From assembly GCF_017254845.1 (NCBI RefSeq), contig NZ_JAFKCU010000002.1, positions 930,001 to 994,000 of the forward strand: 64,000 bases of DNA, given 5' to 3'. The notes under the pieces are model-generated. The model made no database searches, was not told where the DNA came from, and worked only from the letters and a program-made list of their open reading frames with translations. Both the position numbers and the translations under genes were made by a program. Origin of the DNA: Algoriphagus pacificus (GTDB taxonomy: Bacteria; Bacteroidota; Bacteroidia; Cytophagales; Cyclobacteriaceae). Positions 1-64,000 of the stretch are shown here, in pieces. Numbering within the stretch: the stretch's first letter is position 1; each line of letters starts with the position of its first letter.

Positions 1-255
1 TAACGTTTCATTCGTTGCTATTCGATAAAGCCAGGTGAATAAACTGGATTGCCCCTGAAATTTATCGATATGATGAAATGCTTTGATGAAGGTATTTTGG
101 GTGAGGTCATCGGCGTCTTCGTGTAGTATGACCATTCTACGAATGACGTGGTAGACTTTTTTTTGATAGGTTTGGATCAGTTGCCTAAAACCTATATCCC
201 TGCTTACAGGATTTTGAATAAGATGTAGGATTTCCTGATCTCTGGTATTCATCAT
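1..255 (-). CDS. ECF-type RNA polymerase sigma factor, N-terminal part (runs off window)
   Basis: The minus strand from an ATG at 255 reads openly for 85 codons to the window edge. The peptide has sigma70 region 2 features: a helix with QTYQKKVYHVIRRM, then the acidic stretch HEDADDLTQNTFIKAF (residues 46-60) and the tryptophan helix FTWLYRIATNETL at the cut end. This order (core binding, then the -10 recognition helix) is that of extracytoplasmic-function sigma factors, which direct RNA polymerase to stress or envelope promoters. Region 4 and any anti-sigma partner lie outside the window. Two ATGs in a row (255 and 252) leave the exact start open by one codon. Confidence 0.85.
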   Translation of the reverse strand, partial: MMNTRDQEILHLIQNPVSRDIGFRQLIQTYQKKVYHVIRRMVILHEDADDLTQNTFIKAFHHIDKFQGQSSLFTWLYRIATNETL

Positions 256-312
256 TGAAATTTAGACCAAAAAAACAGCAGGAGGTTTAGTAAGGGAGAA
301 AAAATAATTAAA

Positions 313-358
313 AAAGCCTTCTCTCGTTTGGGACTTAACCCATTCAAAAGAAGGCTTT
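313..358 (-). terminator. Rho-independent terminator after the UspA gene
   Basis: A 10-bp perfect stem (AAAGCCTTCT at 313-322 with AGAAGGCTTT at 349-358) is followed on the minus strand by a T-rich tract. It lies 19 bp after the stop of the usp gene at 377. The loop is rather large (26 nt). Confidence 0.7.
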
Positions 359-376
359 AAAAGATTTTTGCAGGGA

Positions 377-1303
377 TTAGATTTCAAGAATATAATCGAG
401 AATGCCTGCATTTTTTCCTTTTGGTCTGGTTACCAAGAGAGGCAAACTATCATTGTACTGGATCAATCGCTCTGCCATACTGCCAATAAAAAGTGCAGTG
501 GCAGCCGTTCTTCCTTTTGCCCCAATGATGATTCCATCAGCTTCGATTTCTAGTGCTTTGGTGACAATTTCTTCTACTGGATCATCATCGTCATCTTTGG
601 TGTAAACCGGAGTAATTTTGATTCCTTTGGTATCTATCTTACGAATGAATTTTTTGTAATTGATTTCTGCATGAAGCTGCATGATCTGGGTAAATTCCTC
701 ATAGCTTTTTCCAGTAAAGTGATAGCCAGAGGGAACCGAAAACACATTCTGGCAAACAATTTCCATTTTGTTCTTGCCATGTTTCTCCGCAATCATTATA
801 GCTTCTTCCAAAGCATCTTTCGAATAATCAGAGAAATCACTTGGCACGAGTAATTTGGTGAGTTTAGGTACTGTTCCTTCCGGTACAATCAACAAAGAAC
901 AACTGGCTCTTCTGGCTAATCTTTGGGAGGCAACTCCTGTTCCAGGAAGTTCAACTTTTCTTCCTATCAGAATCATATCAGCAGATTTTTCTTCTGCCAG
1001 TTTCAAAATCTTTTTGGAGAGTGAGCCTTCTTTTACCACATAGTTCAATGAAATGCCCTTTGTATTTTTGAAGTTCTCCGTAACCACAGTTTCCATGGCT
1101 TCTTTTCGCTCATTGATCATGTTATCAACGAGGTTTGGGAACTCCTCAATGACTTCTTTTGGAATGGTCAGGTTCTTAATGACATTCACAAAATATATTT
1201 TTTTAGTCTGATTGACTTGCGCGATAAACTCCGCGTACTGAACCAAAGTTTGGTCTAAGGGACTTTGGTCTAAGCAAACAATCAGCTTTTTAATGAGGTA
1301 CAT
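377..1303 (-). CDS. Universal stress protein, two UspA domains
   Basis: 308 aa, cytoplasmic. Two tandem UspA folds are visible. The first (residues about 5-145) begins LIVCLDQSPLDQ and ends near SADMILIGRK followed by SCSLLIVPEG; the second (about 150-300) begins KLLVPSDFSDYSKDALEEA and ends with the ATP-loop-like IIIGAKGRTAATALFIGSMAERL. G-2x-G-9x-G(S/T) style residues are clear in the second domain, so nucleotide binding is likely there. UspA proteins help survival under starvation and redox or respiratory stress. It is monocistronic, ending in the hairpin at 313-358. A second two-domain UspA gene lies at 20882-21685. Confidence 0.88.
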   Translation of the reverse strand: MYLIKKLIVCLDQSPLDQTLVQYAEFIAQVNQTKKIYFVNVIKNLTIPKEVIEEFPNLVDNMINERKEAMETVVTENFKNTKGISLNYVVKEGSLSKKILKLAEEKSADMILIGRKVELPGTGVASQRLARRASCSLLIVPEGTVPKLTKLLVPSDFSDYSKDALEEAIMIAEKHGKNKMEIVCQNVFSVPSGYHFTGKSYEEFTQIMQLHAEINYKKFIRKIDTKGIKITPVYTKDDDDDPVEEIVTKALEIEADGIIIGAKGRTAATALFIGSMAERLIQYNDSLPLLVTRPKGKNAGILDYILEI

Positions 1304-1328
1304 AGCGCTGTAATAGGGTTTGAAAATG

Positions 1329-1336
1329 CAAATTTA
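1329..1336 (-). promoter_or_regulatory. -7 element of the usp promoter (TAAATTTG)
   Basis: TAAATTTG on the minus strand matches the Bacteroidota TAnnTTTG -7 consensus and lies 26 bp upstream of the usp ATG at 1303. No clear -33 TTTG was seen at 19-21 bp spacing. Confidence 0.5.
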
Positions 1337-1640
1337 ATTGGTTTGAAAAGAATGTTAATTGAAATTCTGAAATATTATTTTGAAAATTTTAATTTTTCAA
1401 ATAATAAAAAGCTTTTAGTGAAATTTTCCTCCCTGCATTTTAGATTCAATTTCAATAGTAATTTCAATAAATTACGAGGTTTTTGAAATACCGTTTGTCA
1501 ATTGTTTGGGAATAAATTTTCGATCTGTTCAACCTCCAGACATATAAACCGTATATTTGTATCGGTCCGGGTCGTCGACATGTTCAAACTTCACAATTAA
1601 CAAAATCACCGAGTGAAGCCCTCTCCAAAAACAGGCCTCA

Positions 1641-1670
1641 TCCCGATTCTGAATTTCAGAGCTATCGGGA
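1641..1670. repeat. Strong bulged inverted repeat
   Basis: TCCCGAT (1641-1647) pairs with ATCGGGA (1664-1670), and directly inside it TCTGAA (1648-1653) pairs with TTCAGA (1655-1660), with a 3-nt bulge at 1661-1663. It forms a stable stem-loop with no T-tract beside it, so it does not look like an ordinary terminator. TCCCGAT/ATCGGGA-cored palindromes are the type found as dispersed intergenic repeats. Confidence 0.6.
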
Positions 1671-1756
1671 CCTCGTCTCGAAAGAGTCAGGATAACAGTG
1701 GAAGTTTGCGGTTTCAAGGCAGCTCAAATCTTGTCTACTAGGAGGTTTGTAACACT

Positions 1757-3241
1757 CTAAGATCCGGACTTTTTACTTTTAAAAAGTCTATTTTTTATCC
1801 AATTCCATTCTTCCGTTCCGGCTCCCACAATCATCGAAAAGAACATATATGCCGCAAGAACTATGAGAGATGTTATGATGATCGCCACCACGGGTGATAT
1901 CTCAAGTTCAAAAGCCCTCCCTGCGCTAGAAGAAAACAGCCCAACTGTAAGAATCCTTAGAGTTTCCATCGAAAATGGGTCAAAACCCAATTTGATTTTT
2001 AGGTAGAGATATTTGGTCAAATTGAAAAACAGCATCACTAAAGCCGAGGCAAAGGCCGCTCCTTCTATCCCATAAATTGGGATAAACCAATAATTCAGAC
2101 CGATAATCAGGAAACTCATTAAGATTGTAGCGATCAAATTGAAGCGGTAATACTTCGAGAAGACCAAAATCTCACCATTCACTGAAAACATCACATCAAA
2201 CAGTTTTCCTAAACCGATCAGGAAGACAACCCATTTCCCTGTTTCGTAAATTTCCCTATTTGGAATTAGGTAGTAGAGGTTGTCGATATTTGCCCAAATA
2301 CATATAAAAATAAAAAGGCAAATGTAAAGTTGTCTGTTCGAAACCTGTCTGTATAATTTGTTGATTTCTGAAAGGTTGTTTTTAGCAAAATGATCCGCAA
2401 TCACAGGCATAACCACTTGAGAAATCGCACGTCGAGGTAATTCTATCACAAGTGCCATACTAAATGCAATCGTATAAATAGCATTCGCTTCAAGGTTTAC
2501 CATTGAGCTTACCATGATGCTGTCGATCTTCATAATCAAGGTAGACGCTGCGGTTGCCAAAAAAGTAACTAGACTAAACTTTAGAAAAGAGGACCTGAAT
2601 CCTGCAGGAAAATTATTCCATTTGAAATCAAATTTTAGGACTCCCAACCAAAGTAAATAGACTAAAACTCCAAGTGTACTCATCCCATAAACGAGGACAA
2701 GTCCGTTCATTACCAATGGGAAAGAAATCCAATTTAGAAAGTAAGATCCAACCAAAAGGCCTGTCAATAGACGGAGAAAGACTTCTCGGAAAAAAGTAGG
2801 TACTGCAATTTTGATATAGGACCTAGCGTAAGCGTCGAGGATACTGCTCAGTAAAGCAAAAAAAGTAATCAATAAGACAACTTGGAGGAAATCCACCACT
2901 TCAGGTGAATTGACTGCAAATAGACCGATGATTTGGTTTTTAAATAAAATAAAAATGGATGCCACAAGGAGAAAGCCACTGGTGGCCAGCAACAAACTGA
3001 AGCTTAAAAAAGCAGAATGCTTTGATTCAAGTCTCGGGAAAAAACGTGTGATCCCATGTCCTAAGCCAAGTTGAGCAAAGGGAACAAAGAGCAAACCTAA
3101 ATCCTGAATAGTCCTGAAAGTTCCTAATTGTGATGCTTCTAATGCATATGGAAACAGCCAAAGCACATTGAAATAGCCAATAACTACTCCTATATATGAA
3201 AAAATAGCTGTTTGAAGACTCTGATTGGCGATCTTGCCCAT
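1757..3241 (-). CDS. Oligosaccharide / polysaccharide flippase (MOP superfamily)
   Basis: 494 aa with about 12-14 hydrophobic segments spread over the length, typical of Wzx/RfbX-like flippases (PF01943/PF13440 type with the C-terminal PST-like part). These inner-membrane proteins move lipid-linked glycan units across the membrane for surface polysaccharide assembly. The N-terminus shows the usual QTAIFSYIGVVIGYFNVLWLFP helix and the charged loop TFRTIQDLGLL. No glycosyltransferase or polymerase genes are adjacent, so the substrate cannot be read from context. The start is the ATG at 3241, 51 bp after the feo operon stop; it may have its own promoter in that gap. Confidence 0.82.
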   Translation of the reverse strand: MGKIANQSLQTAIFSYIGVVIGYFNVLWLFPYALEASQLGTFRTIQDLGLLFVPFAQLGLGHGITRFFPRLESKHSAFLSFSLLLATSGFLLVASIFILFKNQIIGLFAVNSPEVVDFLQVVLLITFFALLSSILDAYARSYIKIAVPTFFREVFLRLLTGLLVGSYFLNWISFPLVMNGLVLVYGMSTLGVLVYLLWLGVLKFDFKWNNFPAGFRSSFLKFSLVTFLATAASTLIMKIDSIMVSSMVNLEANAIYTIAFSMALVIELPRRAISQVVMPVIADHFAKNNLSEINKLYRQVSNRQLYICLFIFICIWANIDNLYYLIPNREIYETGKWVVFLIGLGKLFDVMFSVNGEILVFSKYYRFNLIATILMSFLIIGLNYWFIPIYGIEGAAFASALVMLFFNLTKYLYLKIKLGFDPFSMETLRILTVGLFSSSAGRAFELEISPVVAIIITSLIVLAAYMFFSMIVGAGTEEWNWIKNRLFKSKKSGS

Positions 3242-3292
3242 GAGTTTAAAAGTATCAAAAAATCCGATAACTAGGGCTACTAATAAGCTTGA

Positions 3293-3409
3293 TTAGTTTT
3301 TTGCACACTTATCACAACCAGGTTGAGTCTTGGTTTTTCCAAAGAATTTTCTTCCCAAGAAAACCAAAGCTCCCAAAACCAACAATCCGACGAGTATTTC
3401 CTGTACCAT
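3293..3409 (-). CDS. FeoB-associated Cys-rich membrane protein (38 aa)
   Basis: A 38-codon frame begins at ATG 3409, two bases after the feoB stop. It has an N-terminal hydrophobic helix (residues 5-19), a basic stretch RKFFGKTKTQ and a terminal C-D-K-C pair (PGCDKCAKN). This layout (one helix, then CxxC at the very end, directly after feoB) matches the FeoB-associated Cys-rich membrane protein family (PF12669), which is thought to take part in ferrous-iron uptake like the unrelated FeoC. The position and tight spacing make translational coupling with feoB likely. It is short and easily missed by gene finders. Confidence 0.85.
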   Translation of the reverse strand: MVQEILVGLLVLGALVFLGRKFFGKTKTQPGCDKCAKN

Positions 3410-3411
3410 GA

Positions 3412-5538
3412 TTACGAGAATATGTTATAGGTTAATAATGCAGCAAAGTAAGCCAAAGCAGTCATGTATACTGTTTGAATTAACGGCCATTTCCAGCCTT
3501 TAGTTTCCCTGTACACAACAGCTAGGGTACTCATACACTGCATCGCAAAGACATAAAATACCATCAAAGAAAATGCAGTAGCTCTGTTGAAAACCTTTTC
3601 TCCAGTAGCAGGATTGATTTGTTGATCTAGTTTTTGTCTGATGGTCAGCTCATCTTCTACATCTGCTCCAATACTATAAATAGTGGCAATGGTAGATACA
3701 AATACTTCTCTAGCTGCAAAGGAGGTAATCAAAGCAATTCCGATTTTCCAATCGTATCCCAGTGGTTTGATAACCGGCTCGATACCTCTACCCATGATTC
3801 CAATGAATGAATTTTCGAGAAGTAAAGAAGAAGTTTCAGATTGAATTTCATCATGCTGCTCTTCAGGAGCATTGGCTAATCTTTCTTCGCCTGCTTTTCT
3901 GATTTCATCCATTCTTGAAGGAGGACCGTAGGAGGCAAGAACCCAAAGAACAACTGATATAGCCAAAATTACTTTCCCGGCTTCCATCACAAAAGTTCTG
4001 GATTTGTTGTACATGGTTAAAAGAACATCTTTCCATCTTGGTGTTCTATAGGTAGGTAATTCTACCATCAAGAAGCTTTTTTCTTCTGATTTTAGAATCC
4101 ATTTCAAGGCTAATGCAGTAACCAGAACACCAATAATTCCCAAGACATAAAGCGCCAAAAGGGTAAGTGCCTGTAAATTAATGAAGCCATAATTGACATC
4201 AGGGACTGTCAATCCAATCAAAATAACATAAACTGGAAGTCTTGCTGAGCAACTCATGAGCGGAGTCACCAAAATCGTAATGATTTTTTCTTTCCAGTTC
4301 CCAATATTTCTTGCTGCCATTACACCAGGAATAGCACATGCCACTCCAGATACAAGGGGAACAATACTTTTACCATGAAGGCCAAAAGGACGCATCCATC
4401 GGTCCATTAAGAAAACGACGCGGGACATATATCCCGTATCTTCTAAAATTGCGAGGAACCCAAAAAGCATGGCAATCTGTGGAATAAAAATCACTACTCC
4501 ACCTATGCCAGGTACTATTCCTTCCGCCAATAAACTTGTTAATGGTCCTGCTGGAAGTGTATCATTAACCCAACCGCTGATTTCTGCAAATAAGCCATCA
4601 ATCAAGTCCATAGGCACAGATGCCCAGGTGAAAATCGTTTGGAAAATAAGCAGCAAAATCCCTATGAAAATGGCATAACCCCAAAATGGATGTAAGAAAA
4701 CCTTGTCCATCACAGATGCAGGTTTTTTCACTTCCTTTTTCACAACACAAGTTTCTACCAAAGCTGTGATTTTGCGGTAACGTAAACTGGTTTCCTCTAA
4801 TTGGGCACTTTCCAAATCAAAGCCTTCGGATGTAATCAAGCTTTGGATCCAAAGTCTATCTTCAGGATCAATTGATCGATCTTTAGGGCCAAATCGAAGC
4901 ATTTGATAGGCTCTGTAGTCATTCATCAACCCAAATTTCTCCTTAATTGGCTGAAGTAAGGATTGAGGAATGATATCGCCAATGTTCAAATAAGAAGAGT
5001 CTACACTGAAGTTTTTGTCGTGTATCAATGATTTGATCTGCTCCAATCCTTTGATGCCTCGAGCATCGGTGCTCAGGATCGGAACTCCCAATGATTTATA
5101 GATCTCGTAGTTTCGAATTTCTATGTTTTTCTTGGTGGCCAAATCAGCCATGTTAAGTACAATCGCTAACTGTACACCCAAATCAATTAGTTGGGTCGCT
5201 AAAAATAATCCCCTGGACAACTGACAAGAGTCAATGACCATTAGTACGTAATCCGGTCTTTTACTTTTGTCAATGTGATTTAAAACTCTGTGTGCAATAA
5301 TCTCATCCTCAGAGTTTGGGTAAAGGCTATATGTACCCGGAAGATCCAGAATCTCATAGGTAGAGCCTTCGTAATTCATCCACCCGGTTTTTTTATCCAC
5401 TGTTACGCCCGGATAATTTCCGATTTTTTGATTTAGACCAGTCAGCTGGTTGAAAATCGTCGATTTACCCACATTTGGATTTCCAATGAGGGCTATTCTT
5501 GGGGTTCGAGTGGTAGATCGAATGGTAGACTCAGACAT
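3412..5538 (-). CDS. feoB: Ferrous iron transport protein B
   Basis: 708 aa. The N-terminal G domain has G1 GNPNVGKST (about residues 18-26), G3 DLPGTYSL and G4-type LNMAD (about 133-137). A linker is followed by the FeoB membrane domain (about 280-700) with two Gate motifs, including the conserved GVACAIPGVMAAR and SCSARLPVY segments. A soluble insertion lies around residues 560-590. FeoB moves Fe2+ across the inner membrane in a GTP-dependent way. It is transcribed after feoA (6-bp gap) and before the 38-aa partner (2-bp gap). The order feoA-feoB-small protein is standard. The length is normal for the family. Confidence 0.96.
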   Translation of the reverse strand: MSESTIRSTTRTPRIALIGNPNVGKSTIFNQLTGLNQKIGNYPGVTVDKKTGWMNYEGSTYEILDLPGTYSLYPNSEDEIIAHRVLNHIDKSKRPDYVLMVIDSCQLSRGLFLATQLIDLGVQLAIVLNMADLATKKNIEIRNYEIYKSLGVPILSTDARGIKGLEQIKSLIHDKNFSVDSSYLNIGDIIPQSLLQPIKEKFGLMNDYRAYQMLRFGPKDRSIDPEDRLWIQSLITSEGFDLESAQLEETSLRYRKITALVETCVVKKEVKKPASVMDKVFLHPFWGYAIFIGILLLIFQTIFTWASVPMDLIDGLFAEISGWVNDTLPAGPLTSLLAEGIVPGIGGVVIFIPQIAMLFGFLAILEDTGYMSRVVFLMDRWMRPFGLHGKSIVPLVSGVACAIPGVMAARNIGNWKEKIITILVTPLMSCSARLPVYVILIGLTVPDVNYGFINLQALTLLALYVLGIIGVLVTALALKWILKSEEKSFLMVELPTYRTPRWKDVLLTMYNKSRTFVMEAGKVILAISVVLWVLASYGPPSRMDEIRKAGEERLANAPEEQHDEIQSETSSLLLENSFIGIMGRGIEPVIKPLGYDWKIGIALITSFAAREVFVSTIATIYSIGADVEDELTIRQKLDQQINPATGEKVFNRATAFSLMVFYVFAMQCMSTLAVVYRETKGWKWPLIQTVYMTALAYFAALLTYNIFS

Positions 5539-5544
5539 GAAAAT

Positions 5545-5772
5545 TTAAAGCAATTGAACCTCAATCAAAGCAGCTTCAGATTTTCTGAGTGCAAGAAGGG
5601 TCTCGTCCATCAGGAAAGCCATCGGACCTCCCATTGGCGCAGCATGATTTAAAGTGATGGTTTTGCCAGGAAGAAATCCCAACTCCATCAAATTAATTTT
5701 CAGAGGTGAAGCCGCGATCTCCTTTATTATGGCAGATCGGGATGCAGTCATGGTATCAGCTGTAATATGCAT
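5545..5772 (-). CDS. feoA: Ferrous iron transport protein A
   Basis: 75 aa, an SH3-like FeoA domain over nearly the whole length: LMELGFLPGKTITLNHAAPMGGPMAFLMDETLLALRKSEAALI. FeoA binds the cytoplasmic part of FeoB and is needed for iron uptake. It is the first gene of the feo operon, with ATG at 5772 and a TAnnTTTG promoter element 29 bp upstream. Confidence 0.93.
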   Translation of the reverse strand: MHITADTMTASRSAIIKEIAASPLKINLMELGFLPGKTITLNHAAPMGGPMAFLMDETLLALRKSEAALIEVQLL

Positions 5773-5800
5773 AGGTTCTTTGGGTGATAACCCTGTCCCG

Positions 5801-5808
5801 CAAAAATA
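5801..5808 (-). promoter_or_regulatory. -7 element of the feo operon promoter (TATTTTTG)
   Basis: A perfect TAnnTTTG on the minus strand, with TTTA (one mismatch to TTTG) 19 bp further upstream. The expected 5' leader is about 22-25 nt. No convincing Fur or iron box could be recognised by eye. Confidence 0.6.
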
Positions 5809-5874
5809 GAACTATTTGGAATGAATCTAAAGAAAAATAAACAAGATTTTTGTCAGTTTTTCAGAACTGATTAA

Positions 5875-6510
5875 TCATCTTATTCTCAAAACGGTATTAT
5901 TTATACTTACCTGTTTGTTTTTTTCGAACGAAAATTGAATGCTGAACTCTATAACAGTTTCTTTTTCAGGGTTTTTCATGAAAAATAATCTAAAGCTTTC
6001 AGTTAAATAAAGTGGACGAGGTTCCATAAAAAAATCTTCAATCTTACTTGAGGTATTATCGAAATAGGAATTGATTTCAAAATAATCATTCAATAAATCA
6101 CCGACTTTTAAAATTGTTCCGTCTCCAAGCGTGACTTCTTTTAGGTTATAAATGTTCATTCCAAGAATTCGATATTCAGAAGAGGGAGGAGCTATGGAGC
6201 ATGCATATGCAACTCCTGGGAAACTACCTTTGGATTCGTTTTCTTGGTAAGAAAGGAATTCGTACCCATTGATACTGATTTGCTTATATACTTGATTATA
6301 GGGAATAAAGTCATCTGTCGTGATTTCCTGTCCAGAAGTATATAGATTTTTGGTGCTGAAGGATTTCACTTCAAAATTTCTGGCAGGAGGCAAAGGATCA
6401 CATCCACAGCTATTGTTACAGAATACGTCCGTATTACAAGAAAAAGGGACTACCATCATAAAGATGTAAATGAAGCATGTGCCTAGAAACTTCTTTAGGT
6501 TAGTTTTCAT
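5875..6510 (-). CDS. Lipoprotein of unknown function with Cys-rich N-terminus
   Basis: 211 aa. The N-terminus MKTNLKKFLGTCFIYIFMMV ends in a lipobox VPFSC (Cys25), so it is probably a lipoprotein. Directly after it comes a Cys-rich stretch (CNTDVFCNNSCGCDPLPP) and then a predicted beta-rich domain of about 165 residues. No family is recognised with certainty. It lies between feoA and the TonB receptor on the same strand, 52 bp after the receptor stop, so it may be co-transcribed with the receptor and act at the outer membrane. The Cys cluster could bind metal or form disulfides; this is only a guess. Confidence 0.65.
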   Translation of the reverse strand: MKTNLKKFLGTCFIYIFMMVVPFSCNTDVFCNNSCGCDPLPPARNFEVKSFSTKNLYTSGQEITTDDFIPYNQVYKQISINGYEFLSYQENESKGSFPGVAYACSIAPPSSEYRILGMNIYNLKEVTLGDGTILKVGDLLNDYFEINSYFDNTSSKIEDFFMEPRPLYLTESFRLFFMKNPEKETVIEFSIQFSFEKNKQVSINNTVLRIR

Positions 6511-6562
6511 CTTAGTAATCAGACTTTTAAATTTAATTGATTCTTTAGTTAAAGATATTCAA

Positions 6563-8977
6563 TTAAAAGGAAGCTTTCAAAGAAAAAATAAAATTCCTTC
6601 CAGCGCCAGCCATACCTGAACTATAAGGCCTGTATCTCTTGTCTCCCAGATTTTCTATTCCAGCCATCAAATCCAAATAGCGATTGATCTTGTAAGTACT
6701 ATTCAAATTGAAAATCATCCAAGAAGGAGCGTAAGGATTTCCATTATCATCTTTTGCATAGAGATGAGGCTTCCCTTTTTCATCCAAAGGCATATTTTCA
6801 AAGGAAATTTCACCACTGTATTGGCTACTCAATTCAATTTTCAATTTCTTTTTGGAATAACTCAATCTAGTCAAACCAAATAAAGGAGCTGCATGTCTGG
6901 TTGGACTTGTGCTTTCATCATCCAATTCTTCTTTTCCCTTCTGCCAATTTATCCGCGAATACAAAAGCCAGTTTTGAACCGGAGACCATTCCAGCCCAGC
7001 TTGAATTCCATAAACTGTAGCTGAAGCTGCATTTTGAATTGCCAATACTTTACTAGGAACACCCTCGTACGGAATGCTGTCTTTTCCATCAAGCTCAAAT
7101 GGTCTTCTGACCATGGTATTGTTCATCAAGGTATAAAATGCAGAAGCATCAAATTTTAAGAAGTTACCCCAATATTTGTTGAAGTTGATTTCAGCATTGT
7201 AGACATATTCCGGTCGGAGATCAGGATTTGGAACGATCACCGCTCCTGGTTCTGAGTCAAAGAATTTACCCAAATCATCCACATTTGGAGCTCTAAATCC
7301 TGTCGAAAATTGAGGAGAAATAGTCCAAGTTGACGATGGACTATAAATCAAACCGAAAGATCCAGTCAGTGCGGCATTGTTGTTTTTGGTACTCTGATAG
7401 GGAAGAGGGAAGAAGTTTTCATTAAAAGAAAAATCCGCAGCAAGCCAAATTTGGTTAAGTCTCAGCCCAGTTTGAAGCTTTAATTTTTCAGAAATGTGCG
7501 CATGGTAAGTACTATAAAAAGCTAAAGAAACCCAATCTGATTCAGGATAGCGGGCAGAAGCTGGCTTTTCTTCTCCAGTTTTGAGGTTTAGTTGTGACCC
7601 CGTGGATTCAACACCATTGTAGACTACCTCTGCCCCATAGCTTAAAAAACTCTCCTGATTGATGTTTTTCACCCAGTCAGCATTGATTGACCAAGCATTA
7701 ACTTTTTCTATCCTGTCAAATAAATTGGCATTATTAAACCTTCTGTCCAATCGGCTTTCTTCAAAATATTGCTGCGCTATTTTTATGCTCATTTGATCAT
7801 ACAGTTTTCCTTGACCGATCTGATTAAGAGTTAACTGATTCATCAACCAAACCTGAGGACCATAATACCATTCCGCAAACTTGGGCTTTTCAAAACTGCC
7901 TTCTATCAGCCTGTCATATCTAGGAATATCAGAAGATTTGGAAAAGTGAAAAGCATATTCCCAGTCCGTGTTTTTAGAAGATTGGAACCTGATTTTCTGC
8001 ATCAGATTAAGCTGGGAATAACCGCTCGATTTTTGGACTCTAGGATCTGGGTTTTGGATAGCTTGATCTCCATCAACTGAAGGAACTACATACCAAGTGC
8101 GTAAATAATCCTCAGGTCCATTGGATCCCATCTTTAGATCGCCGTAGTCAACATGTGAAACGCTTGTCAGAAATGCCCAATTTTTAGTTGAAAATGAGAT
8201 GTCTCCGTGAAATGTCTTTTCATTGTTGGCGGATGAAAAACGGGAGAAAATATTTCCTTTTGTTGTAAACCCTGTTTCTGAGAAATTTGGTTTCAATGTT
8301 TCAAATGCCATGACACCACCCAAAGCATCGCTGCCAAACATCACCGATCCAGGACCAAAAAGAATTTCTGTGTTTTGCAAAGCCAGGGGATCTAAAGAAA
8401 TAACATTGTGGAGATTCCCTCCTCTGAAAATAGCGGTGTTAATTCTTACACCATCTACCGCGTAAAGCAGTCGATTTGCAGAAAAACCTCTGATCATGGG
8501 ACTTCCTCCGCCTTGTTGGCTTTTCTGAATAAAAACATCACCATTACTTCCCAGCCAATCAGCAGTATTTGATGGAGCTCTTAATTGTAGAAGTTCCTGA
8601 TTCAAAACAGTGATTTTACCAGGCACATCCTTATTGCTCTGTCTCCATCTACTTCCAGTTACTATTGCCTGATCCATCTGAATCAAACCCGGACTGAGAT
8701 ATTGAATCAGGTTACTTTCTTTCAAAGATTCCAAGGAAGCAGATACAGATTCATACCCAAGCAACTGAAAGTGTAGCACAGCCTGATTAGAAAAAATTGA
8801 TAAATCTACCTGACCTTTTTCATTAGTAAAAGCACTTAGATAAGGTTCATTCCCAAAAACCAAAACTCCTGGTATAGGCCTCTCATCCTCCACATCCAAG
8901 ACAGTTAGGGTTTGACTAATTGCTTGGAAACAGGATAAAACAAAAACTAGAAATAGAGAGGTAAAACTTTTGATCAT
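6563..8977 (-). CDS. TonB-dependent receptor, hemoglobin/heme-receptor type
   Basis: 804 aa. A signal peptide (MIKSFTSLFLVFVLSCFQAISQ) leads into a CarboxypepD_reg-like beta-sandwich (about 23-95), the plug domain (about 105-230) and a 22-strand barrel ending in the C-terminal aromatic F of FSLKASF. The plug carries the QGGGSPMIRGFSANRLL segment, VDGVRINTAIFRGGN and YGSDALGG-type FGSDALGGVM, characteristic of the TonB-hemoglobin/transferrin/lactoferrin receptor group. A heme- or iron-related substrate is therefore likely, which fits the feo genes downstream on the same strand. TonB/ExbBD are not in the window. Confidence 0.85.
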   Translation of the reverse strand: MIKSFTSLFLVFVLSCFQAISQTLTVLDVEDERPIPGVLVFGNEPYLSAFTNEKGQVDLSIFSNQAVLHFQLLGYESVSASLESLKESNLIQYLSPGLIQMDQAIVTGSRWRQSNKDVPGKITVLNQELLQLRAPSNTADWLGSNGDVFIQKSQQGGGSPMIRGFSANRLLYAVDGVRINTAIFRGGNLHNVISLDPLALQNTEILFGPGSVMFGSDALGGVMAFETLKPNFSETGFTTKGNIFSRFSSANNEKTFHGDISFSTKNWAFLTSVSHVDYGDLKMGSNGPEDYLRTWYVVPSVDGDQAIQNPDPRVQKSSGYSQLNLMQKIRFQSSKNTDWEYAFHFSKSSDIPRYDRLIEGSFEKPKFAEWYYGPQVWLMNQLTLNQIGQGKLYDQMSIKIAQQYFEESRLDRRFNNANLFDRIEKVNAWSINADWVKNINQESFLSYGAEVVYNGVESTGSQLNLKTGEEKPASARYPESDWVSLAFYSTYHAHISEKLKLQTGLRLNQIWLAADFSFNENFFPLPYQSTKNNNAALTGSFGLIYSPSSTWTISPQFSTGFRAPNVDDLGKFFDSEPGAVIVPNPDLRPEYVYNAEINFNKYWGNFLKFDASAFYTLMNNTMVRRPFELDGKDSIPYEGVPSKVLAIQNAASATVYGIQAGLEWSPVQNWLLYSRINWQKGKEELDDESTSPTRHAAPLFGLTRLSYSKKKLKIELSSQYSGEISFENMPLDEKGKPHLYAKDDNGNPYAPSWMIFNLNSTYKINRYLDLMAGIENLGDKRYRPYSSGMAGAGRNFIFSLKASF

Positions 8978-9093
8978 AGGCTAATTACAAAGGCAATTTG
9001 TAGGGAATCGGAAATGTAAGAGATAAGAATGATAAAAAAATATGCCTTTAGATGAATAGCAAAGATGTTTGTTTGGAAGGTATGGAATAAAAA

Positions 9094-9116
9094 AATCCGG
9101 CCTTTTGAGCCGGATT
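9094..9116 (-). terminator. Rho-independent terminator after sqr
   Basis: AATCCGGC (9094-9101), a 7-nt loop, then GCCGGATT (9109-9116), followed on the minus strand by a T-run. It lies 5 bp after the sqr stop, so sqr is transcribed alone and is separated from the TonB receptor gene. Confidence 0.88.
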
Positions 9117-9120
9117 CGCG

Positions 9121-10383
9121 TTAAGCTTTCCCTTTGAGCATTAAGTTCCAATACATAAAAGGGAGGCCGTATTTTTTTAGTAGCCACATGGAATACTGTT
9201 CCTTAGTAGTGTCTACAAATTTTGAAATCAAAGGATCACTATCTCGGACATTATCGTATTTGAATTCTGCCAAAACCATTTTGGAATAACCAGTTACCAA
9301 AGGGCAGGAGGAATAGCCATTGTAAGATGCCGAGCCAATATGGTTGCTATGAATTAATTTCAGTAAGTTCTCCACTAATACCGGAGCTTGTTTCCTTATT
9401 GCAGCACCAGTTTTTGCAGTGGGCAAGGCTGCCACATCTCCAAGAGAGAAGATATTTGGAAATCTCTTATGCTGTAATGTATGAATATCTACATCCACCC
9501 AGCCTTTATTGGCACCTTCTTGAATAGAAATGATCGAATCTTGAATGAATTTTGGAGCTCCTTGAGGAGGAGCCAAATGCAAGAAATCAAAAGCGATTTT
9601 AATCTCGGAATCTCCCACAATTTCCTCACCTATCTTATTTCCTTCAGTGATCACACAGCCATTTTCTCCAGGCTTTGAATAGCGGAAATAGATTTCTTTC
9701 TTATCAGGATCGATTCTGACTGGAGCATAAAATGGTTTAAAAATAATGTCCCGATCCAGGATGATCTTATTAAGAGTTTTGGCAAAGTCGGGTACCCCAA
9801 AAATCACTGTACCCGGTGTTGCGAAAATGACATTAGTTTTATCTCTGACACCTGATTTTCGGAAGTACTCTTCAGCTAGATACATGATCTTTTGTGGTGC
9901 TCCACCACATTTAATAGGAGTTGTCGGTTGGGTGAAAACAGCATTGCCTCCTTTAAATTTCTGAAGCATTTCCCAAGTGTATTCAGGGTCTGTATAATTA
10001 CTGCAAGCAATTCCTTTTGCCATGGCTTCGGGTAAACCCGGCAATAGCTCAGGTAACATCACCAAACCAGGAGCAACAACTAAGTAATCATAGTGGATTT
10101 CACCTGACTCTTTTGTATCTACAGAATTCTTTTCGGGATCAATCGCAGTTGCAAAATCTTTTATCCAATCCACTCCTTTCGGAATGTAATCTTCTTCTTT
10201 TCTTTCAGTTTCCTTGAAGTCATAAGTTCCTGCTCCAACAAGCGTCCAAGCTGGTTGATAATAATGCTTTTCTGAAGGTTCAATGATTGCCATGGAAAGT
10301 TTGGGATCCTTTCTTTTCAGTTGTGCAGCTACTGTAATTCCTGCAGTGCCTCCTCCAATAATGACTACTTGATAATGGTTCAT
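9121..10383 (-). CDS. sqr: Sulfide:quinone oxidoreductase, type II (SQOR-like)
   Basis: 420 aa flavoprotein. The N-terminal Rossmann motif VVIIGGGTAGITVAAQL (6-22) binds FAD, and a second FAD segment is FSLGDVAALPTAKTGAA. Two redox cysteines are in the expected contexts: Cys159 in TPIKCGGAPQKIMYLAEEYF and Cys360 in SSCPLVTGY. Both contexts closely resemble mitochondrial SQOR (type II). The C-terminal LPFMYWNLMLKG helix fits monotopic membrane attachment. SQR oxidises sulfide to persulfide or sulfane sulfur and passes the electrons to the quinone pool. It has a Crp/Fnr-like site 59 bp upstream of its ATG, and ends at a terminator. Divergent to the giant-protein operon. Confidence 0.92.
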   Translation of the reverse strand: MNHYQVVIIGGGTAGITVAAQLKRKDPKLSMAIIEPSEKHYYQPAWTLVGAGTYDFKETERKEEDYIPKGVDWIKDFATAIDPEKNSVDTKESGEIHYDYLVVAPGLVMLPELLPGLPEAMAKGIACSNYTDPEYTWEMLQKFKGGNAVFTQPTTPIKCGGAPQKIMYLAEEYFRKSGVRDKTNVIFATPGTVIFGVPDFAKTLNKIILDRDIIFKPFYAPVRIDPDKKEIYFRYSKPGENGCVITEGNKIGEEIVGDSEIKIAFDFLHLAPPQGAPKFIQDSIISIQEGANKGWVDVDIHTLQHKRFPNIFSLGDVAALPTAKTGAAIRKQAPVLVENLLKLIHSNHIGSASYNGYSSCPLVTGYSKMVLAEFKYDNVRDSDPLISKFVDTTKEQYSMWLLKKYGLPFMYWNLMLKGKA

Positions 10384-10405
10384 AGCTTGACTGGGTTTAT
10401 GGTTA

Positions 10406-10413
10406 GAAATTTA
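10406..10413 (-). promoter_or_regulatory. -7 element of the sqr promoter (TAAATTTC)
   Basis: TAAATTTC on the minus strand matches TAnnTTTG in all but the last base. Its first T (10413) is 29.5 bp from the centre of the palindrome 10435-10450, the same distance as at the crp and tauE promoters. There is no -33 TTTG, so activator dependence is likely. Confidence 0.65.
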
Positions 10414-10434
10414 CCAGTCATAAAGAAGAAATAA

Positions 10435-10450
10435 GGTGACTTTTATCACC
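10435..10450. promoter_or_regulatory. Crp/Fnr-type operator between sqr and the giant-protein operon
   Basis: GGTGACTTTTATCACC contains GTGA-N6-TCAC, the symmetric pattern bound by Crp/Fnr-family regulators (a TGAY-N4-RTCA core is also present). It is centred about 43 bp upstream of the predicted sqr start point. On the other strand it lies 31.5 bp before the first TATTTTTT of the giant-operon upstream region, so divergent control is possible. Probable ligand: the regulator encoded at 20225. Confidence 0.75.
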
Positions 10451-10470
10451 TAATAGAAAAAAGTTGAAAG

Positions 10471-10600
10471 TTCTATTTTTTCTAGGATGAGCCATATTTC
10501 TATTGATTTCTTGGCATTTTAAAGATTATTTTTATAGATTAAAGTTCTATTTTTCAAGAGGTTAGCAACTCGTATTTACTTTTATGATTGTTCTATTTTT
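10471..10600 (+). repeat. Three copies of TTCTATTTTT upstream of the giant-protein operon
   Basis: Exact copies of TTCTATTTTT at 10471-10480, 10545-10554 and 10591-10600 (start spacings 74 and 46 bp). Each contains a TATTTTTY that resembles the TAnnTTTG -7 element; the same 10-mer forms the feoA -7 region on the other strand. They may be alternative promoters of the long gene downstream or just AT-rich repeats. Confidence 0.45.
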
Positions 10601-10646
10601 CCTCCTTTGAAAAATGCATTAAGTCTTACTTTTAATCCTTTTTATC

Positions 10647-13600
10647 ATGGAAAAAGACCAGCTGGAATCACTTTTGTCCAATGTGTTCGGACATTTAAAC
10701 GCAGCCAATCCTTCAGACAAAAAACAATGGGAGGCTGGAGTTCCATTATTGGCAAAATCACTTTTAATTCAGAACTCAGCGGAAATTAAACCTGATTCCT
10801 ACAGCTTTGAGAATTCCGAATTATTCTTTCAGAACCGTATTCCTAAAAGCAAAGTTGAGCTGATTAGGAAGGAGGCTGAAAAGGCTAAAATCAGTGAAAA
10901 AGACCCCCAGTTTAAAGCTTTCGTGCGAGATGTTCCTGTCAGGACTACGCAAATCAAAACGAGTGTTCCTAATTGGGCTGCAGGGGCCAAAGTCGAAAAG
11001 TCAATTGGTCCAATGACACGAATTGATGGAAGAGTGATCACAATTGATTTTTTTCGGATTACTAAACTGATTGGGATTTATCAGCAAAACAGTAATCAGC
11101 CTGTAATCCTTTTTAAAGCTTCTTTTAAGGAGCCAAAAATAAAAGCAGTAAATGCCCCTCCGGTTGAAGTGTCTCAAAATTACGATGTGGCACCTGGAAG
11201 TTTTTATATAAGAGCGGATATGCTCGCCTCAAATGCTCCAAATACAAGGTATGTAGGATTAAAAGTAAAAGACGGTAAAATTCAACTAAGTGCAAATCCG
11301 GTTTTGCAAGGAGAAAAATTAGTCCTAGCCGCCAATACGGGAGTTCAGGTAGCCTTGGATTTGGATCAAACTCCAGATCCAGCAGATGCAAAAAAGAAAC
11401 ATGGAAGAGATGCATTTGAGGCAAAAGTTCAAACTCCGGATACACTGAAGTTTTCTTTTTCTGGAGCCTCAAAAGCACAAATTAGTGAAAGTAGACCAGC
11501 TCAATGGACTGTATATGGCCAGAAAGCCTCATTTAGCAAATTAAACAAGGTTCCTACTTACAGCGATCAACTTTCCCGAATGTTGATACCATATGCTTGT
11601 TCTAATCAGTCTTTTGAACCCAAAAAACAAAAGAGCCCGATGGTGGAGCTTTCAGAAAGTGGCGATGTGAAGGCTTCTTGGTGGGCGATTCCTGCAGCCG
11701 AACTTGACATAGCTGCGCCCCTAGAAGTTGCAGGCTGTGGTGGATTGCTTCAAGAACTGAAGCCAGGATTGAAATTTAAATGGAAAGGACTTCAAGGAAA
11801 AAATCTGAAATTGGATAAACCACAGATTCTTGTCGAAAATGGAAGAATTGGGATTACTGATTTAACCTCAGATGGGGAAGGGGCTTTTCAGGAAATTGAC
11901 CATTGGAAGGATGATTTAAACGAATATGGCACCTCGATTTCTCTTTCTTTAAATAAGAGTGCCTTATTCCTTTATAATTCCTTGTCAGAAGGAATTGAAA
12001 TGCTGGTTGGTTTAGCAAATGCCCAGATAAAAGTGGATAGGCCTTTGCAAGTCAATGGACTGCCTGTAGGAGTGAAAACCAAAAACTCTGCTTTAGTTTT
12101 GGCAGGCTCAGATACCAATAAACTGATTTACCTATTTGATGATAATATTTTATGGGATAATAAGCTCCCTTTTGATAAGGTTCCGAAGTTTAAAAGCCTA
12201 GCTATAGCCTTAGAAAATGCCTTGTTTACCATCTCCCCTGTAAATGGAGCTTTGGTGTTTGGGGAATGTTCCGAGGACTGGACAAAAATCATCAAAAGCC
12301 AGACTTTTTTGGTATTCGGAATGCTAAGCTATATGCCAACTCTTCCGGATCCTTATGTAGCAAATTTTGGTATTCTGGCTAGACAGTTTGGAGACAAAAG
12401 AAAAGGTCTTGATGGAATCAAGAGTTGGCTGGTTTGTCAGATTACCCAAGATCCTGGATCAGAGGAGCTAGATAAGGTTACCGTCAATTTTCACTTCGGA
12501 CCAACAAATCAATCTTCGGTTTCAAGCCAAGGTGATACTGCCTCTAGTAGCATTGCTTGGGACAATCTTCAAGCTCAACCAGTGGTTGAAACTTTGAAAT
12601 CAAGCGCAGCTGCTTCTAGAGACAATGGCTTGCCTCCTTATGATGCACAGCTACAGCCATTTACCCGACTATTTGATATGGAGTATTTTGCGCTTTTGGA
12701 TGTTAGTTCAAATGCGAATCAACTCGGTGTCAGCATGGGATTCCCTAGAGATCGGAGAGTTGTAACAGGTGTAGCGCATTCTGTAGGAGATGGGCAAGCA
12801 GCCATTTCCCAAGCTGATAATCAAATGATTTCGGTGGAGGGAATGGAGGTTATTGCACAAGGAGCAATGACTCGTTTGTTTATGATGCCTCAAGTCGCTT
12901 GGGAACCGATTTTTAATTTGACTCCTCCCGGAACAGGGAAGCCAGGAGATCCTCCAGTCTTTTTTAATTATTATCCGAATGATGGTGGGCCTACACGATT
13001 TGTAAACAATCATCCTGAGAGAATTGCCTTGTCTCCAAAACCATTGGTAGACTTTATTCTAGATAAATACAAGAAAAAGGAAACTCCTGTCAATACTTTA
13101 TTTACGCTGCCTTTTGGTTTAAAGGCAATGGCTGAGCTTTCTCACACCAATAGCCGAGAGACCATCAAACCTAAGTTAGATAACATTCGGCCCAATTTCC
13201 CGAATGATATGCAAGGTGGAATTCAAATCAGAGCCACTGCCGGAGATTATGGTAAGAAATTCCCTTCCGAACCCAAGAAAAATGACTTGCCGATGTTTGC
13301 AGGATTTACCGTCCAATTGGCAAATGTTTTAGGAATGAATGGGAATCCAACCGGAGCCAGTACTTTGGGTCAGAGTGTCACGGAAATTTTCAACGGTGAG
13401 TTTTTTGTCAATCAGGGAAATCCATCTCAAATAACCGAGAGAGGTGTCCCTGTCAGTAAAATTGATTTTTCTGGATATGGTGCCAGTACCTTTAGTAATT
13501 GGCTAAGTCCTTCTGCTGCTATCGCACAGACTAGTCAGGCTCGATTTGATGTGATGCTGGGTAGAACTGGTCATGAAGTAATTCAAGTGAAGAGTATCGT

Positions 13601-15938
13601 TTATCCTTGGGGAATTCGTGTTGTCCGGACAATTACAATTTTTAGAACAAGTTCAGGATTTGTTTATCGAACAGACAGTGGCTGGCAACCAGAATCTGAT
13701 GGTTTGTTTGACTTCAGATATAAATACATCGATAAAACCCAGGCAGGCAATCCTGAAGTTGAGGAAACACCTTATGAATTGCATCCTGGCACATTAAGGG
13801 GGCTTTATTCTATCAGCAATATCAAAGAAGATGGAACTGTTGCTGATTTTGTCACCAAGAATGTCATTGCACATAATCAAGAATACATCAATGTTTTTGG
13901 AGAAAAGGTTAAAAATTCGGGAGCACAATTTGACCAAGAAGTAAAATGTGTTGCCGTCTATTTTGATGCTGATGTGGCGGTGGAAAATTTGGTTCAAGGC
14001 CATAAAAATGGTAAAACCCCAGCTAAAAAGATCCTAGGCTACGTTCAGCTTTCTCCTCCAGGAGTTCCTTTGAATTCCTCCCAGTTAAGAGCCTTGTTAA
14101 ACCTCCAGGGAGGATTGATGGGTGGAGATATTAACTGTGTCATGGATGTAAATAATTCAGGTCAGCTCATGCAGATCAACCGGTTTGATATTTCGCATTC
14201 CGAGAAACCAGGAAATGCCTCTGAAGATCCGATTTTTGTCGCGGCTACCAGAGGTTCAGTTTTATTGCCAAAAGATGGAAGCTGGAGTATGGTTCAGCAT
14301 GAAACTGGCTCTGGAGAAGTCACACCGCTTCCTCCTCATATTCCAATTCCTTTGATACGAATCGGAGAATGGCAAAAGGAAATTGTGGTCAAAGCTTCAG
14401 ATGTGACCAATAACCTACTAAGATTGGCTCACCCACTTGAAATTCTCAGAAACCCTGAAGAAGCCACCATTAATTATGGATTCCTCCAAAGTACTTCGAC
14501 ACAAAAGGCCTTATTCCTAACACCTAGCTATAAAAAAGGCATCAGTAAACTCATGAGTAAGACACCGCCGATTTTTTCGGATGCTTACAAACTGATGAAT
14601 GGAAGCAGTATTTTTCCAAATATTGGGGATGCTTATTCCAATTACGGAAAAGCAATGGCTCTACTGGAAGGTGTAGATGAGCAAGGAAATAAAGTCAAAG
14701 CCTTTATCGAAAATGCTGCACAAGATGGAGGAAGAAAAGTCCTCGAATTGATGGAAATAACTGCCAAGGAAGAGGCTGGCAAAATTGTAGATAAGGGATT
14801 TAAGCTACTTTCTGGAGAAGCTAACTCTGCCTTGAATAAAGCACTTGCTTTTGATGTTCCGAATTTTGACCCACTTTACCTGGTCAATATGGATTCTCTG
14901 AAAATCTACATTGAATATAAAGCCACCCAAGGTGAGCCAAATAACAAACAGTATGTCGATTCAAAGCTCAATTTTGACGTAGATTCTTTTGCCAATGATT
15001 TGGCGGATACCTGGAAAAGCAAGGTAAACAATGTTGGAATGGTCGTAGACTTGGGGCCTTTTGAGCGCTTGATAACTATAAAAGGAAATTTTGATGCAGG
15101 AAAAGGGAAGGAAACTGGCTATGCTGGAGATAAAGATAATCCTGGGCCGTTAGATGGAATTCCTTTACCTGAAGTAGAATTCAGTGACGCGTTAGAGCCA
15201 GTAATCGAACTTTTACAAATGTTGGCCGCTCTAAGTACTGGAGATTATGGAGCGGTAATGCGAAAAGGACTTCAGATCGCGATGAGTAACGCAGGCGAGA
15301 TTTGGGAGTATAAATTCGAAGCTACCAAAGAGATACCGCTGATCCGGTTCCCCCCTGAGGACTCAGTATATAACTCACCGCAATGTCCACTAAGGTTAGA
15401 GGCGGGATTGGCGCTTGGAGTGTATTTTAATGCAGCCTTAAAAGTTACTTCTGATCCGAAACAGCTTTTGCCTACTGCCGGTGGATTTATCCAATTTAAC
15501 GGTGGCCTGGAAGTCATGTGTGTGACTGTTGGTGCAGCGACGATTTATGCCATAGGATCTGTAGAAGTGAAGATTGCCTGCGACACTAAAATTGGTCCGA
15601 GCCTGATGATGAAGTTTGGTTTCGGGGCTAATATTTCAGTAGGACTTCCTGTGGTCGGAAATGTGAGTGTGACTTACATGGTAGGATGTGAGATGTATGT
15701 GGATGCGAATACCTTAGAAATAACGGCATTTATGTTGTTTAAAGGGCATGCAAACATTCTTGGCGGTATTGTCAGTGTGACAATCTACATAGAAGCGAGT
15801 GGTTCTGTAAAAAGGATATCCAGTCCAGAGCGTACAGATTGTACAGCCTCTGTGACTTTTGGCTTAGATATCAGCATCTGCTTTATCATTAATATCAGCT
15901 TCGAAGAGACTTGGCAAGAAAGTCGTCAAATCGCATAA
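10647..15938 (+). CDS. Giant protein of unknown function (1763 aa), first gene of a two-gene operon
   Basis: Not recognised. 1763 aa with no signal peptide, no T9SS-type C-terminal domain, no helical membrane segments and no RHS or Ig repeats that I can see. The N-terminal third is mixed. The middle (about residues 900-1060) contains FSGYGASTFSNWLSPSA and a strand-rich stretch around VIQVKSIVYPWGIRVVRTIT. The last ~190 residues (about 1576-1763) are Gly-rich and look like a run of amphipathic beta-strands with five or more Cys, ending FEETWQESRQIA. The ATG at 10647 is the only sensible start. The next gene begins 22 bp after the stop. Base composition matches neighbours, so there is no sign of recent transfer. 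It could be a structural or export-machine component, or a toxin-like protein; nothing in the sequence decides this. Confidence 0.9.
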   Translation: MEKDQLESLLSNVFGHLNAANPSDKKQWEAGVPLLAKSLLIQNSAEIKPDSYSFENSELFFQNRIPKSKVELIRKEAEKAKISEKDPQFKAFVRDVPVRTTQIKTSVPNWAAGAKVEKSIGPMTRIDGRVITIDFFRITKLIGIYQQNSNQPVILFKASFKEPKIKAVNAPPVEVSQNYDVAPGSFYIRADMLASNAPNTRYVGLKVKDGKIQLSANPVLQGEKLVLAANTGVQVALDLDQTPDPADAKKKHGRDAFEAKVQTPDTLKFSFSGASKAQISESRPAQWTVYGQKASFSKLNKVPTYSDQLSRMLIPYACSNQSFEPKKQKSPMVELSESGDVKASWWAIPAAELDIAAPLEVAGCGGLLQELKPGLKFKWKGLQGKNLKLDKPQILVENGRIGITDLTSDGEGAFQEIDHWKDDLNEYGTSISLSLNKSALFLYNSLSEGIEMLVGLANAQIKVDRPLQVNGLPVGVKTKNSALVLAGSDTNKLIYLFDDNILWDNKLPFDKVPKFKSLAIALENALFTISPVNGALVFGECSEDWTKIIKSQTFLVFGMLSYMPTLPDPYVANFGILARQFGDKRKGLDGIKSWLVCQITQDPGSEELDKVTVNFHFGPTNQSSVSSQGDTASSSIAWDNLQAQPVVETLKSSAAASRDNGLPPYDAQLQPFTRLFDMEYFALLDVSSNANQLGVSMGFPRDRRVVTGVAHSVGDGQAAISQADNQMISVEGMEVIAQGAMTRLFMMPQVAWEPIFNLTPPGTGKPGDPPVFFNYYPNDGGPTRFVNNHPERIALSPKPLVDFILDKYKKKETPVNTLFTLPFGLKAMAELSHTNSRETIKPKLDNIRPNFPNDMQGGIQIRATAGDYGKKFPSEPKKNDLPMFAGFTVQLANVLGMNGNPTGASTLGQSVTEIFNGEFFVNQGNPSQITERGVPVSKIDFSGYGASTFSNWLSPSAAIAQTSQARFDVMLGRTGHEVIQVKSIVYPWGIRVVRTITIFRTSSGFVYRTDSGWQPESDGLFDFRYKYIDKTQAGNPEVEETPYELHPGTLRGLYSISNIKEDGTVADFVTKNVIAHNQEYINVFGEKVKNSGAQFDQEVKCVAVYFDADVAVENLVQGHKNGKTPAKKILGYVQLSPPGVPLNSSQLRALLNLQGGLMGGDINCVMDVNNSGQLMQINRFDISHSEKPGNASEDPIFVAATRGSVLLPKDGSWSMVQHETGSGEVTPLPPHIPIPLIRIGEWQKEIVVKASDVTNNLLRLAHPLEILRNPEEATINYGFLQSTSTQKALFLTPSYKKGISKLMSKTPPIFSDAYKLMNGSSIFPNIGDAYSNYGKAMALLEGVDEQGNKVKAFIENAAQDGGRKVLELMEITAKEEAGKIVDKGFKLLSGEANSALNKALAFDVPNFDPLYLVNMDSLKIYIEYKATQGEPNNKQYVDSKLNFDVDSFANDLADTWKSKVNNVGMVVDLGPFERLITIKGNFDAGKGKETGYAGDKDNPGPLDGIPLPEVEFSDALEPVIELLQMLAALSTGDYGAVMRKGLQIAMSNAGEIWEYKFEATKEIPLIRFPPEDSVYNSPQCPLRLEAGLALGVYFNAALKVTSDPKQLLPTAGGFIQFNGGLEVMCVTVGAATIYAIGSVEVKIACDTKIGPSLMMKFGFGANISVGLPVVGNVSVTYMVGCEMYVDANTLEITAFMLFKGHANILGGIVSVTIYIEASGSVKRISSPERTDCTASVTFGLDISICFIINISFEETWQESRQIA

Positions 15939-15960
15939 TTTTTTATAAAAAACTCAGAAC

Positions 15961-18900
15961 ATGGAACCAAGAAGATTATTGTCCCTAATGACTTTTCCTC
16001 AGCGTTTTAATGGAAATACGCTGACTGTAAATATTGTTGTAGTACCAAGAAATACCAATCCATTTGACCCTTGGCCAACAGGTTTGCCTAATCCAGCTAC
16101 TGTGCCTGGATTTGCTGATTTTCAACCGGAATTCAGCTTGTCAATCGTAAAGGGCACGGATGATTTTCCATTAAGCAACGCTACTGCGCCTAGTAGAATT
16201 CCTATTGTGAAAAAGGTGGAAGTCAAATCTGCGACTAACAAATCGAATATTCTTAAAAAGGTAGAGGAAAATGCGCCTCTGAAAGTAACTGATACAAGTG
16301 ATAAGTTGCCTGATCCAGTTCCGGTAGAAAAAAGTATCAAAAAATACTTGCCAATATCCTATCGAGAGCGATTCAATTTTACACAGCCTCGACATCCAAA
16401 TGCCATAACCGATGACGGGTATTCTTGTGCTGTAAGAGATAAAATCCCAACTATTAATTACAAACCAAGAACTACGATGAGTTGGGGAAAAGTCTTTGCT
16501 AACATTCTCCGTCAGCCTTTGCTGGCAAAAGCTTGTGGGATGATCTATGAAGTAGAACTTGAGATAGATCAGACCTGGTTTGAGGAAGGTGGTTATTTGT
16601 ATGCTGATATTATAAATGACCCTTATGCAGCTGCCCAAACAGGACTTTTGGATGAAAACGATGGACCGCTTATTAAGCGATATGCTGCAAAAATTCCAGA
16701 GTTGGTCATGGGTGAAAGCCGTCCTGTTTTCGCTCCAGTTTTATTTCCGGTTTTATATAAAAAACCTTTAGATCCTAGTGAGCCTGTACCTTTAGGCCCT
16801 TGGGATGAATTGTTTATGGAAGCGCAGACTTACAATGATGGTTTTGCGAAAATTGTTCATGCAAATCAACCCGTTTCAGGAAATTTATTAGAAGAAACAC
16901 CTGATGGATTGCCTCCTCAATCTGATTCTGGGATCCGTTTGGGCTGGGATGATGAACAGATTCTGGTTTGGTACCTGAGGCAAATGATTGAGAATCCATC
17001 GGATCAAGGATCTTTGAAAAGACTGGATGCCCCACTTGGTGTAATGGGATACCATATTGATGTTCGTCAAGCTGCGCCAGGAAAAAACTGGGAAAGCTTA
17101 AACAGTATTGAAATCAATGAGGCTGAAAATAAGTTTGCAGGAGATCTAGAGTCAAGCTCAACTGAACTTCCATATCAGGTTTATCCAAATAAAATCTCAG
17201 GGCCAAATAGTGATCACTATTGGTTGCCTATGTATTATGCCCACTGGATTGGAAAAAATCTTGTGACAGAAGATCAGGATGCTTTGGAAATCTATAGAAT
17301 GCATGAAGAGAATGGAGCGACTTTGAATGAGCCACAGAATAAGATGGTTACTCAAAATAAAACCTTGGTGCCGACTCCTTTGGAGACAGAACTTAGATAT
17401 GGGAATACCTACGAGTTCAGGATTAGAATGACCGATATTTCAGGTGGAGGACCTCTACTTTCTGATAATCCATTAAACTCAGCCCCTAGTCCAGAGACGA
17501 GTGTTTCATTTAAAAGGTATGTAAATCCTGCATTGTTGCAAGTTGAAAAGCCTTTGGAGATTAAAAATAATCAGCGGACATATTTTAATGCTTTGAATGA
17601 GGATGAAACTCAGTTTGATGCAAATCCTTCATTTGAAATTAGACGCCCTTTGTTAGAATATCCTGCTGTTGTTTTCACCAATAAATACCAAAGTATTGGT
17701 CAGGATCCTGTATCCATGTTAAAGAATTTGGCTTTCGTGGATAAGATGTTAAAGCCTGCTTTGCCTGATCCAGATGTCAAAAAAGTGAAAGTGAGGGTAG
17801 AGGTGAAATCACTTCGGATGGATACTCAGTTGAGCCAGAAAGGAGATGATAGCTATATCACTTTGTATGAAACCAATAGAGAGTTTCCGGAAGCTTTTGA
17901 TGGGGTCTTAAATATACCGATGGAATTTATCGATGTTCCAGTTTTGAATTTGGGAGAACCTGCAAACCCCTTTTTAAGAGATGATTTATTGATCGATGCT
18001 ATCAATGAGATGGAGGGTTTAGTTTTGCCAACAGGTAGACATATCCGGATTTCACTGAGGGCTGTCGCGGAAAGTGAGGGAGCTCCAGAAAGTTATTTTG
18101 GAATTATAGATGATGAGGAGGATAAGGATAGCCGGTATGGCAAGAATCTTCAATTTATGCTATACAAGGAACCAAGCACTGAATCTGATTTGCTGCAACC
18201 TTTTGAAGCAATAGCAACTGTGCAGGCTTTGTTTTTGAAACCGGATACAGTTCCAACTGTAAAGGGGAATATATTTTCTTCTCTTTTGAGAAGAGAGTCA
18301 GAAGAGGACCAATCTGGAGTGGTGGAGAGACTTGCAAATGCTCTTGGAGTAGAATGTAAAGGACTGACTTTAGTGGCTCCTAAAGGTGAAAGAATTGCAT
18401 TTGGCTGTAATTCTCGAATCCGGCATACTTTAGCTCCAGATGGAAGCTCGATCACCTTTGCCACAAAGGCTGACCTATATAATCACTGGTTAGCAACTTT
18501 GAGTTACAAAATCAACCGGGATTGGGCTTGGGATACATTGGAGGATGTGGCTTTTGTCATAGAAAGAGAATTCAAATTCAGAAAAGACAAAAACACTGAA
18601 TGGAGAAGAAATAGCTATCTGGGAGATATTGAATTAAAGCATACAGTATCATTTGAGGCATTGCAGCCAGACAGATTTGATCGGGTAAATAGAAATTATA
18701 CTCGGATCATTTACATAGATGCACTTGATCCCAAAAATGAATTGAAGCAGAATAATGGGGATTTGAGATTCCCGGATGAATTATGGGCATCTTATAAAAT
18801 CAAACCAAAAGCAAAGCCAAATCATCCTGAATTGGAAGTAATTGAAACAGATCAATTGAGTCTGCCAACTGTACTTCCACCAGCTCAGGTGCCAAAATTA

Positions 18901-20085
18901 GTCAGTGTTGGGATTGCTTTTTCGCCTTATGAAAGGACTGAGGATTACAGTGCTTCAGAGGCAAGGAAACGTTATTTGTGGGTTGAATTTGATAAACCTG
19001 TAGAAAACCCAGATGATACTTACTATTGTCGAATGTTGGCCAATGCACCAGATCAATTACTTTCTGGTAATGATGGGGAGCAATTTGTGCCGCCAGAGGA
19101 GGCTCCAATAAGTCTTGATCCAGAATTGACCAGACAGATTATTCCTGGACAAAGTGATGACAAAGCTGGCATCGGTGCTATGCAGCCTATGACAAAGGCT
19201 GTGGATAGCGACACACATTACATGTTGCCAATCCCTCCCGGAATGCATGCAGAGAGTGCAGAAATGTTTGGGTTTTTCACCTATGAGTTCAGGGTAGGAC
19301 ATGGACACTGGCCTGATAGAGAGGATAATTTGTGGTCAACAGCTCAAGGTAGATTTGGTCGGCCATTGAGAGTCACCGGAATCCAACATCCAGCTCCTAC
19401 ACTCTTATGTTCTCTCAACAGAAATGAAAATCATCTGTATGTAAGTGCGCCATTTGCAAAGGCAGTTTTCAATGGGAAAAATGTGACATCGAAGCCACCA
19501 AGAACTAGTTTGTGGACTTTGGTTTATGCACAGGTTTTCCAAGCTGATGGAAGGGATCACAGAAATATCTTGTTAGGAGAAATAGAAATGAAAATAGGTG
19601 TAAGAATCAATACTGATCCTAAACGGCTCAAGCAAATCAATGATTTGACGCAGCAAGTGTACTTTTCTCCGACCATCGGAAAATATACCACAGGAAGTGT
19701 TTCAATTAACCAAAATTTGATAAGAACAGGAAACCTTATTGCCAGTATCAAAGATGAACATCCTGTGGGAACTGCAGCAGTAACCTCGGAAGACATTGCT
19801 GAAAAGTTGAGGTCTTTAGGCTTACCTGAAGATAGTCCTTTGAGTGTCTTAGTGGTGGAAGTTTTTGGAAATATTACCAACATCCATGATCATTTATCTC
19901 AATACAGAAGTCTTAGAGCTGGAGGTGAAATGAATAATACCATTAATGAAAGTCTGAGGGCAAAAAGGACAGAAACAAACTTGCTTTCTGATATTAGACC
20001 TTTGAGTAGGGGACTCGGCCATTTTAGAATTTTGCGAACTTCGCCGCTTACAAAGGTTCCTTTCGTTTGCTGCCCAACTTGCTAA
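15961..20085 (+). CDS. Giant protein of unknown function (1374 aa), second gene of the operon
   Basis: Not recognised. 1374 aa, predicted soluble, without signal peptide. The N-terminal 130 residues are Pro- and Lys-rich (NPFDPWPTGLPNP, then repeated K/V stretches) and look like a flexible linker. The body seems beta-rich, with possible fibronectin-like segments (LRYGNTYEFRIRMTDISGGGP around residue 480). The protein ends in a Cys-rich tail, VCCPTC. Its ATG lies 22 bp after the first giant gene, and a strong terminator follows 16 bp after its stop, so the two form a closed bicistronic unit and their products probably act together. Large size, lack of enzyme motifs and pairing suggest a structural complex. 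Confidence 0.9.
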   Translation: MEPRRLLSLMTFPQRFNGNTLTVNIVVVPRNTNPFDPWPTGLPNPATVPGFADFQPEFSLSIVKGTDDFPLSNATAPSRIPIVKKVEVKSATNKSNILKKVEENAPLKVTDTSDKLPDPVPVEKSIKKYLPISYRERFNFTQPRHPNAITDDGYSCAVRDKIPTINYKPRTTMSWGKVFANILRQPLLAKACGMIYEVELEIDQTWFEEGGYLYADIINDPYAAAQTGLLDENDGPLIKRYAAKIPELVMGESRPVFAPVLFPVLYKKPLDPSEPVPLGPWDELFMEAQTYNDGFAKIVHANQPVSGNLLEETPDGLPPQSDSGIRLGWDDEQILVWYLRQMIENPSDQGSLKRLDAPLGVMGYHIDVRQAAPGKNWESLNSIEINEAENKFAGDLESSSTELPYQVYPNKISGPNSDHYWLPMYYAHWIGKNLVTEDQDALEIYRMHEENGATLNEPQNKMVTQNKTLVPTPLETELRYGNTYEFRIRMTDISGGGPLLSDNPLNSAPSPETSVSFKRYVNPALLQVEKPLEIKNNQRTYFNALNEDETQFDANPSFEIRRPLLEYPAVVFTNKYQSIGQDPVSMLKNLAFVDKMLKPALPDPDVKKVKVRVEVKSLRMDTQLSQKGDDSYITLYETNREFPEAFDGVLNIPMEFIDVPVLNLGEPANPFLRDDLLIDAINEMEGLVLPTGRHIRISLRAVAESEGAPESYFGIIDDEEDKDSRYGKNLQFMLYKEPSTESDLLQPFEAIATVQALFLKPDTVPTVKGNIFSSLLRRESEEDQSGVVERLANALGVECKGLTLVAPKGERIAFGCNSRIRHTLAPDGSSITFATKADLYNHWLATLSYKINRDWAWDTLEDVAFVIEREFKFRKDKNTEWRRNSYLGDIELKHTVSFEALQPDRFDRVNRNYTRIIYIDALDPKNELKQNNGDLRFPDELWASYKIKPKAKPNHPELEVIETDQLSLPTVLPPAQVPKLVSVGIAFSPYERTEDYSASEARKRYLWVEFDKPVENPDDTYYCRMLANAPDQLLSGNDGEQFVPPEEAPISLDPELTRQIIPGQSDDKAGIGAMQPMTKAVDSDTHYMLPIPPGMHAESAEMFGFFTYEFRVGHGHWPDREDNLWSTAQGRFGRPLRVTGIQHPAPTLLCSLNRNENHLYVSAPFAKAVFNGKNVTSKPPRTSLWTLVYAQVFQADGRDHRNILLGEIEMKIGVRINTDPKRLKQINDLTQQVYFSPTIGKYTTGSVSINQNLIRTGNLIASIKDEHPVGTAAVTSEDIAEKLRSLGLPEDSPLSVLVVEVFGNITNIHDHLSQYRSLRAGGEMNNTINESLRAKRTETNLLSDIRPLSRGLGHFRILRTSPLTKVPFVCCPTC

Positions 20086-20101
20086 AGGTTATTTAAAAAT
20101 T

Positions 20102-20133
20102 AAGCTTCTGGTCTAAAACCAGAAGCTTTTTTT
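20102..20133 (+). terminator. Strong terminator of the giant-protein operon
   Basis: AAGCTTCTGGT (20102-20112), a 5-nt loop, and ACCAGAAGCTT (20118-20128) form an 11-bp perfect stem followed by TTTTT. It separates the operon from the crp/fnr gene 91 bp downstream. Confidence 0.92.
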
Positions 20134-20164
20134 AAATCTGTTCTTTTTGAAATCTCTCGCTAAA

Positions 20165-20180
20165 TGTGATTTTCATCACC
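20165..20180. promoter_or_regulatory. Crp/Fnr-type operator at the regulator's own promoter
   Basis: TGTGATTTTCATCACC carries GTGA-N6-TCAC and also a TGAT-N4-ATCA Fnr-like core. Its centre (20172.5) is 29.5 bp before the first T of the -7 element at 20202 and 52 bp before the regulator's ATG, which points to autoregulation. Confidence 0.78.
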
Positions 20181-20201
20181 TTTTCATAGAACAATTGCTT
20201 T

Positions 20202-20209
20202 TAAATTCG
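20202..20209 (+). promoter_or_regulatory. -7 element of the crp/fnr promoter (TAAATTCG)
   Basis: One mismatch to TAnnTTTG, at the standard 29.5-bp distance from the palindrome centre. No TTTG is present at the -33 position. Confidence 0.6.
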
Positions 20210-20224
20210 GACTTTTAATAAGTC

Positions 20225-20881
20225 ATGAATATAGAAGAGCTAAAGTCATATTTACCAGGATTTACAGATCCGAATTTGCTTCAGGCAATTTTGGATAAGG
20301 GCAATGTGCAACATTTGTCGCCGGGGAAAGTGCTGATGGAACCTGGTCAGTTTATAAAAATGGTGCCCATCGTTTTAGAAGGATCGATTAAAATCCTTCG
20401 GATGGATGAAGAGGGCAAAGAACTGTTTTTGTATTATTTAGATGCTGGCCAAACCTGTGCCTTGTCATTGACCTGTTGTTCAGCTTCCAAGCCAAGTGAA
20501 ATAAAAGCAGTTGTGGAAGAGGAGACTACATTGATCGGAATACCCATTGCCATGCATGAAAAATGGATGGATGAGTTTAAGCAATGGAAAGATTTTGTGT
20601 CAAATACCTATCAAAGCAGATTTCAGGAAATGTTGGTGGCATTGGATGCGGTAGCCTTCAAAAGAATGGATGAGCGACTCATGCGGTATATTGTTACCAA
20701 AATGAAACAGCAAAAAACGAATGAGCTTCATACAACCCATCAGGAAGTTGCCAATGAGCTTGGAACGTCAAGAGAGGTGATTTCAAGGCTTTTAAAGCAG
20801 TTAGAAAAGAAAAAATGGATTGAGTTGGGTCGGAATGTTATCTATATCCGGGACGATTTTGAGGAATTGATCAGTAAATAA
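20225..20881 (+). CDS. Crp/Fnr-family transcriptional regulator with Cys cluster
   Basis: 218 aa. A cyclic-nucleotide-binding-type beta-roll (about 10-115) is followed by a dimer helix (about 120-145) and a winged HTH (about 150-215) with THQEVANELGTSREVISRLLKQLE, the recognition helix being TSREVISRLLKQL. The effector pocket is unusual in carrying Cys78, Cys84 and Cys85 (QTCALSLTCCSAS) where cAMP-binding members have the RTA... phosphate cassette. There is no N-terminal Cys cluster for a [4Fe-4S] as in Fnr. Binding of a heme, a metal, NO, or persulfide modification of the cysteines is therefore more likely than cAMP. It probably binds the three palindromes at 10435, 20165 and 21817. The stop codon directly abuts that of the convergent usp gene. 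Confidence 0.9.
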   Translation: MNIEELKSYLPGFTDPNLLQAILDKGNVQHLSPGKVLMEPGQFIKMVPIVLEGSIKILRMDEEGKELFLYYLDAGQTCALSLTCCSASKPSEIKAVVEEETTLIGIPIAMHEKWMDEFKQWKDFVSNTYQSRFQEMLVALDAVAFKRMDERLMRYIVTKMKQQKTNELHTTHQEVANELGTSREVISRLLKQLEKKKWIELGRNVIYIRDDFEELISK

Positions 20882-21685
20882 TCAATTCATGATTAGAAGC
20901 GGAACATGAGTGTGATAGGCCATTTGGATTGATTTGCTTCTGGAAAGAATTTGCTCCCAGAGATTCTTATGTTGATGACACATGACCAAAATCGTGGTTT
21001 CATTTTCCTCTAAAAATTTATTTAACCCCTCGTCAAGTTTAGCAGCATAAAAAGTATGAAGCTTTACAGCTAAATCCGGATGATTTTTTTTGATGAATTG
21101 TTCCAATCCAAGAAGTGATAATTTTCCCTGAAAATTCTCTTTGGTTTGAATGTGAAGAAACTCGAGATTCAGCTCCCAGCGCTGACTCATTTCAATAATC
21201 CATTTTAAAAATGCCTCTTCATGGTCTGCAAATTCAAGGGCTAAAGTGACTTTTTGAATTTGTGTAACTTTCGCTTCTGAAGGAATCAAAAGCACAGGTT
21301 TTGTGGATTCTTTGACAATTTCGATTGTAGAATTGCCAAGTAGTTTTTTGGTAATGCCACTGGATCCCTGCATCCCTATGACGATAAAATTTACATCCAG
21401 TTCCTCAGCAGTTTTGGCAGTCATGATGGAAACAGTGCCTTCTTTATTCAAATAATCTATGGTCACACCGGATTCATCATAGGTTTTGACCATTTCTTCC
21501 AAAAGCATTTCAGCATCTCTATGCATTCCTTCTATGACAACAGCAGCTTGTGCAGCAAAGTCATAGATCGCCTCGATGACATGAAGAATCGTGATAGAAG
21601 CATCTTTTTTACGAGCCAAAAAAATTGCAAACTCTAAAGCTCTTTTTGAATTCTCCGAAAAATCTACTGGGATTAAGATTTTCAT
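20882..21685 (-). CDS. Universal stress protein, two UspA domains
   Basis: 267 aa, cytoplasmic. The first UspA domain (1-140) starts MKILIPVDFSENSKRALEFAIFLARK and has the ATP-type loop VIGMQGSSGITKKLLGNSTIEIVKES with VLLIPS after it; the second (about 145-267) is more diverged (TTILVMCHQHKNLWEQILSRS) and seems to lack the full Gly-rich loop. It is convergent with the crp/fnr gene with no base between the two stop codons, and divergent from tauE. Such proteins often go with anaerobic or redox regulators, and the position in the sulfide island fits a stress role. The region upstream of its start has only a partial half-site for the regulator. Confidence 0.87.
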   Translation of the reverse strand: MKILIPVDFSENSKRALEFAIFLARKKDASITILHVIEAIYDFAAQAAVVIEGMHRDAEMLLEEMVKTYDESGVTIDYLNKEGTVSIMTAKTAEELDVNFIVIGMQGSSGITKKLLGNSTIEIVKESTKPVLLIPSEAKVTQIQKVTLALEFADHEEAFLKWIIEMSQRWELNLEFLHIQTKENFQGKLSLLGLEQFIKKNHPDLAVKLHTFYAAKLDEGLNKFLEENETTILVMCHQHKNLWEQILSRSKSIQMAYHTHVPLLIMN

Positions 21686-21816
21686 AGCTTATTGATTTTC
21701 AATTAATTTACGATTTTTTTCAATGGTTTAATTCATGATGTGATTATCTTAAGTGTCGCTTTAATAAGAATATCCACGGCATTGATCAAATTTGATTTTT
21801 TTAATTGAAATACCAC

Positions 21817-21832
21817 TGTAACATTTGTCACC
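21817..21832. promoter_or_regulatory. Crp/Fnr-type operator at the tauE promoter
   Basis: TGTAACATTTGTCACC matches TGTGA-N6-TCACC with one change in the left arm. Its centre (21824.5) is 29.5 bp from the -7 element at 21854 and 61 bp from the ATG at 21886. Confidence 0.68.
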
Positions 21833-21853
21833 GCTTCAGAAAGACTCTCTCAG

Positions 21854-21861
21854 TACTTTTG
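21854..21861 (+). promoter_or_regulatory. -7 element of the tauE promoter (TACTTTTG)
   Basis: Perfect TAnnTTTG, no -33 TTTG, Crp/Fnr-like site at the standard position. The predicted leader is about 20 nt. Confidence 0.7.
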
Positions 21862-21885
21862 TGGAGTCAATTTTGAAAAAATAAA

Positions 21886-22692
21886 ATGGAGTTAGTTAGT
21901 TTATTAGGTTTCGCAGCAGCAATTATTATAGGAGTTTCCCTTGGACTAATCGGAGGAGGGGGCTCAATTTTGACTGTACCTGTGCTGGTTTATATTTTGA
22001 GTGTAGAGCCGGTTTTGGCGACTGCATATTCCCTGTTTGTGGTTGGGAGTACCTCTTTGGTAGGTTCTTTTACGTACATGAAAAAACAATTGGTGGATTA
22101 TAAAACAGCCCTGGTCTTTGCCATTCCTTCCTTTATTGCTGTTTTCCTTACCAGGAAATTTCTGGTACCCGCACTTCCAGATCCATTGTTTTCAGTTGGG
22201 TCTTTTGAAGTGGCCAAAAGTGTTGGAATCATGGTTTTCTTCGCCATCATTATGCTGGCAGCCTCTTATTCCATGATCAAGGATAAGAAGAATAAGGAGG
22301 TAAATGAAAATTCAAAAGTTCAATTCAATTTTCCTTTGATTGCCTTGGAAGGTTCTGTAGTAGGCCTGATAACCGGGATTGTTGGAGCAGGTGGAGGCTT
22401 TTTGATTATCCCTGCATTGGTTTTGCTGGCAAAGCTACCTATGAAAAAGGCAGTGGGAACATCCTTGTTGATTATTGCAGCAAAATCCTTAATCGGGTTC
22501 CTTGGTGACGTAGCTAATCAACCAATCGATTGGAAAATGCTATTGATTTTTACTGGACTTTCGATCTTGGGAATTTTCATTGGAAGTTCCTTGTCTAAAA
22601 AAATCAATGAAAAAGCACTGAAATCAGGATTTGGTTGGTTCGTTTTGGCGATGGGGATTTATATCATTTCCAAAGAATTGATTTTCGTGTAA
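21886..22692 (+). CDS. TauE/SafE-family sulfite/sulfur-anion exporter
   Basis: 268 aa with about eight membrane helices in two homologous halves. Each half begins with the family's Gly-rich motif: VSLGLIGGGGSILTVPVLVY (about 18-37) and GLITGIVGAGGGFLIIPALV (about 162-181). TauE/SafE proteins move sulfite, sulfoacetate or similar organosulfur anions and thiosulfate-like anions across the inner membrane. The Crp/Fnr-like site at its promoter, shared with sqr, suggests export of sulfite or thiosulfate formed during sulfide oxidation. Monocistronic, with a terminator 56 bp after the stop. The exact substrate cannot be read from the sequence. Confidence 0.88.
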   Translation: MELVSLLGFAAAIIIGVSLGLIGGGGSILTVPVLVYILSVEPVLATAYSLFVVGSTSLVGSFTYMKKQLVDYKTALVFAIPSFIAVFLTRKFLVPALPDPLFSVGSFEVAKSVGIMVFFAIIMLAASYSMIKDKKNKEVNENSKVQFNFPLIALEGSVVGLITGIVGAGGGFLIIPALVLLAKLPMKKAVGTSLLIIAAKSLIGFLGDVANQPIDWKMLLIFTGLSILGIFIGSSLSKKINEKALKSGFGWFVLAMGIYIISKELIFV

Positions 22693-22747
22693 AATTATAA
22701 ATAGACATGTAGTTAGAGAGGTTAAGTGTTGAGAGTGAAATGATTAG

Positions 22748-22777
22748 AAAAAGAACTTTTTTTGAAGTTCTTTTTTT
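22748..22777 (+). terminator. Terminator after tauE
   Basis: AAAAAGAACTT (22748-22758), a 6-nt loop and AAGTTCTTTTT (22765-22775), continuing into a T-run. Confidence 0.82.
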
Positions 22778-22835
22778 ATGCTCAATCCAAAATGATAGTT
22801 GACATCGTAAGTCTGTAAAATCAATATACCTACCA

Positions 22836-24356
22836 ATGAAAAACAGACTAATTTTACCAACTTTTGCAGCTGCAATTTTTATTATGGCAGCTCTTGTTTC
22901 ATGCGACGACAAAAAAGGAAGAGATCCTGTTGTCGAAAGGCCCGGAATGGCTCCGGATGTAGCTTTTACAGCATTGACTGCTGATAATATGATTTACACT
23001 TACAATGCTCAAGAGTTGTCAACTCCAATGAGCATGGTGGCAATTACTGGACTTCCTACAGGTGAAAACATTCTTTCTATTGATTATAGACCTGCAACTG
23101 GCCAATTGTATGCTTTGAGTTCTGCAAGTAGATTGTATCATATCAATGAAAATTCCGGTGCAGCAACTGCCTTGGGAACAGAACCTTTTTCACCTGCTTT
23201 TGAGGGAGAAAATGCTTCCATAGATTTTAACCCAACAGTTGATCGAATCAGATTGGTGACTGAATCTGGACAAAACCTAAGACTTCATCCTGAATTGGGC
23301 ACAGTTGTGGCAATTGATGGTTCTATCAATGGTGGTATGAATCCTAGAATTGGAGCGGTTGCATATTCCAACAGTTTTTCCGGAACTACCACCACCACTC
23401 TTTACGACATTGATTTGGAGCAAAACAAATTATACAAGCAAGTTCCACCTAACGATGGTGGTCTTGAAGAAGTAGGAGATTTAGGTTTGGACCTAGAAGG
23501 TATGAGCGATATGGATATCATCGCTGATAATTCCATTGCGTTCGCAGTTAGTAAGAAAACCAACCAAACCAGACTTTATAGAATTGATTTGATGACAGGA
23601 GATGCTGAATGGCTTGGAATGTTTAAAGACGATGTGATTAGCATTGCTTTTAAAACCAATCCAATCGCTTATGCATCTGATGACAATAACATGCTGTATA
23701 GATTTGATCCTACCGATCCAAATCCGATTCCAGTTGAATTTAAAGGTTTGGCAGAAGGTGAAATGATTTCCGGATTGGATTTCAGACCAGTAAATGGACA
23801 ATTGTTGGCGGTTTCAAATATGAGCCAATTATATAGTGTCAATCCATCTAATGGTACTTTGACAGCGATTGGTAGTCCTTTAAGTCCAATGGCAATGGGG
23901 ATGTTTATCGGTTTTGACTTTAATCCGACAGTAGATAGAATTAGATTAGTTACTGAAACAGGACAAAATTTGAGATTGCATCCGGATTTGGGTACAGTAG
24001 TGGCAGTTGATGGTTCCTTGAACCCAGGGATGCCGCATGCACCTGCTGCAGCCTACACTAATTCATTTGCAGGAACTACTTCAACAGCCTTGTATGTAGT
24101 TGATTCTGAAAATGATATGCTATATCAGGTTTCACCACCAAATGATGGTGTTCTGGTTGAGATTGGACCTTTGGGGATTGATGTTGAGGATGACAATGGT
24201 TTTGATATTGGAGGTACTTCCAACATGGCTTATGGAGTATTCACAGTCAATGGTTCTTCAGCTGTTTACTCAATTGATTTAATGACAGGAGAGGCAAGTA
24301 AAGTTGCGGACTTAAACTTCATGCCAACGTCAATGGCTTTGGGCTTAGGATTTTAA
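22836..24356 (+). CDS. DUF4394 lipoprotein with duplicated domain
   Basis: 506 aa. An N-terminal signal with lipobox LVSC (Cys23: AALVSCDD) makes it a likely surface or periplasmic lipoprotein. Two copies of a DUF4394-type domain follow (about 40-265 and 280-506). The same blocks occur in both: FNPTVDRIRLVTE(S/T)GQNLRLHP, then LGTVVA(I/V)DGS, then PPNDG. Each domain reads like half of a beta-propeller (short repeats such as GLPTGENILSIDYRPATGQL). Function of the family is unknown. It is monocistronic and ends in a strong terminator. Confidence 0.85.
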   Translation: MKNRLILPTFAAAIFIMAALVSCDDKKGRDPVVERPGMAPDVAFTALTADNMIYTYNAQELSTPMSMVAITGLPTGENILSIDYRPATGQLYALSSASRLYHINENSGAATALGTEPFSPAFEGENASIDFNPTVDRIRLVTESGQNLRLHPELGTVVAIDGSINGGMNPRIGAVAYSNSFSGTTTTTLYDIDLEQNKLYKQVPPNDGGLEEVGDLGLDLEGMSDMDIIADNSIAFAVSKKTNQTRLYRIDLMTGDAEWLGMFKDDVISIAFKTNPIAYASDDNNMLYRFDPTDPNPIPVEFKGLAEGEMISGLDFRPVNGQLLAVSNMSQLYSVNPSNGTLTAIGSPLSPMAMGMFIGFDFNPTVDRIRLVTETGQNLRLHPDLGTVVAVDGSLNPGMPHAPAAAYTNSFAGTTSTALYVVDSENDMLYQVSPPNDGVLVEIGPLGIDVEDDNGFDIGGTSNMAYGVFTVNGSSAVYSIDLMTGEASKVADLNFMPTSMALGLGF

Positions 24357-24376
24357 GTATAATAATCACCATAGTG

Positions 24377-24407
24377 AAATAGCCGGTCATTTTGATCGGC
24401 TATTTTT
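24377..24407. terminator. Bidirectional terminator between convergent genes
   Basis: A 13-bp stem (24377-24389 with 24393-24405, one G-T pair) around AAATAGCCG/CGGCTATTT with a T-run on the plus strand and a shorter one on the minus strand. It serves the DUF4394 gene and probably the convergent membrane protein gene ending at 24418. Confidence 0.88.
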
Positions 24408-24417
24408 TTGATTTCAC

Positions 24418-25068
24418 CTATTCCTTATATACCATGATGTAAAAAGTAAGCCAGATTGCTAAAGGAATAAAATAGGAAACAAAAACAACAATTGAACTTT
24501 CTCCCAAACTTCTTCTACTGACCATATGGAACCCATAAAGCCAAAGAATTCCATAGAAAATTTCGAAAATATTCAGCGTTCCTAAAGCGTAATGGTATTT
24601 ATCGGCAACATTTTCAGGGCCTAAAAGAGACAAAACCGAAAAAGCCCTGTACTCGTCTATTTGTTGATAAGTCACAGAAGAGGATGGATCGAGAAATACA
24701 AGAAGTCGGATCAATTCGGGGAAAAGGAAAACTACTTCTGCAACCAAAGCAAACTGCCATAATTCCTTATAAGGAACTTTATATCCAATCATAAAGGCTC
24801 CCCACCAAAAAAGAAAAGAGATCACCGTAAACTTCCACAGAAAGGCAAAAGGAGTCCATAAATAGTTGAGAGCATTGAAAATATGAAAAATCATAAAATC
24901 GCCTCTTTGCTCCAATGCATCATAATCCGGAATAGATTCTAAGATCAATGTGTTGGTCAAATACCTGATTATCAGGAATAAAATAACTAGAATTAAAAAA
25001 TAAATCCTTTTATCGAAATCTATTAAGTCTTTGAGACGTTGTGCTTCAGAGGAAAGAGGTTTAGTCAT
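24418..25068 (-). CDS. Integral membrane protein of unknown function
   Basis: 216 aa with about five hydrophobic helices (near residues 22-42, 65-85, 90-105, 120-140 and 165-215) and a soluble loop around residues 135-160 (DPSSSVTYQQIDEYRAFSVLSLL). The layout resembles Yip1-type membrane proteins but no motif proves it. The frame extends to a TTG at 25089; the ATG at 25068 (MTKPLSSEAQRL) is preferred. It is divergent from the TPR gene with only 75 bp between the starts, so the two promoters overlap. Confidence 0.7.
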   Translation of the reverse strand: MTKPLSSEAQRLKDLIDFDKRIYFLILVILFLIIRYLTNTLILESIPDYDALEQRGDFMIFHIFNALNYLWTPFAFLWKFTVISFLFWWGAFMIGYKVPYKELWQFALVAEVVFLFPELIRLLVFLDPSSSVTYQQIDEYRAFSVLSLLGPENVADKYHYALGTLNIFEIFYGILWLYGFHMVSRRSLGESSIVVFVSYFIPLAIWLTFYIMVYKE

Positions 25069-25116
25069 ATTAGCAGGTTTCTTGTCCAAATCTAAAATAA
25101 TGTTTGGGATTCCATC

Positions 25117-25124
25117 TAATTTTG
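25117..25124 (+). promoter_or_regulatory. -7 element of the TPR-protein promoter (TAATTTTG)
   Basis: Perfect TAnnTTTG, 20 bp before the ATG at 25144. No -33 TTTG at proper spacing. Confidence 0.5.
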
Positions 25125-25143
25125 CAAAGTCATAAATAAAATC

Positions 25144-26343
25144 ATGTTTAGAAGAGTACTGTCAGTTTGTTTGTTAGCTAGTTTGCTTCTGGCATTTTCC
25201 AAGTCTTATAGTCAATCTGCCCCGATTGATACTTTCCGGGTGGAGCAATCTCCCTATTTGCTTTTGGATAAAGGCCTGCAATACCGGATCACAAAAGCTA
25301 TCAATAGCATGTATGACTTTAACTTTCCGGTGGCAGAGCGTGATTTTGCTGTCATAGCATATCAGTACCCAGATCATCCATTACCGGATTTTTTGATGGC
25401 TTTAGGCTATTGGTGGAGGATTGAAGTAGATGTGACAAATGAAAAGTATGATGATATTTTTATCCGATATCTGGATCGAGCCATTGAGAAAGCAGAGGAT
25501 TTATTCGATGAGGATGAAACAAACAAAGAAGCGGCATTCTTCTTAGCTGCTGGCTACGGTTTTCAAAGTAGGTTGTATTCTGAGCGTAAGAGTTGGACAA
25601 AAGCTGCTTGGGCAGGAAGGAATGCCTTAAAATACATGGAATTGAGCAGGGGAGAAGAAGAGTTTAATCCAGAATTGCTCTTGGGAGATGCCTTGTTTAA
25701 TTATTTTTCTGTTTGGATCCCTGATAACTATCCATTGCTAAAACCTGTCATGGCTTTGTTTCCAAAAGGAAATAAAGAACTGGGCTTGCAACAATTAGAG
25801 CAAGTGGCTTCCAATGCCTTCTATACGAGAGTAGAAGCACAATATTTTCTTTTTAGATTATATGCTTCTGAAGAAAAGAAGCCTTACGAAGCATTAAGAA
25901 TATCAGAATATCTGAATTCAAAATTCCCGAATAATCCCTATTTCCATAGATCTTATGCCCGCCACCTCTACACAGTTGGAAGATGGACAGAAGCATTAAA
26001 CCAATCTTTGGAAATCCTAGATAGAATTGATGCAAAGCAGGTTGGTTATGAAGCCAACAGTGGAAGGTATGCTTCCTTTTATGCAGCTGAATACTATAGA
26101 AGAGTAGGAGACATGGCAGAGGCCAAAAAGTATTATCTCAAAACAATTTCTTATGGTGAGGAATCCGAATCTCAGGAAAGCGGATATTATTTACATGCCT
26201 TAGTGCAATTAGGAAAAATGGAAACTGCGGCGGGAAATAAGGCTTTAGCCAAGAAATATTTTAAAGAAGTAAAAAGATACGCAAAGCGAAAACACCCCGC
26301 TCATCAGGAAGCTAGGGATTTCATCAAAAAGAATAAACTTTAA
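25144..26343 (+). CDS. Secreted tetratricopeptide-repeat protein
   Basis: 399 aa. A signal peptide (MFRRVLSVCLLASLLLAFSKSYSQS, cleavage after YSQ) is followed by an alpha-helical protein with TPR-like pairs throughout, clearest at about 45-90 (INSMYDFNFPVAERDFAVIAYQYPDHPLP) and 320-385 (YYRRVGDMAEAKKYYLKTIS, then GNKALAKKYFKEVKRYAKRKHP). TPRs mediate protein contacts; this one is presumably periplasmic. No enzyme domain is seen. The next gene, an Lrp regulator, lies 208 bp on and has its own promoter. Confidence 0.8.
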   Translation: MFRRVLSVCLLASLLLAFSKSYSQSAPIDTFRVEQSPYLLLDKGLQYRITKAINSMYDFNFPVAERDFAVIAYQYPDHPLPDFLMALGYWWRIEVDVTNEKYDDIFIRYLDRAIEKAEDLFDEDETNKEAAFFLAAGYGFQSRLYSERKSWTKAAWAGRNALKYMELSRGEEEFNPELLLGDALFNYFSVWIPDNYPLLKPVMALFPKGNKELGLQQLEQVASNAFYTRVEAQYFLFRLYASEEKKPYEALRISEYLNSKFPNNPYFHRSYARHLYTVGRWTEALNQSLEILDRIDAKQVGYEANSGRYASFYAAEYYRRVGDMAEAKKYYLKTISYGEESESQESGYYLHALVQLGKMETAAGNKALAKKYFKEVKRYAKRKHPAHQEARDFIKKNKL

Positions 26344-26512
26344 ATTAATTTCTCTCGTATTTTGAATTTGAGACAGGAGATAATTTGAATTTTTTTGAGG
26401 GACTGAGGGATTTTAAAAGGAATCTTCGCTAAAATCCTTAGTTTTATTAATAAAATTTCGAATCCAACGATTAAAATCTTTTGAATCGCTTTAAAATTTT
26501 CATCAAATATTA

Positions 26513-26520
26513 TAATTTTG
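26513..26520 (+). promoter_or_regulatory. -7 element of the lrp/asnC promoter (TAATTTTG)
   Basis: Perfect TAnnTTTG 31 bp before the ATG at 26552, in a 208-bp AT-rich gap in which nothing else was found. Confidence 0.5.
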
Positions 26521-26551
26521 CACCACATAAAATTTTGTAAAAACAGGGATC

Positions 26552-27034
26552 ATGGATAATAGCGTAAGAATAAAATTTGATAAAATAGATAGAAGAATCC
26601 TGGAAATTCTTCAGGCAAATGCTAAAATCACGAACGCTCAACTTTCTAAAGATATTGGTCTTTCTCCAGCTCCTACCTTAGAGCGAGTAAAGAAATTAGA
26701 ACAGTCTGGAATCATTAAAAGCTATCACGCTAAATTGGATCCTGAAAAAATAGGTCTTGGGGTAAGTACATTTGTATTGGTAAGTTTGATTGGCCACAAC
26801 AAAGGAAATATTGATGCTTTCATGAAAGAAATCAATGGTATTCCTGAAGTGATTGAATGTCATCACATCACCGGTACTGGAGATTTTATCCTTAAAATTA
26901 TTTCTAAGGATATTACAGCATATCAGAAATTGATGTTGGAGAAGGTTTCAGAAATCAAAGAAGTTGACTCAATGCAGTCAATGGTGATTTTATCTACCTT
27001 CAAAGATTCAAAAGTATTGCCTATCCCGGCATAA
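26552..27034 (+). CDS. Lrp/AsnC-family transcriptional regulator
   Basis: 160 aa. An N-terminal winged-helix domain (about 10-60) with the family's DRRILEILQANAKITNAQLSKDIGLSPAPTLERVKKLEQSGII (in parts) is followed by the RAM/AsnC ligand-binding domain (about 70-150) with IPEVIECHHITGTGDFILKI. These regulators sense amino acids and form octamers. The target is not clear from context. A terminator with a GAAA tetraloop ends the unit. Confidence 0.93.
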   Translation: MDNSVRIKFDKIDRRILEILQANAKITNAQLSKDIGLSPAPTLERVKKLEQSGIIKSYHAKLDPEKIGLGVSTFVLVSLIGHNKGNIDAFMKEINGIPEVIECHHITGTGDFILKIISKDITAYQKLMLEKVSEIKEVDSMQSMVILSTFKDSKVLPIPA

Positions 27035-27054
27035 GATTTAAATGCATAAATTTT

Positions 27055-27084
27055 AAGGGTTGGCGAAAGTCAACCCTTTTTTTT
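27055..27084 (+). terminator. Terminator after the lrp/asnC gene
   Basis: AAGGGTTGGC (27055-27064), loop GAAA, GTCAACCCTT (27069-27078) and a T8 tract. Confidence 0.92.
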
Positions 27085-27091
27085 TAAGATT

Positions 27092-27634
27092 ATGGAAAAC
27101 AACCCTTGGCAAACCAAAAGCAAAAAGGAGATTTATGATAATCCTTGGATTCGTGTAGAAGAGCATCAGGTATTGAATCCTGCAGGAAATCAGGGAATCT
27201 ATGGAAAGGTGCATTTTAAAAATAAGGCACTGGGAATTATTCCTATTGATGCAGAAGGAAATACTTGGCTAGTTGGCCAGTATAGATATCCTTTGGATGA
27301 ATACTCCTGGGAAATACCAATGGGCGGAGGTTTGATAGGGAAGTCTGTGCTTGAAAGTGCTCAAAGAGAATTAAAGGAGGAAACAGGCTTGGTTGCTGAG
27401 AAATGGGAGGAAATTTTACGGATCCATACTTCAAATTCAGTGACGGATGAGGAAGGGTTAGTCTATTTAGCTCAAGATTTGACGCAGTTGGAAACCGAAC
27501 ATGAAGAAACTGAAGTACTGAAAATCAAAAAACTTCCATTTTCTGAAGCTGTACAGATGGTAATGGATGGGGAGATAACAGATGGAATTAGTATCGCCGG
27601 TATTTTAAAAGTTGCCCGTATTTTGGGTAAATAA
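27092..27634 (+). CDS. Nudix hydrolase, ADP-ribose pyrophosphatase-like
   Basis: 180 aa. The layout (N-terminal strands, then VGQYRYPLDEYSWEIPMGGG) is that of ADP-ribose / nucleotide-sugar pyrophosphatases. The Nudix box is GGGLIGKSVLESAQRELKEE plus TGL at about residues 76-98. The catalytic RELxEExG part is intact, but the first Glu of the box (G-x5-E) is a Lys here. The gene starts 8 bp after the upstream terminator and is 3 bp before the MATE gene, so these two are co-transcribed. Hydrolysis of ADP-ribose is likely but not proven. Confidence 0.85.
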   Translation: MENNPWQTKSKKEIYDNPWIRVEEHQVLNPAGNQGIYGKVHFKNKALGIIPIDAEGNTWLVGQYRYPLDEYSWEIPMGGGLIGKSVLESAQRELKEETGLVAEKWEEILRIHTSNSVTDEEGLVYLAQDLTQLETEHEETEVLKIKKLPFSEAVQMVMDGEITDGISIAGILKVARILGK

Positions 27635-27637
27635 GAA

Positions 27638-28996
27638 ATGACAATAAAAGATCACTTCAAGATTACTTTTAACCTCGCTTTGCCTGTAATGCTCAGTCAA
27701 TTAGGCCAAGTATCTGTAGGCGTGGCAGATTCCATGATGGTGGGACAGCTTGGGGCTTTACCTTTAGCTGCTTCATCTTTAGGGAATAGCATTTTTTTCG
27801 TCATCCTGATGTTTGGAATGGGAGTTTCCATGGGTATTACACCATTGGTATCTGTTGCAGAAGGAAAGGGGAAAGCCAAAAGGATTTCTAACCTTTTCCA
27901 GCATGGCTTATGGATTAATATTGGGATTAGCCTTTTGTTGACAATCGCAGTTATCGGCCTGTCTCAAGGCTTACATTTTTTAGATCAGCCTGAGGAAGTT
28001 GTCACATTGACGATTCCTTATTTGTTGGTGATCACGGCATCCTTGTTTCCATTTATGATCTTCCAGACTTTCAAGCAGTTTGCAGAAGGGATGTCTCAAA
28101 CAAAGCAAGCCATGTACATTACCATTTTTTGCAATTTGGTCAATGTCTTTTTGAATTGGGTTTTGATATTTGGTGAATTGGGAGCACCTGAAATGGGACT
28201 GATGGGTGCTGGTTGGGCCACATTAATTTCTAGAATTTTGATGCCTATCATGATGGGTTGGTATGTTTTGAAATCCAAAAGATACCAAGCTTATCAATTG
28301 AAAATGAATTTGAAAAATTGGAGCCTACCTATGTTTAGCAGGATTCTGAATGTCGGAATTCCAACAGGTTTTCAATACATTTTTGAAGTAAGTGCCTTTA
28401 GTTCAGCCGCAATTATGATGGGTTGGCTAGGTGTGAATGCCCTAGCAGGCCACCAGATTGCTATCAACCTTGCCTCAATCAGTTACATGATGGCAGCAGG
28501 ACTTTCCACAGCAGGTATGATTCGGGTAAGTAATCAGATCGGGCGAGGTAATTTCAAAGCCATGAAAGAAGCTGGACTTGTGGTTTATGCTATGGCTATG
28601 GTTTTTATGTTTACTACAGCTGTAATCTTTATCAGCTTCAGAGAGTTTTTACCAACCCTTTACATTGATGATCCAGACGTCATCTCTCTTTCAGCTTCCT
28701 TGCTAATTATTGCAGGGCTTTTTCAGCTTTCAGATGGTGCACAAGTAATAGGATTGGGTGTACTTAGGGGGATGGAGGACGTGAAAGTTCCAACTTTGGT
28801 CACATTAATTGCCTATTGGGTAATTGGCTTGCCTTTGGGATATGTTCTTGCTTTTGAATTCGGATTTGCTGAAAAAGGAATTTGGTATGGACTATTGATA
28901 GGTCTTTCGATTACTGCATTCTTGCTTTATTTCAGATTCCGCAAATTGAGTGCGATCAGAATTGATCAATCTAAGCCTGTGGTCCCTGTAGTTTGA
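27638..28996 (+). CDS. MATE-family multidrug efflux transporter
   Basis: 452 aa, 12 membrane helices in two pseudo-symmetric halves. N-terminal LALPVMLSQLGQVSVGVADSMMVGQLG (in parts) and the second-half AGHQIAINLASISYMMAAGLSTAGMIRVSNQIGRG are typical of the NorM/DinF branch. These export cationic drugs in exchange for Na+ or H+. The gene is directly after the Nudix gene (3-bp gap). Confidence 0.92.
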   Translation: MTIKDHFKITFNLALPVMLSQLGQVSVGVADSMMVGQLGALPLAASSLGNSIFFVILMFGMGVSMGITPLVSVAEGKGKAKRISNLFQHGLWINIGISLLLTIAVIGLSQGLHFLDQPEEVVTLTIPYLLVITASLFPFMIFQTFKQFAEGMSQTKQAMYITIFCNLVNVFLNWVLIFGELGAPEMGLMGAGWATLISRILMPIMMGWYVLKSKRYQAYQLKMNLKNWSLPMFSRILNVGIPTGFQYIFEVSAFSSAAIMMGWLGVNALAGHQIAINLASISYMMAAGLSTAGMIRVSNQIGRGNFKAMKEAGLVVYAMAMVFMFTTAVIFISFREFLPTLYIDDPDVISLSASLLIIAGLFQLSDGAQVIGLGVLRGMEDVKVPTLVTLIAYWVIGLPLGYVLAFEFGFAEKGIWYGLLIGLSITAFLLYFRFRKLSAIRIDQSKPVVPVV

Positions 28997-29058
28997 CCTT
29001 TCTTTTTAAAATTGGTCTTTAAAAATGATTTTAAGATTATATTCAGGGATTAAACTTC

Positions 29059-30417
29059 ATGGATATGATCAAAAAATTACTCACTCTTTCCCTTTCTATT
29101 TTACTTTTTCAAAATCTTCTTGCTCAGGATTTTGCTGTTTTGACCCAGCGCGAACAGGCAGATGTGATTGATAGCTGGCTAGACGATAGAATTACCAACC
29201 TCCTTCCCCAATTGATGACCGAAACGGGGATTGATATGTGGGTTGTTATTTCTAGGGAATACAACGAAGATCCAGTGATCCGAAAATTGCTTCCTGCAAC
29301 TTGGATGGCTGCTCGAAGAAGAACCATTTTGGTGATGTATCAACCGAGTCCAAATGCAAAAGTTGAAACTTATGCAGTGGCACGATATGACGTTGGAAAA
29401 GCTTTTAAAAGAGCTTGGGATCCAGAAAACCAACCAGATCAATGGGAGGCATTAATGGACTTGATCAAATCCAAAAATCCCAAGAAGATCGGGTTGAATT
29501 ACGCAAAAGATTACGGTCATGCGGATGGCTTGACAATGAATGAGTATCAGATTTTTCATGATTACCTTCCAGAAAACCTGAAAGAAAAGATCGTATCAGC
29601 CCAAACTTTGGCAGTAAGATGGTTGGAAACAAGAACTGAAGCCGAAATGGCAACTTACCGTCACATTCAGGAAATCGCTCATCAAATCGTGCAACAGGGA
29701 CTTTCTGAGCAAGTAATCACTCCTGGGGTAACTACCACAGATGATGTGGTTTGGTGGTATAGAGAGAAGATAAAGTCCTTGAAACTGGATACATGGTTTC
29801 ATCCTTCTGTGGATATTCAGAGACCAGATCCGAGTTCTCAAGAAGCCAATCGTTCCTTTGCAAGTAAGCCTGACTCACAGGTAATTATGCCTGGAGATCT
29901 CTTGCATATTGATTTTGGAATTACCTATCTCAGACTCAATACAGACACACAAGAAATGGCATACGTGTTAAAATTGGGTGAAACAGAGGTTCCTGCTTAT
30001 TTGCAAAAAGCTTTCGAAGCAGGAAATCGCGTTCAGGATTTGTTGACACAGAATTTTGTAGCTGGAAGAACCGGGAATGAAATCCTTAGAGAAACCAGGA
30101 AAATGATGGATGCAGAGGGTATAAAAGGAAGTGTCTACACGCATCCATTAGGTTATTATGGACATTCCGCTGGACCAACTATCGGGATGTGGGATAACCA
30201 AGGTGACACACCTGGAGCTGGTGATTTTCCTTTGCATGCAAGCACAGGTTATGCAATTGAATTGAATGCGGTGGTATTTGTGAAAGAATGGAATAAAGAA
30301 GTAAGAATTATGCTGGAAGAAGGAGCATATTTTGACGGGCAAAAAGTAATTTACTATAATGGAAGACAGAAGAAAATCTTAGCAATTCCTAGACCTACTG
30401 GATATTTGGGGCATTAG
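29059..30417 (+). CDS. Secreted M24-family metallopeptidase (Xaa-Pro aminopeptidase-like)
   Basis: 452 aa. A signal peptide (MIKKLLTLSLSILLFQNLLAQD) is followed by a creatinase-like N-domain (about 25-200) and the pita-bread M24 domain (about 205-445). Ligand-type residues appear in HIDFGITYLRLNTDTQEM (two Asp), HPLGYYGHSAGPTIGMW (His) and IMLEEGAYFDG (Glu). Members remove X-Pro or act as creatinases. The gene overlaps the convergent MFS gene by 23 bp at the 3' end, and no terminator separates them. The spacing from the MATE gene (62 bp) leaves operon membership open. Confidence 0.85.
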   Translation: MDMIKKLLTLSLSILLFQNLLAQDFAVLTQREQADVIDSWLDDRITNLLPQLMTETGIDMWVVISREYNEDPVIRKLLPATWMAARRRTILVMYQPSPNAKVETYAVARYDVGKAFKRAWDPENQPDQWEALMDLIKSKNPKKIGLNYAKDYGHADGLTMNEYQIFHDYLPENLKEKIVSAQTLAVRWLETRTEAEMATYRHIQEIAHQIVQQGLSEQVITPGVTTTDDVVWWYREKIKSLKLDTWFHPSVDIQRPDPSSQEANRSFASKPDSQVIMPGDLLHIDFGITYLRLNTDTQEMAYVLKLGETEVPAYLQKAFEAGNRVQDLLTQNFVAGRTGNEILRETRKMMDAEGIKGSVYTHPLGYYGHSAGPTIGMWDNQGDTPGAGDFPLHASTGYAIELNAVVFVKEWNKEVRIMLEEGAYFDGQKVIYYNGRQKKILAIPRPTGYLGH

Positions 30418-31591
30418 GATTTTTTTTCAGCGTCCCATTTTTTTCTGCAAAAAGCAAAAGAATAAATGCTGTAGTAGCAAAACCTGCAGCGGTCAAAAAA
30501 ACGAGGTAAAAGTTCTCTGGCTGATTGGAAAACAAAAAGCCAGAGACAATTGCCCCGATTCCAATCCCAGCTTCCAAAGCTATATACATCGTAGCGAGTG
30601 CTCTTCCCCTGAATTTGTCCAGCGATAAGTCAACTACCCAAGCTGCAACAGTTGGACTATACATTCCCACTGCAGAACCAAAAAGGACTGCAGAAAATAA
30701 CAACCAATTCTTACTGTCCGAAAAAGCGATGGTAATCATGGCTAATACCATGATTAGACTTGCGACTCTTAAGACAGGAATCCTTCCAAAACGATCCGAG
30801 GTTCTTCCAGCCAAAAGTCTGATGCCAAGGGATGAAATAGTAAATACAGCGAAGAAAAGTCCTTTATTTTGAATCCCTAAATGAACGGAAAAGTCTGGGA
30901 TGATAGTCAATACTGTGCCAAAGGAAAAGACACAAAGAAATAGCACAATTGAAGGTAGAATAACCCTTTTTTCAATTATCTCCTCCTTTTTTAACTTAAA
31001 TAAGCTGAGAGACAATTTTTCCTTTTCTTGGAGAGTTTCTTTAAGCCTGATCAAAATTAAAATAGATAGGATAGCGGTAAAGGCAGAGGTGTAAAACAAG
31101 TAATCGATGGGCCATACCGTGGCTATCCAACCTCCAATGGCAGGGCCAGCAGCCATTCCCAAAGAGCTAAAAAGTGACTGAAGCCCCATTGCTTCGCCTC
31201 TTTTTTGGAAGGGAATTATATCTGCCACATAAGCAGAAATCCCAGTAGGAGTAAAACCAGTAGAGAAACCATGAAGGAATCGAAGGAATAAAAATCCTCC
31301 AACAAAAGCTAAGAGGGGATATAGCAAACCAGCCACAAAACAAACTGAAGCCCCAAAAATCATTACTGGGATTCTACCGATTTTATCAGCCAATTTCCCA
31401 CTAAAAGGTCTGGAAAGTCCTGCCGATAACGTGAATAAAGAGATGATAAATCCTTTGTAATCACCACCACCCATTGAACTCAGATAAGCGGGAAGCTCAG
31501 GGATGATCATATTGAAAGAAGAAAAAAATAAAAATGAGCTCAAGCATAAGAGCAAAAAATCAACCGTAAGGAAAGAGGGGACGAATCTCAT
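30395..31591 (-). CDS. MFS transporter (drug-efflux type)
   Basis: 398 aa with 12 helices. The loop 2-3 motif GLSRPFSGKLADKIGRIPVM (motif A, about 57-76) and its second-half counterpart IRLLAGRTSDRFGRIPVL show the MFS fold; TetA/Bcr-like. Substrate unknown. The 3' end overlaps the convergent M24 gene by 23 bp. It lies 49 bp downstream of the prfB stop but behind a terminator, so it probably has its own promoter. Confidence 0.88.
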   Translation of the reverse strand: MRFVPSFLTVDFLLLCLSSFLFFSSFNMIIPELPAYLSSMGGGDYKGFIISLFTLSAGLSRPFSGKLADKIGRIPVMIFGASVCFVAGLLYPLLAFVGGFLFLRFLHGFSTGFTPTGISAYVADIIPFQKRGEAMGLQSLFSSLGMAAGPAIGGWIATVWPIDYLFYTSAFTAILSILILIRLKETLQEKEKLSLSLFKLKKEEIIEKRVILPSIVLFLCVFSFGTVLTIIPDFSVHLGIQNKGLFFAVFTISSLGIRLLAGRTSDRFGRIPVLRVASLIMVLAMITIAFSDSKNWLLFSAVLFGSAVGMYSPTVAAWVVDLSLDKFRGRALATMYIALEAGIGIGAIVSGFLFSNQPENFYLVFLTAAGFATTAFILLLFAEKNGTLKKNPNAPNIQ

Positions 31592-31608
31592 TGATGGGTC
31601 AAAATAAG

Positions 31609-31637
31609 AAAAGGCCGGAAATTAAATCCGACCTTTT
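31609..31637 (-). terminator. Terminator after prfB
   Basis: AAAAGGCCGGA (31609-31619) pairs with TCCGACCTTTT (31627-31637) except one C-A mismatch; 7-nt loop; T-rich on the minus strand. Directly after the prfB stop at 31640. Confidence 0.78.
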
Positions 31638-31639
31638 AA

Positions 31640-32741
31640 TTAATCATTATTTGCTTCTTCCTCACTTTGAGCCAGTAAATAGGCTTTCATGAATTCATTC
31701 AAACCACCGTCTAGCACGTGCTGCGTGTCTGAGGTTTCATGACCTGTTCTGGCATCTTTCACCAATTTATAGGGGTGAAGAACGTAGTTTCTGATTTGAG
31801 AACCGAAGTCAACTCGAAGTTTGGAAGACTCAATTTTGGCGATTTCAGCATTTCGCTTTTCTACCTCCAATTGATACAATCTTGATTTCAACATCTGCAT
31901 TGCTTTCTCCCGGTTTGCAAGCTGAGATCGCTCAATCTGACAGACTACCACAATTCCAGTTGGTTTATGCGTCAGCTGAACTTTGGTTTCTACTTTGTTG
32001 ACATTCTGTCCACCAGCTCCGCCTGATCTGGAGGTATGCAATTCAATATCCGCTGGGTTGATGTCGATTTCAATTGAATCATCTACTTCTGGATAAGCAT
32101 AAACTGAAGCAAATGAGGTATGACGACGACCTCCCGAGTCAAATGGTGAAATACGAACCAGTCTATGGACTCCGGTTTCTGATTTCAGAAAACCATAAGC
32201 AAGTGGACCTTCAAATTCAAGTGTACAGGATTTGATACCTGCAACTTCCCCTTGTTGGACATCTACTTCTCGTACTTTGTATCCATTTTTTTCTCCCCAC
32301 ATGATATACATCCTCATGAGGATAGAAGCCCAGTCGTTACTCTCAGTTCCACCAGCGCCAGGGTTGATTTCCAAAACTGCATTGAGCTGATCCTCTTCTG
32401 AGGAAAGCATCTTTTTCAGTTCCAGTTCTTCCACAGCATTTTTAGCTTTTGTAAACTCTTTTTTGATTTCCTCCTCGGAAACTTCGTCCGCACTGTAGAA
32501 TTCATACAGTACCTCTAAGTCTTCGATGATTTTATCCAAGTTTTCAAAAGCTGTGGTCCAGTTCTTTCGAGCCTGAATTTGCTTCATGGTTTTTTCTGCC
32601 TCTTCTGGGTTGTTCCAGAATTCTGGCTGGGCCGAAACGGCCTCAAAATCTTCTATCTCTGCTTTCTTACGATCGTAGTCAAAGATACCTCCTTAAAGCC
32701 GAGGTGCGAGCTTTCAAGTCTTTCAGTTGTTCTGAAGTCAT
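31640..32741 (-). CDS. prfB: Peptide chain release factor 2, with programmed +1 frameshift
   Basis: 366 aa from two frames joined by a +1 shift. The start frame runs from ATG 32741 for 20 codons ([20 protein letters not shown]) to an in-frame TGA at 32681-32679; the second frame resumes at GAC 32680 and runs to 31640 (346 aa). The shift site is AGGAGG-TAT-CTT-TGA-C, the classical RF2 autoregulatory site: a Shine-Dalgarno-like element 3 nt before CTT-TGA. RF2 recognises UAA/UGA; the recognition tripeptide SPF is in [13 protein letters not shown] and the peptidyl-tRNA hydrolysis motif GGQ is in [14 protein letters not shown]. Length equals that of other RF2 proteins. A plain gene caller would start it at 32587 and miss 50 residues. 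Confidence 0.97.
32679..32693 (-). promoter_or_regulatory. Programmed +1 ribosomal frameshift site
   Basis: On the minus strand: AGGAGGTATCTTTGA, with C following. The ribosome slips from CTT to TTT so that TGA is bypassed when RF2 is scarce. This autoregulation is well established for prfB in many bacteria. Confidence 0.95.
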
Positions 32742-32808
32742 CTGTCTAGGTGTGAAATTTAGGCTGCAAAAATCCGAAAAAAAATCTGTTAAAGCTAGAC
32801 TAATACGA

Positions 32809-33315
32809 TTAATCCATCCTCATCAAGATAATTTGTATGTGGTTTCTGCCTTCGTGTTTGAATGTTTTATATCGCAAAGGCAACATAGCCAGCCCAGTAG
32901 CCATTAATATGCCTGAGGTGACACCGACGCCCTTGTCGATAGATACATCACCGTTATGATAAATACTGTTGATCATATCCACAGAAACCAAAATTACTCC
33001 CGCACCCAGAATCAATGAATTCATGGCACGAAGGGTCCGGTTCCTTTTGTCTTTATCACGGATATCTACCTCAACAATGTCGAGTGGAGAAATGATATTT
33101 TCACTCATGTAGATATAATCCTGATCTACTTTTTCAATTACATCTGTAATAAAATACCCAATTTTTTTGCTTTTATAGGTGATCTCTTCACCAGGGTAAT
33201 AGCGGATCTGGGATTTTTGATTTGCTCCTCTTTTCAATAAAATAAAGTCCCTGGATTGAGCAAATGCAATCGTTGAGAAAAGGATAAAAAAAGAAAAAAG
33301 GATCAGTTTTTTCAT
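32809..33315 (-). CDS. Exported protein of unknown function with C-terminal hydrophobic part
   Basis: 168 aa. Signal peptide MKKLILFSFFILFSTIAFAQS. The N-terminal part (about 20-90) is a beta-rich region (ILLKRGANQKSQIRYYPGEEITYKSKKIGY, in parts, then IYMSENIISPLDIVEVDIRDK). The C-terminal part has two hydrophobic segments (LILGAGVILVSVDM and GVTSGILMATGLAML). Not recognised. It is upstream of prfB on the same strand with a 67-bp gap. Homologues seem to be typical small conserved proteins of this phylum, but that is an impression only. Confidence 0.65.
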   Translation of the reverse strand: MKKLILFSFFILFSTIAFAQSRDFILLKRGANQKSQIRYYPGEEITYKSKKIGYFITDVIEKVDQDYIYMSENIISPLDIVEVDIRDKDKRNRTLRAMNSLILGAGVILVSVDMINSIYHNGDVSIDKGVGVTSGILMATGLAMLPLRYKTFKHEGRNHIQIILMRMD

Positions 33316-33370
33316 TTAGCTAATTAAACAATTAATAGTTAGCAAAACAGGGAATTTTTATCAAGAGTAT

Positions 33371-33397
33371 AAAAAAAGCGGGAATTTTGATTCCCGC
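33371..33397 (-). terminator. Terminator after ilvE
   Basis: GCGGGAA (33378-33384) pairs with TTCCCGC (33391-33397), 6-nt loop, followed on the minus strand by T7. It lies 6 bp after the ilvE stop. Confidence 0.9.
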
Positions 33398-33403
33398 CGT
33401 CTG

Positions 33404-34471
33404 TTAAATTTTGATAATCCAATTATGTGGATCAGTTATAGTACCATATTTGATCCCATCCAATTCAGCTAAAACCTTATTGGAAAAGGCATCTGCATTT
33501 TTTGAAGGAAGGATAAAATCTTTTCCGTTGACATTAATCCTTTCGATATGGGCAATGGTCGCTGCAGTTCCAGTTCCAAATGCCTCTTCCAAGGTTCCGT
33601 CAACCAAAGCTTTTTCCAGTTCTCCAACTGTTAAAAATCTCTCTTCTACCGGATGTCCCCAATCTTTTGCCAGTTGCAGAACGGAGTTTCTTGTGATTCC
33701 TTTTAGTATGGTTCCTGAATTGATAGGGGCAGTAATCAATGTTCCATTGATTTTGAACATGACGTTCATTGTACCGCTTTCCTCAATTTTGCTATGACTT
33801 TTTCCATCAGTCCAAAGCAATTGATCGTAACCCGCTTTCTGAGCTTTGAGTGCAGGATAAAGTGACGCAGCATAGTTACCAGCTGTTTTAGCGGCACCTG
33901 TTCCGCCTTCAGTTGCCCGGGTGAATTCAGTTTCTACTTTTACGCTCACCGGTTTGCTATAATAATTTCCTACAGGACAGGTAAAAATGATAAATCTATA
34001 GGTGTCAGAAGGTTTTACACCGATGTAATTATCCATGGCAAACATGAACGGTCTGATGTAAAGCGAAGATCCTTTTGCTGAAGGAACCCATCCTTTGTCC
34101 AATTCTACCAATTGAACCAAACCCTCCATAAAAATTTCCTTTGGAAGAAATGGCATACACATTCTTTCAGCCGATTCATTCATTCTGGCCCAGTTGGCAT
34201 CAGCTCTAAAAACCAACACCTCATCTTGATCATTTCGGTAAGCTTTCAGGCCTTCAAAGATTGATTGACCATAATGAAGCGTTGCATTTGCAGGACTTAA
34301 AACCAAAGGAGCATAAGGTTCAATTCTCAGGTCGGTCCATTCTCCATTCTTGTAATCAGCAACAAACATGTGATCACTGATTGTTTTTCCAAAGACTAGA
34401 TTGGAAAAATCAGTCTGTGAAAGTCTAGAGGAGGTAGTAGTTTGTACCGGGATGGCAAGTGATGTTTTCAT
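33404..34471 (-). CDS. ilvE: Branched-chain amino acid aminotransferase
   Basis: 355 aa, fold-type IV PLP aminotransferase. The length and the TGGAGAAKTAGNYAAS-type segment (GTGAAKTAGNYAASLYPAL) place it in the longer, eukaryotic-like BCAT group, with the Lys of AAK as Schiff-base residue. Other family segments: HYGQSIFEGLKAYR near the N-terminus, MNVMFKINGTLITAP and GTLEEAFGTGTAATI. It interconverts Leu/Ile/Val and their keto acids. It is monocistronic with its own terminator. Confidence 0.93.
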   Translation of the reverse strand: MKTSLAIPVQTTTSSRLSQTDFSNLVFGKTISDHMFVADYKNGEWTDLRIEPYAPLVLSPANATLHYGQSIFEGLKAYRNDQDEVLVFRADANWARMNESAERMCMPFLPKEIFMEGLVQLVELDKGWVPSAKGSSLYIRPFMFAMDNYIGVKPSDTYRFIIFTCPVGNYYSKPVSVKVETEFTRATEGGTGAAKTAGNYAASLYPALKAQKAGYDQLLWTDGKSHSKIEESGTMNVMFKINGTLITAPINSGTILKGITRNSVLQLAKDWGHPVEERFLTVGELEKALVDGTLEEAFGTGTAATIAHIERINVNGKDFILPSKNADAFSNKVLAELDGIKYGTITDPHNWIIKI

Positions 34472-34515
34472 AATTTTATGCCTTATTACTGGAACTGTCC
34501 AGCATCATTTTCAAA

Positions 34516-35064
34516 TTAAATCCGGGGCTTCCAAGTTACCTCTTCTGCTCCAAGTTCTTGGCTCATTGATCTTCCCAAAACAAAAAGAAAATCTGATAGC
34601 CTGTTTAAATACTGAATCACCAAATCTGAAACGGGCTCATAAGAAGCCAATTCAACGACGATTCTTTCTGCTCTTCGACAAACTGTTCTAGCTACATGGC
34701 AAAAGGAAACAGATTGATTTCCGCCAGGTAAAATGAATGCGGTCAAAGGAGGAAGAAGTGCTTCCATTTTGTCCATTTCATTTTCCAATAACTCCACATC
34801 TTCTTCGTGAAGATCCGGTTTTTTTACCTTATCCTTTCCTGGGACAGTCGCCAAATCTGCTCCTATGGTGAATAGCCGGTCCTGAATTTCTTTCAATACT
34901 TCAGATCTCTTGCTGTTCACTTCCTGATCTCTCACTAATCCAACAAAGGAATTTAGCTCATCGATTGTCCCATAAGCATCTATTCTTAAATCAGATTTAG
35001 GGATTCTTTTGCCTCCCAATAAAGAGGTAGTTCCTTGGTCTCCTGTTTTTGTATAGATTTTCAT
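34516..35064 (-). CDS. Cob(I)alamin adenosyltransferase, PduO-type
   Basis: 182 aa. The PduO/MMAB signature KIYTKTGDQGTTSLLGGKRI (2-21) binds ATP; other conserved parts are DAYGTIDELNSFVG (29-42), LFTIGADLATVPG, and the helix RTVCRRAERIVVELA with LNRLSDFLFVLGR near the C-terminus. The enzyme makes adenosylcobalamin from cob(I)alamin. The presence of a B12-dependent MetH in the same window fits a corrinoid-using organism, but adenosylcobalamin itself serves mutases rather than MetH. Situated 44 bp upstream of ilvE on the same strand. Confidence 0.92.
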   Translation of the reverse strand: MKIYTKTGDQGTTSLLGGKRIPKSDLRIDAYGTIDELNSFVGLVRDQEVNSKRSEVLKEIQDRLFTIGADLATVPGKDKVKKPDLHEEDVELLENEMDKMEALLPPLTAFILPGGNQSVSFCHVARTVCRRAERIVVELASYEPVSDLVIQYLNRLSDFLFVLGRSMSQELGAEEVTWKPRI

Positions 35065-35121
35065 TCAGAACAATATTTCGTCCTGACAAAAATAAGAATC
35101 TATTTGTAAATAATAGGATTA

Positions 35122-35838
35122 TTAGGCGTGCATCGCAATTCCTCTTGTAGGATTTGGATTGATTGTGTCTGTTTCTACCAATCCATCTCGTAATCTTACA
35201 ATTCTGTGTGCGTAATGAGCAATGTCATCTTCGTGCGTTACCATGATAATGGTGTTTCCTTTTGAATGTAATTCATGGAATAATTCCATGATTTCATAGG
35301 AGGTTTTGGAATCCAAGTTACCAGTAGGCTCATCGGCAAGAATGATACTTGGATCATTTACCAAAGCTCTGGCAATCGCAACTCTTTGTCTTTGACCTCC
35401 TGAAAGTTCATTCGGTTTATGTTTTGTTCTTTCGCCAAGTCCAACATTAGAAAGAGCCTGAAAAGCGCGTTCTTCTCTTTCTTCTTTACTAAATCCGGCA
35501 TAGACCAATGGAAGCGCAACATTCTCTAAGCAAGTTGCTCGTGGCAAAAGGTTAAAAGTTTGAAATACAAATCCAATCTCCTTATTTCTTATTTCAGCCA
35601 GCTCATTTTCACTCATATCGCTGGCATCTTTATTATTCAGGATATAAGTGCCAGAAGTAGGAGTGTCCAAGCAGCCAATGATATTCATCAAAGTAGATTT
35701 ACCAGAACCAGAAGGCCCCATAAAAGCAACATATTCTCCTCTGTCAACAGTAATTGACACTGATTTTAATGCTTGGATTATTTCAGCACCCATTTTATAG
35801 GTTTTGTTGATTTCGTGGGTTTCAATAACTCTGGTCAT
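35122..35838 (-). CDS. ABC transporter ATP-binding protein (LolD/MacB type)
   Basis: 238 aa. Walker [10 protein letters not shown] (41-49), Q-loop [17 protein letters not shown], signature [15 protein letters not shown] (about 145-159), Walker [14 protein letters not shown] and H-loop VTHEDD. The sequence type is that of LolD/MacB/FtsE-like ATPases, which serve mechanotransmission permeases for lipoproteins, peptides or macrolides. The matching permease is not adjacent, so this is an orphan ATPase here; a partner gene must be elsewhere. Confidence 0.92.
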
Positions 35839-35923
35839 AGTGGTAAATTTTGCTTAAGATAAGATTATTAGTCTAAAAATTTAAAAGTTGGTCTGTGAAA
35901 ATACGTGAATTCAGCTTTTAGGG

Positions 35924-38704
35924 TTAGTATTTTAAGCTATCAAGTTTTGCTTCCGGAATCCATTCTTTCATTTCCTTCAACGCATCATTTGCATAACTGT
36001 CTAAATTGATCCGTTTGGCAGCCTGAATTTTTCGAATCCAAAGCAAAGGATCTCGGTTGAATTGAGAAGCTTCGTTCAATAATTCATATTGAGCAAGTGG
36101 ATCTGAAACCCTTTCTGCTGCGCTTAGGACTAATGGAGTGATGTATGGGTTGGCAGTTAGCTCCTCACTTAAGTTTAACCAATCCAGAAAAGACCCAAGG
36201 GCATCTTTATTTTGCCAATCTGGATTGCTTAAAAACTTATCCAATTCAGGGGTTTCGCCAATTCTTGCTCGAAGATTTTCTGCCAAAATTGTTAGATCAT
36301 CCTTTTCGATGCCATGAGATTTATAGGTTAGAATTCTGATGGCTAAATCAGTTTTCAATTCAGAGTCCGGAAAAGACGTCCAGATATCGAATAAATCTTC
36401 CGGAAAGTATTCATGAAACCTGGCAACAATTTGTAAATAGTCTGAAATCAAACCTTCCTCGTCTCTCAAAAAGCTAGGATAGATTACCTCATACTTTTCA
36501 CTGATTTCATTAGCATTATCTACGAAACCTGCCAAAGTCAAAATCGAAATATGATGTGGTTGAAATGCTTTAAATCCTTTTTCTTCTGCAACCAAAAGCT
36601 CACGGGCTGATTTTTTGAAATCTAGATTTTGGGCTAAAATCTGAGAAGATAAACTTAAATAATAGCCAGCAGAACCGGGATTTCTAAACGCGAGTCCATT
36701 CAGGTTTTTAACAGATTCCATAACTCTTCCGGCGCCAAGACTACGGATCACAGCTGTTTCTTGCAGGTCCATTATATAGTCCATCATATCTTCCCGCAAT
36801 CCCAAAGAGTCAAGAATTGCTAAATCCGAACTTGGATCTTGACGGTCTTTTTCAGAAAATAAATTACGGAAACCCGCTTGAATCAACATCGGACTTGCCT
36901 TGTTTTCTAGCTTTTCTTTTAGATCACTTTTCAAATCATCTGGAGAATAATTTGCAAGGGAGTTATTGGTCGCAAGCTGATTGATTTGATCAATGAGCTG
37001 ATTGGAACTTGTTGAATCTGCTTTTGGACTTCCAAGTTTTGTTTTCAAGGCCAAAAGATTCGAATAAAGGACATCTTTGCCCGATGTATTTTCTTCCAGC
37101 ACTTGAATAGCCTCTGTCAGTTTATTGACTTTGGTGTAAAAGAGGGCCAAGTTATTTGCCAAATATGGATTTTTGGGAAAGAAAGAGAGTCCTCGCTCCA
37201 AATAGAAAATTGACTCAATGACCTTATTTTCCCGATGTAGCCGATTACTCAACAACAAGATATTGTCTACTTGAGGATACTCTGCAAAGCTCTCTTCTAG
37301 GTGTTGCTTGGCTAGAGTCGGTTGATTGATTTGAAAAAGAAGCTGAGCAGTTAGGTTCTTAGCCTTTTCATTCTTCCGGTATTTAAACCAAGAGTTTTCA
37401 TACAAAATACTAGCCTCCAACTTCTGATTTGTCTGATAGAAATAGTCAGCCAGAATATTGTTAGTCATGGCATTGGCTTGGGTCGCAATTACACCTTCAG
37501 CATAAATCGTCAAAACCAAGATTGCCATCAATCCACCAATTCTCAGGTGATAGTAAGGAAGAGAAAAAGGCTTATATAAAATCTCATCGATGGCTTTTCC
37601 TGAATCCATAATGGAAAGGAAATTACTAAAGAGGTAAACGATGAAAAATAGGGAAAAACCGATTTGACTATATAAAAGAACATGCTTTAGCAATTCTTCA
37701 GCAGGTTGGTTTCCTGAAATGAGCAGTTTGTAAACCAACCATAAAGTCAAACCTAAACCTAAGAGATGTAGGGCTTTTAAAATTTGAGGGCTTGCAGCTA
37801 GGTTTGGGATTTGTTTGGTTTTAGAATCAAGAGAAAGCCAACCAAAAGCACCCAAAGGAATAATTAGAAGTAAGGGAGAAAAACCGAAAACAGGGTTGAC
37901 AATGTCACCCATCATTTCCATAAAAAGCAAAAACAAAATTGTGAGATAGCCTAAAGAAATTATGGCTACTTGCCAGGCAATTTTCACCCCGATTTTTCTG
38001 TTGCTCCTTGCCAATAGAATGTAGGAACCTGAAACAATACTGTGTCCATTCCAGAAGATCCAGGCTACAGCAAAACCAAATGCCAAAATTGTAGCGTGCT
38101 CCGCAAGGTAGATTGCCGGGTTTTCAATAGGGCTTAATTGAACCAAAAAGAAAACTGCTAAACTTAAACTAAGCGCATTACTGATCCACTTGATCCAAAA
38201 TGGAAGGTTTTGTCCCCATATGTGAAAGCAAATCACAGAGGCTAAGGAACCTATTAATAGAATGATTAAAGGGATATTGGCGCTGGGACCACCGATGTTT
38301 AGACCATTGAAATTACAAACTGTAAGCAGGACAATCCATCCGATTCCCCCAGCGACGATTGCTAATTTCTTAAAATCTGATAATACCGATAAGAAAGAAA
38401 CAGCTACTAAGAAGACAATTGCTGCAAAAAGCTTTGCCTCTAATGGAAGGGTAGGAGAAGCAAGAGAAAAATATTCCTGGAAAACCAGAAAGTTATCCAA
38501 GGTAATTGGAAAAGAAATCGGACCGATTTGAACCCAATCAAAAGGGATTTTAACTGTATCTAAGAAAGTGGCACTTTCAATAGTCCGATAAGGCTTCGTC
38601 TCAAAAAGAAGATAATAGAGCGCAAAAATACCTCCTGAGATTATTAATAGGAGGCTTGAAAGGGTCGAGAATGAAAATTGAAATGTTTTTCTTTGTTGAT
38701 TCAT
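35924..38704 (-). CDS. Large membrane protein with C-terminal TPR region, unknown
   Basis: 926 aa. Residues about 10-420 contain 10-13 hydrophobic helices; residues about 420-900 are soluble and helical with TPR-like pairs (ADYFYQTNQKLEASILYENSWF, LERGLSFFPKNPYLANNLALFY, TEAIQVLEENTSGKD). Membrane domain followed by TPRs on the far side recalls O-antigen-ligase-like or protein-export scaffolds but no conserved motif was found. The start codon overlaps the gatC stop by one base (TAATG), so it is translationally coupled as last gene of the nfeD-globin-plsC-gatC operon. Confidence 0.75.
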   Translation of the reverse strand: MNQQRKTFQFSFSTLSSLLLIISGGIFALYYLLFETKPYRTIESATFLDTVKIPFDWVQIGPISFPITLDNFLVFQEYFSLASPTLPLEAKLFAAIVFLVAVSFLSVLSDFKKLAIVAGGIGWIVLLTVCNFNGLNIGGPSANIPLIILLIGSLASVICFHIWGQNLPFWIKWISNALSLSLAVFFLVQLSPIENPAIYLAEHATILAFGFAVAWIFWNGHSIVSGSYILLARSNRKIGVKIAWQVAIISLGYLTILFLLFMEMMGDIVNPVFGFSPLLLIIPLGAFGWLSLDSKTKQIPNLAASPQILKALHLLGLGLTLWLVYKLLISGNQPAEELLKHVLLYSQIGFSLFFIVYLFSNFLSIMDSGKAIDEILYKPFSLPYYHLRIGGLMAILVLTIYAEGVIATQANAMTNNILADYFYQTNQKLEASILYENSWFKYRKNEKAKNLTAQLLFQINQPTLAKQHLEESFAEYPQVDNILLLSNRLHRENKVIESIFYLERGLSFFPKNPYLANNLALFYTKVNKLTEAIQVLEENTSGKDVLYSNLLALKTKLGSPKADSTSSNQLIDQINQLATNNSLANYSPDDLKSDLKEKLENKASPMLIQAGFRNLFSEKDRQDPSSDLAILDSLGLREDMMDYIMDLQETAVIRSLGAGRVMESVKNLNGLAFRNPGSAGYYLSLSSQILAQNLDFKKSARELLVAEEKGFKAFQPHHISILTLAGFVDNANEISEKYEVIYPSFLRDEEGLISDYLQIVARFHEYFPEDLFDIWTSFPDSELKTDLAIRILTYKSHGIEKDDLTILAENLRARIGETPELDKFLSNPDWQNKDALGSFLDWLNLSEELTANPYITPLVLSAAERVSDPLAQYELLNEASQFNRDPLLWIRKIQAAKRINLDSYANDALKEMKEWIPEAKLDSLKY

Positions 38705-38991
38705 TATTCCAGAACCTTTGGAACACGGAAGTAATCCTCATCTCTTTTTGGAGCGTTTTTCAATCCCGCTTCATGAGCTAGATGTTCTCCTTGCACATCC
38801 TCACGCATGACATTAACTTCGGACGACATAGTCGTCAAAGGTTCTATACTATCCGTGTTGATTTCATTCAATTGCTCCACCCAATCAAGGATTTGACTCA
38901 TGTCTTTGGACATTTTTTCAACTCCGTCCTCATCAAATTCCAATCGAGCCAAATGGGCAATTTTCTTGATTGTTGATTTATCTATTTTCAT
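38704..38991 (-). CDS. gatC: Asp-tRNA(Asn)/Glu-tRNA(Gln) amidotransferase subunit C
   Basis: 95 aa, full-length GatC: KIAHLARLEFDEDGVEKMSKDMSQILDWVEQL (10-41), then VNVMREDVQGEHLAHEAGLKNAPKRDEDYFRVPKVLE, the conserved tail that contacts GatA/GatB. The GatCAB complex converts Glu-tRNA(Gln) and Asp-tRNA(Asn) into the cognate amidated forms. gatA and gatB are not adjacent. The 5' end overlaps plsC by 14 bp, the 3' end overlaps the next gene by 1 bp. Confidence 0.94.
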   Translation of the reverse strand: MKIDKSTIKKIAHLARLEFDEDGVEKMSKDMSQILDWVEQLNEINTDSIEPLTTMSSEVNVMREDVQGEHLAHEAGLKNAPKRDEDYFRVPKVLE

Positions 38992-39718
38992 TTTTCTTAG
39001 CGTCTAGGTCCAATTGATTTTGGATCACTTCAAAGCAACGCTGCTTCAAAGTATCTTCTGTATCCTCATCTGTTGGATATATTGCTTCATGAAGAACCAT
39101 TTTTGCAGGCAACCAATGTAACAGCAATTTTCCGTCGTCTGGCAAAATTAGATGATTATAGGATAAAGTGACAGGGATAATCGGGATTTGTTTTGAAAGG
39201 GAAAGCTTGAAAGCTCCATTTTTAAAGGATACCATCTGAGGTGGTTCTTTCGTGTAAATTCCTCCTTCAGGGAAAATGACCAAACCGGTTCCAGAGTCCA
39301 GGGCCAAATTGGACCTTCTTAGAGTTTCTGCCCTGCTTTTTAATCGGTCACGATCCACGGCGATATGGAGCTGCTTAAAATAATACCCAAACAAGGGAGC
39401 CTTTCTGATCGATGCTTTTCCTACAAATTGTACATCCCCTGGGATAAATCCCATCATCGGTATGTCCAAATAGCTGAAATGATTTGCCAGATAGATATAA
39501 GGCTTTCCTTTCTTAGGTTTTGCGTGATTTTCAATTTTTACCGGTAGAAAAATCAAGGTAAAGTAAACTCTGGCCCAATAGCGATTGATTTTTCTACCAA
39601 ATTTTTTGCATCCAGGTACCCAGATACAAAAGAGCATAAAGGGGAAAATCAAAAGGAAACTTAAAACAAAAAGTAGCCCCGCATAACCAGAATAAATACG
39701 TCGGACTAGGCTATTCAT
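38978..39718 (-). CDS. plsC: 1-acyl-sn-glycerol-3-phosphate acyltransferase
   Basis: 246 aa. An N-terminal hydrophobic helix (about 10-33) anchors it to the inner membrane. The acyltransferase motif H-x4-D is NHFSYLDIP (about 77-85), and motif III is FPEGGIYTKEPPQMVSFKNG. It acylates lysophosphatidic acid to phosphatidic acid in phospholipid synthesis. The gene overlaps the globin gene upstream by 8 bp and gatC downstream by 14 bp. Confidence 0.9.
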   Translation of the reverse strand: MNSLVRRIYSGYAGLLFVLSFLLIFPFMLFCIWVPGCKKFGRKINRYWARVYFTLIFLPVKIENHAKPKKGKPYIYLANHFSYLDIPMMGFIPGDVQFVGKASIRKAPLFGYYFKQLHIAVDRDRLKSRAETLRRSNLALDSGTGLVIFPEGGIYTKEPPQMVSFKNGAFKLSLSKQIPIIPVTLSYNHLILPDDGKLLLHWLPAKMVLHEAIYPTDEDTEDTLKQRCFEVIQNQLDLDAKKNENR

Positions 39719-40088
39719 GATTGATCAAATGGTTGGCCACTTTAATGAAATAACCCATCATCAATTCTTTGACATTTGGCTCCAAATTCAATTTATCAAG
39801 CGAAGGAAGCATGGCATTTAGCCAATGATTTCTCATTTTTCCATCTATTTTCCAGTTCAAATGTCTCATTCTCAACCTAGGATGGCCTCTTTGCTCTGAA
39901 TAAGTCTGAGGTCCGCCAAAAACCTGAAGCAGAAAAAGGAAGAGCCGTTCTTCTGCAGGTGCAAGATCTTCTTCAGGATAAAGCTTTCGCAGTTCCTCAT
40001 TTTTTTTGACTTCCAAATAAAAGTGATGGGTGAGTTCTCGGATTTTTTCTTCTCCGATCAGTTCGTAAACAGACTGAAATGGATTCAT
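39711..40088 (-). CDS. Truncated hemoglobin, group II (GlbO-like)
   Basis: 125 aa, the normal length of 2/2 globins. The segment HPRLRMRHLNWKID holds the proximal His (of the MRH) and the following RNHWLNAML the group II Trp at G8. FQSVYELIGEEKIRELTHHFYLEV is the N-terminal helix pair with Tyr at B10 or nearby. It binds heme and reacts with O2 or NO; group II members are linked to oxidative and nitrosative stress. It sits 28 bp after nfeD and overlaps plsC, an unusual operon position. Confidence 0.9.
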   Translation of the reverse strand: MNPFQSVYELIGEEKIRELTHHFYLEVKKNEELRKLYPEEDLAPAEERLFLFLLQVFGGPQTYSEQRGHPRLRMRHLNWKIDGKMRNHWLNAMLPSLDKLNLEPNVKELMMGYFIKVANHLINHE

Positions 40089-40116
40089 GGCGCAAACTTA
40101 AACAATTCTGAAAAGT

Positions 40117-41466
40117 TTAAGCCTCGGTTTTCTTTACTTTCAAAGAAGTGCCTTCTGTGGAAATGACAGTAATTGCTTCTCCTTTATCTATAAATTCTCC
40201 TCTGGAATAGGCGTCATAAATTTCACCTTCAACTTCCACTTTTCCACTGGGTCTCAAGCGTGAATGAACAGTCCCTGTTTTGCCCAGTATGTTGTCTGAA
40301 TAAAAACTGGAAGTGTAGCCATCTTTTCGCTGCTGAGTTCCAGCAAGTGTGACCGCGCTGAAAGCTTTCCACTCATTCACTTTAGGAGTAAGCCAAAAAA
40401 CCAAGCCAACAGAAGCAATGGCTGCGAGTATGACTGTGAGTAATGCAGCAAAGAGATCTGCTGCTGGTACAAATTCGAAATCGAAGTTTTGGTTTGGAAG
40501 CATTCCCAAAACTAATCCTGCCAAAATGCAAATGATCCCCAGTACTCCGAAAATCCCAAATCCTGGAATTACAAAGAGCTCAATTGCAAGAAGAATTATT
40601 CCTAAGAAAAAGATGATGATTTCCCAGTTTTCTGCAAGTCCATTCAAATAGTAAGGGATAAAATATAAAGCCACCGCAATGATGGAAGCGAGAATAGGGA
40701 AGCCAACACCAGGTGTTTGAAGCTCGAAATAAATGCCACCGATAATGATTAAAATAAGAAATCCACTCACTGCTGGATTTAAGAAAAAGGCTATGATTTG
40801 TTCCACTTGATCGGTTTCATAGGCTATTACTTCCGCATCCCCAAACCCCTGATCTTGTATCAATTCATTAATCGAGGCATATTCTCCATCACAGAATCCA
40901 TACTTTGTTGCCTCTGAAACAGAAAATGTAATAACGGATCCTGCCTCACTGATTCCTTCTATTTCAATTTTCTCATCCACCATTGCTTCAGCAATTTTGG
41001 GGTCGCGACCTTTTGCTTCTGCCGTGCTTCGCATCATGGAGCGCATGTAAGATTGATATTTGTCAGGAGCAGCAGCTCCGTCAGTTCCGTTCACAACTGT
41101 AGCCGCACCGATACTTCCTCCAGGTGCCATGAAAATTTTGTCACAGGCAATTGAAATCAAAGCTCCAGCTGATGCCGCATCTTTATTGATAAATACATAA
41201 ATGGGAGTGCTGGATTCCAAAATTATGGTCCGAATATCATCGGCATCATTCACGGCACCACCATAGGTGTCCATTTCAATGATAATCAGGTCTGCTTCTT
41301 CGTTTTCTGCCTTTTCTAACGCTAACCTTACACGGCGATTCATTGCAGGATCAATATCCTCGTCGATTTTAAAAGTAAAGACCTTCTTGTCTGTATTCGT
41401 TTGGCCCTCTGAGAACAAAGGGAGTAACATGCAAAATGAGAGAAGGAAAATAGTTAGGCTTTTCAT
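40117..41466 (-). CDS. NfeD-family membrane-bound ClpP-class serine protease
   Basis: 449 aa. Signal peptide (MKSLTIFLLSFCMLLPLFSEGQ), a ClpP-like domain (about 25-220) with EMDTYGGAVNDADDIRTII and the Ser nucleophile in DAASAGALISIACDKI, then 4-5 membrane helices (about 230-370) and a C-terminal OB-fold NfeD domain (about 385-445) with TGTVHSRLRPSGKVEVEGEIYDAYSRG. This is the long NfeD type, known to cleave stomatin-like partners in related proteins. No stomatin/floA gene is adjacent. It is the first gene of the operon continuing into globin, plsC and gatC. Confidence 0.9.
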   Translation of the reverse strand: MKSLTIFLLSFCMLLPLFSEGQTNTDKKVFTFKIDEDIDPAMNRRVRLALEKAENEEADLIIIEMDTYGGAVNDADDIRTIILESSTPIYVFINKDAASAGALISIACDKIFMAPGGSIGAATVVNGTDGAAAPDKYQSYMRSMMRSTAEAKGRDPKIAEAMVDEKIEIEGISEAGSVITFSVSEATKYGFCDGEYASINELIQDQGFGDAEVIAYETDQVEQIIAFFLNPAVSGFLILIIIGGIYFELQTPGVGFPILASIIAVALYFIPYYLNGLAENWEIIIFFLGIILLAIELFVIPGFGIFGVLGIICILAGLVLGMLPNQNFDFEFVPAADLFAALLTVILAAIASVGLVFWLTPKVNEWKAFSAVTLAGTQQRKDGYTSSFYSDNILGKTGTVHSRLRPSGKVEVEGEIYDAYSRGEFIDKGEAITVISTEGTSLKVKKTEA

Positions 41467-41669
41467 AAGGATTAGATACGCATTTGCTCAGAAAATATAC
41501 AAAAAGCTCCTTAAAACTTGCTTTTTTCTTTTGCTTGAGGATTTCTTAGACAAGGAATAGTACGCTGCTTATTAAATAGGATTCTTTTCTAGCATAATTC
41601 TTGCGTCTTCAGCTTATCGAAATTAATCTTGTATTCACAGTACATTTATATTCAATCCCAATAGTTACT

Positions 41670-42860
41670 ATGATTTTCGGATCAAAATTCCAATTTGCAC
41701 TTATTAGCGGTTTTCTTCTCCTTTCAACTACAGCTTTTGCTTCCAGTATTGCTTCTGTCGATTCTGTAGGTGTGGAAAAGGTTGGAGATAAAACCTATAT
41801 TTTGCATCAAGTGGAGCCAAAAGAAACGCTTTTTGGCATAAGTAGAAGGTATCAGGCTGTAGTCAGTGAAATCATTGAATCCAACGAGGTTTTAAAGCAA
41901 GGATTGAAAATCGGGCAAACAATCCGAGTTCCATTTATAGCTAAATCAGAGATACCAGAAGGAGCCAAATTACATAAAGTAGTTCCAGGAGAAACGCTTT
42001 TTTCCATTTCTAAAAAATATGGTGTAACAGTAAGCGAAGTGATGGCTTGGAACGAATTAAAAGGAAATGACCTAAGTGTCGGCCAGGCATTAATTATTGA
42101 AAAACCAGCTGTTGCAGCTGCTCCGGCAAAAGTAGAGCCAGTGGCAGTGGCGAAAGAAACGCCAAATCCAACACCAAAAGAAGTGGTGGTAGCGGAATCT
42201 AAAGCTCCTTCAAAACAAGAAGTGAAAACTCAGCCGGTTGTTCAAGAACCAAAGAAAGCCGTTACAGAAGCATTGCCAAAGAAAGAAGAGCCTGTTGCTG
42301 ATTCCAGCCCAGCTATTTCTGAAAATTCTGTTCCAATCGCTCCGGGTGAGTGGATGTCTCATGAAGTAAAAGCAGGTGAAACTCTATTTTCAATTGCCAA
42401 TCAATATCAGGCAAGAGTTGAAGATTTGATCACTTGGAATGCATTAACTTCCAATAATGTTCGAGTTGGACAATCATTAAAAGTTGGTAGAGGAGCAGTT
42501 GGTCCATCAACCGTTCCCGTTGTAGGCACACCAAGAGTCGTGACGAGCGCAGATGAAATGAACGTTCCACCAGCAGACAGTGGTTCTGGAGGATTTAAAA
42601 ATATCAAAGAAACTGGTCAAGCTGAATTAATCGAAGGTACCGGTGGTCATAAAAAATACTTGGTTCTTCATAGAACTGCTCCAGTGGGTACAATTATGAG
42701 AATCAAAAACGAAGAAAATGATGTGACTATTTTCGCAAGAGTGGTAGGCACACTTCCTGAAACTGGGGATAATGGCAGATTGGTAATTAAGTTATCTCAA
42801 GCAGCTTATGACCAGTTAAAGGCTGTAAATCCTAGATTTCCAGTGGAAGTTATGTATTAA
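41670..42860 (+). CDS. LysM peptidoglycan-binding protein, three LysM domains
   Basis: 396 aa. The frame is open from a TTG at 41601, but the ATG at 41670 begins a proper signal peptide (MIFGSKFQFALISGFLLLST followed by TAFASS). Three LysM motifs follow: HQVEPKETLFGISRRYQAVV (about 40-85), HKVVPGETLFSISKKYGVTV (about 100-145) and HEVKAGETLFSIANQYQARV (about 230-275). Between the second and third is a Pro/Ala/Lys/Glu-rich linker. The C-terminal ~80 residues (YLVLHRTAPVGTIMRIKNEE, then ARVVGTLPETGDNGRLVIKLS) look like a RlpA-type double-psi beta-barrel. It probably binds septal or wall glycans. Ends in a strong terminator. Confidence 0.88.
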   Translation: MIFGSKFQFALISGFLLLSTTAFASSIASVDSVGVEKVGDKTYILHQVEPKETLFGISRRYQAVVSEIIESNEVLKQGLKIGQTIRVPFIAKSEIPEGAKLHKVVPGETLFSISKKYGVTVSEVMAWNELKGNDLSVGQALIIEKPAVAAAPAKVEPVAVAKETPNPTPKEVVVAESKAPSKQEVKTQPVVQEPKKAVTEALPKKEEPVADSSPAISENSVPIAPGEWMSHEVKAGETLFSIANQYQARVEDLITWNALTSNNVRVGQSLKVGRGAVGPSTVPVVGTPRVVTSADEMNVPPADSGSGGFKNIKETGQAELIEGTGGHKKYLVLHRTAPVGTIMRIKNEENDVTIFARVVGTLPETGDNGRLVIKLSQAAYDQLKAVNPRFPVEVMY

Positions 42861-42881
42861 TAAAAGCTAATAATATAGAAG

Positions 42882-42910
42882 AAACCCCGGCTTAGTCGGG
42901 GTTTTTTATT
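42882..42910 (+). terminator. Terminator after the LysM gene
   Basis: AAACCCCG (42882-42889), 7-nt loop, CGGGGTTT (42897-42904), then a T-run. Confidence 0.92.
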
Positions 42911-42930
42911 TGGCCATTTCGGTCATATTT

Positions 42931-42961
42931 TTTGTTTATCCTTTCTCTAAGCCTAATTTTG
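42931..42961 (+). promoter_or_regulatory. Consensus Bacteroidota promoter
   Basis: TTTG (42931-42934), a 19-bp spacer and TAATTTTG (42954-42961): a full match to the TTTG-N19-21-TAnnTTTG consensus. Expected start point near 42967, only about 13 nt before the ATG at 42980. Confidence 0.82.
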
Positions 42962-42979
42962 TGGTAAGTTTTCCGCTCC

Positions 42980-43534
42980 ATGAATAAGGCACAACTCATT
43001 TTCCACCATACTTTCAGGTTTATCTGGAATGCAATTTTCGTGATTTGTTATCCGATCTTGGCGAGTTTTGGTCTTTTATTTATCGGGTTGACTTATCTCT
43101 TTTCTTTGCTTTCAAAATTCCTCACCCGAATCAAGCCAGAGGGTAGAAAAGTAGTTTTAAAAGATGTAGAGTGGGAGACTTTGCCTTTTTCAAATGATTT
43201 GCTTGAGGCCAAATTGTACAAGCAAATTATGTTTGGACCATCAGGTTTCAAACTGAGAAGAAAAGATGGCGTACCGACTATTTTATCAGATTACGTTTTT
43301 GGAAATAAAGTAAGAATTCTGGAAGAAGGATTCATCCTCGAAAAATGGAATACAACAGAATCCAAAAATCTTCCCGATTTTGATATTTGCCTTTATGATC
43401 CAGATCAGGATAGCTTAAAATCATTGACAAATATTAAAAGTTTTGATTGGCATGTCTCTGAAAAAGTAGACAATGAGTTGTCTTTCAAATGGTTTGATGG
43501 AACCCAAGGCGGAGAAGTGAAAGTTGCGCTTTGA
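42980..43534 (+). CDS. Membrane-anchored protein of unknown function
   Basis: 184 aa. One or two N-terminal hydrophobic segments (about 8-45: FIWNAIFVICYPILASFGLL and FIGLTYLFSLLS) and then a soluble, charged domain (50-184) with no recognised motif. The stop overlaps the next gene's ATG by one base (TGATG), so it is coupled to the DUF2400 gene. Function unknown. Confidence 0.75.
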   Translation: MNKAQLIFHHTFRFIWNAIFVICYPILASFGLLFIGLTYLFSLLSKFLTRIKPEGRKVVLKDVEWETLPFSNDLLEAKLYKQIMFGPSGFKLRRKDGVPTILSDYVFGNKVRILEEGFILEKWNTTESKNLPDFDICLYDPDQDSLKSLTNIKSFDWHVSEKVDNELSFKWFDGTQGGEVKVAL

Positions 43535-44301
43535 TGAATCATCTCAAAGATTTTTTAGATGAGAAGGTAAATCAATACAATCAACCTGGATTTATCCCAA
43601 ACGATCCTATTTCCATCCCTCATCGATTCTCCAAAAAAGAAGATATAGAAATTACTGGCTTTTTTGCCTCAATACTCGCTTGGGGTCAACGGAAAACCAT
43701 AATCAATAAATGTCTGGAGCTATTCCAGATGATGGATAATGCTCCTTACGATTTCCTAATAAATCATCAGGAAGCCGATTTAAAACCCTTTTTGGATTTT
43801 AAGCATCGTACGTTTAATGATATTGATACACTCTACTTTATTCATTTCTTAGGATGGTTTTATAAAAATCATAGCTCTCTGGAAGAGGCCTTTTTATTGG
43901 GTTGGAATCATAATGAAAATGCAATGGAATCGATGTTAAAGTCATTTCACGACTTTTTTTTCCATTTGCCCGATTCTCCATCTCGGACACGAAAGCATAT
44001 TGCTACCCCAGCCAGAAAAGCAGCCTGCAAGCGGATCAATATGTATTTAAGGTGGATGGTGAGGCAAGATGACAAAGGAGTTGATTTTGGGATCTGGAAA
44101 AAAATCAAACCTTCCCAGCTGATTTGTCCATGTGACCTGCATGTGGATCGAGTAGGAAGAAAATTAGGTTTGATAACACGTAAACAGACAGATTGGTTGA
44201 CCGCTATAGAGCTCACGGATCGATTACGTGAATTTGATCCCATCGATCCCGTCAAATACGATTTTGCCCTTTTTGGATTAGGGATTGAGGAGAGGTTTTA
44301 A
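43534..44301 (+). CDS. DUF2400 / TIGR02757-family protein
   Basis: 255 aa. Conserved helical family of about this length: FFASILAWGQRKTIINKCLEL near residue 45, FNDIDTLYFIHFLGWFYKNH, ATPARKAACKRINMYLRWMVR and the tail PSQLICPCDLHVDRVGRKLGL. The RRINMYLRWMVR and PxDxH parts recall HhH-GPD DNA-glycosylase-like folds, and TIGR02757 proteins are assigned to this clan by some; the real function is unknown. A TTG one codon earlier is possible, the ATG at 43534 is chosen because it overlaps the previous stop (TGATG). No terminator found after it. Confidence 0.85.
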   Translation: MNHLKDFLDEKVNQYNQPGFIPNDPISIPHRFSKKEDIEITGFFASILAWGQRKTIINKCLELFQMMDNAPYDFLINHQEADLKPFLDFKHRTFNDIDTLYFIHFLGWFYKNHSSLEEAFLLGWNHNENAMESMLKSFHDFFFHLPDSPSRTRKHIATPARKAACKRINMYLRWMVRQDDKGVDFGIWKKIKPSQLICPCDLHVDRVGRKLGLITRKQTDWLTAIELTDRLREFDPIDPVKYDFALFGLGIEERF

Positions 44302-44391
44302 ATTGATTGATTAATTATTTCAATTTGATTTAGGTTTGAGACTAATGAATTTGGAAGGCTGGCCTCAAAGAAATTCGTAATTAATAAACCA

Positions 44392-44937
44392 TTAAAAAGA
44401 AAGGAAACTTGAATAGCACCAATTTATTATTTCACCATTCTGGTTCAAGATTAAAAAGACATCTTTTCCGCTGGCTTGATCCTTTACTTTAAGAGAAATA
44501 TGTATATAATTTTTATCATCAAAGTTTAGATTTTGAAAGACTTTAAGTTTTGATGTATTTCTTTTTGGCGCAAGGATCTTGATGTATTTTTTCTTAATGG
44601 GTTCCCTAACTTCAATTAAAAATGGATCCTTCTTTATTGTGGTATCCATGGTTCCTTCAAGATATTCTAAATATACTTTTAGTCTATTGTCATTTTCTTT
44701 AAAGAATGGATCAGAAATACATGACCAACCAATGTCAGTCACAGCTGAATCAACCTTCCCATTAAAATAAACTTTGGTTTTGAGAAAAGGCTCTTTCTTG
44801 TTTAAGAGACTATCAACAAAATAGTCAAGGGCTAATTGTTCAAAAACAAGGTTTTTATTTAAATCAATTTGGGAAAACGATTTAATTGGAATTAATTGAA
44901 GAAATAAAAGAAAGATAACTTTCAATGTTTTTTTCAT
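44392..44937 (-). CDS. Exported protein of unknown function
   Basis: 181 aa. A signal peptide (MKKTLKVIFLLFLQLIPIKS, cleavage probably after FSQ) leads into a beta-rich protein. It has segments such as VYFNGKVDSAVTDIGWSCIS and YIHISLKVKDQASGKDVFLIL. No family recognised. It is 22 bp downstream of the ATP-grasp gene on the same strand, so it may be the last gene of that operon. Confidence 0.7.
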   Translation of the reverse strand: MKKTLKVIFLLFLQLIPIKSFSQIDLNKNLVFEQLALDYFVDSLLNKKEPFLKTKVYFNGKVDSAVTDIGWSCISDPFFKENDNRLKVYLEYLEGTMDTTIKKDPFLIEVREPIKKKYIKILAPKRNTSKLKVFQNLNFDDKNYIHISLKVKDQASGKDVFLILNQNGEIINWCYSSFLSF

Positions 44938-44959
44938 TCTTATTTGAGTTGGAAAAAAA

Positions 44960-46177
44960 TCAATGAAACTTCTTCACTTCTGGAGCTTTTGCAGTTGTGG
45001 AAAGCTCTGATGCTAATCGTGCAGCATAATCATCTAACAATTCCATCACTCGCTCCTGATTTTTAGATTTCACAATCAGACCTGCATGGTATTCTAGGGG
45101 AACTCTAAAATAAACTTCAGAATCATCAAAACTGCTTAAATCCGGATGCTCTACATTGGCTAACGTAAGCACCATGCCTGCATAATTTTTACTGACTTTA
45201 GGTAGCGTATACTTGGATTTTTTCGCAAGAGAATCCTCGATTTTAGCCCATTCTGCCCAAAGATTAACTCCCGAAGCTGCTTCTACCATTTCGGCTAAAT
45301 GCGCTCCCCCAACACGTGAGGAGGTTTCTAAAAAGTAAATTTCGCCATCTTCTTTGCATTTGATGAATTCAGTATGCGTGGCTCCTGATTTCATTCCAAA
45401 AGCCTTCATGATTTCTGCATTGACCTTTTTCATGGACTTTTCATCATCTGAGCCATATTTTAAGTTGGCACTTCGGAAGATTCCACCTCCCTGAGAAATC
45501 TCCATTGGAGTGGCCAAATACTTGGAAACGCAACAAAAAAGATTTTTGCCATCCAGCTGCAAACCATCGGCATGATAGACATCACCGGGTTTAAACTGTT
45601 CCACTAAATAATACAACCTGTTTTCTCCCAGTTCATGAATATGCTTCCAAAGAGCATCTTTGTCCTGAACTTTGATTATACCATTGGCAGAGGCTTCTGA
45701 TCGAGGTTTTAAAACCCAAGGAGCAGGATTGTGATCAGCAAATTGATTGATGTCATCATCGTTGAACAAAGGAGCAAAAGCAGGAACCTTGATTCCCGAA
45801 TCTTGGGCTTTGATCCTCATCGCCAGTTTATCCCGGAAATACCTTCCAGTCGTCTGACCCATACCTGGGATTCGGAGATTTTCCCGGAGGAAAGTCGCTT
45901 TTTCTACATCGTAATCATCAAGAGAAATGATGCTTTCGATTTTATGATTTTTCATCAAGCCACCGACACCTTTCAGCAAGACATCCAAGTCCCAATCGAG
46001 ATCCTGACCCGGCATGTAAAAGATTTCATCGATGTATTCAAAGGCCCAAGGCTTTTCTTTTAGTTTTTCAGAAGTGACTAAAAAAACTCTGTTTCCTTGT
46101 TTTTTTAACGCAGTCAGAAAAGCATTCCCTTTAAAAAAATTCGAGATGCAAAGAAAAGTTTTGGCTTGGTCTTCCAT
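44960..46177 (-). CDS. ATP-grasp domain protein
   Basis: 405 aa. A Rossmann-like N-domain (KTFLCISNFFKGNAFLTALKKQGNRVF) is followed by an ATP-grasp fold (about 115-310): DKLAMRIKAQDSGIKVPAF, APWVLKPRSEASANGIIKV (ATP-binding lysine), the loop VEQFKPGDVYHADGLQLDG, and the metal-binding E-x-N-type stretch EIYFLETSSRVGG (with SR in place of NP-R). ATP-grasp enzymes ligate carboxylates to amines or thiols. The substrate is unknown. The gene is 2 bp after the leucyl aminopeptidase gene, a pairing that suggests a peptide or amino-acid-conjugate role. Confidence 0.85.
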   Translation of the reverse strand: MEDQAKTFLCISNFFKGNAFLTALKKQGNRVFLVTSEKLKEKPWAFEYIDEIFYMPGQDLDWDLDVLLKGVGGLMKNHKIESIISLDDYDVEKATFLRENLRIPGMGQTTGRYFRDKLAMRIKAQDSGIKVPAFAPLFNDDDINQFADHNPAPWVLKPRSEASANGIIKVQDKDALWKHIHELGENRLYYLVEQFKPGDVYHADGLQLDGKNLFCCVSKYLATPMEISQGGGIFRSANLKYGSDDEKSMKKVNAEIMKAFGMKSGATHTEFIKCKEDGEIYFLETSSRVGGAHLAEMVEAASGVNLWAEWAKIEDSLAKKSKYTLPKVSKNYAGMVLTLANVEHPDLSSFDDSEVYFRVPLEYHAGLIVKSKNQERVMELLDDYAARLASELSTTAKAPEVKKFH

Positions 46178-46179
46178 TT

Positions 46180-47598
46180 TTAGCTAAGATTTTCGATGAA
46201 TTTAAGCAATAAACCAACACCAAATGCTGTCCCGGTTTTGGTTTTGGAAAATTCTGAATCACCATAGGCAACCCCTGCAATGTCCAAGTGAGCCCAGGAT
46301 TTATGATCATGGATAAATGCTTCCAGGAATTTTGCGGCAGTTATGGCTCCAGCAAATGGCTTCCCATGGTAGTTTTTAATATCTGCTATTTCGCTATCCA
46401 TTTCACTTTTATAAGCCTCCCAGATTGGAAGGGGCCAGACTTTTTCGCCAGTGGCCATACCTGCTTTCTGAAGAGCCGAGGACAATTCATCATCATTAGA
46501 AAAGAGTGCTCCGCATTCGTATCCGAAAGTACCTACACTGCTTCCCGTCAAGGTCGCAAAGTCGATTAAATGATCCGGCTTGAAGTTTTTGACCATGTAG
46601 GATAACCCATCTGCCAAAATCAATCTGCCCTCAGCATCTGTGTCAATTACCTCTATACTGAGTCCGGAATGCGATCCAATTACCTCGCTAGGTAAATAAG
46701 CGTCTTTGTCCACCGCATTTTCTACTGCTGGCACGATGGTAGTCAAATTGATCTCCAAGCCCAGATCAGCAATTAGTTGAGTTGCTCCCAAAACTGCCGC
46801 TGCACCACCCATATCGGATTTCATATGAACCATCCCGGCAGTTTTAATATTCAAGCCACCGGTATCAAAAGTGACTCCTTTACCAACCAAACCGATGTGT
46901 TTGGTAGCTTTCGGATGTCTATACTCTAGAATGATAAATTGAGAAGGTTTCGCACTTCCTCTTCCTACCGCTAAAAAAGCCTTTAGATTTTCTTTTTCGG
47001 CTGCTTTTTCATCAAAAAATGTTGCTCTCAAACCTAGTTTATCAGCTTGTTTTGTGGACCATTCTACCAAGTAATCTGGTGTCAAAATATTTGGTGGGAG
47101 ATCGACTAATTTGAACGCTTCGGCTTTAGCACTTGCGATTTTCTGAGACTTTGAAAGAATAGCCTCAATGCCATCTATTTCAGACAAAATGAAAACCTGT
47201 AACTCAGCAAAATCCTTTGGCTTTTCTTTCTTGAAATGGCCAATAGAATAAGCACCCAATTGGAAACCAGTTAAAGCGGATAGAACAATTGTTGGATCAG
47301 AAATTCCTGAAAAATCCAGGGTGATTTCACTTTCTATTAAAGAACTGTTTTTGGAAAGGATTCTTCTAAAGGATTTTTCAATCTCAAAAGCTTTTGGATT
47401 GGTTCCTAAGCCAACAAATAGCACCAAGTTCCCAATAATTTCTGATGCATATGAACTATCCATTTTTCCTGAGAAGAGTGAGGATTTCATAGAAGTCCCA
47501 AACCTTTTCAAAATTGCTTCTTCAGCGTTTTCTTCTAAAACCGGAAATACGGTCAGAGCTTTGAGATCGGTACTTTTTGTATGGATGCTAAAATTCAT
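46180..47598 (-). CDS. pepA: Leucyl aminopeptidase, family M17
   Basis: 472 aa. The N-terminal macro-like domain (1-165) is followed by the M17 catalytic domain. Metal ligands and the active residues lie in LVGKGVTFDTGGLNIK (Lys, Asp), MKSDMGGAAAVLGATQ (Asp) and the signature DTDAEGRLILADGLSY (Asp, Glu, Arg). Hydrolyses N-terminal residues from peptides in the cytoplasm as a hexamer. The gene is one base from the esterase stop upstream and 2 bp from the ATP-grasp gene downstream, so all three are one operon. Confidence 0.92.
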   Translation of the reverse strand: MNFSIHTKSTDLKALTVFPVLEENAEEAILKRFGTSMKSSLFSGKMDSSYASEIIGNLVLFVGLGTNPKAFEIEKSFRRILSKNSSLIESEITLDFSGISDPTIVLSALTGFQLGAYSIGHFKKEKPKDFAELQVFILSEIDGIEAILSKSQKIASAKAEAFKLVDLPPNILTPDYLVEWSTKQADKLGLRATFFDEKAAEKENLKAFLAVGRGSAKPSQFIILEYRHPKATKHIGLVGKGVTFDTGGLNIKTAGMVHMKSDMGGAAAVLGATQLIADLGLEINLTTIVPAVENAVDKDAYLPSEVIGSHSGLSIEVIDTDAEGRLILADGLSYMVKNFKPDHLIDFATLTGSSVGTFGYECGALFSNDDELSSALQKAGMATGEKVWPLPIWEAYKSEMDSEIADIKNYHGKPFAGAITAAKFLEAFIHDHKSWAHLDIAGVAYGDSEFSKTKTGTAFGVGLLLKFIENLS

Positions 47599-47599
47599 A

Positions 47600-48727
47600 T
47601 TAATCTTCTTTATCGCTGTAAAAAAGCCATTCTATGGCCTTTGGGAACTCATCGCTCCAATATTTTTCGTTGTGTTTGCCTTCCTCGTTGATGCTCAGGC
47701 GAACTTTCATTTTTCCCTGAAGACTCTCTCTTTTAATGAGTCTTTTTCTAAATTTTTTCACATGCTCAACCATGGTTTCGCTTTCATCCCCACCTGCATA
47801 GAGATAAAGTCTTGTTTCCATCGGATCAAAAAAATCAAGGAAACCCAGCTTGATTTTTGGAATCACCCATAGGGAAGGAGAGAAGACCATCAGCTTTCCG
47901 AAAACTTCCGGGTAGATCAAGCCAGAAAAAATACTGACCAATCCACCCATCGAACTTCCTCCGACACCGGTAAACTCCCTTTCGGGTTTGGTGCGAAATG
48001 TTTTGTCTACAAAGGGCTTTAAGGTATCAGTTAAGAACCTGATATATTGTTTTCCATTTCCCTTGCCAAGTAAGGTTTTGCCCACATTATACTCTTGAAG
48101 CCTTTCGGATTCTCCATGCTCCACTGCGATGATGATGATTTTACCGATTCCATAATCTGACATGACTGCCAGCTTTTTATCGATTTGCCAATTCCCAAAC
48201 TCAGCTTCTTCATTAAAGAGATTTTGGGCATCTTGCAGGTAAAGAACTGGATAGGTTTCCTCACTTAAATCATAATCATGCGGAAGCAATGCCCAGATTT
48301 TCCTTGTCTTATTCAATTGGGGAATTTCGAATTCCTCAGAAATCAAATGAATTTTTGGAAGTTGGCTAGGTCGGTAGGGTAGCCAGTTTTTTCTCCATTT
48401 AGCTACTTTTTCAATTTTACTTTCCTTTTCATCGTCCCAGGTTCGATTGGGGGTTCTGTTTCCATAGCGATCAATTTCTACCTCAGACCAATCGCCTTTT
48501 GTGAATTTATAGACTAGCTCTCCCTGAAATTCTTTGGAGGCGGGAAATGAAAATTCATACTGACCCTTTCCCAGCTTATGCATCAAAAAATGAGGGTCCT
48601 GAGTCTTCCAGTTATTGAAATTACCGGAAATGTAAACAGGTCGATCATCGTCTTGCGGAGTTTTTAATATGATTTTCCTGGATTTGATGGCCACTGGTTT
48701 AACGGTTGCTGCTATTTCTGTACTCAT
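47600..48727 (-). CDS. Esterase of the Fes/enterochelin-esterase type with N-terminal CBM-like domain
   Basis: 375 aa. The N-terminal ~110 residues (PVYISGNFNNWKTQDPHF, then GQYEFSFPA and VYKFTKGDWSEVEIDRYGNR) resemble a CBM20/48 or AMPK-glycogen-binding sandwich. The C-terminal alpha/beta-hydrolase (about 145-375) has the nucleophile elbow GGSSMGGLVSIFSGLIYPEV and a late His in EEGKHNEKYW; this is the Esterase-D/Fes (putative esterase) fold. The start is placed at ATG 48727, because the earlier TTG at 48763 overlaps a perfect -7 element. No signal peptide, so it is probably cytoplasmic. Substrate unknown; first gene of the operon. Confidence 0.84.
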   Translation of the reverse strand: MSTEIAATVKPVAIKSRKIILKTPQDDDRPVYISGNFNNWKTQDPHFLMHKLGKGQYEFSFPASKEFQGELVYKFTKGDWSEVEIDRYGNRTPNRTWDDEKESKIEKVAKWRKNWLPYRPSQLPKIHLISEEFEIPQLNKTRKIWALLPHDYDLSEETYPVLYLQDAQNLFNEEAEFGNWQIDKKLAVMSDYGIGKIIIIAVEHGESERLQEYNVGKTLLGKGNGKQYIRFLTDTLKPFVDKTFRTKPEREFTGVGGSSMGGLVSIFSGLIYPEVFGKLMVFSPSLWVIPKIKLGFLDFFDPMETRLYLYAGGDESETMVEHVKKFRKRLIKRESLQGKMKVRLSINEEGKHNEKYWSDEFPKAIEWLFYSDKED

Positions 48728-48760
48728 ATTGGTGGGTGATTTGACTGAAACAGCCAACTG

Positions 48761-48768
48761 CAAAAATA
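48761..48768 (-). promoter_or_regulatory. -7 element of the esterase-pepA-ATP-grasp operon (TATTTTTG)
   Basis: Perfect TAnnTTTG 33 bp upstream of the ATG at 48727. No -33 TTTG at the proper spacing. Confidence 0.55.
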
Positions 48769-48808
48769 GCTTTAAGTTTGGGTACTAGGAAGTAAATCAA
48801 CGCATTGC

Positions 48809-50536
48809 TTAGATATTTTGATCAGGACGGAAGCGAATTTCTTCTGGATAGGGAAAAGCATGAATCAATTCACCATCCTGAATTCTTCGCTGGACTTCCT
48901 GCCAATATTCCGGAGAAAATAGGTTTTCATTATAAGAAAGGAAATGTTCTTTCAAATCAGATCTTCCAATCATCCATCTTTTAAAATCCTCTGGAAAAAC
49001 ATCGTTTTTAGCAATGGAGTACCAGGGTTCTGAAGCATAAATCTGTTCGTAAGTTTCCGCTTTTGGCTTGATTCGAAAGTTCATGTCTGTCAGAAATTCA
49101 ATTTCATCGTAATCATAGAAAATCACCCTTTTCTGCCTTGTTAAGCCAAAATTTTTGGTCATCATATCTCCAGGGAAAATATTTGCCTGAGCTAACTGCA
49201 AAATAGCCCTGCCATAATCTTCCACTACCTTTTTACCTTCCTCGGTACTGCAATGTCCCAAGTAGAGGTTTAAAGGTTCCATTTTTCTTTCTGTATATAA
49301 ATGTTTTAAAATCAGATGAGTATCGGTGAATTTTAAAAGCGAGTTTGTGGTGTTTCTGAGTTCTTGAATCAGTTCAGGACTGACTCTCTCTTTTGGAATT
49401 TTAAAATGCTCAAACTCATGGGTATCAGCCATTCGCCCCACCCGATCATGGAGGGAAACCAATTTGTATTTTTCACGGACTTCTTGCCGGGTCATATTTT
49501 TAGGGGGCTCAAAGTGATCTTTGATCAGTTTGAAAACGATATTCAAAGAAGGCAAAGTAAATACTGTCATCACCATTCCTTTGATCCCAGGTGCCACGAC
49601 AAATTGATCTTTACTTTTTTCGAGATGGTGCAGAAAATCTCTGTAAAAGAGAGTCTTTCCATGTTTGTTAAATCCAATGGCATTATAAAGCTCATGGATT
49701 TTTTTATGTGGGATGACCGAACTCAAAAAAGCGACTACTTCAGAAGGAACTTCCGCCTCTACCATAAAATAAGACCTGGTAAAGCTGAACATGTGGCTCA
49801 TCAAATTTGGATCAAAAATGAGGGTGTCTACAAAAACGCCTTCTTTTCCATGCATAACTGGAATAATAAAAGGCATCCATTTGTGACCCAAAAAAGTTCT
49901 TCCAATTAAGTAAGCGGCTTTGTTTCGATAGAAGACAGACTTTAGAATCTGTGTTCTGGTTTCTGAGGCAACACTATAACGGGTTAAAATAACTTTCCGA
50001 ACTCCCTCAATAAGAAATTCAATATCCTTTTCCTTATCCATGAAAGGAGCTCCAAAATCATAATCATCCAGAATCTGACGGATGATCTTATCAAGCCCGA
50101 GTCCGGTAGGGTAGGTTCTGATCAAATCCGAATTTTCACGGATACTGCAAAACTCATGTCCTTCCATCACAAACATCAACTCCTCATCGATTGCGATACC
50201 TTCAAATGTTTTTCGGATTACAGAGTTGAAAAAAGTTTCGGCAATCTCTAATTCAGCTAAATCAGAAATAAGACTGGCGTAATTTTCTTTAATCTTTTTC
50301 CAAAGGACTCGATCTGTAGATTTTTCTGAGAGTAATTCCTTACAGGATTTTGCCAAAGGGAATAAAAGGTCTTTGTACAAACGAAGCCTTTGTTTATGAT
50401 TCAATTGGATTGCTTTCCAATTTCTCTCACTAAAATATTTTGGTGTCAGGCGGGTATAAGCATTAAAAGAATAGATGTAAGTTTTAAATCCATCCAAAAT
50501 TTTTTCTGCAACCTGAAAATCAATGGTTTTGTCCAT
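48809..50536 (-). CDS. aceK: Isocitrate dehydrogenase kinase/phosphatase
   Basis: 575 aa against 578 in E. coli. The N-terminal regulatory half contains the family landmarks (YTRLTPKYFSERNWKAIQ, RLRLYKDLL). The kinase/phosphatase half has the ATP loop VAPGIKGMVMTVFTLPS (residues 314-330), the following Lys336 (FKLIK), a catalytic-Asp position at D371 (MADTHEFEHF) that matches the E. coli numbering, the DMMTKNFGL segment and YDYDEIEFLTDMNFR. AceK phosphorylates and dephosphorylates isocitrate dehydrogenase to steer carbon into the glyoxylate bypass. aceA and aceB are not in this window. AceK is best known from Proteobacteria, so finding it here is noteworthy. Confidence 0.94.
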   Translation of the reverse strand: MDKTIDFQVAEKILDGFKTYIYSFNAYTRLTPKYFSERNWKAIQLNHKQRLRLYKDLLFPLAKSCKELLSEKSTDRVLWKKIKENYASLISDLAELEIAETFFNSVIRKTFEGIAIDEELMFVMEGHEFCSIRENSDLIRTYPTGLGLDKIIRQILDDYDFGAPFMDKEKDIEFLIEGVRKVILTRYSVASETRTQILKSVFYRNKAAYLIGRTFLGHKWMPFIIPVMHGKEGVFVDTLIFDPNLMSHMFSFTRSYFMVEAEVPSEVVAFLSSVIPHKKIHELYNAIGFNKHGKTLFYRDFLHHLEKSKDQFVVAPGIKGMVMTVFTLPSLNIVFKLIKDHFEPPKNMTRQEVREKYKLVSLHDRVGRMADTHEFEHFKIPKERVSPELIQELRNTTNSLLKFTDTHLILKHLYTERKMEPLNLYLGHCSTEEGKKVVEDYGRAILQLAQANIFPGDMMTKNFGLTRQKRVIFYDYDEIEFLTDMNFRIKPKAETYEQIYASEPWYSIAKNDVFPEDFKRWMIGRSDLKEHFLSYNENLFSPEYWQEVQRRIQDGELIHAFPYPEEIRFRPDQNI

Positions 50537-50688
50537 TCTTGAGAATAAATTCCTACTGTTTCAGGTCACAAGGTAATACGGATAAAATTTTTTAAGATTT
50601 TTTAGAGATTATTTATCCTGATTTTTAGGGGATTAACATAAAAAAAAGGTAGGGAAATAAAATTTTGAAAATCTTTCGCAATCGATTG

Positions 50689-50720
50689 TTTGGAGGAAAT
50701 AAAAACATTTTCTACTTTTC
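50689..50720 (+). promoter_or_regulatory. Consensus promoter of the candidate small RNA
   Basis: TTTG (50689-50692), a 20-bp spacer and TACTTTTC (50713-50720), one base off TAnnTTTG. Such a complete -33/-7 pair is rare in this window. Confidence 0.65.
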
Positions 50721-50725
50721 GCAAG

Positions 50726-50806
50726 TATTCATGAATTGAATATCTACAATAGGTTTAATAGGTTTGAGAGCAGGAAAAGGCCAGGATTTTATCCAGGCCT
50801 TTTTTG
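50726..50806 (+). ncRNA. Candidate small RNA (about 80 nt)
   Basis: The stretch from the predicted start point (about 50726) ends in a terminator: AAAAGGCC, a mismatch, GGAT, TTTT, ATCC, a mismatch, GGCCTTTT (about 50776-50802), then more Ts. There is no open reading frame of use inside and no plus-strand gene upstream that would need this terminator. The downstream lipoprotein ATG is at 50854, so the hairpin could otherwise be an attenuator of that gene. Inferred only from the promoter-terminator pair. Confidence 0.5.
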
Positions 50807-50853
50807 TTTTTTATTGCCGCTAGATTAGTTTCATCTTTTGCTAATAGATTTCC

Positions 50854-51552
50854 ATGAGAGCAAACCATTCTTCCAGCATTTACATTTGTTTGATTTTCGC
50901 ACTTGCCTTGGCATTTATCTCCTGCGAAAGTTCAGATACTTCCTCAGAAAATCAGGAGGGAACTATCAATGCTTCTGAGGAAGAAGCCAGAAGAATCAAA
51001 AGCTTTTTGGAAATGGGCTTAGGTCAGAAATCTGATTGGAAATCTCATTGGGCAGGGGAACTTGGACCTTTTGAAGGAGTGGATTTTACTTTGATACAAA
51101 CCGATTCCATTGATCCAATGGAAATGCCAGAAACTAATCCGATTCTTCCTGATGATCCTTTGTTCCCATATCAAATAAAGCATCCGGAAGGCAATGGCAC
51201 GATGGATATTTACAGCTACAAAATAGAAGCTCAAGATGCTGTGGCATCTCCTTTTTTCAATCCCGACTCAGAAGTAATCTGGTATAGGGAAGATGGAATG
51301 AGGGAAAGACTTCTTTTTATGGGGCCTTCAGGTATGTTTGAAGAAGGGCTCTGGTTGAATAATGAAACCTTTGTGGTCTTTGGATATTTTCAGGAGGAGG
51401 TAGGATACAGACCCATGGCATGGATTATTGATTTGGGAAATCATCTAGTTCATAAATTCCAACACTCCTCCACTTCAAGTACCTACCAGCCTGAGTCTTA
51501 CATCAATGAAAAGATCAAAAAAGTAGATTTGAGTATGAATGGAGTTTCATAA
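50854..51552 (+). CDS. Lipoprotein of unknown function
   Basis: 232 aa. Signal with lipobox: MRANHSSSIYICLIFALALAFISC, Cys24 as the lipidation site, then a Ser/Glu-rich linker (ESSDTSSENQEG). The rest is a globular domain with many aromatic residues (WKSHWAGELGPFEGVDFT, MRERLLFMGPSGMFEEGLWL); no family recognised. The 3' end overlaps the Nudix gene by 14 bp, so it is co-transcribed with it. Confidence 0.72.
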   Translation: MRANHSSSIYICLIFALALAFISCESSDTSSENQEGTINASEEEARRIKSFLEMGLGQKSDWKSHWAGELGPFEGVDFTLIQTDSIDPMEMPETNPILPDDPLFPYQIKHPEGNGTMDIYSYKIEAQDAVASPFFNPDSEVIWYREDGMRERLLFMGPSGMFEEGLWLNNETFVVFGYFQEEVGYRPMAWIIDLGNHLVHKFQHSSTSSTYQPESYINEKIKKVDLSMNGVS

Positions 51553-52177
51553 TGCAATTACTATTTTAAAAAATGGGCTTCAAAAGCCTTTACCAGGAGT
51601 TGATGCACATCTTGCGATGTCTCCGACTCCATTTGATATGAGGAGGTTTAGTCTAGAGCGACCAAAAAACCACCGGAAAGGGGCAGTACTTCTGATGCTT
51701 TATCCAGATGAACAAGGACAGGCATTTTTTCCCTTGATTAAAAGACCGGAATATGATGGAGTCCATAGTGGACAGATAGCTTTACCTGGCGGGAAAATGG
51801 AACCGAGTGATCCGGATTTAATTTTCACTGCCCTTAGAGAAGCTTCTGAAGAGGTAGGTGTGAATCCAGATGAGGTCGAAATTCTTGGGCAAATGACGGA
51901 TTTGTTTATTACTCCAAGTAATTTTTTGGTAACTCCTGTGATTGGTCTGGCCCATTCAAAACCTGATTTTATTCCAGAAGAAAATGAAGTCGATAGAATT
52001 ATCCTGACCACTATCAGTCATTTGAGTAGACCGGAATTTAAGAAGCGAAAGTTCTTAGAGCTGGGTGAAAATTTTCGATTGGATACACCTTATTTCGAAA
52101 TTGAGCAAGAAGTAGTCTGGGGTGCCACCGCAATGATTTTGGGAGAGTTTCTTCAGATTATGGAGAACGGAAAATAA
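51539..52177 (+). CDS. Nudix hydrolase, CoA pyrophosphatase-like (NudL type)
   Basis: 212 aa. The Nudix region GGKMEPSDPDLIFTALREAS plus EEVG (about 83-106) has the REx2EE-type catalytic helix and, just upstream, VHSGQIALPGGK, the NudL/YeaB (CoA pyrophosphatase) signature GQISFPGG in slightly changed form. Such enzymes cleave CoA and its derivatives to 3',5'-ADP and phosphopantetheine. It overlaps the lipoprotein gene by 14 bp. A weak terminator-like hairpin follows its stop. Confidence 0.88.
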   Translation: MEFHNAITILKNGLQKPLPGVDAHLAMSPTPFDMRRFSLERPKNHRKGAVLLMLYPDEQGQAFFPLIKRPEYDGVHSGQIALPGGKMEPSDPDLIFTALREASEEVGVNPDEVEILGQMTDLFITPSNFLVTPVIGLAHSKPDFIPEENEVDRIILTTISHLSRPEFKKRKFLELGENFRLDTPYFEIEQEVVWGATAMILGEFLQIMENGK

Positions 52178-52206
52178 TCCAGATTACATTTTCTGGACTT
52201 TTTATT
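52178..52206 (+). terminator. Weak terminator-like hairpin after the Nudix gene
   Basis: TCCAGA (52178-52183) and TCTGGA (52192-52197) with an 8-nt loop, followed by CTTTTTATT. Six base pairs only, so efficiency is uncertain. Confidence 0.5.
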
Positions 52207-52239
52207 GGTATTATAGCAATTCACAACGTATTTCGAGCC

Positions 52240-53493
52240 ATGGAAGAACACAGCCCTCTTTTTACCAATGATGCCGTAGTTTTCGGGATTTTGATGGCCA
52301 TTTTGGCTTTTGTTTTTGCCACCTCGGCAAGTTCAAATTCCTTTTGGAAGAAATTTTACAAAGTGGTTCCGACCGTTCTGCTTTGCTATTTTATTCCCGC
52401 ATTGTTCAATTCTTTTGGGTTGATTTCTGGTGAAACTTCTGGAATTTATCAAGTCGCAAGCCGGTACTTACTACCTGCTTCTTTGGTTCTTTTTACTATA
52501 AGTATAGATCTAAAAAGCATTTTGAAATTAGGGCCAAAGGCATTGACGATGTTTTTGGCAGGTACAATTGGGATCATGTTGGGAGGTCCTTTGGCTTTGG
52601 CCACAGTCGGTTTTATCCAACCAGAATTATTGGGTGGAAGTGGGCCAGATGAGGTTTGGAGAGGATTAGCTACTATTGCGGGATCTTGGATTGGTGGTGG
52701 AGCAAATCAAACTGCCATGCTTCAAGTATTCGGAGCAAGCACTTCCTTGTTTAGCCAGATGATTGCTGTGGATGTTTTGATCGCCAGTTTATGGATGGCT
52801 GTATTGCTTTATTGGGCTGCAAAACCCGAAATCATAGATAATAAATTTAAAGCAGACAGTTCGGCTATCTATGCTCTAAGAGATAAAATTGAAAAGTTTA
52901 GGGAAGGAATCATGAGAATTCCCAGCCTTTCTGATACGATGATTATCCTCGGGGTTGGATTTGGGGTTACAGGATTGGCGCACTGGATGGCAGATGGTAT
53001 TGCACCTTGGATTGGTGAGAATTATCCCAATTTGAGCCAATATTCATTGGATTCAGCCTTTTTCTGGATAGTTGTTATTGCTACCACTGCTGGCTTATTG
53101 CTATCATTTACCAAAGCAAGGAATCTAGAAGGAGCTGGAGCATCTCGAATGGGTAGCGTTTTATTATATGTGTTAGTCGCATCCATTGGGATGCAGATGG
53201 ATTTATTGGCAATTTTTGAATCCCCAATTCTATTCTTGATAGGTATTCTATGGATGTTTTTTCATATACTCATTATGCTTGTGGTAGCATATTTGATCAA
53301 AGCCCCTTTCTTCTATGTGGCTGTGGGGTCTCAGGCAAATGTAGGCGGAGCAGCATCTGCTCCAATTGTAGCATCTGCATTTGATCCATCATTGGCTCCA
53401 GTAGGTGTGCTTTTAGCGGTCTTGGGTTATGCTGCGGGAACTTATGGTGCCTATCTTTGTGGTTTGATGATGCAGGCAATTTCAGGAGGTTAA
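52240..53493 (+). CDS. DUF819-family membrane protein
   Basis: 417 aa with about 10-12 membrane helices. Family features: early VVFGILMAILAFVFATS, WKKFYKVVPTVLLCYFIPAL, the central TIAGSWIGGGANQTAMLQVF and the C-terminal VGSQANVGGAASAPIVASAF, two inverted Gly/Asn/Ala-rich repeats that look like transporter re-entrant loops. DUF819 proteins are of unknown function, thought to be transporters of the auxin-efflux / CPA kind. The next gene starts at the base after its stop. Confidence 0.87.
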   Translation: MEEHSPLFTNDAVVFGILMAILAFVFATSASSNSFWKKFYKVVPTVLLCYFIPALFNSFGLISGETSGIYQVASRYLLPASLVLFTISIDLKSILKLGPKALTMFLAGTIGIMLGGPLALATVGFIQPELLGGSGPDEVWRGLATIAGSWIGGGANQTAMLQVFGASTSLFSQMIAVDVLIASLWMAVLLYWAAKPEIIDNKFKADSSAIYALRDKIEKFREGIMRIPSLSDTMIILGVGFGVTGLAHWMADGIAPWIGENYPNLSQYSLDSAFFWIVVIATTAGLLLSFTKARNLEGAGASRMGSVLLYVLVASIGMQMDLLAIFESPILFLIGILWMFFHILIMLVVAYLIKAPFFYVAVGSQANVGGAASAPIVASAFDPSLAPVGVLLAVLGYAAGTYGAYLCGLMMQAISGG

Positions 53494-53736
53494 ATGAATT
53501 CTAATCGGAAACTTATATTTATCTGTGGTGGATCGGATTGTAAAAAATGCGGTTCCAAAGAGCTTAGAAAAGAAATTCAAAGAGAAACAAAGACTGGAGA
53601 GCTTAAAGGTTCTTGTAAAATCATTCGAACCAAATGCATGGATTTTTGTAAAAGTGGTCCAGTCGTTATAGTAGGGGAGCAAATTATTAAAAAAGCAACA
53701 AGCCAAAAGGTATTCACTCAACTAAAAAAGTCCTGA
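53494..53736 (+). CDS. Thioredoxin-like [2Fe-2S] ferredoxin (small)
   Basis: 80 aa. CGGSDCKKCG near the N-terminus (about 11-20) and TKCMDFCKSGPVVIV (about 47-61) give the four-cysteine C-x8-12-C...C-x3-C pattern of thioredoxin-like 2Fe-2S ferredoxins (Shethna / NuoE-like fold). One-electron carrier in the cytoplasm. It starts immediately after the DUF819 stop (zero spacing), so the two genes are coupled, and its stop codon lies inside the terminator. Confidence 0.82.
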   Translation: MNSNRKLIFICGGSDCKKCGSKELRKEIQRETKTGELKGSCKIIRTKCMDFCKSGPVVIVGEQIIKKATSQKVFTQLKKS

Positions 53737-53750
53737 TTTCTCAGGACTTT
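53727..53750. terminator. Bidirectional terminator between ferredoxin and ybjQ-like genes
   Basis: AAAGTCCTGA (53727-53736), loop TTTC, TCAGGACTTT (53741-53750). The 10-bp stem includes the ferredoxin stop codon and is T-rich on both sides. Confidence 0.85.
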
Positions 53751-53754
53751 CATT

Positions 53755-54075
53755 TTATATTTTCGAAATTTTTACTGCGGTTCCGCTTACCGTTACCATT
53801 AACATTCCGTCTCGAATCGTCTCATAGTCTAGGTCAATTCCTACTACTGCAGTCGCTCCAAAAGTTCTTGCCTGCATTTCCATTTCTGTCATGGCTGTCG
53901 CTTTTGCCTCTCTCAAAACTTGCTCATATGCAGAGGACCTTCCTCCAACAATATCTGTGATACTGGCGAAAAAGTCTTTAAAGACATTAGCTCCAATAAT
54001 GGTTTCTCCGGAAACAACTCCTAAATAACTGTCAATGCGGTAACCGTCTAGGCTGGGTGTAGTTGAAATAATCAT
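53755..54075 (-). CDS. YbjQ-family protein (PF01906, heavy-metal-binding-type)
   Basis: 106 aa, same length as E. coli YbjQ (107 aa). Conserved segments: [20 protein letters not shown] at the start, [21 protein letters not shown] and [16 protein letters not shown]. The frame is open 54 bp further upstream (54129), but the ATG at 54075 gives the family N-terminus and is chosen. Function uncertain; the family forms pentamers. Divergent from the large hybrid kinase. Confidence 0.9.
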
Positions 54076-54229
54076 AAAGTGGTTTTTGAATTTTGAATAA
54101 ATTAATTTCCAAGATATCACGGATTTCATAGAATGATGGTTTTGATTTTCTTTTTTTGGGTCACCAACTTTAGAACTATCGATTAAATTTTATTTTGATG
54201 AGTCGGAAATAAGACTTGGTTATTAAAGT

Positions 54230-54237
54230 TACTTTTG
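54230..54237 (+). promoter_or_regulatory. -7 element upstream of the hybrid kinase (TACTTTTG)
   Basis: Perfect TAnnTTTG 68 bp before the ATG at 54305, no TTTG at -33. Confidence 0.5.
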
Positions 54238-54304
54238 GCCATATTAGCTGTCATTTTATAACTTTAGTGTAAAACATTGGAGTCATAAAAGTGGATTCCC
54301 AGCT

Positions 54305-57300
54305 ATGACAAAGTTTCAACAATTCGATATTTCTGATTTCTTCGATCAAATGAGCGAACCGCTTTTTTTGATTGATTCTGAGGAAATACTTTTTTTTAAT
54401 AAGCACTTCAGGTCGAATTTTGAGCTTTTGGAAGATGATTGGAAGCTTTTTATTGATAATCCCTCTGTGCAGGAAAACATGGAGAGATATTTTAAAGGTG
54501 AAGAGCTCAAACAAATATCTTTTTACAAATCATTAAAAACCCATGCTTCAGAATTCCACCTTTTTGAGTGGAGTTTTGTGCCTTTGCCATCAAGCTACTC
54601 CGATAGATTTTTAATCCTTAAAGGTGTTAGATCCAAGTTCTATGCAGAATACATGCAGGCTGATCAGCCGGGTAATACCTTAGAGCAAGCAAATTATAAC
54701 CTAAGGTATTTAGAGAGTATTCTGAATAATACCCATGATTTGATTACTGTCTTAGACAAGGATGGAAATTATAAATTCATCGGTCCATCTGTGGGTCAAA
54801 AGCTTGGGTATAAAGTAGAGGATATCGTAGGTAAGAATTTCAAGGATTTTATTCAGGCGGGAATCATAAAAGTTGTAAAAGGTAGTTTTGAGGAGGTCCT
54901 GCAAACAGATCAAGAAGTCAATATTGATTTTTGGATCATGAAGGAAAATGGCACCAAATTATACATCGAGTGCTACGCCAAAAATCTACTCAATCACCAG
55001 CATATCAAAGGTATAATATTCAGTGCCAGAGATGTTACAGAATATAAGGAAACAGATCTATCGCTACAAAGACGCTATGAGCTTGAGAATTTAATCAATA
55101 AAATTTCGTCTCATCTTATTAATGAAAACCCCAAAGAGCTGAAGAAAAACTTGGGAGAGGCATTGTCTTATGTAAGTGGTTTTTTGAATGCGAGTTGGTC
55201 AAAGATCTTGATTAGAAGCTCCGAAACTGGAAAGTTTGAAGCTTTAAATGAATGGAAATCTGAATCATTCGAAAAAGGTGATGTTCCAAAATCGGAAAGT
55301 TTAGAAACGGCGATTTCTGAAAAATTTGAATCCGATAATTATGAAAAAGTAAAATTGCTTCGATGGTCTGAAGACCTCTCGATTTTGTTTATTCCCATGA
55401 TTTCTTCCCAGCGACTGAAAGGAGTTGTTTTGTTGGGTATAAAACAAGAGGATTTAAAGCAAGAAGAAAGTCAGTTTCAGGTTTTAAGACAGTTAGGTGA
55501 TGTTTTGTCTGGTTCTTACCAAGGCAATCAGCTGCTCAGGAAGATTGAACGAAATGAGAATCTTCTGGCTACTACAGAGCTTTTAGCTAAGTCAGGTTCT
55601 TGGAGATATAGCCAGCACAGAGGACGTTTTCATTTTTCGGGTGGTCTGGCACATATGTTTGGCTTAGGTTCCAGTCCCACATATGCCAAGTTTTCTACTA
55701 TGATTTATAGTATAGATAAGCCATTCAGGGCAGAGTTTATACAGAATCTGAAAACCACTATCGCTACTCAGAAATCTACCTCTGGAGAATTCACAATGCT
55801 TTCTCCAGATAAAAAGAAAGCGATAATCAGCTATGAAATTGATGCCAGAACTCATTTTTTCAATAAGAGTCTGGAGGTCTTTGGCTTCTGTACGGATATC
55901 ACCCATAAACGAGCCTCTGAAGAATACTTATTGCTACAATCCCAGATTCTTGCCCAAGTATCTGATCCTATTGCAGTGACTGACTTAGATTTGAATTTTA
56001 TCTATGTGAACGAGGCTGCAATGAAGCTTTGTAAGATTGATGAAAAGGAAGAATTTCAGGGAAGTATTTATAAGTTTTTTGAATTTGAAAATCTGGAAAG
56101 TTCCCTTGAGGAAATTATCCGACATCAGGAAATTGGAGCTTTATGGGAAAAAGAGATTTTCATCAAAATCTGTGGCAATCAGGCAGAGCCATTTGATGTT
56201 TCCGTTCAGGCGATTCATTCTGATAAAAATGAGAAGATCGGCTACTCTTTTGTGCTGAGGAATTTAAAGGAAAAATATGCCTCTGAACAATTAGCCAATA
56301 GGGCTAAAATGATTGTCGAAAATAGCCCGGCGGTACTTTTCCGGGTGAATCCAAACGAGGATTTTCAAATAGTTTATATTTCTGAAAACATCAGCCGATT
56401 TGGATATAATTCAAAAGAACTGATGGAGTCCAAGAAATCATTTTTGGATTTATTATATCCTGAAGATGCCAGAATGATCCGTGAGAAGTCAAAGTTGATT
56501 AAGACTTCGCAGGGTGTTCATTCCTTCTCTGGATCCTATCGCATGAGAAAATCAGATGGGACTTATGTGTGGATAGAAGATCAAACCCAAGATGTAAAAG
56601 ATGAAACCGGCAAAATTATCCTTCATGAAGGATTAATGCAGGATATCAATGACAGGAAAAACCTGGAAGTGATCAATGAAGAACGGGATCGACAGTATAG
56701 AATTCTGGCTTCAAATATTCCCGGGACTAACATCTTTTTACTGGACAAAGAGCGAAAGTATATCGTAGCAGAAGGAACCAATTTTGAAAATTGGGGTATG
56801 AAACGAGAGGACTTCGAAGGGAAGTTTTTGTGGGAAGTTCATCTAACACCGTACGAAGAAGTTACTCTTTTGCTTGATCGGGTTTATTACGAAAGGGAGA
56901 TTATTGATTCTGAATTTGAGATCAATGGGAGATATTACTCCAGAACATTCAGGCCTATTGTCATTCAGGATCAGGTAGAGTTTGTGCTAAGTATCATTCG
57001 TGATATCACAGATGAACATCAGGCCAAACTTGACTTGCTTCAATCAGAAGCCAAATACAGAACTTTGGTAGAGGAATCTACTGAAATCATATTCTCACTA
57101 ACGGAGACATTCATTTTACAATATGTTTCTCCAAATGTGCATCAATTTTTAGGGTATCATGCAGAAGATGTAATCGGTAGGAGCATCTTTGAATTTTTGA
57201 ATCCAGATGATATGGGCGAGTTCCAGAAAATACTGGAAACTACCTCTGATTTCCTTGCGCAAAACCAATTCTTGGAATTTAGACTAATGCATAAGAATGG

Positions 57301-58600
57301 GGAATATAAAGTGTTTAATTCCAATGGAAAGCTAATCCATGATAATTCTGGTAAAGCAAAATACTACACCGGAATAGCTAGGGATATTTCTAAACTGAAA
57401 GAGGCACAGCGGGAATTGCTGAAGGCAAAAGAAAATGCAGAACAAGCGTCTTTGATCAAATCTCAATTCCTATCTGTGATGAGTCATGAGATCCGAACAC
57501 CGATGAATGCGGTTATTGGTCTTTCTCATTTATTGGTGGAGGAAAATCCTAGGCCGGATCAATTGGAAAACCTGAAAACTTTGCAGTTTTCGGCAGAGAA
57601 TCTCATGGCTCTGATTAATGATATTTTAGATTATAACAAAATCGATTCGGGTAAGCTTGAATTGGAGTTGCTCCCATTTGATCTGAAGAATGTAATCAAT
57701 AGAATCGTCCATTCCCATAGCTTCCAGGCCAGTGAAAAATCATTGAAAGTTTCCTGTGAATTTGATCCGAATACACCAAAACTGGTTTTGGGGGATCAGG
57801 TCAGATTAGGTCAGATTATCAATAACCTTGTTTCCAATGCTATCAAATTTACTGATAAGGGTTATGTGAAAATCAGCCTTAGCGAGCTGAAAAGGGAAGA
57901 GGGTTATTCTACTATGAAATTTGTTTTTGAGGATTCTGGTATCGGAATTCCAGAGGATAAGATCAATAGTATTTTTGAGGCGTTTACCCAAGCTTCCTCA
58001 TCAACTACTAGAAAATATGGTGGCACAGGTTTGGGACTTGCTATTGTAAAGAGGCTTGTAGAATTGTTTGGTGGAACAATATCAGTTAGACCGAATCCAT
58101 CAGGTGGAAGTATTTTTGAATTTTCAGTCAAATTCAAAGTTGAGGAGGATGATAAAAAAGCTGAAAAGGGAGTAACCTACGCCTCCTCAAAATCCCTAAA
58201 GGATGCCTCAATATTAGTTGCTGAAGACAATTATGTCAATCAGATCCTGATCCAGAAATTCCTTAAGAAATGGCATGCCGGAAATTTGGTCATAGCTTCT
58301 GATGGAGAAGAAGCGCTTGAAGCTTTCAAAAATGGATCATTTAATTTGGTTTTGCTTGATTTGCAAATGCCAGTAATGGATGGCTTTTCTGTTGCTAAAA
58401 TGATCAGGTCGCTTCCGGATAAGAAAAAACGAAAAGTTCCGATTTTGGCTCTGACGGCTACTTCATTGCATGAAATCAAGGAAGAGCTGAAATCCATTGG
58501 TTTTGATGATTTTGTGCCCAAGCCTTTTGTCCCGGAGGTACTCTATGATAAATTAATCAAGCACCTTAACAGGAAAGATCACTCTGATATTTCGTTTTAG
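54305..58600 (+). CDS. Soluble multi-PAS hybrid sensor histidine kinase / response regulator
   Basis: 1431 aa without membrane segments, so a cytoplasmic sensor. In order: a divergent N-terminal PAS-like part, PAS at about 130-245 (GNYKFIGPSVGQKLGYKVEDIVGKNF, in parts), GAF-like at about 262-400, then about five further PAS/PAC units to about residue 1035, HisKA with the phospho-His H1061 (VMSHEIRTPMNAVIGLSH), HATPase with N-box NLVSNAIKFTDKG and G-box GGTGLGLAIVKRL, and a REC domain (about 1302-1420) with phospho-acceptor D1352 (LVLLDLQMPVMDG). The intact His and Asp support a phosphorelay; no HPt or output gene is adjacent. The ligand cannot be read from the sequence. Confidence 0.92.
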   Translation: MTKFQQFDISDFFDQMSEPLFLIDSEEILFFNKHFRSNFELLEDDWKLFIDNPSVQENMERYFKGEELKQISFYKSLKTHASEFHLFEWSFVPLPSSYSDRFLILKGVRSKFYAEYMQADQPGNTLEQANYNLRYLESILNNTHDLITVLDKDGNYKFIGPSVGQKLGYKVEDIVGKNFKDFIQAGIIKVVKGSFEEVLQTDQEVNIDFWIMKENGTKLYIECYAKNLLNHQHIKGIIFSARDVTEYKETDLSLQRRYELENLINKISSHLINENPKELKKNLGEALSYVSGFLNASWSKILIRSSETGKFEALNEWKSESFEKGDVPKSESLETAISEKFESDNYEKVKLLRWSEDLSILFIPMISSQRLKGVVLLGIKQEDLKQEESQFQVLRQLGDVLSGSYQGNQLLRKIERNENLLATTELLAKSGSWRYSQHRGRFHFSGGLAHMFGLGSSPTYAKFSTMIYSIDKPFRAEFIQNLKTTIATQKSTSGEFTMLSPDKKKAIISYEIDARTHFFNKSLEVFGFCTDITHKRASEEYLLLQSQILAQVSDPIAVTDLDLNFIYVNEAAMKLCKIDEKEEFQGSIYKFFEFENLESSLEEIIRHQEIGALWEKEIFIKICGNQAEPFDVSVQAIHSDKNEKIGYSFVLRNLKEKYASEQLANRAKMIVENSPAVLFRVNPNEDFQIVYISENISRFGYNSKELMESKKSFLDLLYPEDARMIREKSKLIKTSQGVHSFSGSYRMRKSDGTYVWIEDQTQDVKDETGKIILHEGLMQDINDRKNLEVINEERDRQYRILASNIPGTNIFLLDKERKYIVAEGTNFENWGMKREDFEGKFLWEVHLTPYEEVTLLLDRVYYEREIIDSEFEINGRYYSRTFRPIVIQDQVEFVLSIIRDITDEHQAKLDLLQSEAKYRTLVEESTEIIFSLTETFILQYVSPNVHQFLGYHAEDVIGRSIFEFLNPDDMGEFQKILETTSDFLAQNQFLEFRLMHKNGEYKVFNSNGKLIHDNSGKAKYYTGIARDISKLKEAQRELLKAKENAEQASLIKSQFLSVMSHEIRTPMNAVIGLSHLLVEENPRPDQLENLKTLQFSAENLMALINDILDYNKIDSGKLELELLPFDLKNVINRIVHSHSFQASEKSLKVSCEFDPNTPKLVLGDQVRLGQIINNLVSNAIKFTDKGYVKISLSELKREEGYSTMKFVFEDSGIGIPEDKINSIFEAFTQASSSTTRKYGGTGLGLAIVKRLVELFGGTISVRPNPSGGSIFEFSVKFKVEEDDKKAEKGVTYASSKSLKDASILVAEDNYVNQILIQKFLKKWHAGNLVIASDGEEALEAFKNGSFNLVLLDLQMPVMDGFSVAKMIRSLPDKKKRKVPILALTATSLHEIKEELKSIGFDDFVPKPFVPEVLYDKLIKHLNRKDHSDISF

Positions 58601-58603
58601 CAT

Positions 58604-58611
58604 TAATTTTG
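58604..58611 (+). promoter_or_regulatory. -7 element upstream of the 58659 gene (TAATTTTG)
   Basis: Perfect TAnnTTTG 48 bp before the ATG at 58659, starting 4 bp after the kinase stop, so this gene can be transcribed separately. Confidence 0.5.
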
Positions 58612-58658
58612 CCTGCAAGGAAGCTTGTCTGTAGACTGGTTTCAAACAGAGTAAATTC

Positions 58659-59975
58659 ATGCCCTTTTTTTTACGTATTTCTTTCATCACCTTATTTCTA
58701 GGCTTCACTTTAAGTCTTTCTGCTCAGCAACTTGTGACCAAAAGGTCTGCATTTTATGTGATGGCTGGAACTTCGGGTGCCAAATTGAGGCAACTTGACC
58801 AGCTGCTGGAGGATAGGGGATTGACGGGGTTGAGAAATAAATACCATACGATTGGTTTGGGATATCAGGCCCGTTACAATGATTTTGTAATTGGAATGGA
58901 ATTGTACCACAACAGGGGATCAAAAAGTGAATTTGATGATTATGCTTTGAACTACAGGACTTCCAGAGCTTTGCTTAATGTGGGGTATGCTTTTATAGAG
59001 GAGTCCAAATTCCAATTGATTCATTACATGTCGATTGGAGCAGGTTTTTTGAACTTCCAGATGTTGCCAAAGCATCATACAGACAACTTAGACGCTTTTT
59101 TATCAGATCCCGCTGAGGGATTTTTACTTCGGAAAAAAGACATCCAAAAAGGCTCACAATATTATGGCAACCTATTGACCGAAACTGGTTTTCAACTGAG
59201 TTACGATTTTGATTTGCCAGGAAGAAAAGAAGCATTGGAAATATTGCTTAAGCTTGGTTATTCTTTCAGTCCTTTTGAGGGAAAATGGAATCTAAATGGA
59301 GTTTCATTTGACAATGCCCAAAGTGGAGCTTTTGTCAGAGTTGGAGCTGGTTTGACTTTGCCGGATAGAAATTTCTTTTACAAAGACGCAACAGTTGGTA
59401 TTTACCTCCTGAGAGGGATCCATTTTACCTCACCAGATCGATTCAATGAGAAATTAGAAGAAGCTGGTTTAAATCCTTTGGATGGATCACCTTCGAATTG
59501 GGGATTGAGAATCTTGGGAGAAACCGGGTCCTTTTTATACGGAGCGGATATCTTCAATTTGGCGATGAGTGGTTCTGCCAATAATCTCAGAAACCATTCA
59601 CTAAATAGCCTTCGTGTTTATGGAAATATGGGGATGAAATTTATCCAGTTTAAAAATATTGCAATCGGTGGATTGGCTGGCTTTGGATATGGAAATATCA
59701 GATATACATTGTCGAAAAAAGACAAACCAGATTTTCCAGAATTGTTCGAAGAAAGAAAGTTTGACGGATACCTCAAAAACAGTGGTTTGATGGCTAAACC
59801 AGAGCTCTTTGTCGAGTATGGAATCCCAATGGGAAAAAGGAATCTTTTCGATCTGGTTTTAAATACCTCTGTAGGCTACGAACTTCCTTTAGCAAACTAT
59901 AAATTAGGTGATTTGAGCATGTCAAGTTACATGGCTGCTCCTTATTTAAGTTTTGGAATAGGCTTGAGGCCTTAA
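58659..59975 (+). CDS. Outer-membrane-type beta-barrel protein of unknown function
   Basis: 438 aa. Signal peptide (MPFFLRISFITLFLGFTLSL, cleavage near SAQ). The rest alternates strands with aromatic girdles (YHTIGLGYQARYNDFVIGMELYH, LLNVGYAFIEESKFQLIHYM, in parts) and ends SYMAAPYLSFGIGLRP, as in barrel proteins of the porin-like family. A later LRGIHFTSPDRFNEKLEEAG segment may be an extracellular loop. No specific family recognised. It is a single gene; the following riboswitch has its own promoter. Confidence 0.75.
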   Translation: MPFFLRISFITLFLGFTLSLSAQQLVTKRSAFYVMAGTSGAKLRQLDQLLEDRGLTGLRNKYHTIGLGYQARYNDFVIGMELYHNRGSKSEFDDYALNYRTSRALLNVGYAFIEESKFQLIHYMSIGAGFLNFQMLPKHHTDNLDAFLSDPAEGFLLRKKDIQKGSQYYGNLLTETGFQLSYDFDLPGRKEALEILLKLGYSFSPFEGKWNLNGVSFDNAQSGAFVRVGAGLTLPDRNFFYKDATVGIYLLRGIHFTSPDRFNEKLEEAGLNPLDGSPSNWGLRILGETGSFLYGADIFNLAMSGSANNLRNHSLNSLRVYGNMGMKFIQFKNIAIGGLAGFGYGNIRYTLSKKDKPDFPELFEERKFDGYLKNSGLMAKPELFVEYGIPMGKRNLFDLVLNTSVGYELPLANYKLGDLSMSSYMAAPYLSFGIGLRP

Positions 59976-60047
59976 TACTTTTTTAAGATTAGCTCCTTTT
60001 ACTTGTCAAATTTGCGCTATCCCACTGTTTTATTGGTAAAATGATAT

Positions 60048-60055
60048 TACCTTTG
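60048..60055 (+). promoter_or_regulatory. -7 element of the SAM-riboswitch / metH promoter (TACCTTTG)
   Basis: Perfect TAnnTTTG, placed so that transcription should begin at about 60060-60062, exactly at the 5' strand of the riboswitch P1 helix. Confidence 0.65.
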
Positions 60056-60057
60056 GT

Positions 60058-60163
60058 CAGCTTATCGAGAAAGACCGAGGGAAGGGCCCGACGACGTCTT
60101 AGCAACCTGAACCAAGGTGCTAATTCCCATCCCGAAATTTCGGGAACAGATGAGCGGATGAGT
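60058..60163 (+). promoter_or_regulatory. SAM-I (S-box) riboswitch
   Basis: All conserved S-box parts are present in order: CTTATCGAGAAAG, GAGGGAAGGGCCC (P2 side), AGCAACCTGAACCAAGGTGC (P3), TAATTCC, then a P4 hairpin TCCCGAAATTTCGGGA (60129-60144) and the closing GATGAG (60149-60154), which pairs with CTTATC (60061-60066) to form P1. A 9-nt segment downstream (60188-60196) can pair with 60061-60069 instead of P1. The leader precedes metH, so SAM most likely lowers methionine-synthase expression, as is usual for this class. Confidence 0.95.
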
Positions 60164-60215
60164 CTTTGTACTTTTTTCCGTGGTTTGCTCGATAGGTTAT
60201 AGATTAAAACTGACG

Positions 60216-61268
60216 ATGCAAAACAGAACAGAACTCTTACTTCAGCAAATTTCAAATCGTATCTTGATTCTTGATGGTGCCATGGGTACCATGATTCAGC
60301 GATATACGCTGACAGAAGAGGATTTTAGAACTCCAGAGCTTGCCGATCACCCCAAATCCTTGAAGGGAAACAATGATTTGCTGTCTTTGAGCAGACCAGA
60401 TATAATTCAGGCTATTCATAGAGAGTATTTTGAAGCTGGGGCTGATATTATCGAGACCAATACATTTTCAGGTACTACGATTGCACAGGAAGACTATGGT
60501 TTGGCGCATTTGGCGTATGCAATCAATTTTGAGTCGGCTAAACTAGCCAAAGCAGTAGCTGAAGAGTACTCGGCAAAAACTCCTGATAAACCACGTTTTG
60601 TAGCAGGTGCTATTGGCCCAACAAATCGAACAGCTTCTCTTTCTCCAGATGTAAATGACCCTGGCTATAGAGCAATTACATTTGATCAATTGGCTACTGC
60701 TTATGCAGAGCAGGTGAGAGGTTTGTTGGATGGTGGGTCAGATATTTTATTGGTAGAAACTATTTTCGATACCTTAAATGCAAAAGCGGCCTTGTATGCA
60801 ATCCAAGATGTTTTTGAAGAAAGAAATATACCTTTAGATCCCAAAGATGGTGGGATTCCAATCATGATTTCCGGGACTATTACGGATGCCTCCGGAAGAA
60901 CACTTTCCGGACAAACTACAGAAGCTTTCTTGATTTCCATTTCACATGTGCCTTTGCTTTCCGTTGGTTTAAATTGTGCTTTAGGGGCAAAGGAATTAAG
61001 ACCTTACCTTAAAGTTTTGGCTCAAAAAGCACCATTTTATGTGAGTGCTTATCCTAATGCAGGCCTGCCGAATGAGTTTGGGGCCTACGATCAAGGAGCA
61101 AATGAGATGGCGGATCAAGTCAGAGATTTTTTAAAAGAAGGAATGCTGAATATTCTTGGGGGCTGCTGTGGCACCACTCCAGAACATATTTCAGCATTGG
61201 CTAAGCTATCCGCAGGTTTTCAGCCAAGAAAAATTAATCAAGAAGAAGTAGAAGAAACACTGGACTGA
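60216..61268 (+). CDS. metH: Methionine synthase, homocysteine-binding N-terminal polypeptide (split MetH)
   Basis: 350 aa, the S-methyltransferase (homocysteine-binding) module of MetH as a separate protein. Start at ATG 60216 ([11 protein letters not shown]); the frame opens upstream at 60180 inside the riboswitch leader and is not used. Family segments: [20 protein letters not shown] (19-38), [30 protein letters not shown] and the zinc-binding Cys residues at [14 protein letters not shown] and [13 protein letters not shown]. It binds zinc and homocysteine and receives the methyl group from cobalamin. It is separated by only 4 bp from the second half (61273). Confidence 0.95.
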
Positions 61269-61272
61269 GGCG

Positions 61273-63969
61273 ATGGAAAATAGAAATTACATGAAATTAT
61301 CAGGGCTAGAGCCCTTGGTACTGACTCCTGAGATAAATTTTGTCAACATAGGTGAGCGAACCAATATTACTGGTTCCAAAAAATTTGCACGATTGATCCT
61401 AAATGGCCAATACGATGAGGCTTTAGAAGTCGCTTTGGATCAAGTTAGAGGGGGAGCACAGGTACTTGATGTCTGCATGGATGAAGGTATGCTTGATGGC
61501 GAATTTGCCATGGTCAAGTATCTGAATCTTTTGGCTTCAGAACCTGAGATAAGCAGAATTCCAATTATGATTGATAGCTCCAAATGGGCGATCATTTTGG
61601 CAGGTTTGAAATGCATCCAAGGCAAAGGCATCGTGAATTCAATCTCTCTCAAAAACGGAGAAGAGGAATTTATCCATCAGGCAAAAACTATTAAAAAGTT
61701 TGGCGCCGCGGTGGTTGTGATGGCTTTTGATGAAGATGGGCAAGCGGATACCTATGAGAGAAGAATAGAAATCTGCGAAAGGAGTTACCGAATTCTGGTT
61801 GATGTTGTAAAATTCAATCCACAGGATATCATTTTCGATCCAAATATTTTCCCAGTGGCAACAGGGATGGACGAGCACAAAAAGAATGCACTTGATTTTT
61901 TCCTAGCTACAAAATGGATCAAAGAAAATCTTCCTGGAGCCAAAGTTAGTGGAGGTGTAAGTAATGTCAGCTTTTCATTTAGAGGAAACAATCCTGTAAG
62001 GGAAGCGATGCATGCAGCATTTTTATACCATGCCATCCATCATGGAATGGACATGGGGATCGTCAATCCAACCATGCTGGAAGTGTATGATGATATCCCA
62101 AAAGACTTGCTAGAGCGCGTAGAAGATGTGTTGTTTGATAGGAGAGAGGATGCGACTGAGCGATTACTTGACTTTGCTGAGACGGTAAAATCATCTGGCA
62201 AAAAGGAAATTGTCAATGAAGCATGGAGATCCGATCCAGTTTCCAAAAGAATTGAACATGCTTTGGTAAAAGGGATTTTGGATTTTATTGTTGAAGATAC
62301 CGAAGAAGCCAGACAAGAACTTCAAAACCCTCTGAAGGTGATTGAAGGACCGTTGATGGATGGGATGAATGTGGTGGGGGACCTATTTGGAGAGGGAAAA
62401 ATGTTTCTTCCTCAAGTGGTGAAGTCTGCCCGGGTGATGAAAAAGGCTGTGGCCTATTTAGAACCATTTATGCCTCTGCCTGAAGAAGGCCAAGAGGAGA
62501 GTTCCTTGAAAAAAATCCTGATGGCAACTGTCAAAGGGGATGTTCATGATATTGGAAAAAACATTGTAGGTGTTGTTTTGGCTTGCAATAGTTACCAGAT
62601 CATTGATTTGGGTGTAATGGTGGATGCTCAGAGAATCATAGATGAAGCCATTAAAAACAAGGTGGATATCATCGGATTGAGTGGTTTGATTACACCGTCA
62701 TTGGATGAAATGGTCAATGTAGCTTCAGAAATGGAGCGACAGGGATTAAAGATTCCTTTATTGATTGGTGGAGCTACTACTTCCAGAATCCATACTGCGG
62801 TAAAAATAGACCCTGTCTATAGTGGAACTGTGGTGCATGTCACTGATGCGAGTAAATCAGTTCCAATTGCCGGAGAGGCAATTTCTGAGGAAACGAAGGA
62901 AACTTACCGCTTAAAAATCAAGGAGACTTATGCACAACTTCGAGTTGAACATGAATCCAAGCAGACCTTAAAGCAGCTAGTTTCCTACGAGGAAGCAAAG
63001 GCAAATCCTGTATCAATTGACTGGGAGAATTTCACACCTGTGAAACCAAAAACTCTAGGAAATACGGTTTTGGAAAACCTTGATCTCTCAATTTTAAGGA
63101 AATACATAGACTGGACTCCATTCTTTAGCACTTGGATGCTAAGTGGGAGATATCCAAAGATTTTAGAAGATCCGATAGTGGGTGGTGAGGCCAAAAAGCT
63201 TTTTGATGACGCAAATCAAATGTTAGATCGGCTGATTTCTGAAAAGTGGCTTTCTGCGAATGCAGTTTTTGGAATTTATCCTGTGAAAAGAGTGGAGGAT
63301 GATGCTATGGTGCTGGATGAAAATGGAAATACCATTGACAAATTCCATTTCCTGCGTCAACAAGGCAAGAAAGGAAAAGGAGTTCCTAACCGATCTTTGG
63401 CGGATTATATCCATCCAGAAAAGGTGGACTTTCTTGGATGTTTTGCAGTGACAGCTGGTACTGGAATGGAAGCAAAATTGGCTGAATTCCAAGCTGCAGG
63501 AGATGATTACAACGATATTTTGTTTAAAGCTTTGGCAGATAGATTAGCTGAGGCAGCTGCAGAGTATGTTCATGAGATCGTCAGAAAGGATTATTGGGGC
63601 TATGCCTCTCAGGAGTCATTGGACAATGATTCATTAATTAGAGAAGAATATCTGGGGATTCGTCCTGCGCCAGGCTATCCTGCTTGCCCAGAACATTCTG
63701 AGAAAATCACCATTTCAAAATTATTGGAAATGGAAAAAAATACCGGGATTCAACTTACCTCTAGCTTTGCGATGTATCCGACCTCTTCAGTTTCTGGTTT
63801 CTATTTTGCCAACCCTGAAAGTAAATATTTTGGCCTTGGAAAAATCGGAGAAGATCAAGTGGCAAGCTATGCATCCAGAAAAGGCATCTCCTTAAAAGAT
63901 GCAGAGAAATTGCTATCTCCAAATTTAGCTTATCAGCCCCAAATTAACCTCGCTACTCAACCTATATGA
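61273..63969 (+). CDS. metH: Methionine synthase, pterin/B12/activation polypeptide (split MetH)
   Basis: 898 aa, the rest of MetH: the pterin-binding domain (about 15-300, [21 protein letters not shown], in parts), the cap and B12-binding domain with the cobalamin-ligand His in [20 protein letters not shown] (the DxHxxG motif) and [13 protein letters not shown], then the activation domain (about 580-890) with the SAM-binding [15 protein letters not shown] and [20 protein letters not shown]. With the product of 60216 it forms the complete B12-dependent methionine synthase. Its stop overlaps the metF start by 4 bp (ATGA). Confidence 0.96.
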
Positions 63970-64000
63970 AAATAACTGAACACCTGGAAAACGCGAAAGA
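63966..64000 (+). CDS. metF: Start of a metF-like gene (methylenetetrahydrofolate reductase), runs off window
   Basis: Eleven codons from ATG 63966 ([11 protein letters not shown]) followed by two more bases. This beginning and the position directly after metH, with a 4-bp ATGA overlap, fit MetF, which supplies methyl-THF to MetH. Only the first residues are visible, so the call rests mainly on context. Confidence 0.6.

What the first reader, a model, noticed from the sequence alone, without database searches (positions are those of the whole stretch)
10647..20085. Two-gene operon of giant unrecognised proteins inside the sulfide island
9.4 kb of coding sequence encodes two proteins (1763 and 1374 aa) that lack signal peptides, membrane helices and enzyme motifs. 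They are 22 bp apart and closed by a strong terminator. The first ends in a Gly-rich beta-strand-like region of about 190 residues with several Cys; the second starts with a Pro-rich linker and ends in VCCPTC. Their 5' region abuts the Crp/Fnr site shared with sqr. No phage-tail, contractile-injection, RHS or adhesin repeats were noticed. A paired pair of this size would be an obvious candidate for a structural complex or a novel cell-surface or defence system.
Basis: partly seen in the sequence, partly recalled or inferred. Interest (0 to 1): 0.8.

Follow-up and report, generated by a model that had tools for sequence, protein, structure and literature searches.

The report
Mobile two-gene giant protein pair
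Two adjacent genes encode giant proteins of an unnamed family that is found, as a pair, in several unrelated groups of bacteria; what they do is not yet known.

Summary
The pair is real: 1763 and 1374 aa, 22 bp apart, closed by a strong terminator. Neither protein has a significant match in Pfam, NCBIfam, PADLOC, PHROGs or PDB sequences. Intact homologues come as a pair: P2 follows P1 in 37 of 39 loci of a genome collection (the other two contigs end there), and 10 of 395 phylum genomes match both strongly. Pairs also occur in Brocadia and on plasmids of Chlorohelix, Microvirga and Tistrella. Lone P1 or P2 matches were remnants or partial. Brocadia nests inside Bacteroidota, so the pair has been transferred.

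The sulfide/Crp link fails. In 11 of 15 pair-less Algoriphagus examined, the sqr-like gene and crp are directly divergent, mostly with two palindromes between; here the pair sits between those palindromes. None of 17 loci outside Cyclobacteriaceae carries either gene in the held flanks.

The parts
10647..15938 (+). P1, 1763-aa protein, first gene of the pair
   Evidence: ORF; no significant family match; PDB sequence search gave three chance-level rows, E 0.038-0.11; 43 rows aligned, window included
12636..14756 (+). P1 residues 664-1370, large beta-rich core without a PDB match so far
   Evidence: AlphaFold2 model residues about 101-807, blocks mostly 70-90 pLDDT with low patches at 139-162 and near 381-410; barely tested by the VIA-align list, which covers model residues 988-1188
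13542..13715 (+). P1 residues 966-1023, block rich in near-invariant residues (33 of 58 positions)
   Evidence: near-invariant positions in 43 rows
15297..15899 (+). P1 residues 1551-1751, nine long amphipathic strands resembling an outer-membrane beta-barrel
15939..15960 (+). 22-bp intergenic gap
   Evidence: gap at most 60 bp in 35 of 41 loci measured, median 28
15961..20085 (+). P2, 1374-aa protein, second gene of the pair
   Evidence: ORF; no Pfam, NCBIfam, PADLOC or PDB-sequence match; one chance-level PHROG hit, E 0.13
17515..19392 (+). P2 residues 519-1144, string of Fn3/Ig-like domains by fold
20014..20073 (+). P2 C-terminal tail, LGHFRILRTSPLTKVPFVCC in the window, conserved
   Evidence: alignment of 41 P2 rows; the plasmid rows keep the core of it but differ at the end
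20102..20128 (+). intrinsic terminator closing the pair
10434..10451 (.). GTGA-N6-TCAC palindrome that belongs to the sqr-like gene, not to the pair
   Evidence: same 49-50 bp offset from the sqr-like start in 6 of 11 empty sites; in the 14-row upstream alignment it is kept in the window and L035, which have the sqr-like gene there
20164..20181 (.). second palindrome, upstream of crp; the other edge of the empty site

Best explanation
P1 and P2 are the two subunits of one complex encoded by a self-contained cassette of about 9.5 kb that is horizontally acquired and often lost. Shown: the two genes co-occur, adjacent and in the same order, in four phyla; they are conserved in sequence; they sit in unrelated surroundings. 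Inferred from models: the C-terminal ~200 residues of P1 form a long-stranded amphipathic beta-sheet or barrel that engages a membrane or its lipids, while P2 is a chain of Fn3/Ig-like domains that holds or delivers P1. Inferred only: since no export signal is seen, the complex acts inside the cell or after release by another route. It is probably an accessory fitness or conflict factor rather than part of sulfide metabolism.
Confidence: 0.4

Rival explanations
1. Intracellular lipid- or pigment-binding assembly: the amphipathic P1 sheet lines a hydrophobic cavity in the cytoplasm, with P2 as scaffold. No membrane insertion and no export.
For: No N-terminal hydrophobic stretch; an ApoB100 row appears among weak Foldseek hits, E 0.045.
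Against: The ApoB row has prob 0.10 and rmsd 41, so it is not evidence of kinship; VIA-align rows are dominated by outer-membrane barrels.
Confidence: 0.2
2. A released conflict factor (toxin-like or antagonistic complex), freed by lysis or by another route and acting on neighbouring cells.
For: Patchy, transferred distribution; two near-identical Chitinophaga loci carry a TcA-like gene about 1 kb upstream; a Tle1-like phospholipase gene lies just upstream in G138.
Against: Each of those neighbours was seen in one lineage only; TcA-like (PF18276) occurs in 3 of 23 pair-bearing genomes and 0 of 12 pair-less ones, and no P1 or P2 match lies in the stretches fetched around it in the two non-Chitinophaga genomes; the P1 C-terminus is conserved rather than polymorphic among the rows shown, Microvirga and Tistrella being divergent.
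Confidence: 0.2
3. Anti-phage defence system.
For: Two-gene cassette, mobile; some loci adjoin defence-like genes: weak JetD/Lmu-like hits in L037 and a strong type I restriction-like hit in L065.
Against: No PADLOC match to either protein; only isolated defence-like neighbours among the eight scanned; no recognised nuclease, ATPase or sensor domain.
Confidence: 0.1
4. Part of sulfide handling regulated by Crp/Fnr.
For: sqr-like gene in the held stretch of 12 of 26 Cyclobacteriaceae loci, window included.
Against: 0 of 17 other loci; 11 of 15 pair-less genomes have both genes, 9 of these 11 with two palindromes, without the pair; palindrome not kept upstream of P1 in relatives without the sqr-like gene there.
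Confidence: 0.04

Closest known systems
Outer-membrane beta-barrels (CymA, OmpG, autotransporter translocators)
   Same: P1 1551-1751 superposes on about 160-185 residues of barrel strands, with strict amphipathic alternation in 8 of 9 strands
   Different: 5-12% identity, nine modelled strands rather than the 12-14 of these barrels (number recalled), no N-terminal hydrophobic stretch, joined to about 1550 other residues
Fn3/Ig-like multidomain proteins (fibronectin, contactin, C5a peptidase Fn domains)
   Same: P2 519-1144 looks like consecutive beta-sandwich domains
Tc toxin complexes (TcA-like gene beside the pair in Chitinophaga)
   Same: Giant size; physical proximity in two near-identical loci
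   Different: No Pfam match of any kind in P1 or P2; not adjacent in the other loci searched

Membership tests
Outer-membrane beta-barrel proteins | closed membrane beta-barrel fold | tested here: inconclusive
Outer-membrane beta-barrel proteins | N-terminal export signal | tested here: not met
   no N-terminal hydrophobic stretch by hydropathy scan; no dedicated signal-peptide predictor was available
Fn3/Ig-domain proteins | Fn3/Ig domain sequence profile | tested here: not met
   0 Pfam families at E 1 or less for P2; none of Fn3/Ig kind for three distant P2
Fn3/Ig-domain proteins | Fn3/Ig sandwich fold | tested here: inconclusive
Tc toxin complex | TcA, TcB or TcC sequence domains | tested here: not met
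   no Pfam match in P1 or P2
Tc toxin complex | constant genomic partnership with a TcA gene | tested here: not met
   PF18276 in 3 of 23 pair-bearing genomes and not in the own genome; beside the pair only in two near-identical Chitinophaga loci
Contractile injection system part or cargo | phage/tail family match | tested here: not met
   no PHROG at significance; one hit for P2 at E 0.13
Contractile injection system part or cargo | co-occurrence with a sheath gene | tested here: inconclusive
   PF04984 at E 0.001 or less in 18 of 23 pair-bearing and 10 of 12 pair-less genomes (22 of all 35 over the family's cut-off): no association in this small sample
Known anti-phage defence | match to a PADLOC model | tested here: not met
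   0 families for both proteins at E 1 or less

The most novel reading that the evidence does not exclude
A previously undescribed kind of two-component giant machine, spread between phyla as a two-gene cassette, in which a protein without an export signal carries a membrane-inserting or lipid-carrying barrel and an Ig-chain partner loads or positions it.
Probability: 0.25. Interest if true: 0.8.

Novelty: categorically new. Interest (0 to 1): 0.55.

Why it matters
About 3100 residues of coding capacity are conserved and moved between Bacteroidota and Planctomycetota and found also in Chloroflexota and Alphaproteobacteria, yet none of the family libraries searched names them. A function is likely waiting to be found. 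The pairing, the cultured hosts (Algoriphagus, Chitinophaga) and the empty sites in close relatives make it directly testable. If the barrel reading is right, it would be an outer-membrane-like fold in a protein made without an export signal.

Tried and rejected
Sulfide/Crp regulon: rejected on empty sites and lineage restriction. Phage or viral origin: no tblastn match of P1 in phages, no relative of P2 in viral contigs (four stretches matched a pattern, none confirmed), BFVD Foldseek hits of P1 diffuse, three at E 0.001 or less with rmsd 35-38; P2 was not searched in phages nor P1 in viral contigs. Contractile injection: no association seen. Tc partnership: rejected as general. P1-P2 common ancestry: hhalign between segments found nothing beyond segments that overlap by construction. 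Defence: no model match. Distant homologues did not help: of six proteins or pieces from the plasmid loci, four gave no Pfam family and two only chance-level DUF hits, E 0.15 and 0.27. Literature: five answered searches listed nothing that by title or abstract opening describes this pair; only search listings and abstract openings were seen, no paper was read, and the library lacks most subscription journals. VIA-align lists are a second look at Foldseek hits, so folds absent from them are not excluded; the P1 core and the P2 N-terminal half are barely tested. The tree used 28 P2 rows that I chose; the deepest rows have long branches and its root is for drawing only. Surveys of Chloroflexota and Pseudomonadota genomes were not done.

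Full report
OBSERVATION. Two long ORFs, 10647-15938 and 15961-20085, lie 22 bp apart. They match nothing in Pfam or NCBIfam or PADLOC at E 1 or less; PHROGs gave one chance-level hit for P2, E 0.13. PDB sequence searches gave three chance-level rows for P1 (E 0.038-0.11) and none for P2, and none for the two alignment profiles. A strong terminator follows.

PAIRING. A genome-collection search with P1 returned 39 loci. P2 follows in 37; in L049 and L050 the contig ends just after or inside P1. In a sample of 395 phylum genomes (the same handles in both searches) P1 was seen in 12, among them a broken piece in G213 and a weak row in G232, and P2 in 14, four of them near E 0.001; 10 genomes, the own one included, have strong matches to both. 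The gap between the genes is at most 60 bp in 35 of 41 loci measured; the largest, 1020 bp in Tistrella, arises because its P1 gene is split between frames. Hosts include Algoriphagus, Mongoliibacter, Indibacter, Pararhodonellum, Chitinophaga, Paraflavitalea, Terrimonas, Ferruginibacter, Agriterribacter, Gelidibacter, Kriegella and Candidatus Brocadia, and plasmids of Candidatus Chlorohelix, Microvirga and Tistrella. Gelidibacter has a second, divergent pair. Exceptions: a partial P2 match on a Microvirga sp. VF16 plasmid without a P1 match (not followed), and remnants in G213, G408 and G517. Within the window's genus 28 of 73 genomes have a P2 match; one of these (G408) is only a C-terminal remnant and one (G432) a partial match at a contig edge.

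MOBILITY. In a P2 tree of 28 rows Brocadia lies inside Bacteroidota, and the two Flavobacteriaceae lie among Chitinophagaceae, in clades with 100/100 support (root for drawing only). Two of 294 sampled genomes of Brocadia's phylum match, the second being the fusion below. Outside Cyclobacteriaceae no gene besides the pair recurs in four or more loci, apart from scattered members of two common families (c3 in L045 and L053, c4 in L041). Fifteen of the 45 Algoriphagus genomes without a P2 match were examined: all 15 have the crp orthologue and feoB, and 11 have the sqr-like gene and crp directly divergent, 174-507 bp apart; the other four show no sqr-like gene in the fetched stretch. In 9 of these 11 intergenic regions two GTGA-N6-TCAC palindromes occur, in two only one. 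In the window the only two strict matches to that palindrome, at 10434 and 20164, flank the pair. The pair therefore sits in a pre-existing sqr/crp promoter region. In other Algoriphagus, Mongoliibacter and Indibacter it lies on the other side of the sqr-like gene, and several Algoriphagus with the pair lack that gene there. Nearness to it is a feature of one family: 12 of 26 Cyclobacteriaceae loci against 0 of 17 others, some with short flanks.

A NATURAL FUSION. In a genome of the Brocadia genus (G590) a single 963-aa ORF joins P1 1-487 to P2 936-1378; the P1 564-1763 profile finds nothing else in that genome. Among 11 genomes of the genus three match: the intact pair, this fusion, and a 54-residue remnant. 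It may be a functional short form, hinting that the P1 N-terminus and P2 C-terminus cooperate, or a relic on its way out.

MECHANISM. The most economical reading is a two-subunit complex in which P1 has a lipid-facing C-terminal sheet or barrel and P2 is a scaffold. The P2 tail, LGHFRILRTSPLTKVPFVCC in the window and nearly the same in most rows, altered at its end in the plasmid rows, may be a docking element; that is a guess. Pairing and mobility are shown; constraint is indicated by 345 near-invariant P1 positions in 43 rows and 270 P2 positions in 41 rows and, roughly, by dN/dS 0.03-0.07 in the 3 of 14 comparisons that gave a value. Membrane or lipid contact is model-based; purpose is inference. 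Catalysis is not excluded, as many charged residues are invariant.

LEADS THAT DID NOT GENERALISE. A TcA-like gene lies upstream in two near-identical Chitinophaga loci, but PF18276 is present in only 3 of 23 pair-bearing and 0 of 12 pair-less genomes, and in the other two positive genomes no P1 or P2 match lies in the stretches fetched around it. A Tle1-like phospholipase gene precedes the pair in G138. Defence-like genes follow it in L037 and L065. Contractile sheath-like matches are about as common with and without the pair: 18 of 23 and 10 of 12.

VERDICT. A genuine, unnamed, widely transferred two-gene family. The novelty label refers to the absence of any family it fits in the libraries searched, not to a proven new mechanism.

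Noticed in passing
L063:6851-9742 (-): Natural in-frame fusion of P1 N-terminus to P2 C-terminus in a Brocadia-genus genome.
   Followed up: partly
L042:66-8786 and the matching gene in L044: Giant TcA-like gene (2906 aa, PF18276) about 1 kb upstream of the pair in two Chitinophaga.
   Followed up: partly
L037:20166-24821: Genes with weak Lmu/JetD-like hits directly downstream of the pair; by gene sizes and order a similar set follows in L032.
   Followed up: no
L062:6464-15646 (-): Gelidibacter carries a second, divergent pair (1709 and 1345 aa) beside its main one.
   Followed up: partly
L081 (G464:C84:24256-24360): A 35-residue match to the P2 tail region lies on a different contig of the Brocadia genome that holds the intact pair (E 1.9e-4); perhaps a remnant.
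   Followed up: no
window 10434 and 20164: Two GTGA-N6-TCAC palindromes mark the upstream regions of the sqr-like gene and crp; the only two strict matches in the window.
   Followed up: yes
L066:7452-8513: Tle1-like phospholipase gene (PF09994) just upstream of the pair in G138.
   Followed up: no
window 35924-38704 (-): A 926-aa ORF with no Pfam match at E 1e-4 or less.
   Followed up: no
L059:13123-17819: The Tistrella P1 gene is split between two frames; a full-length P2 ORF follows.
   Followed up: partly
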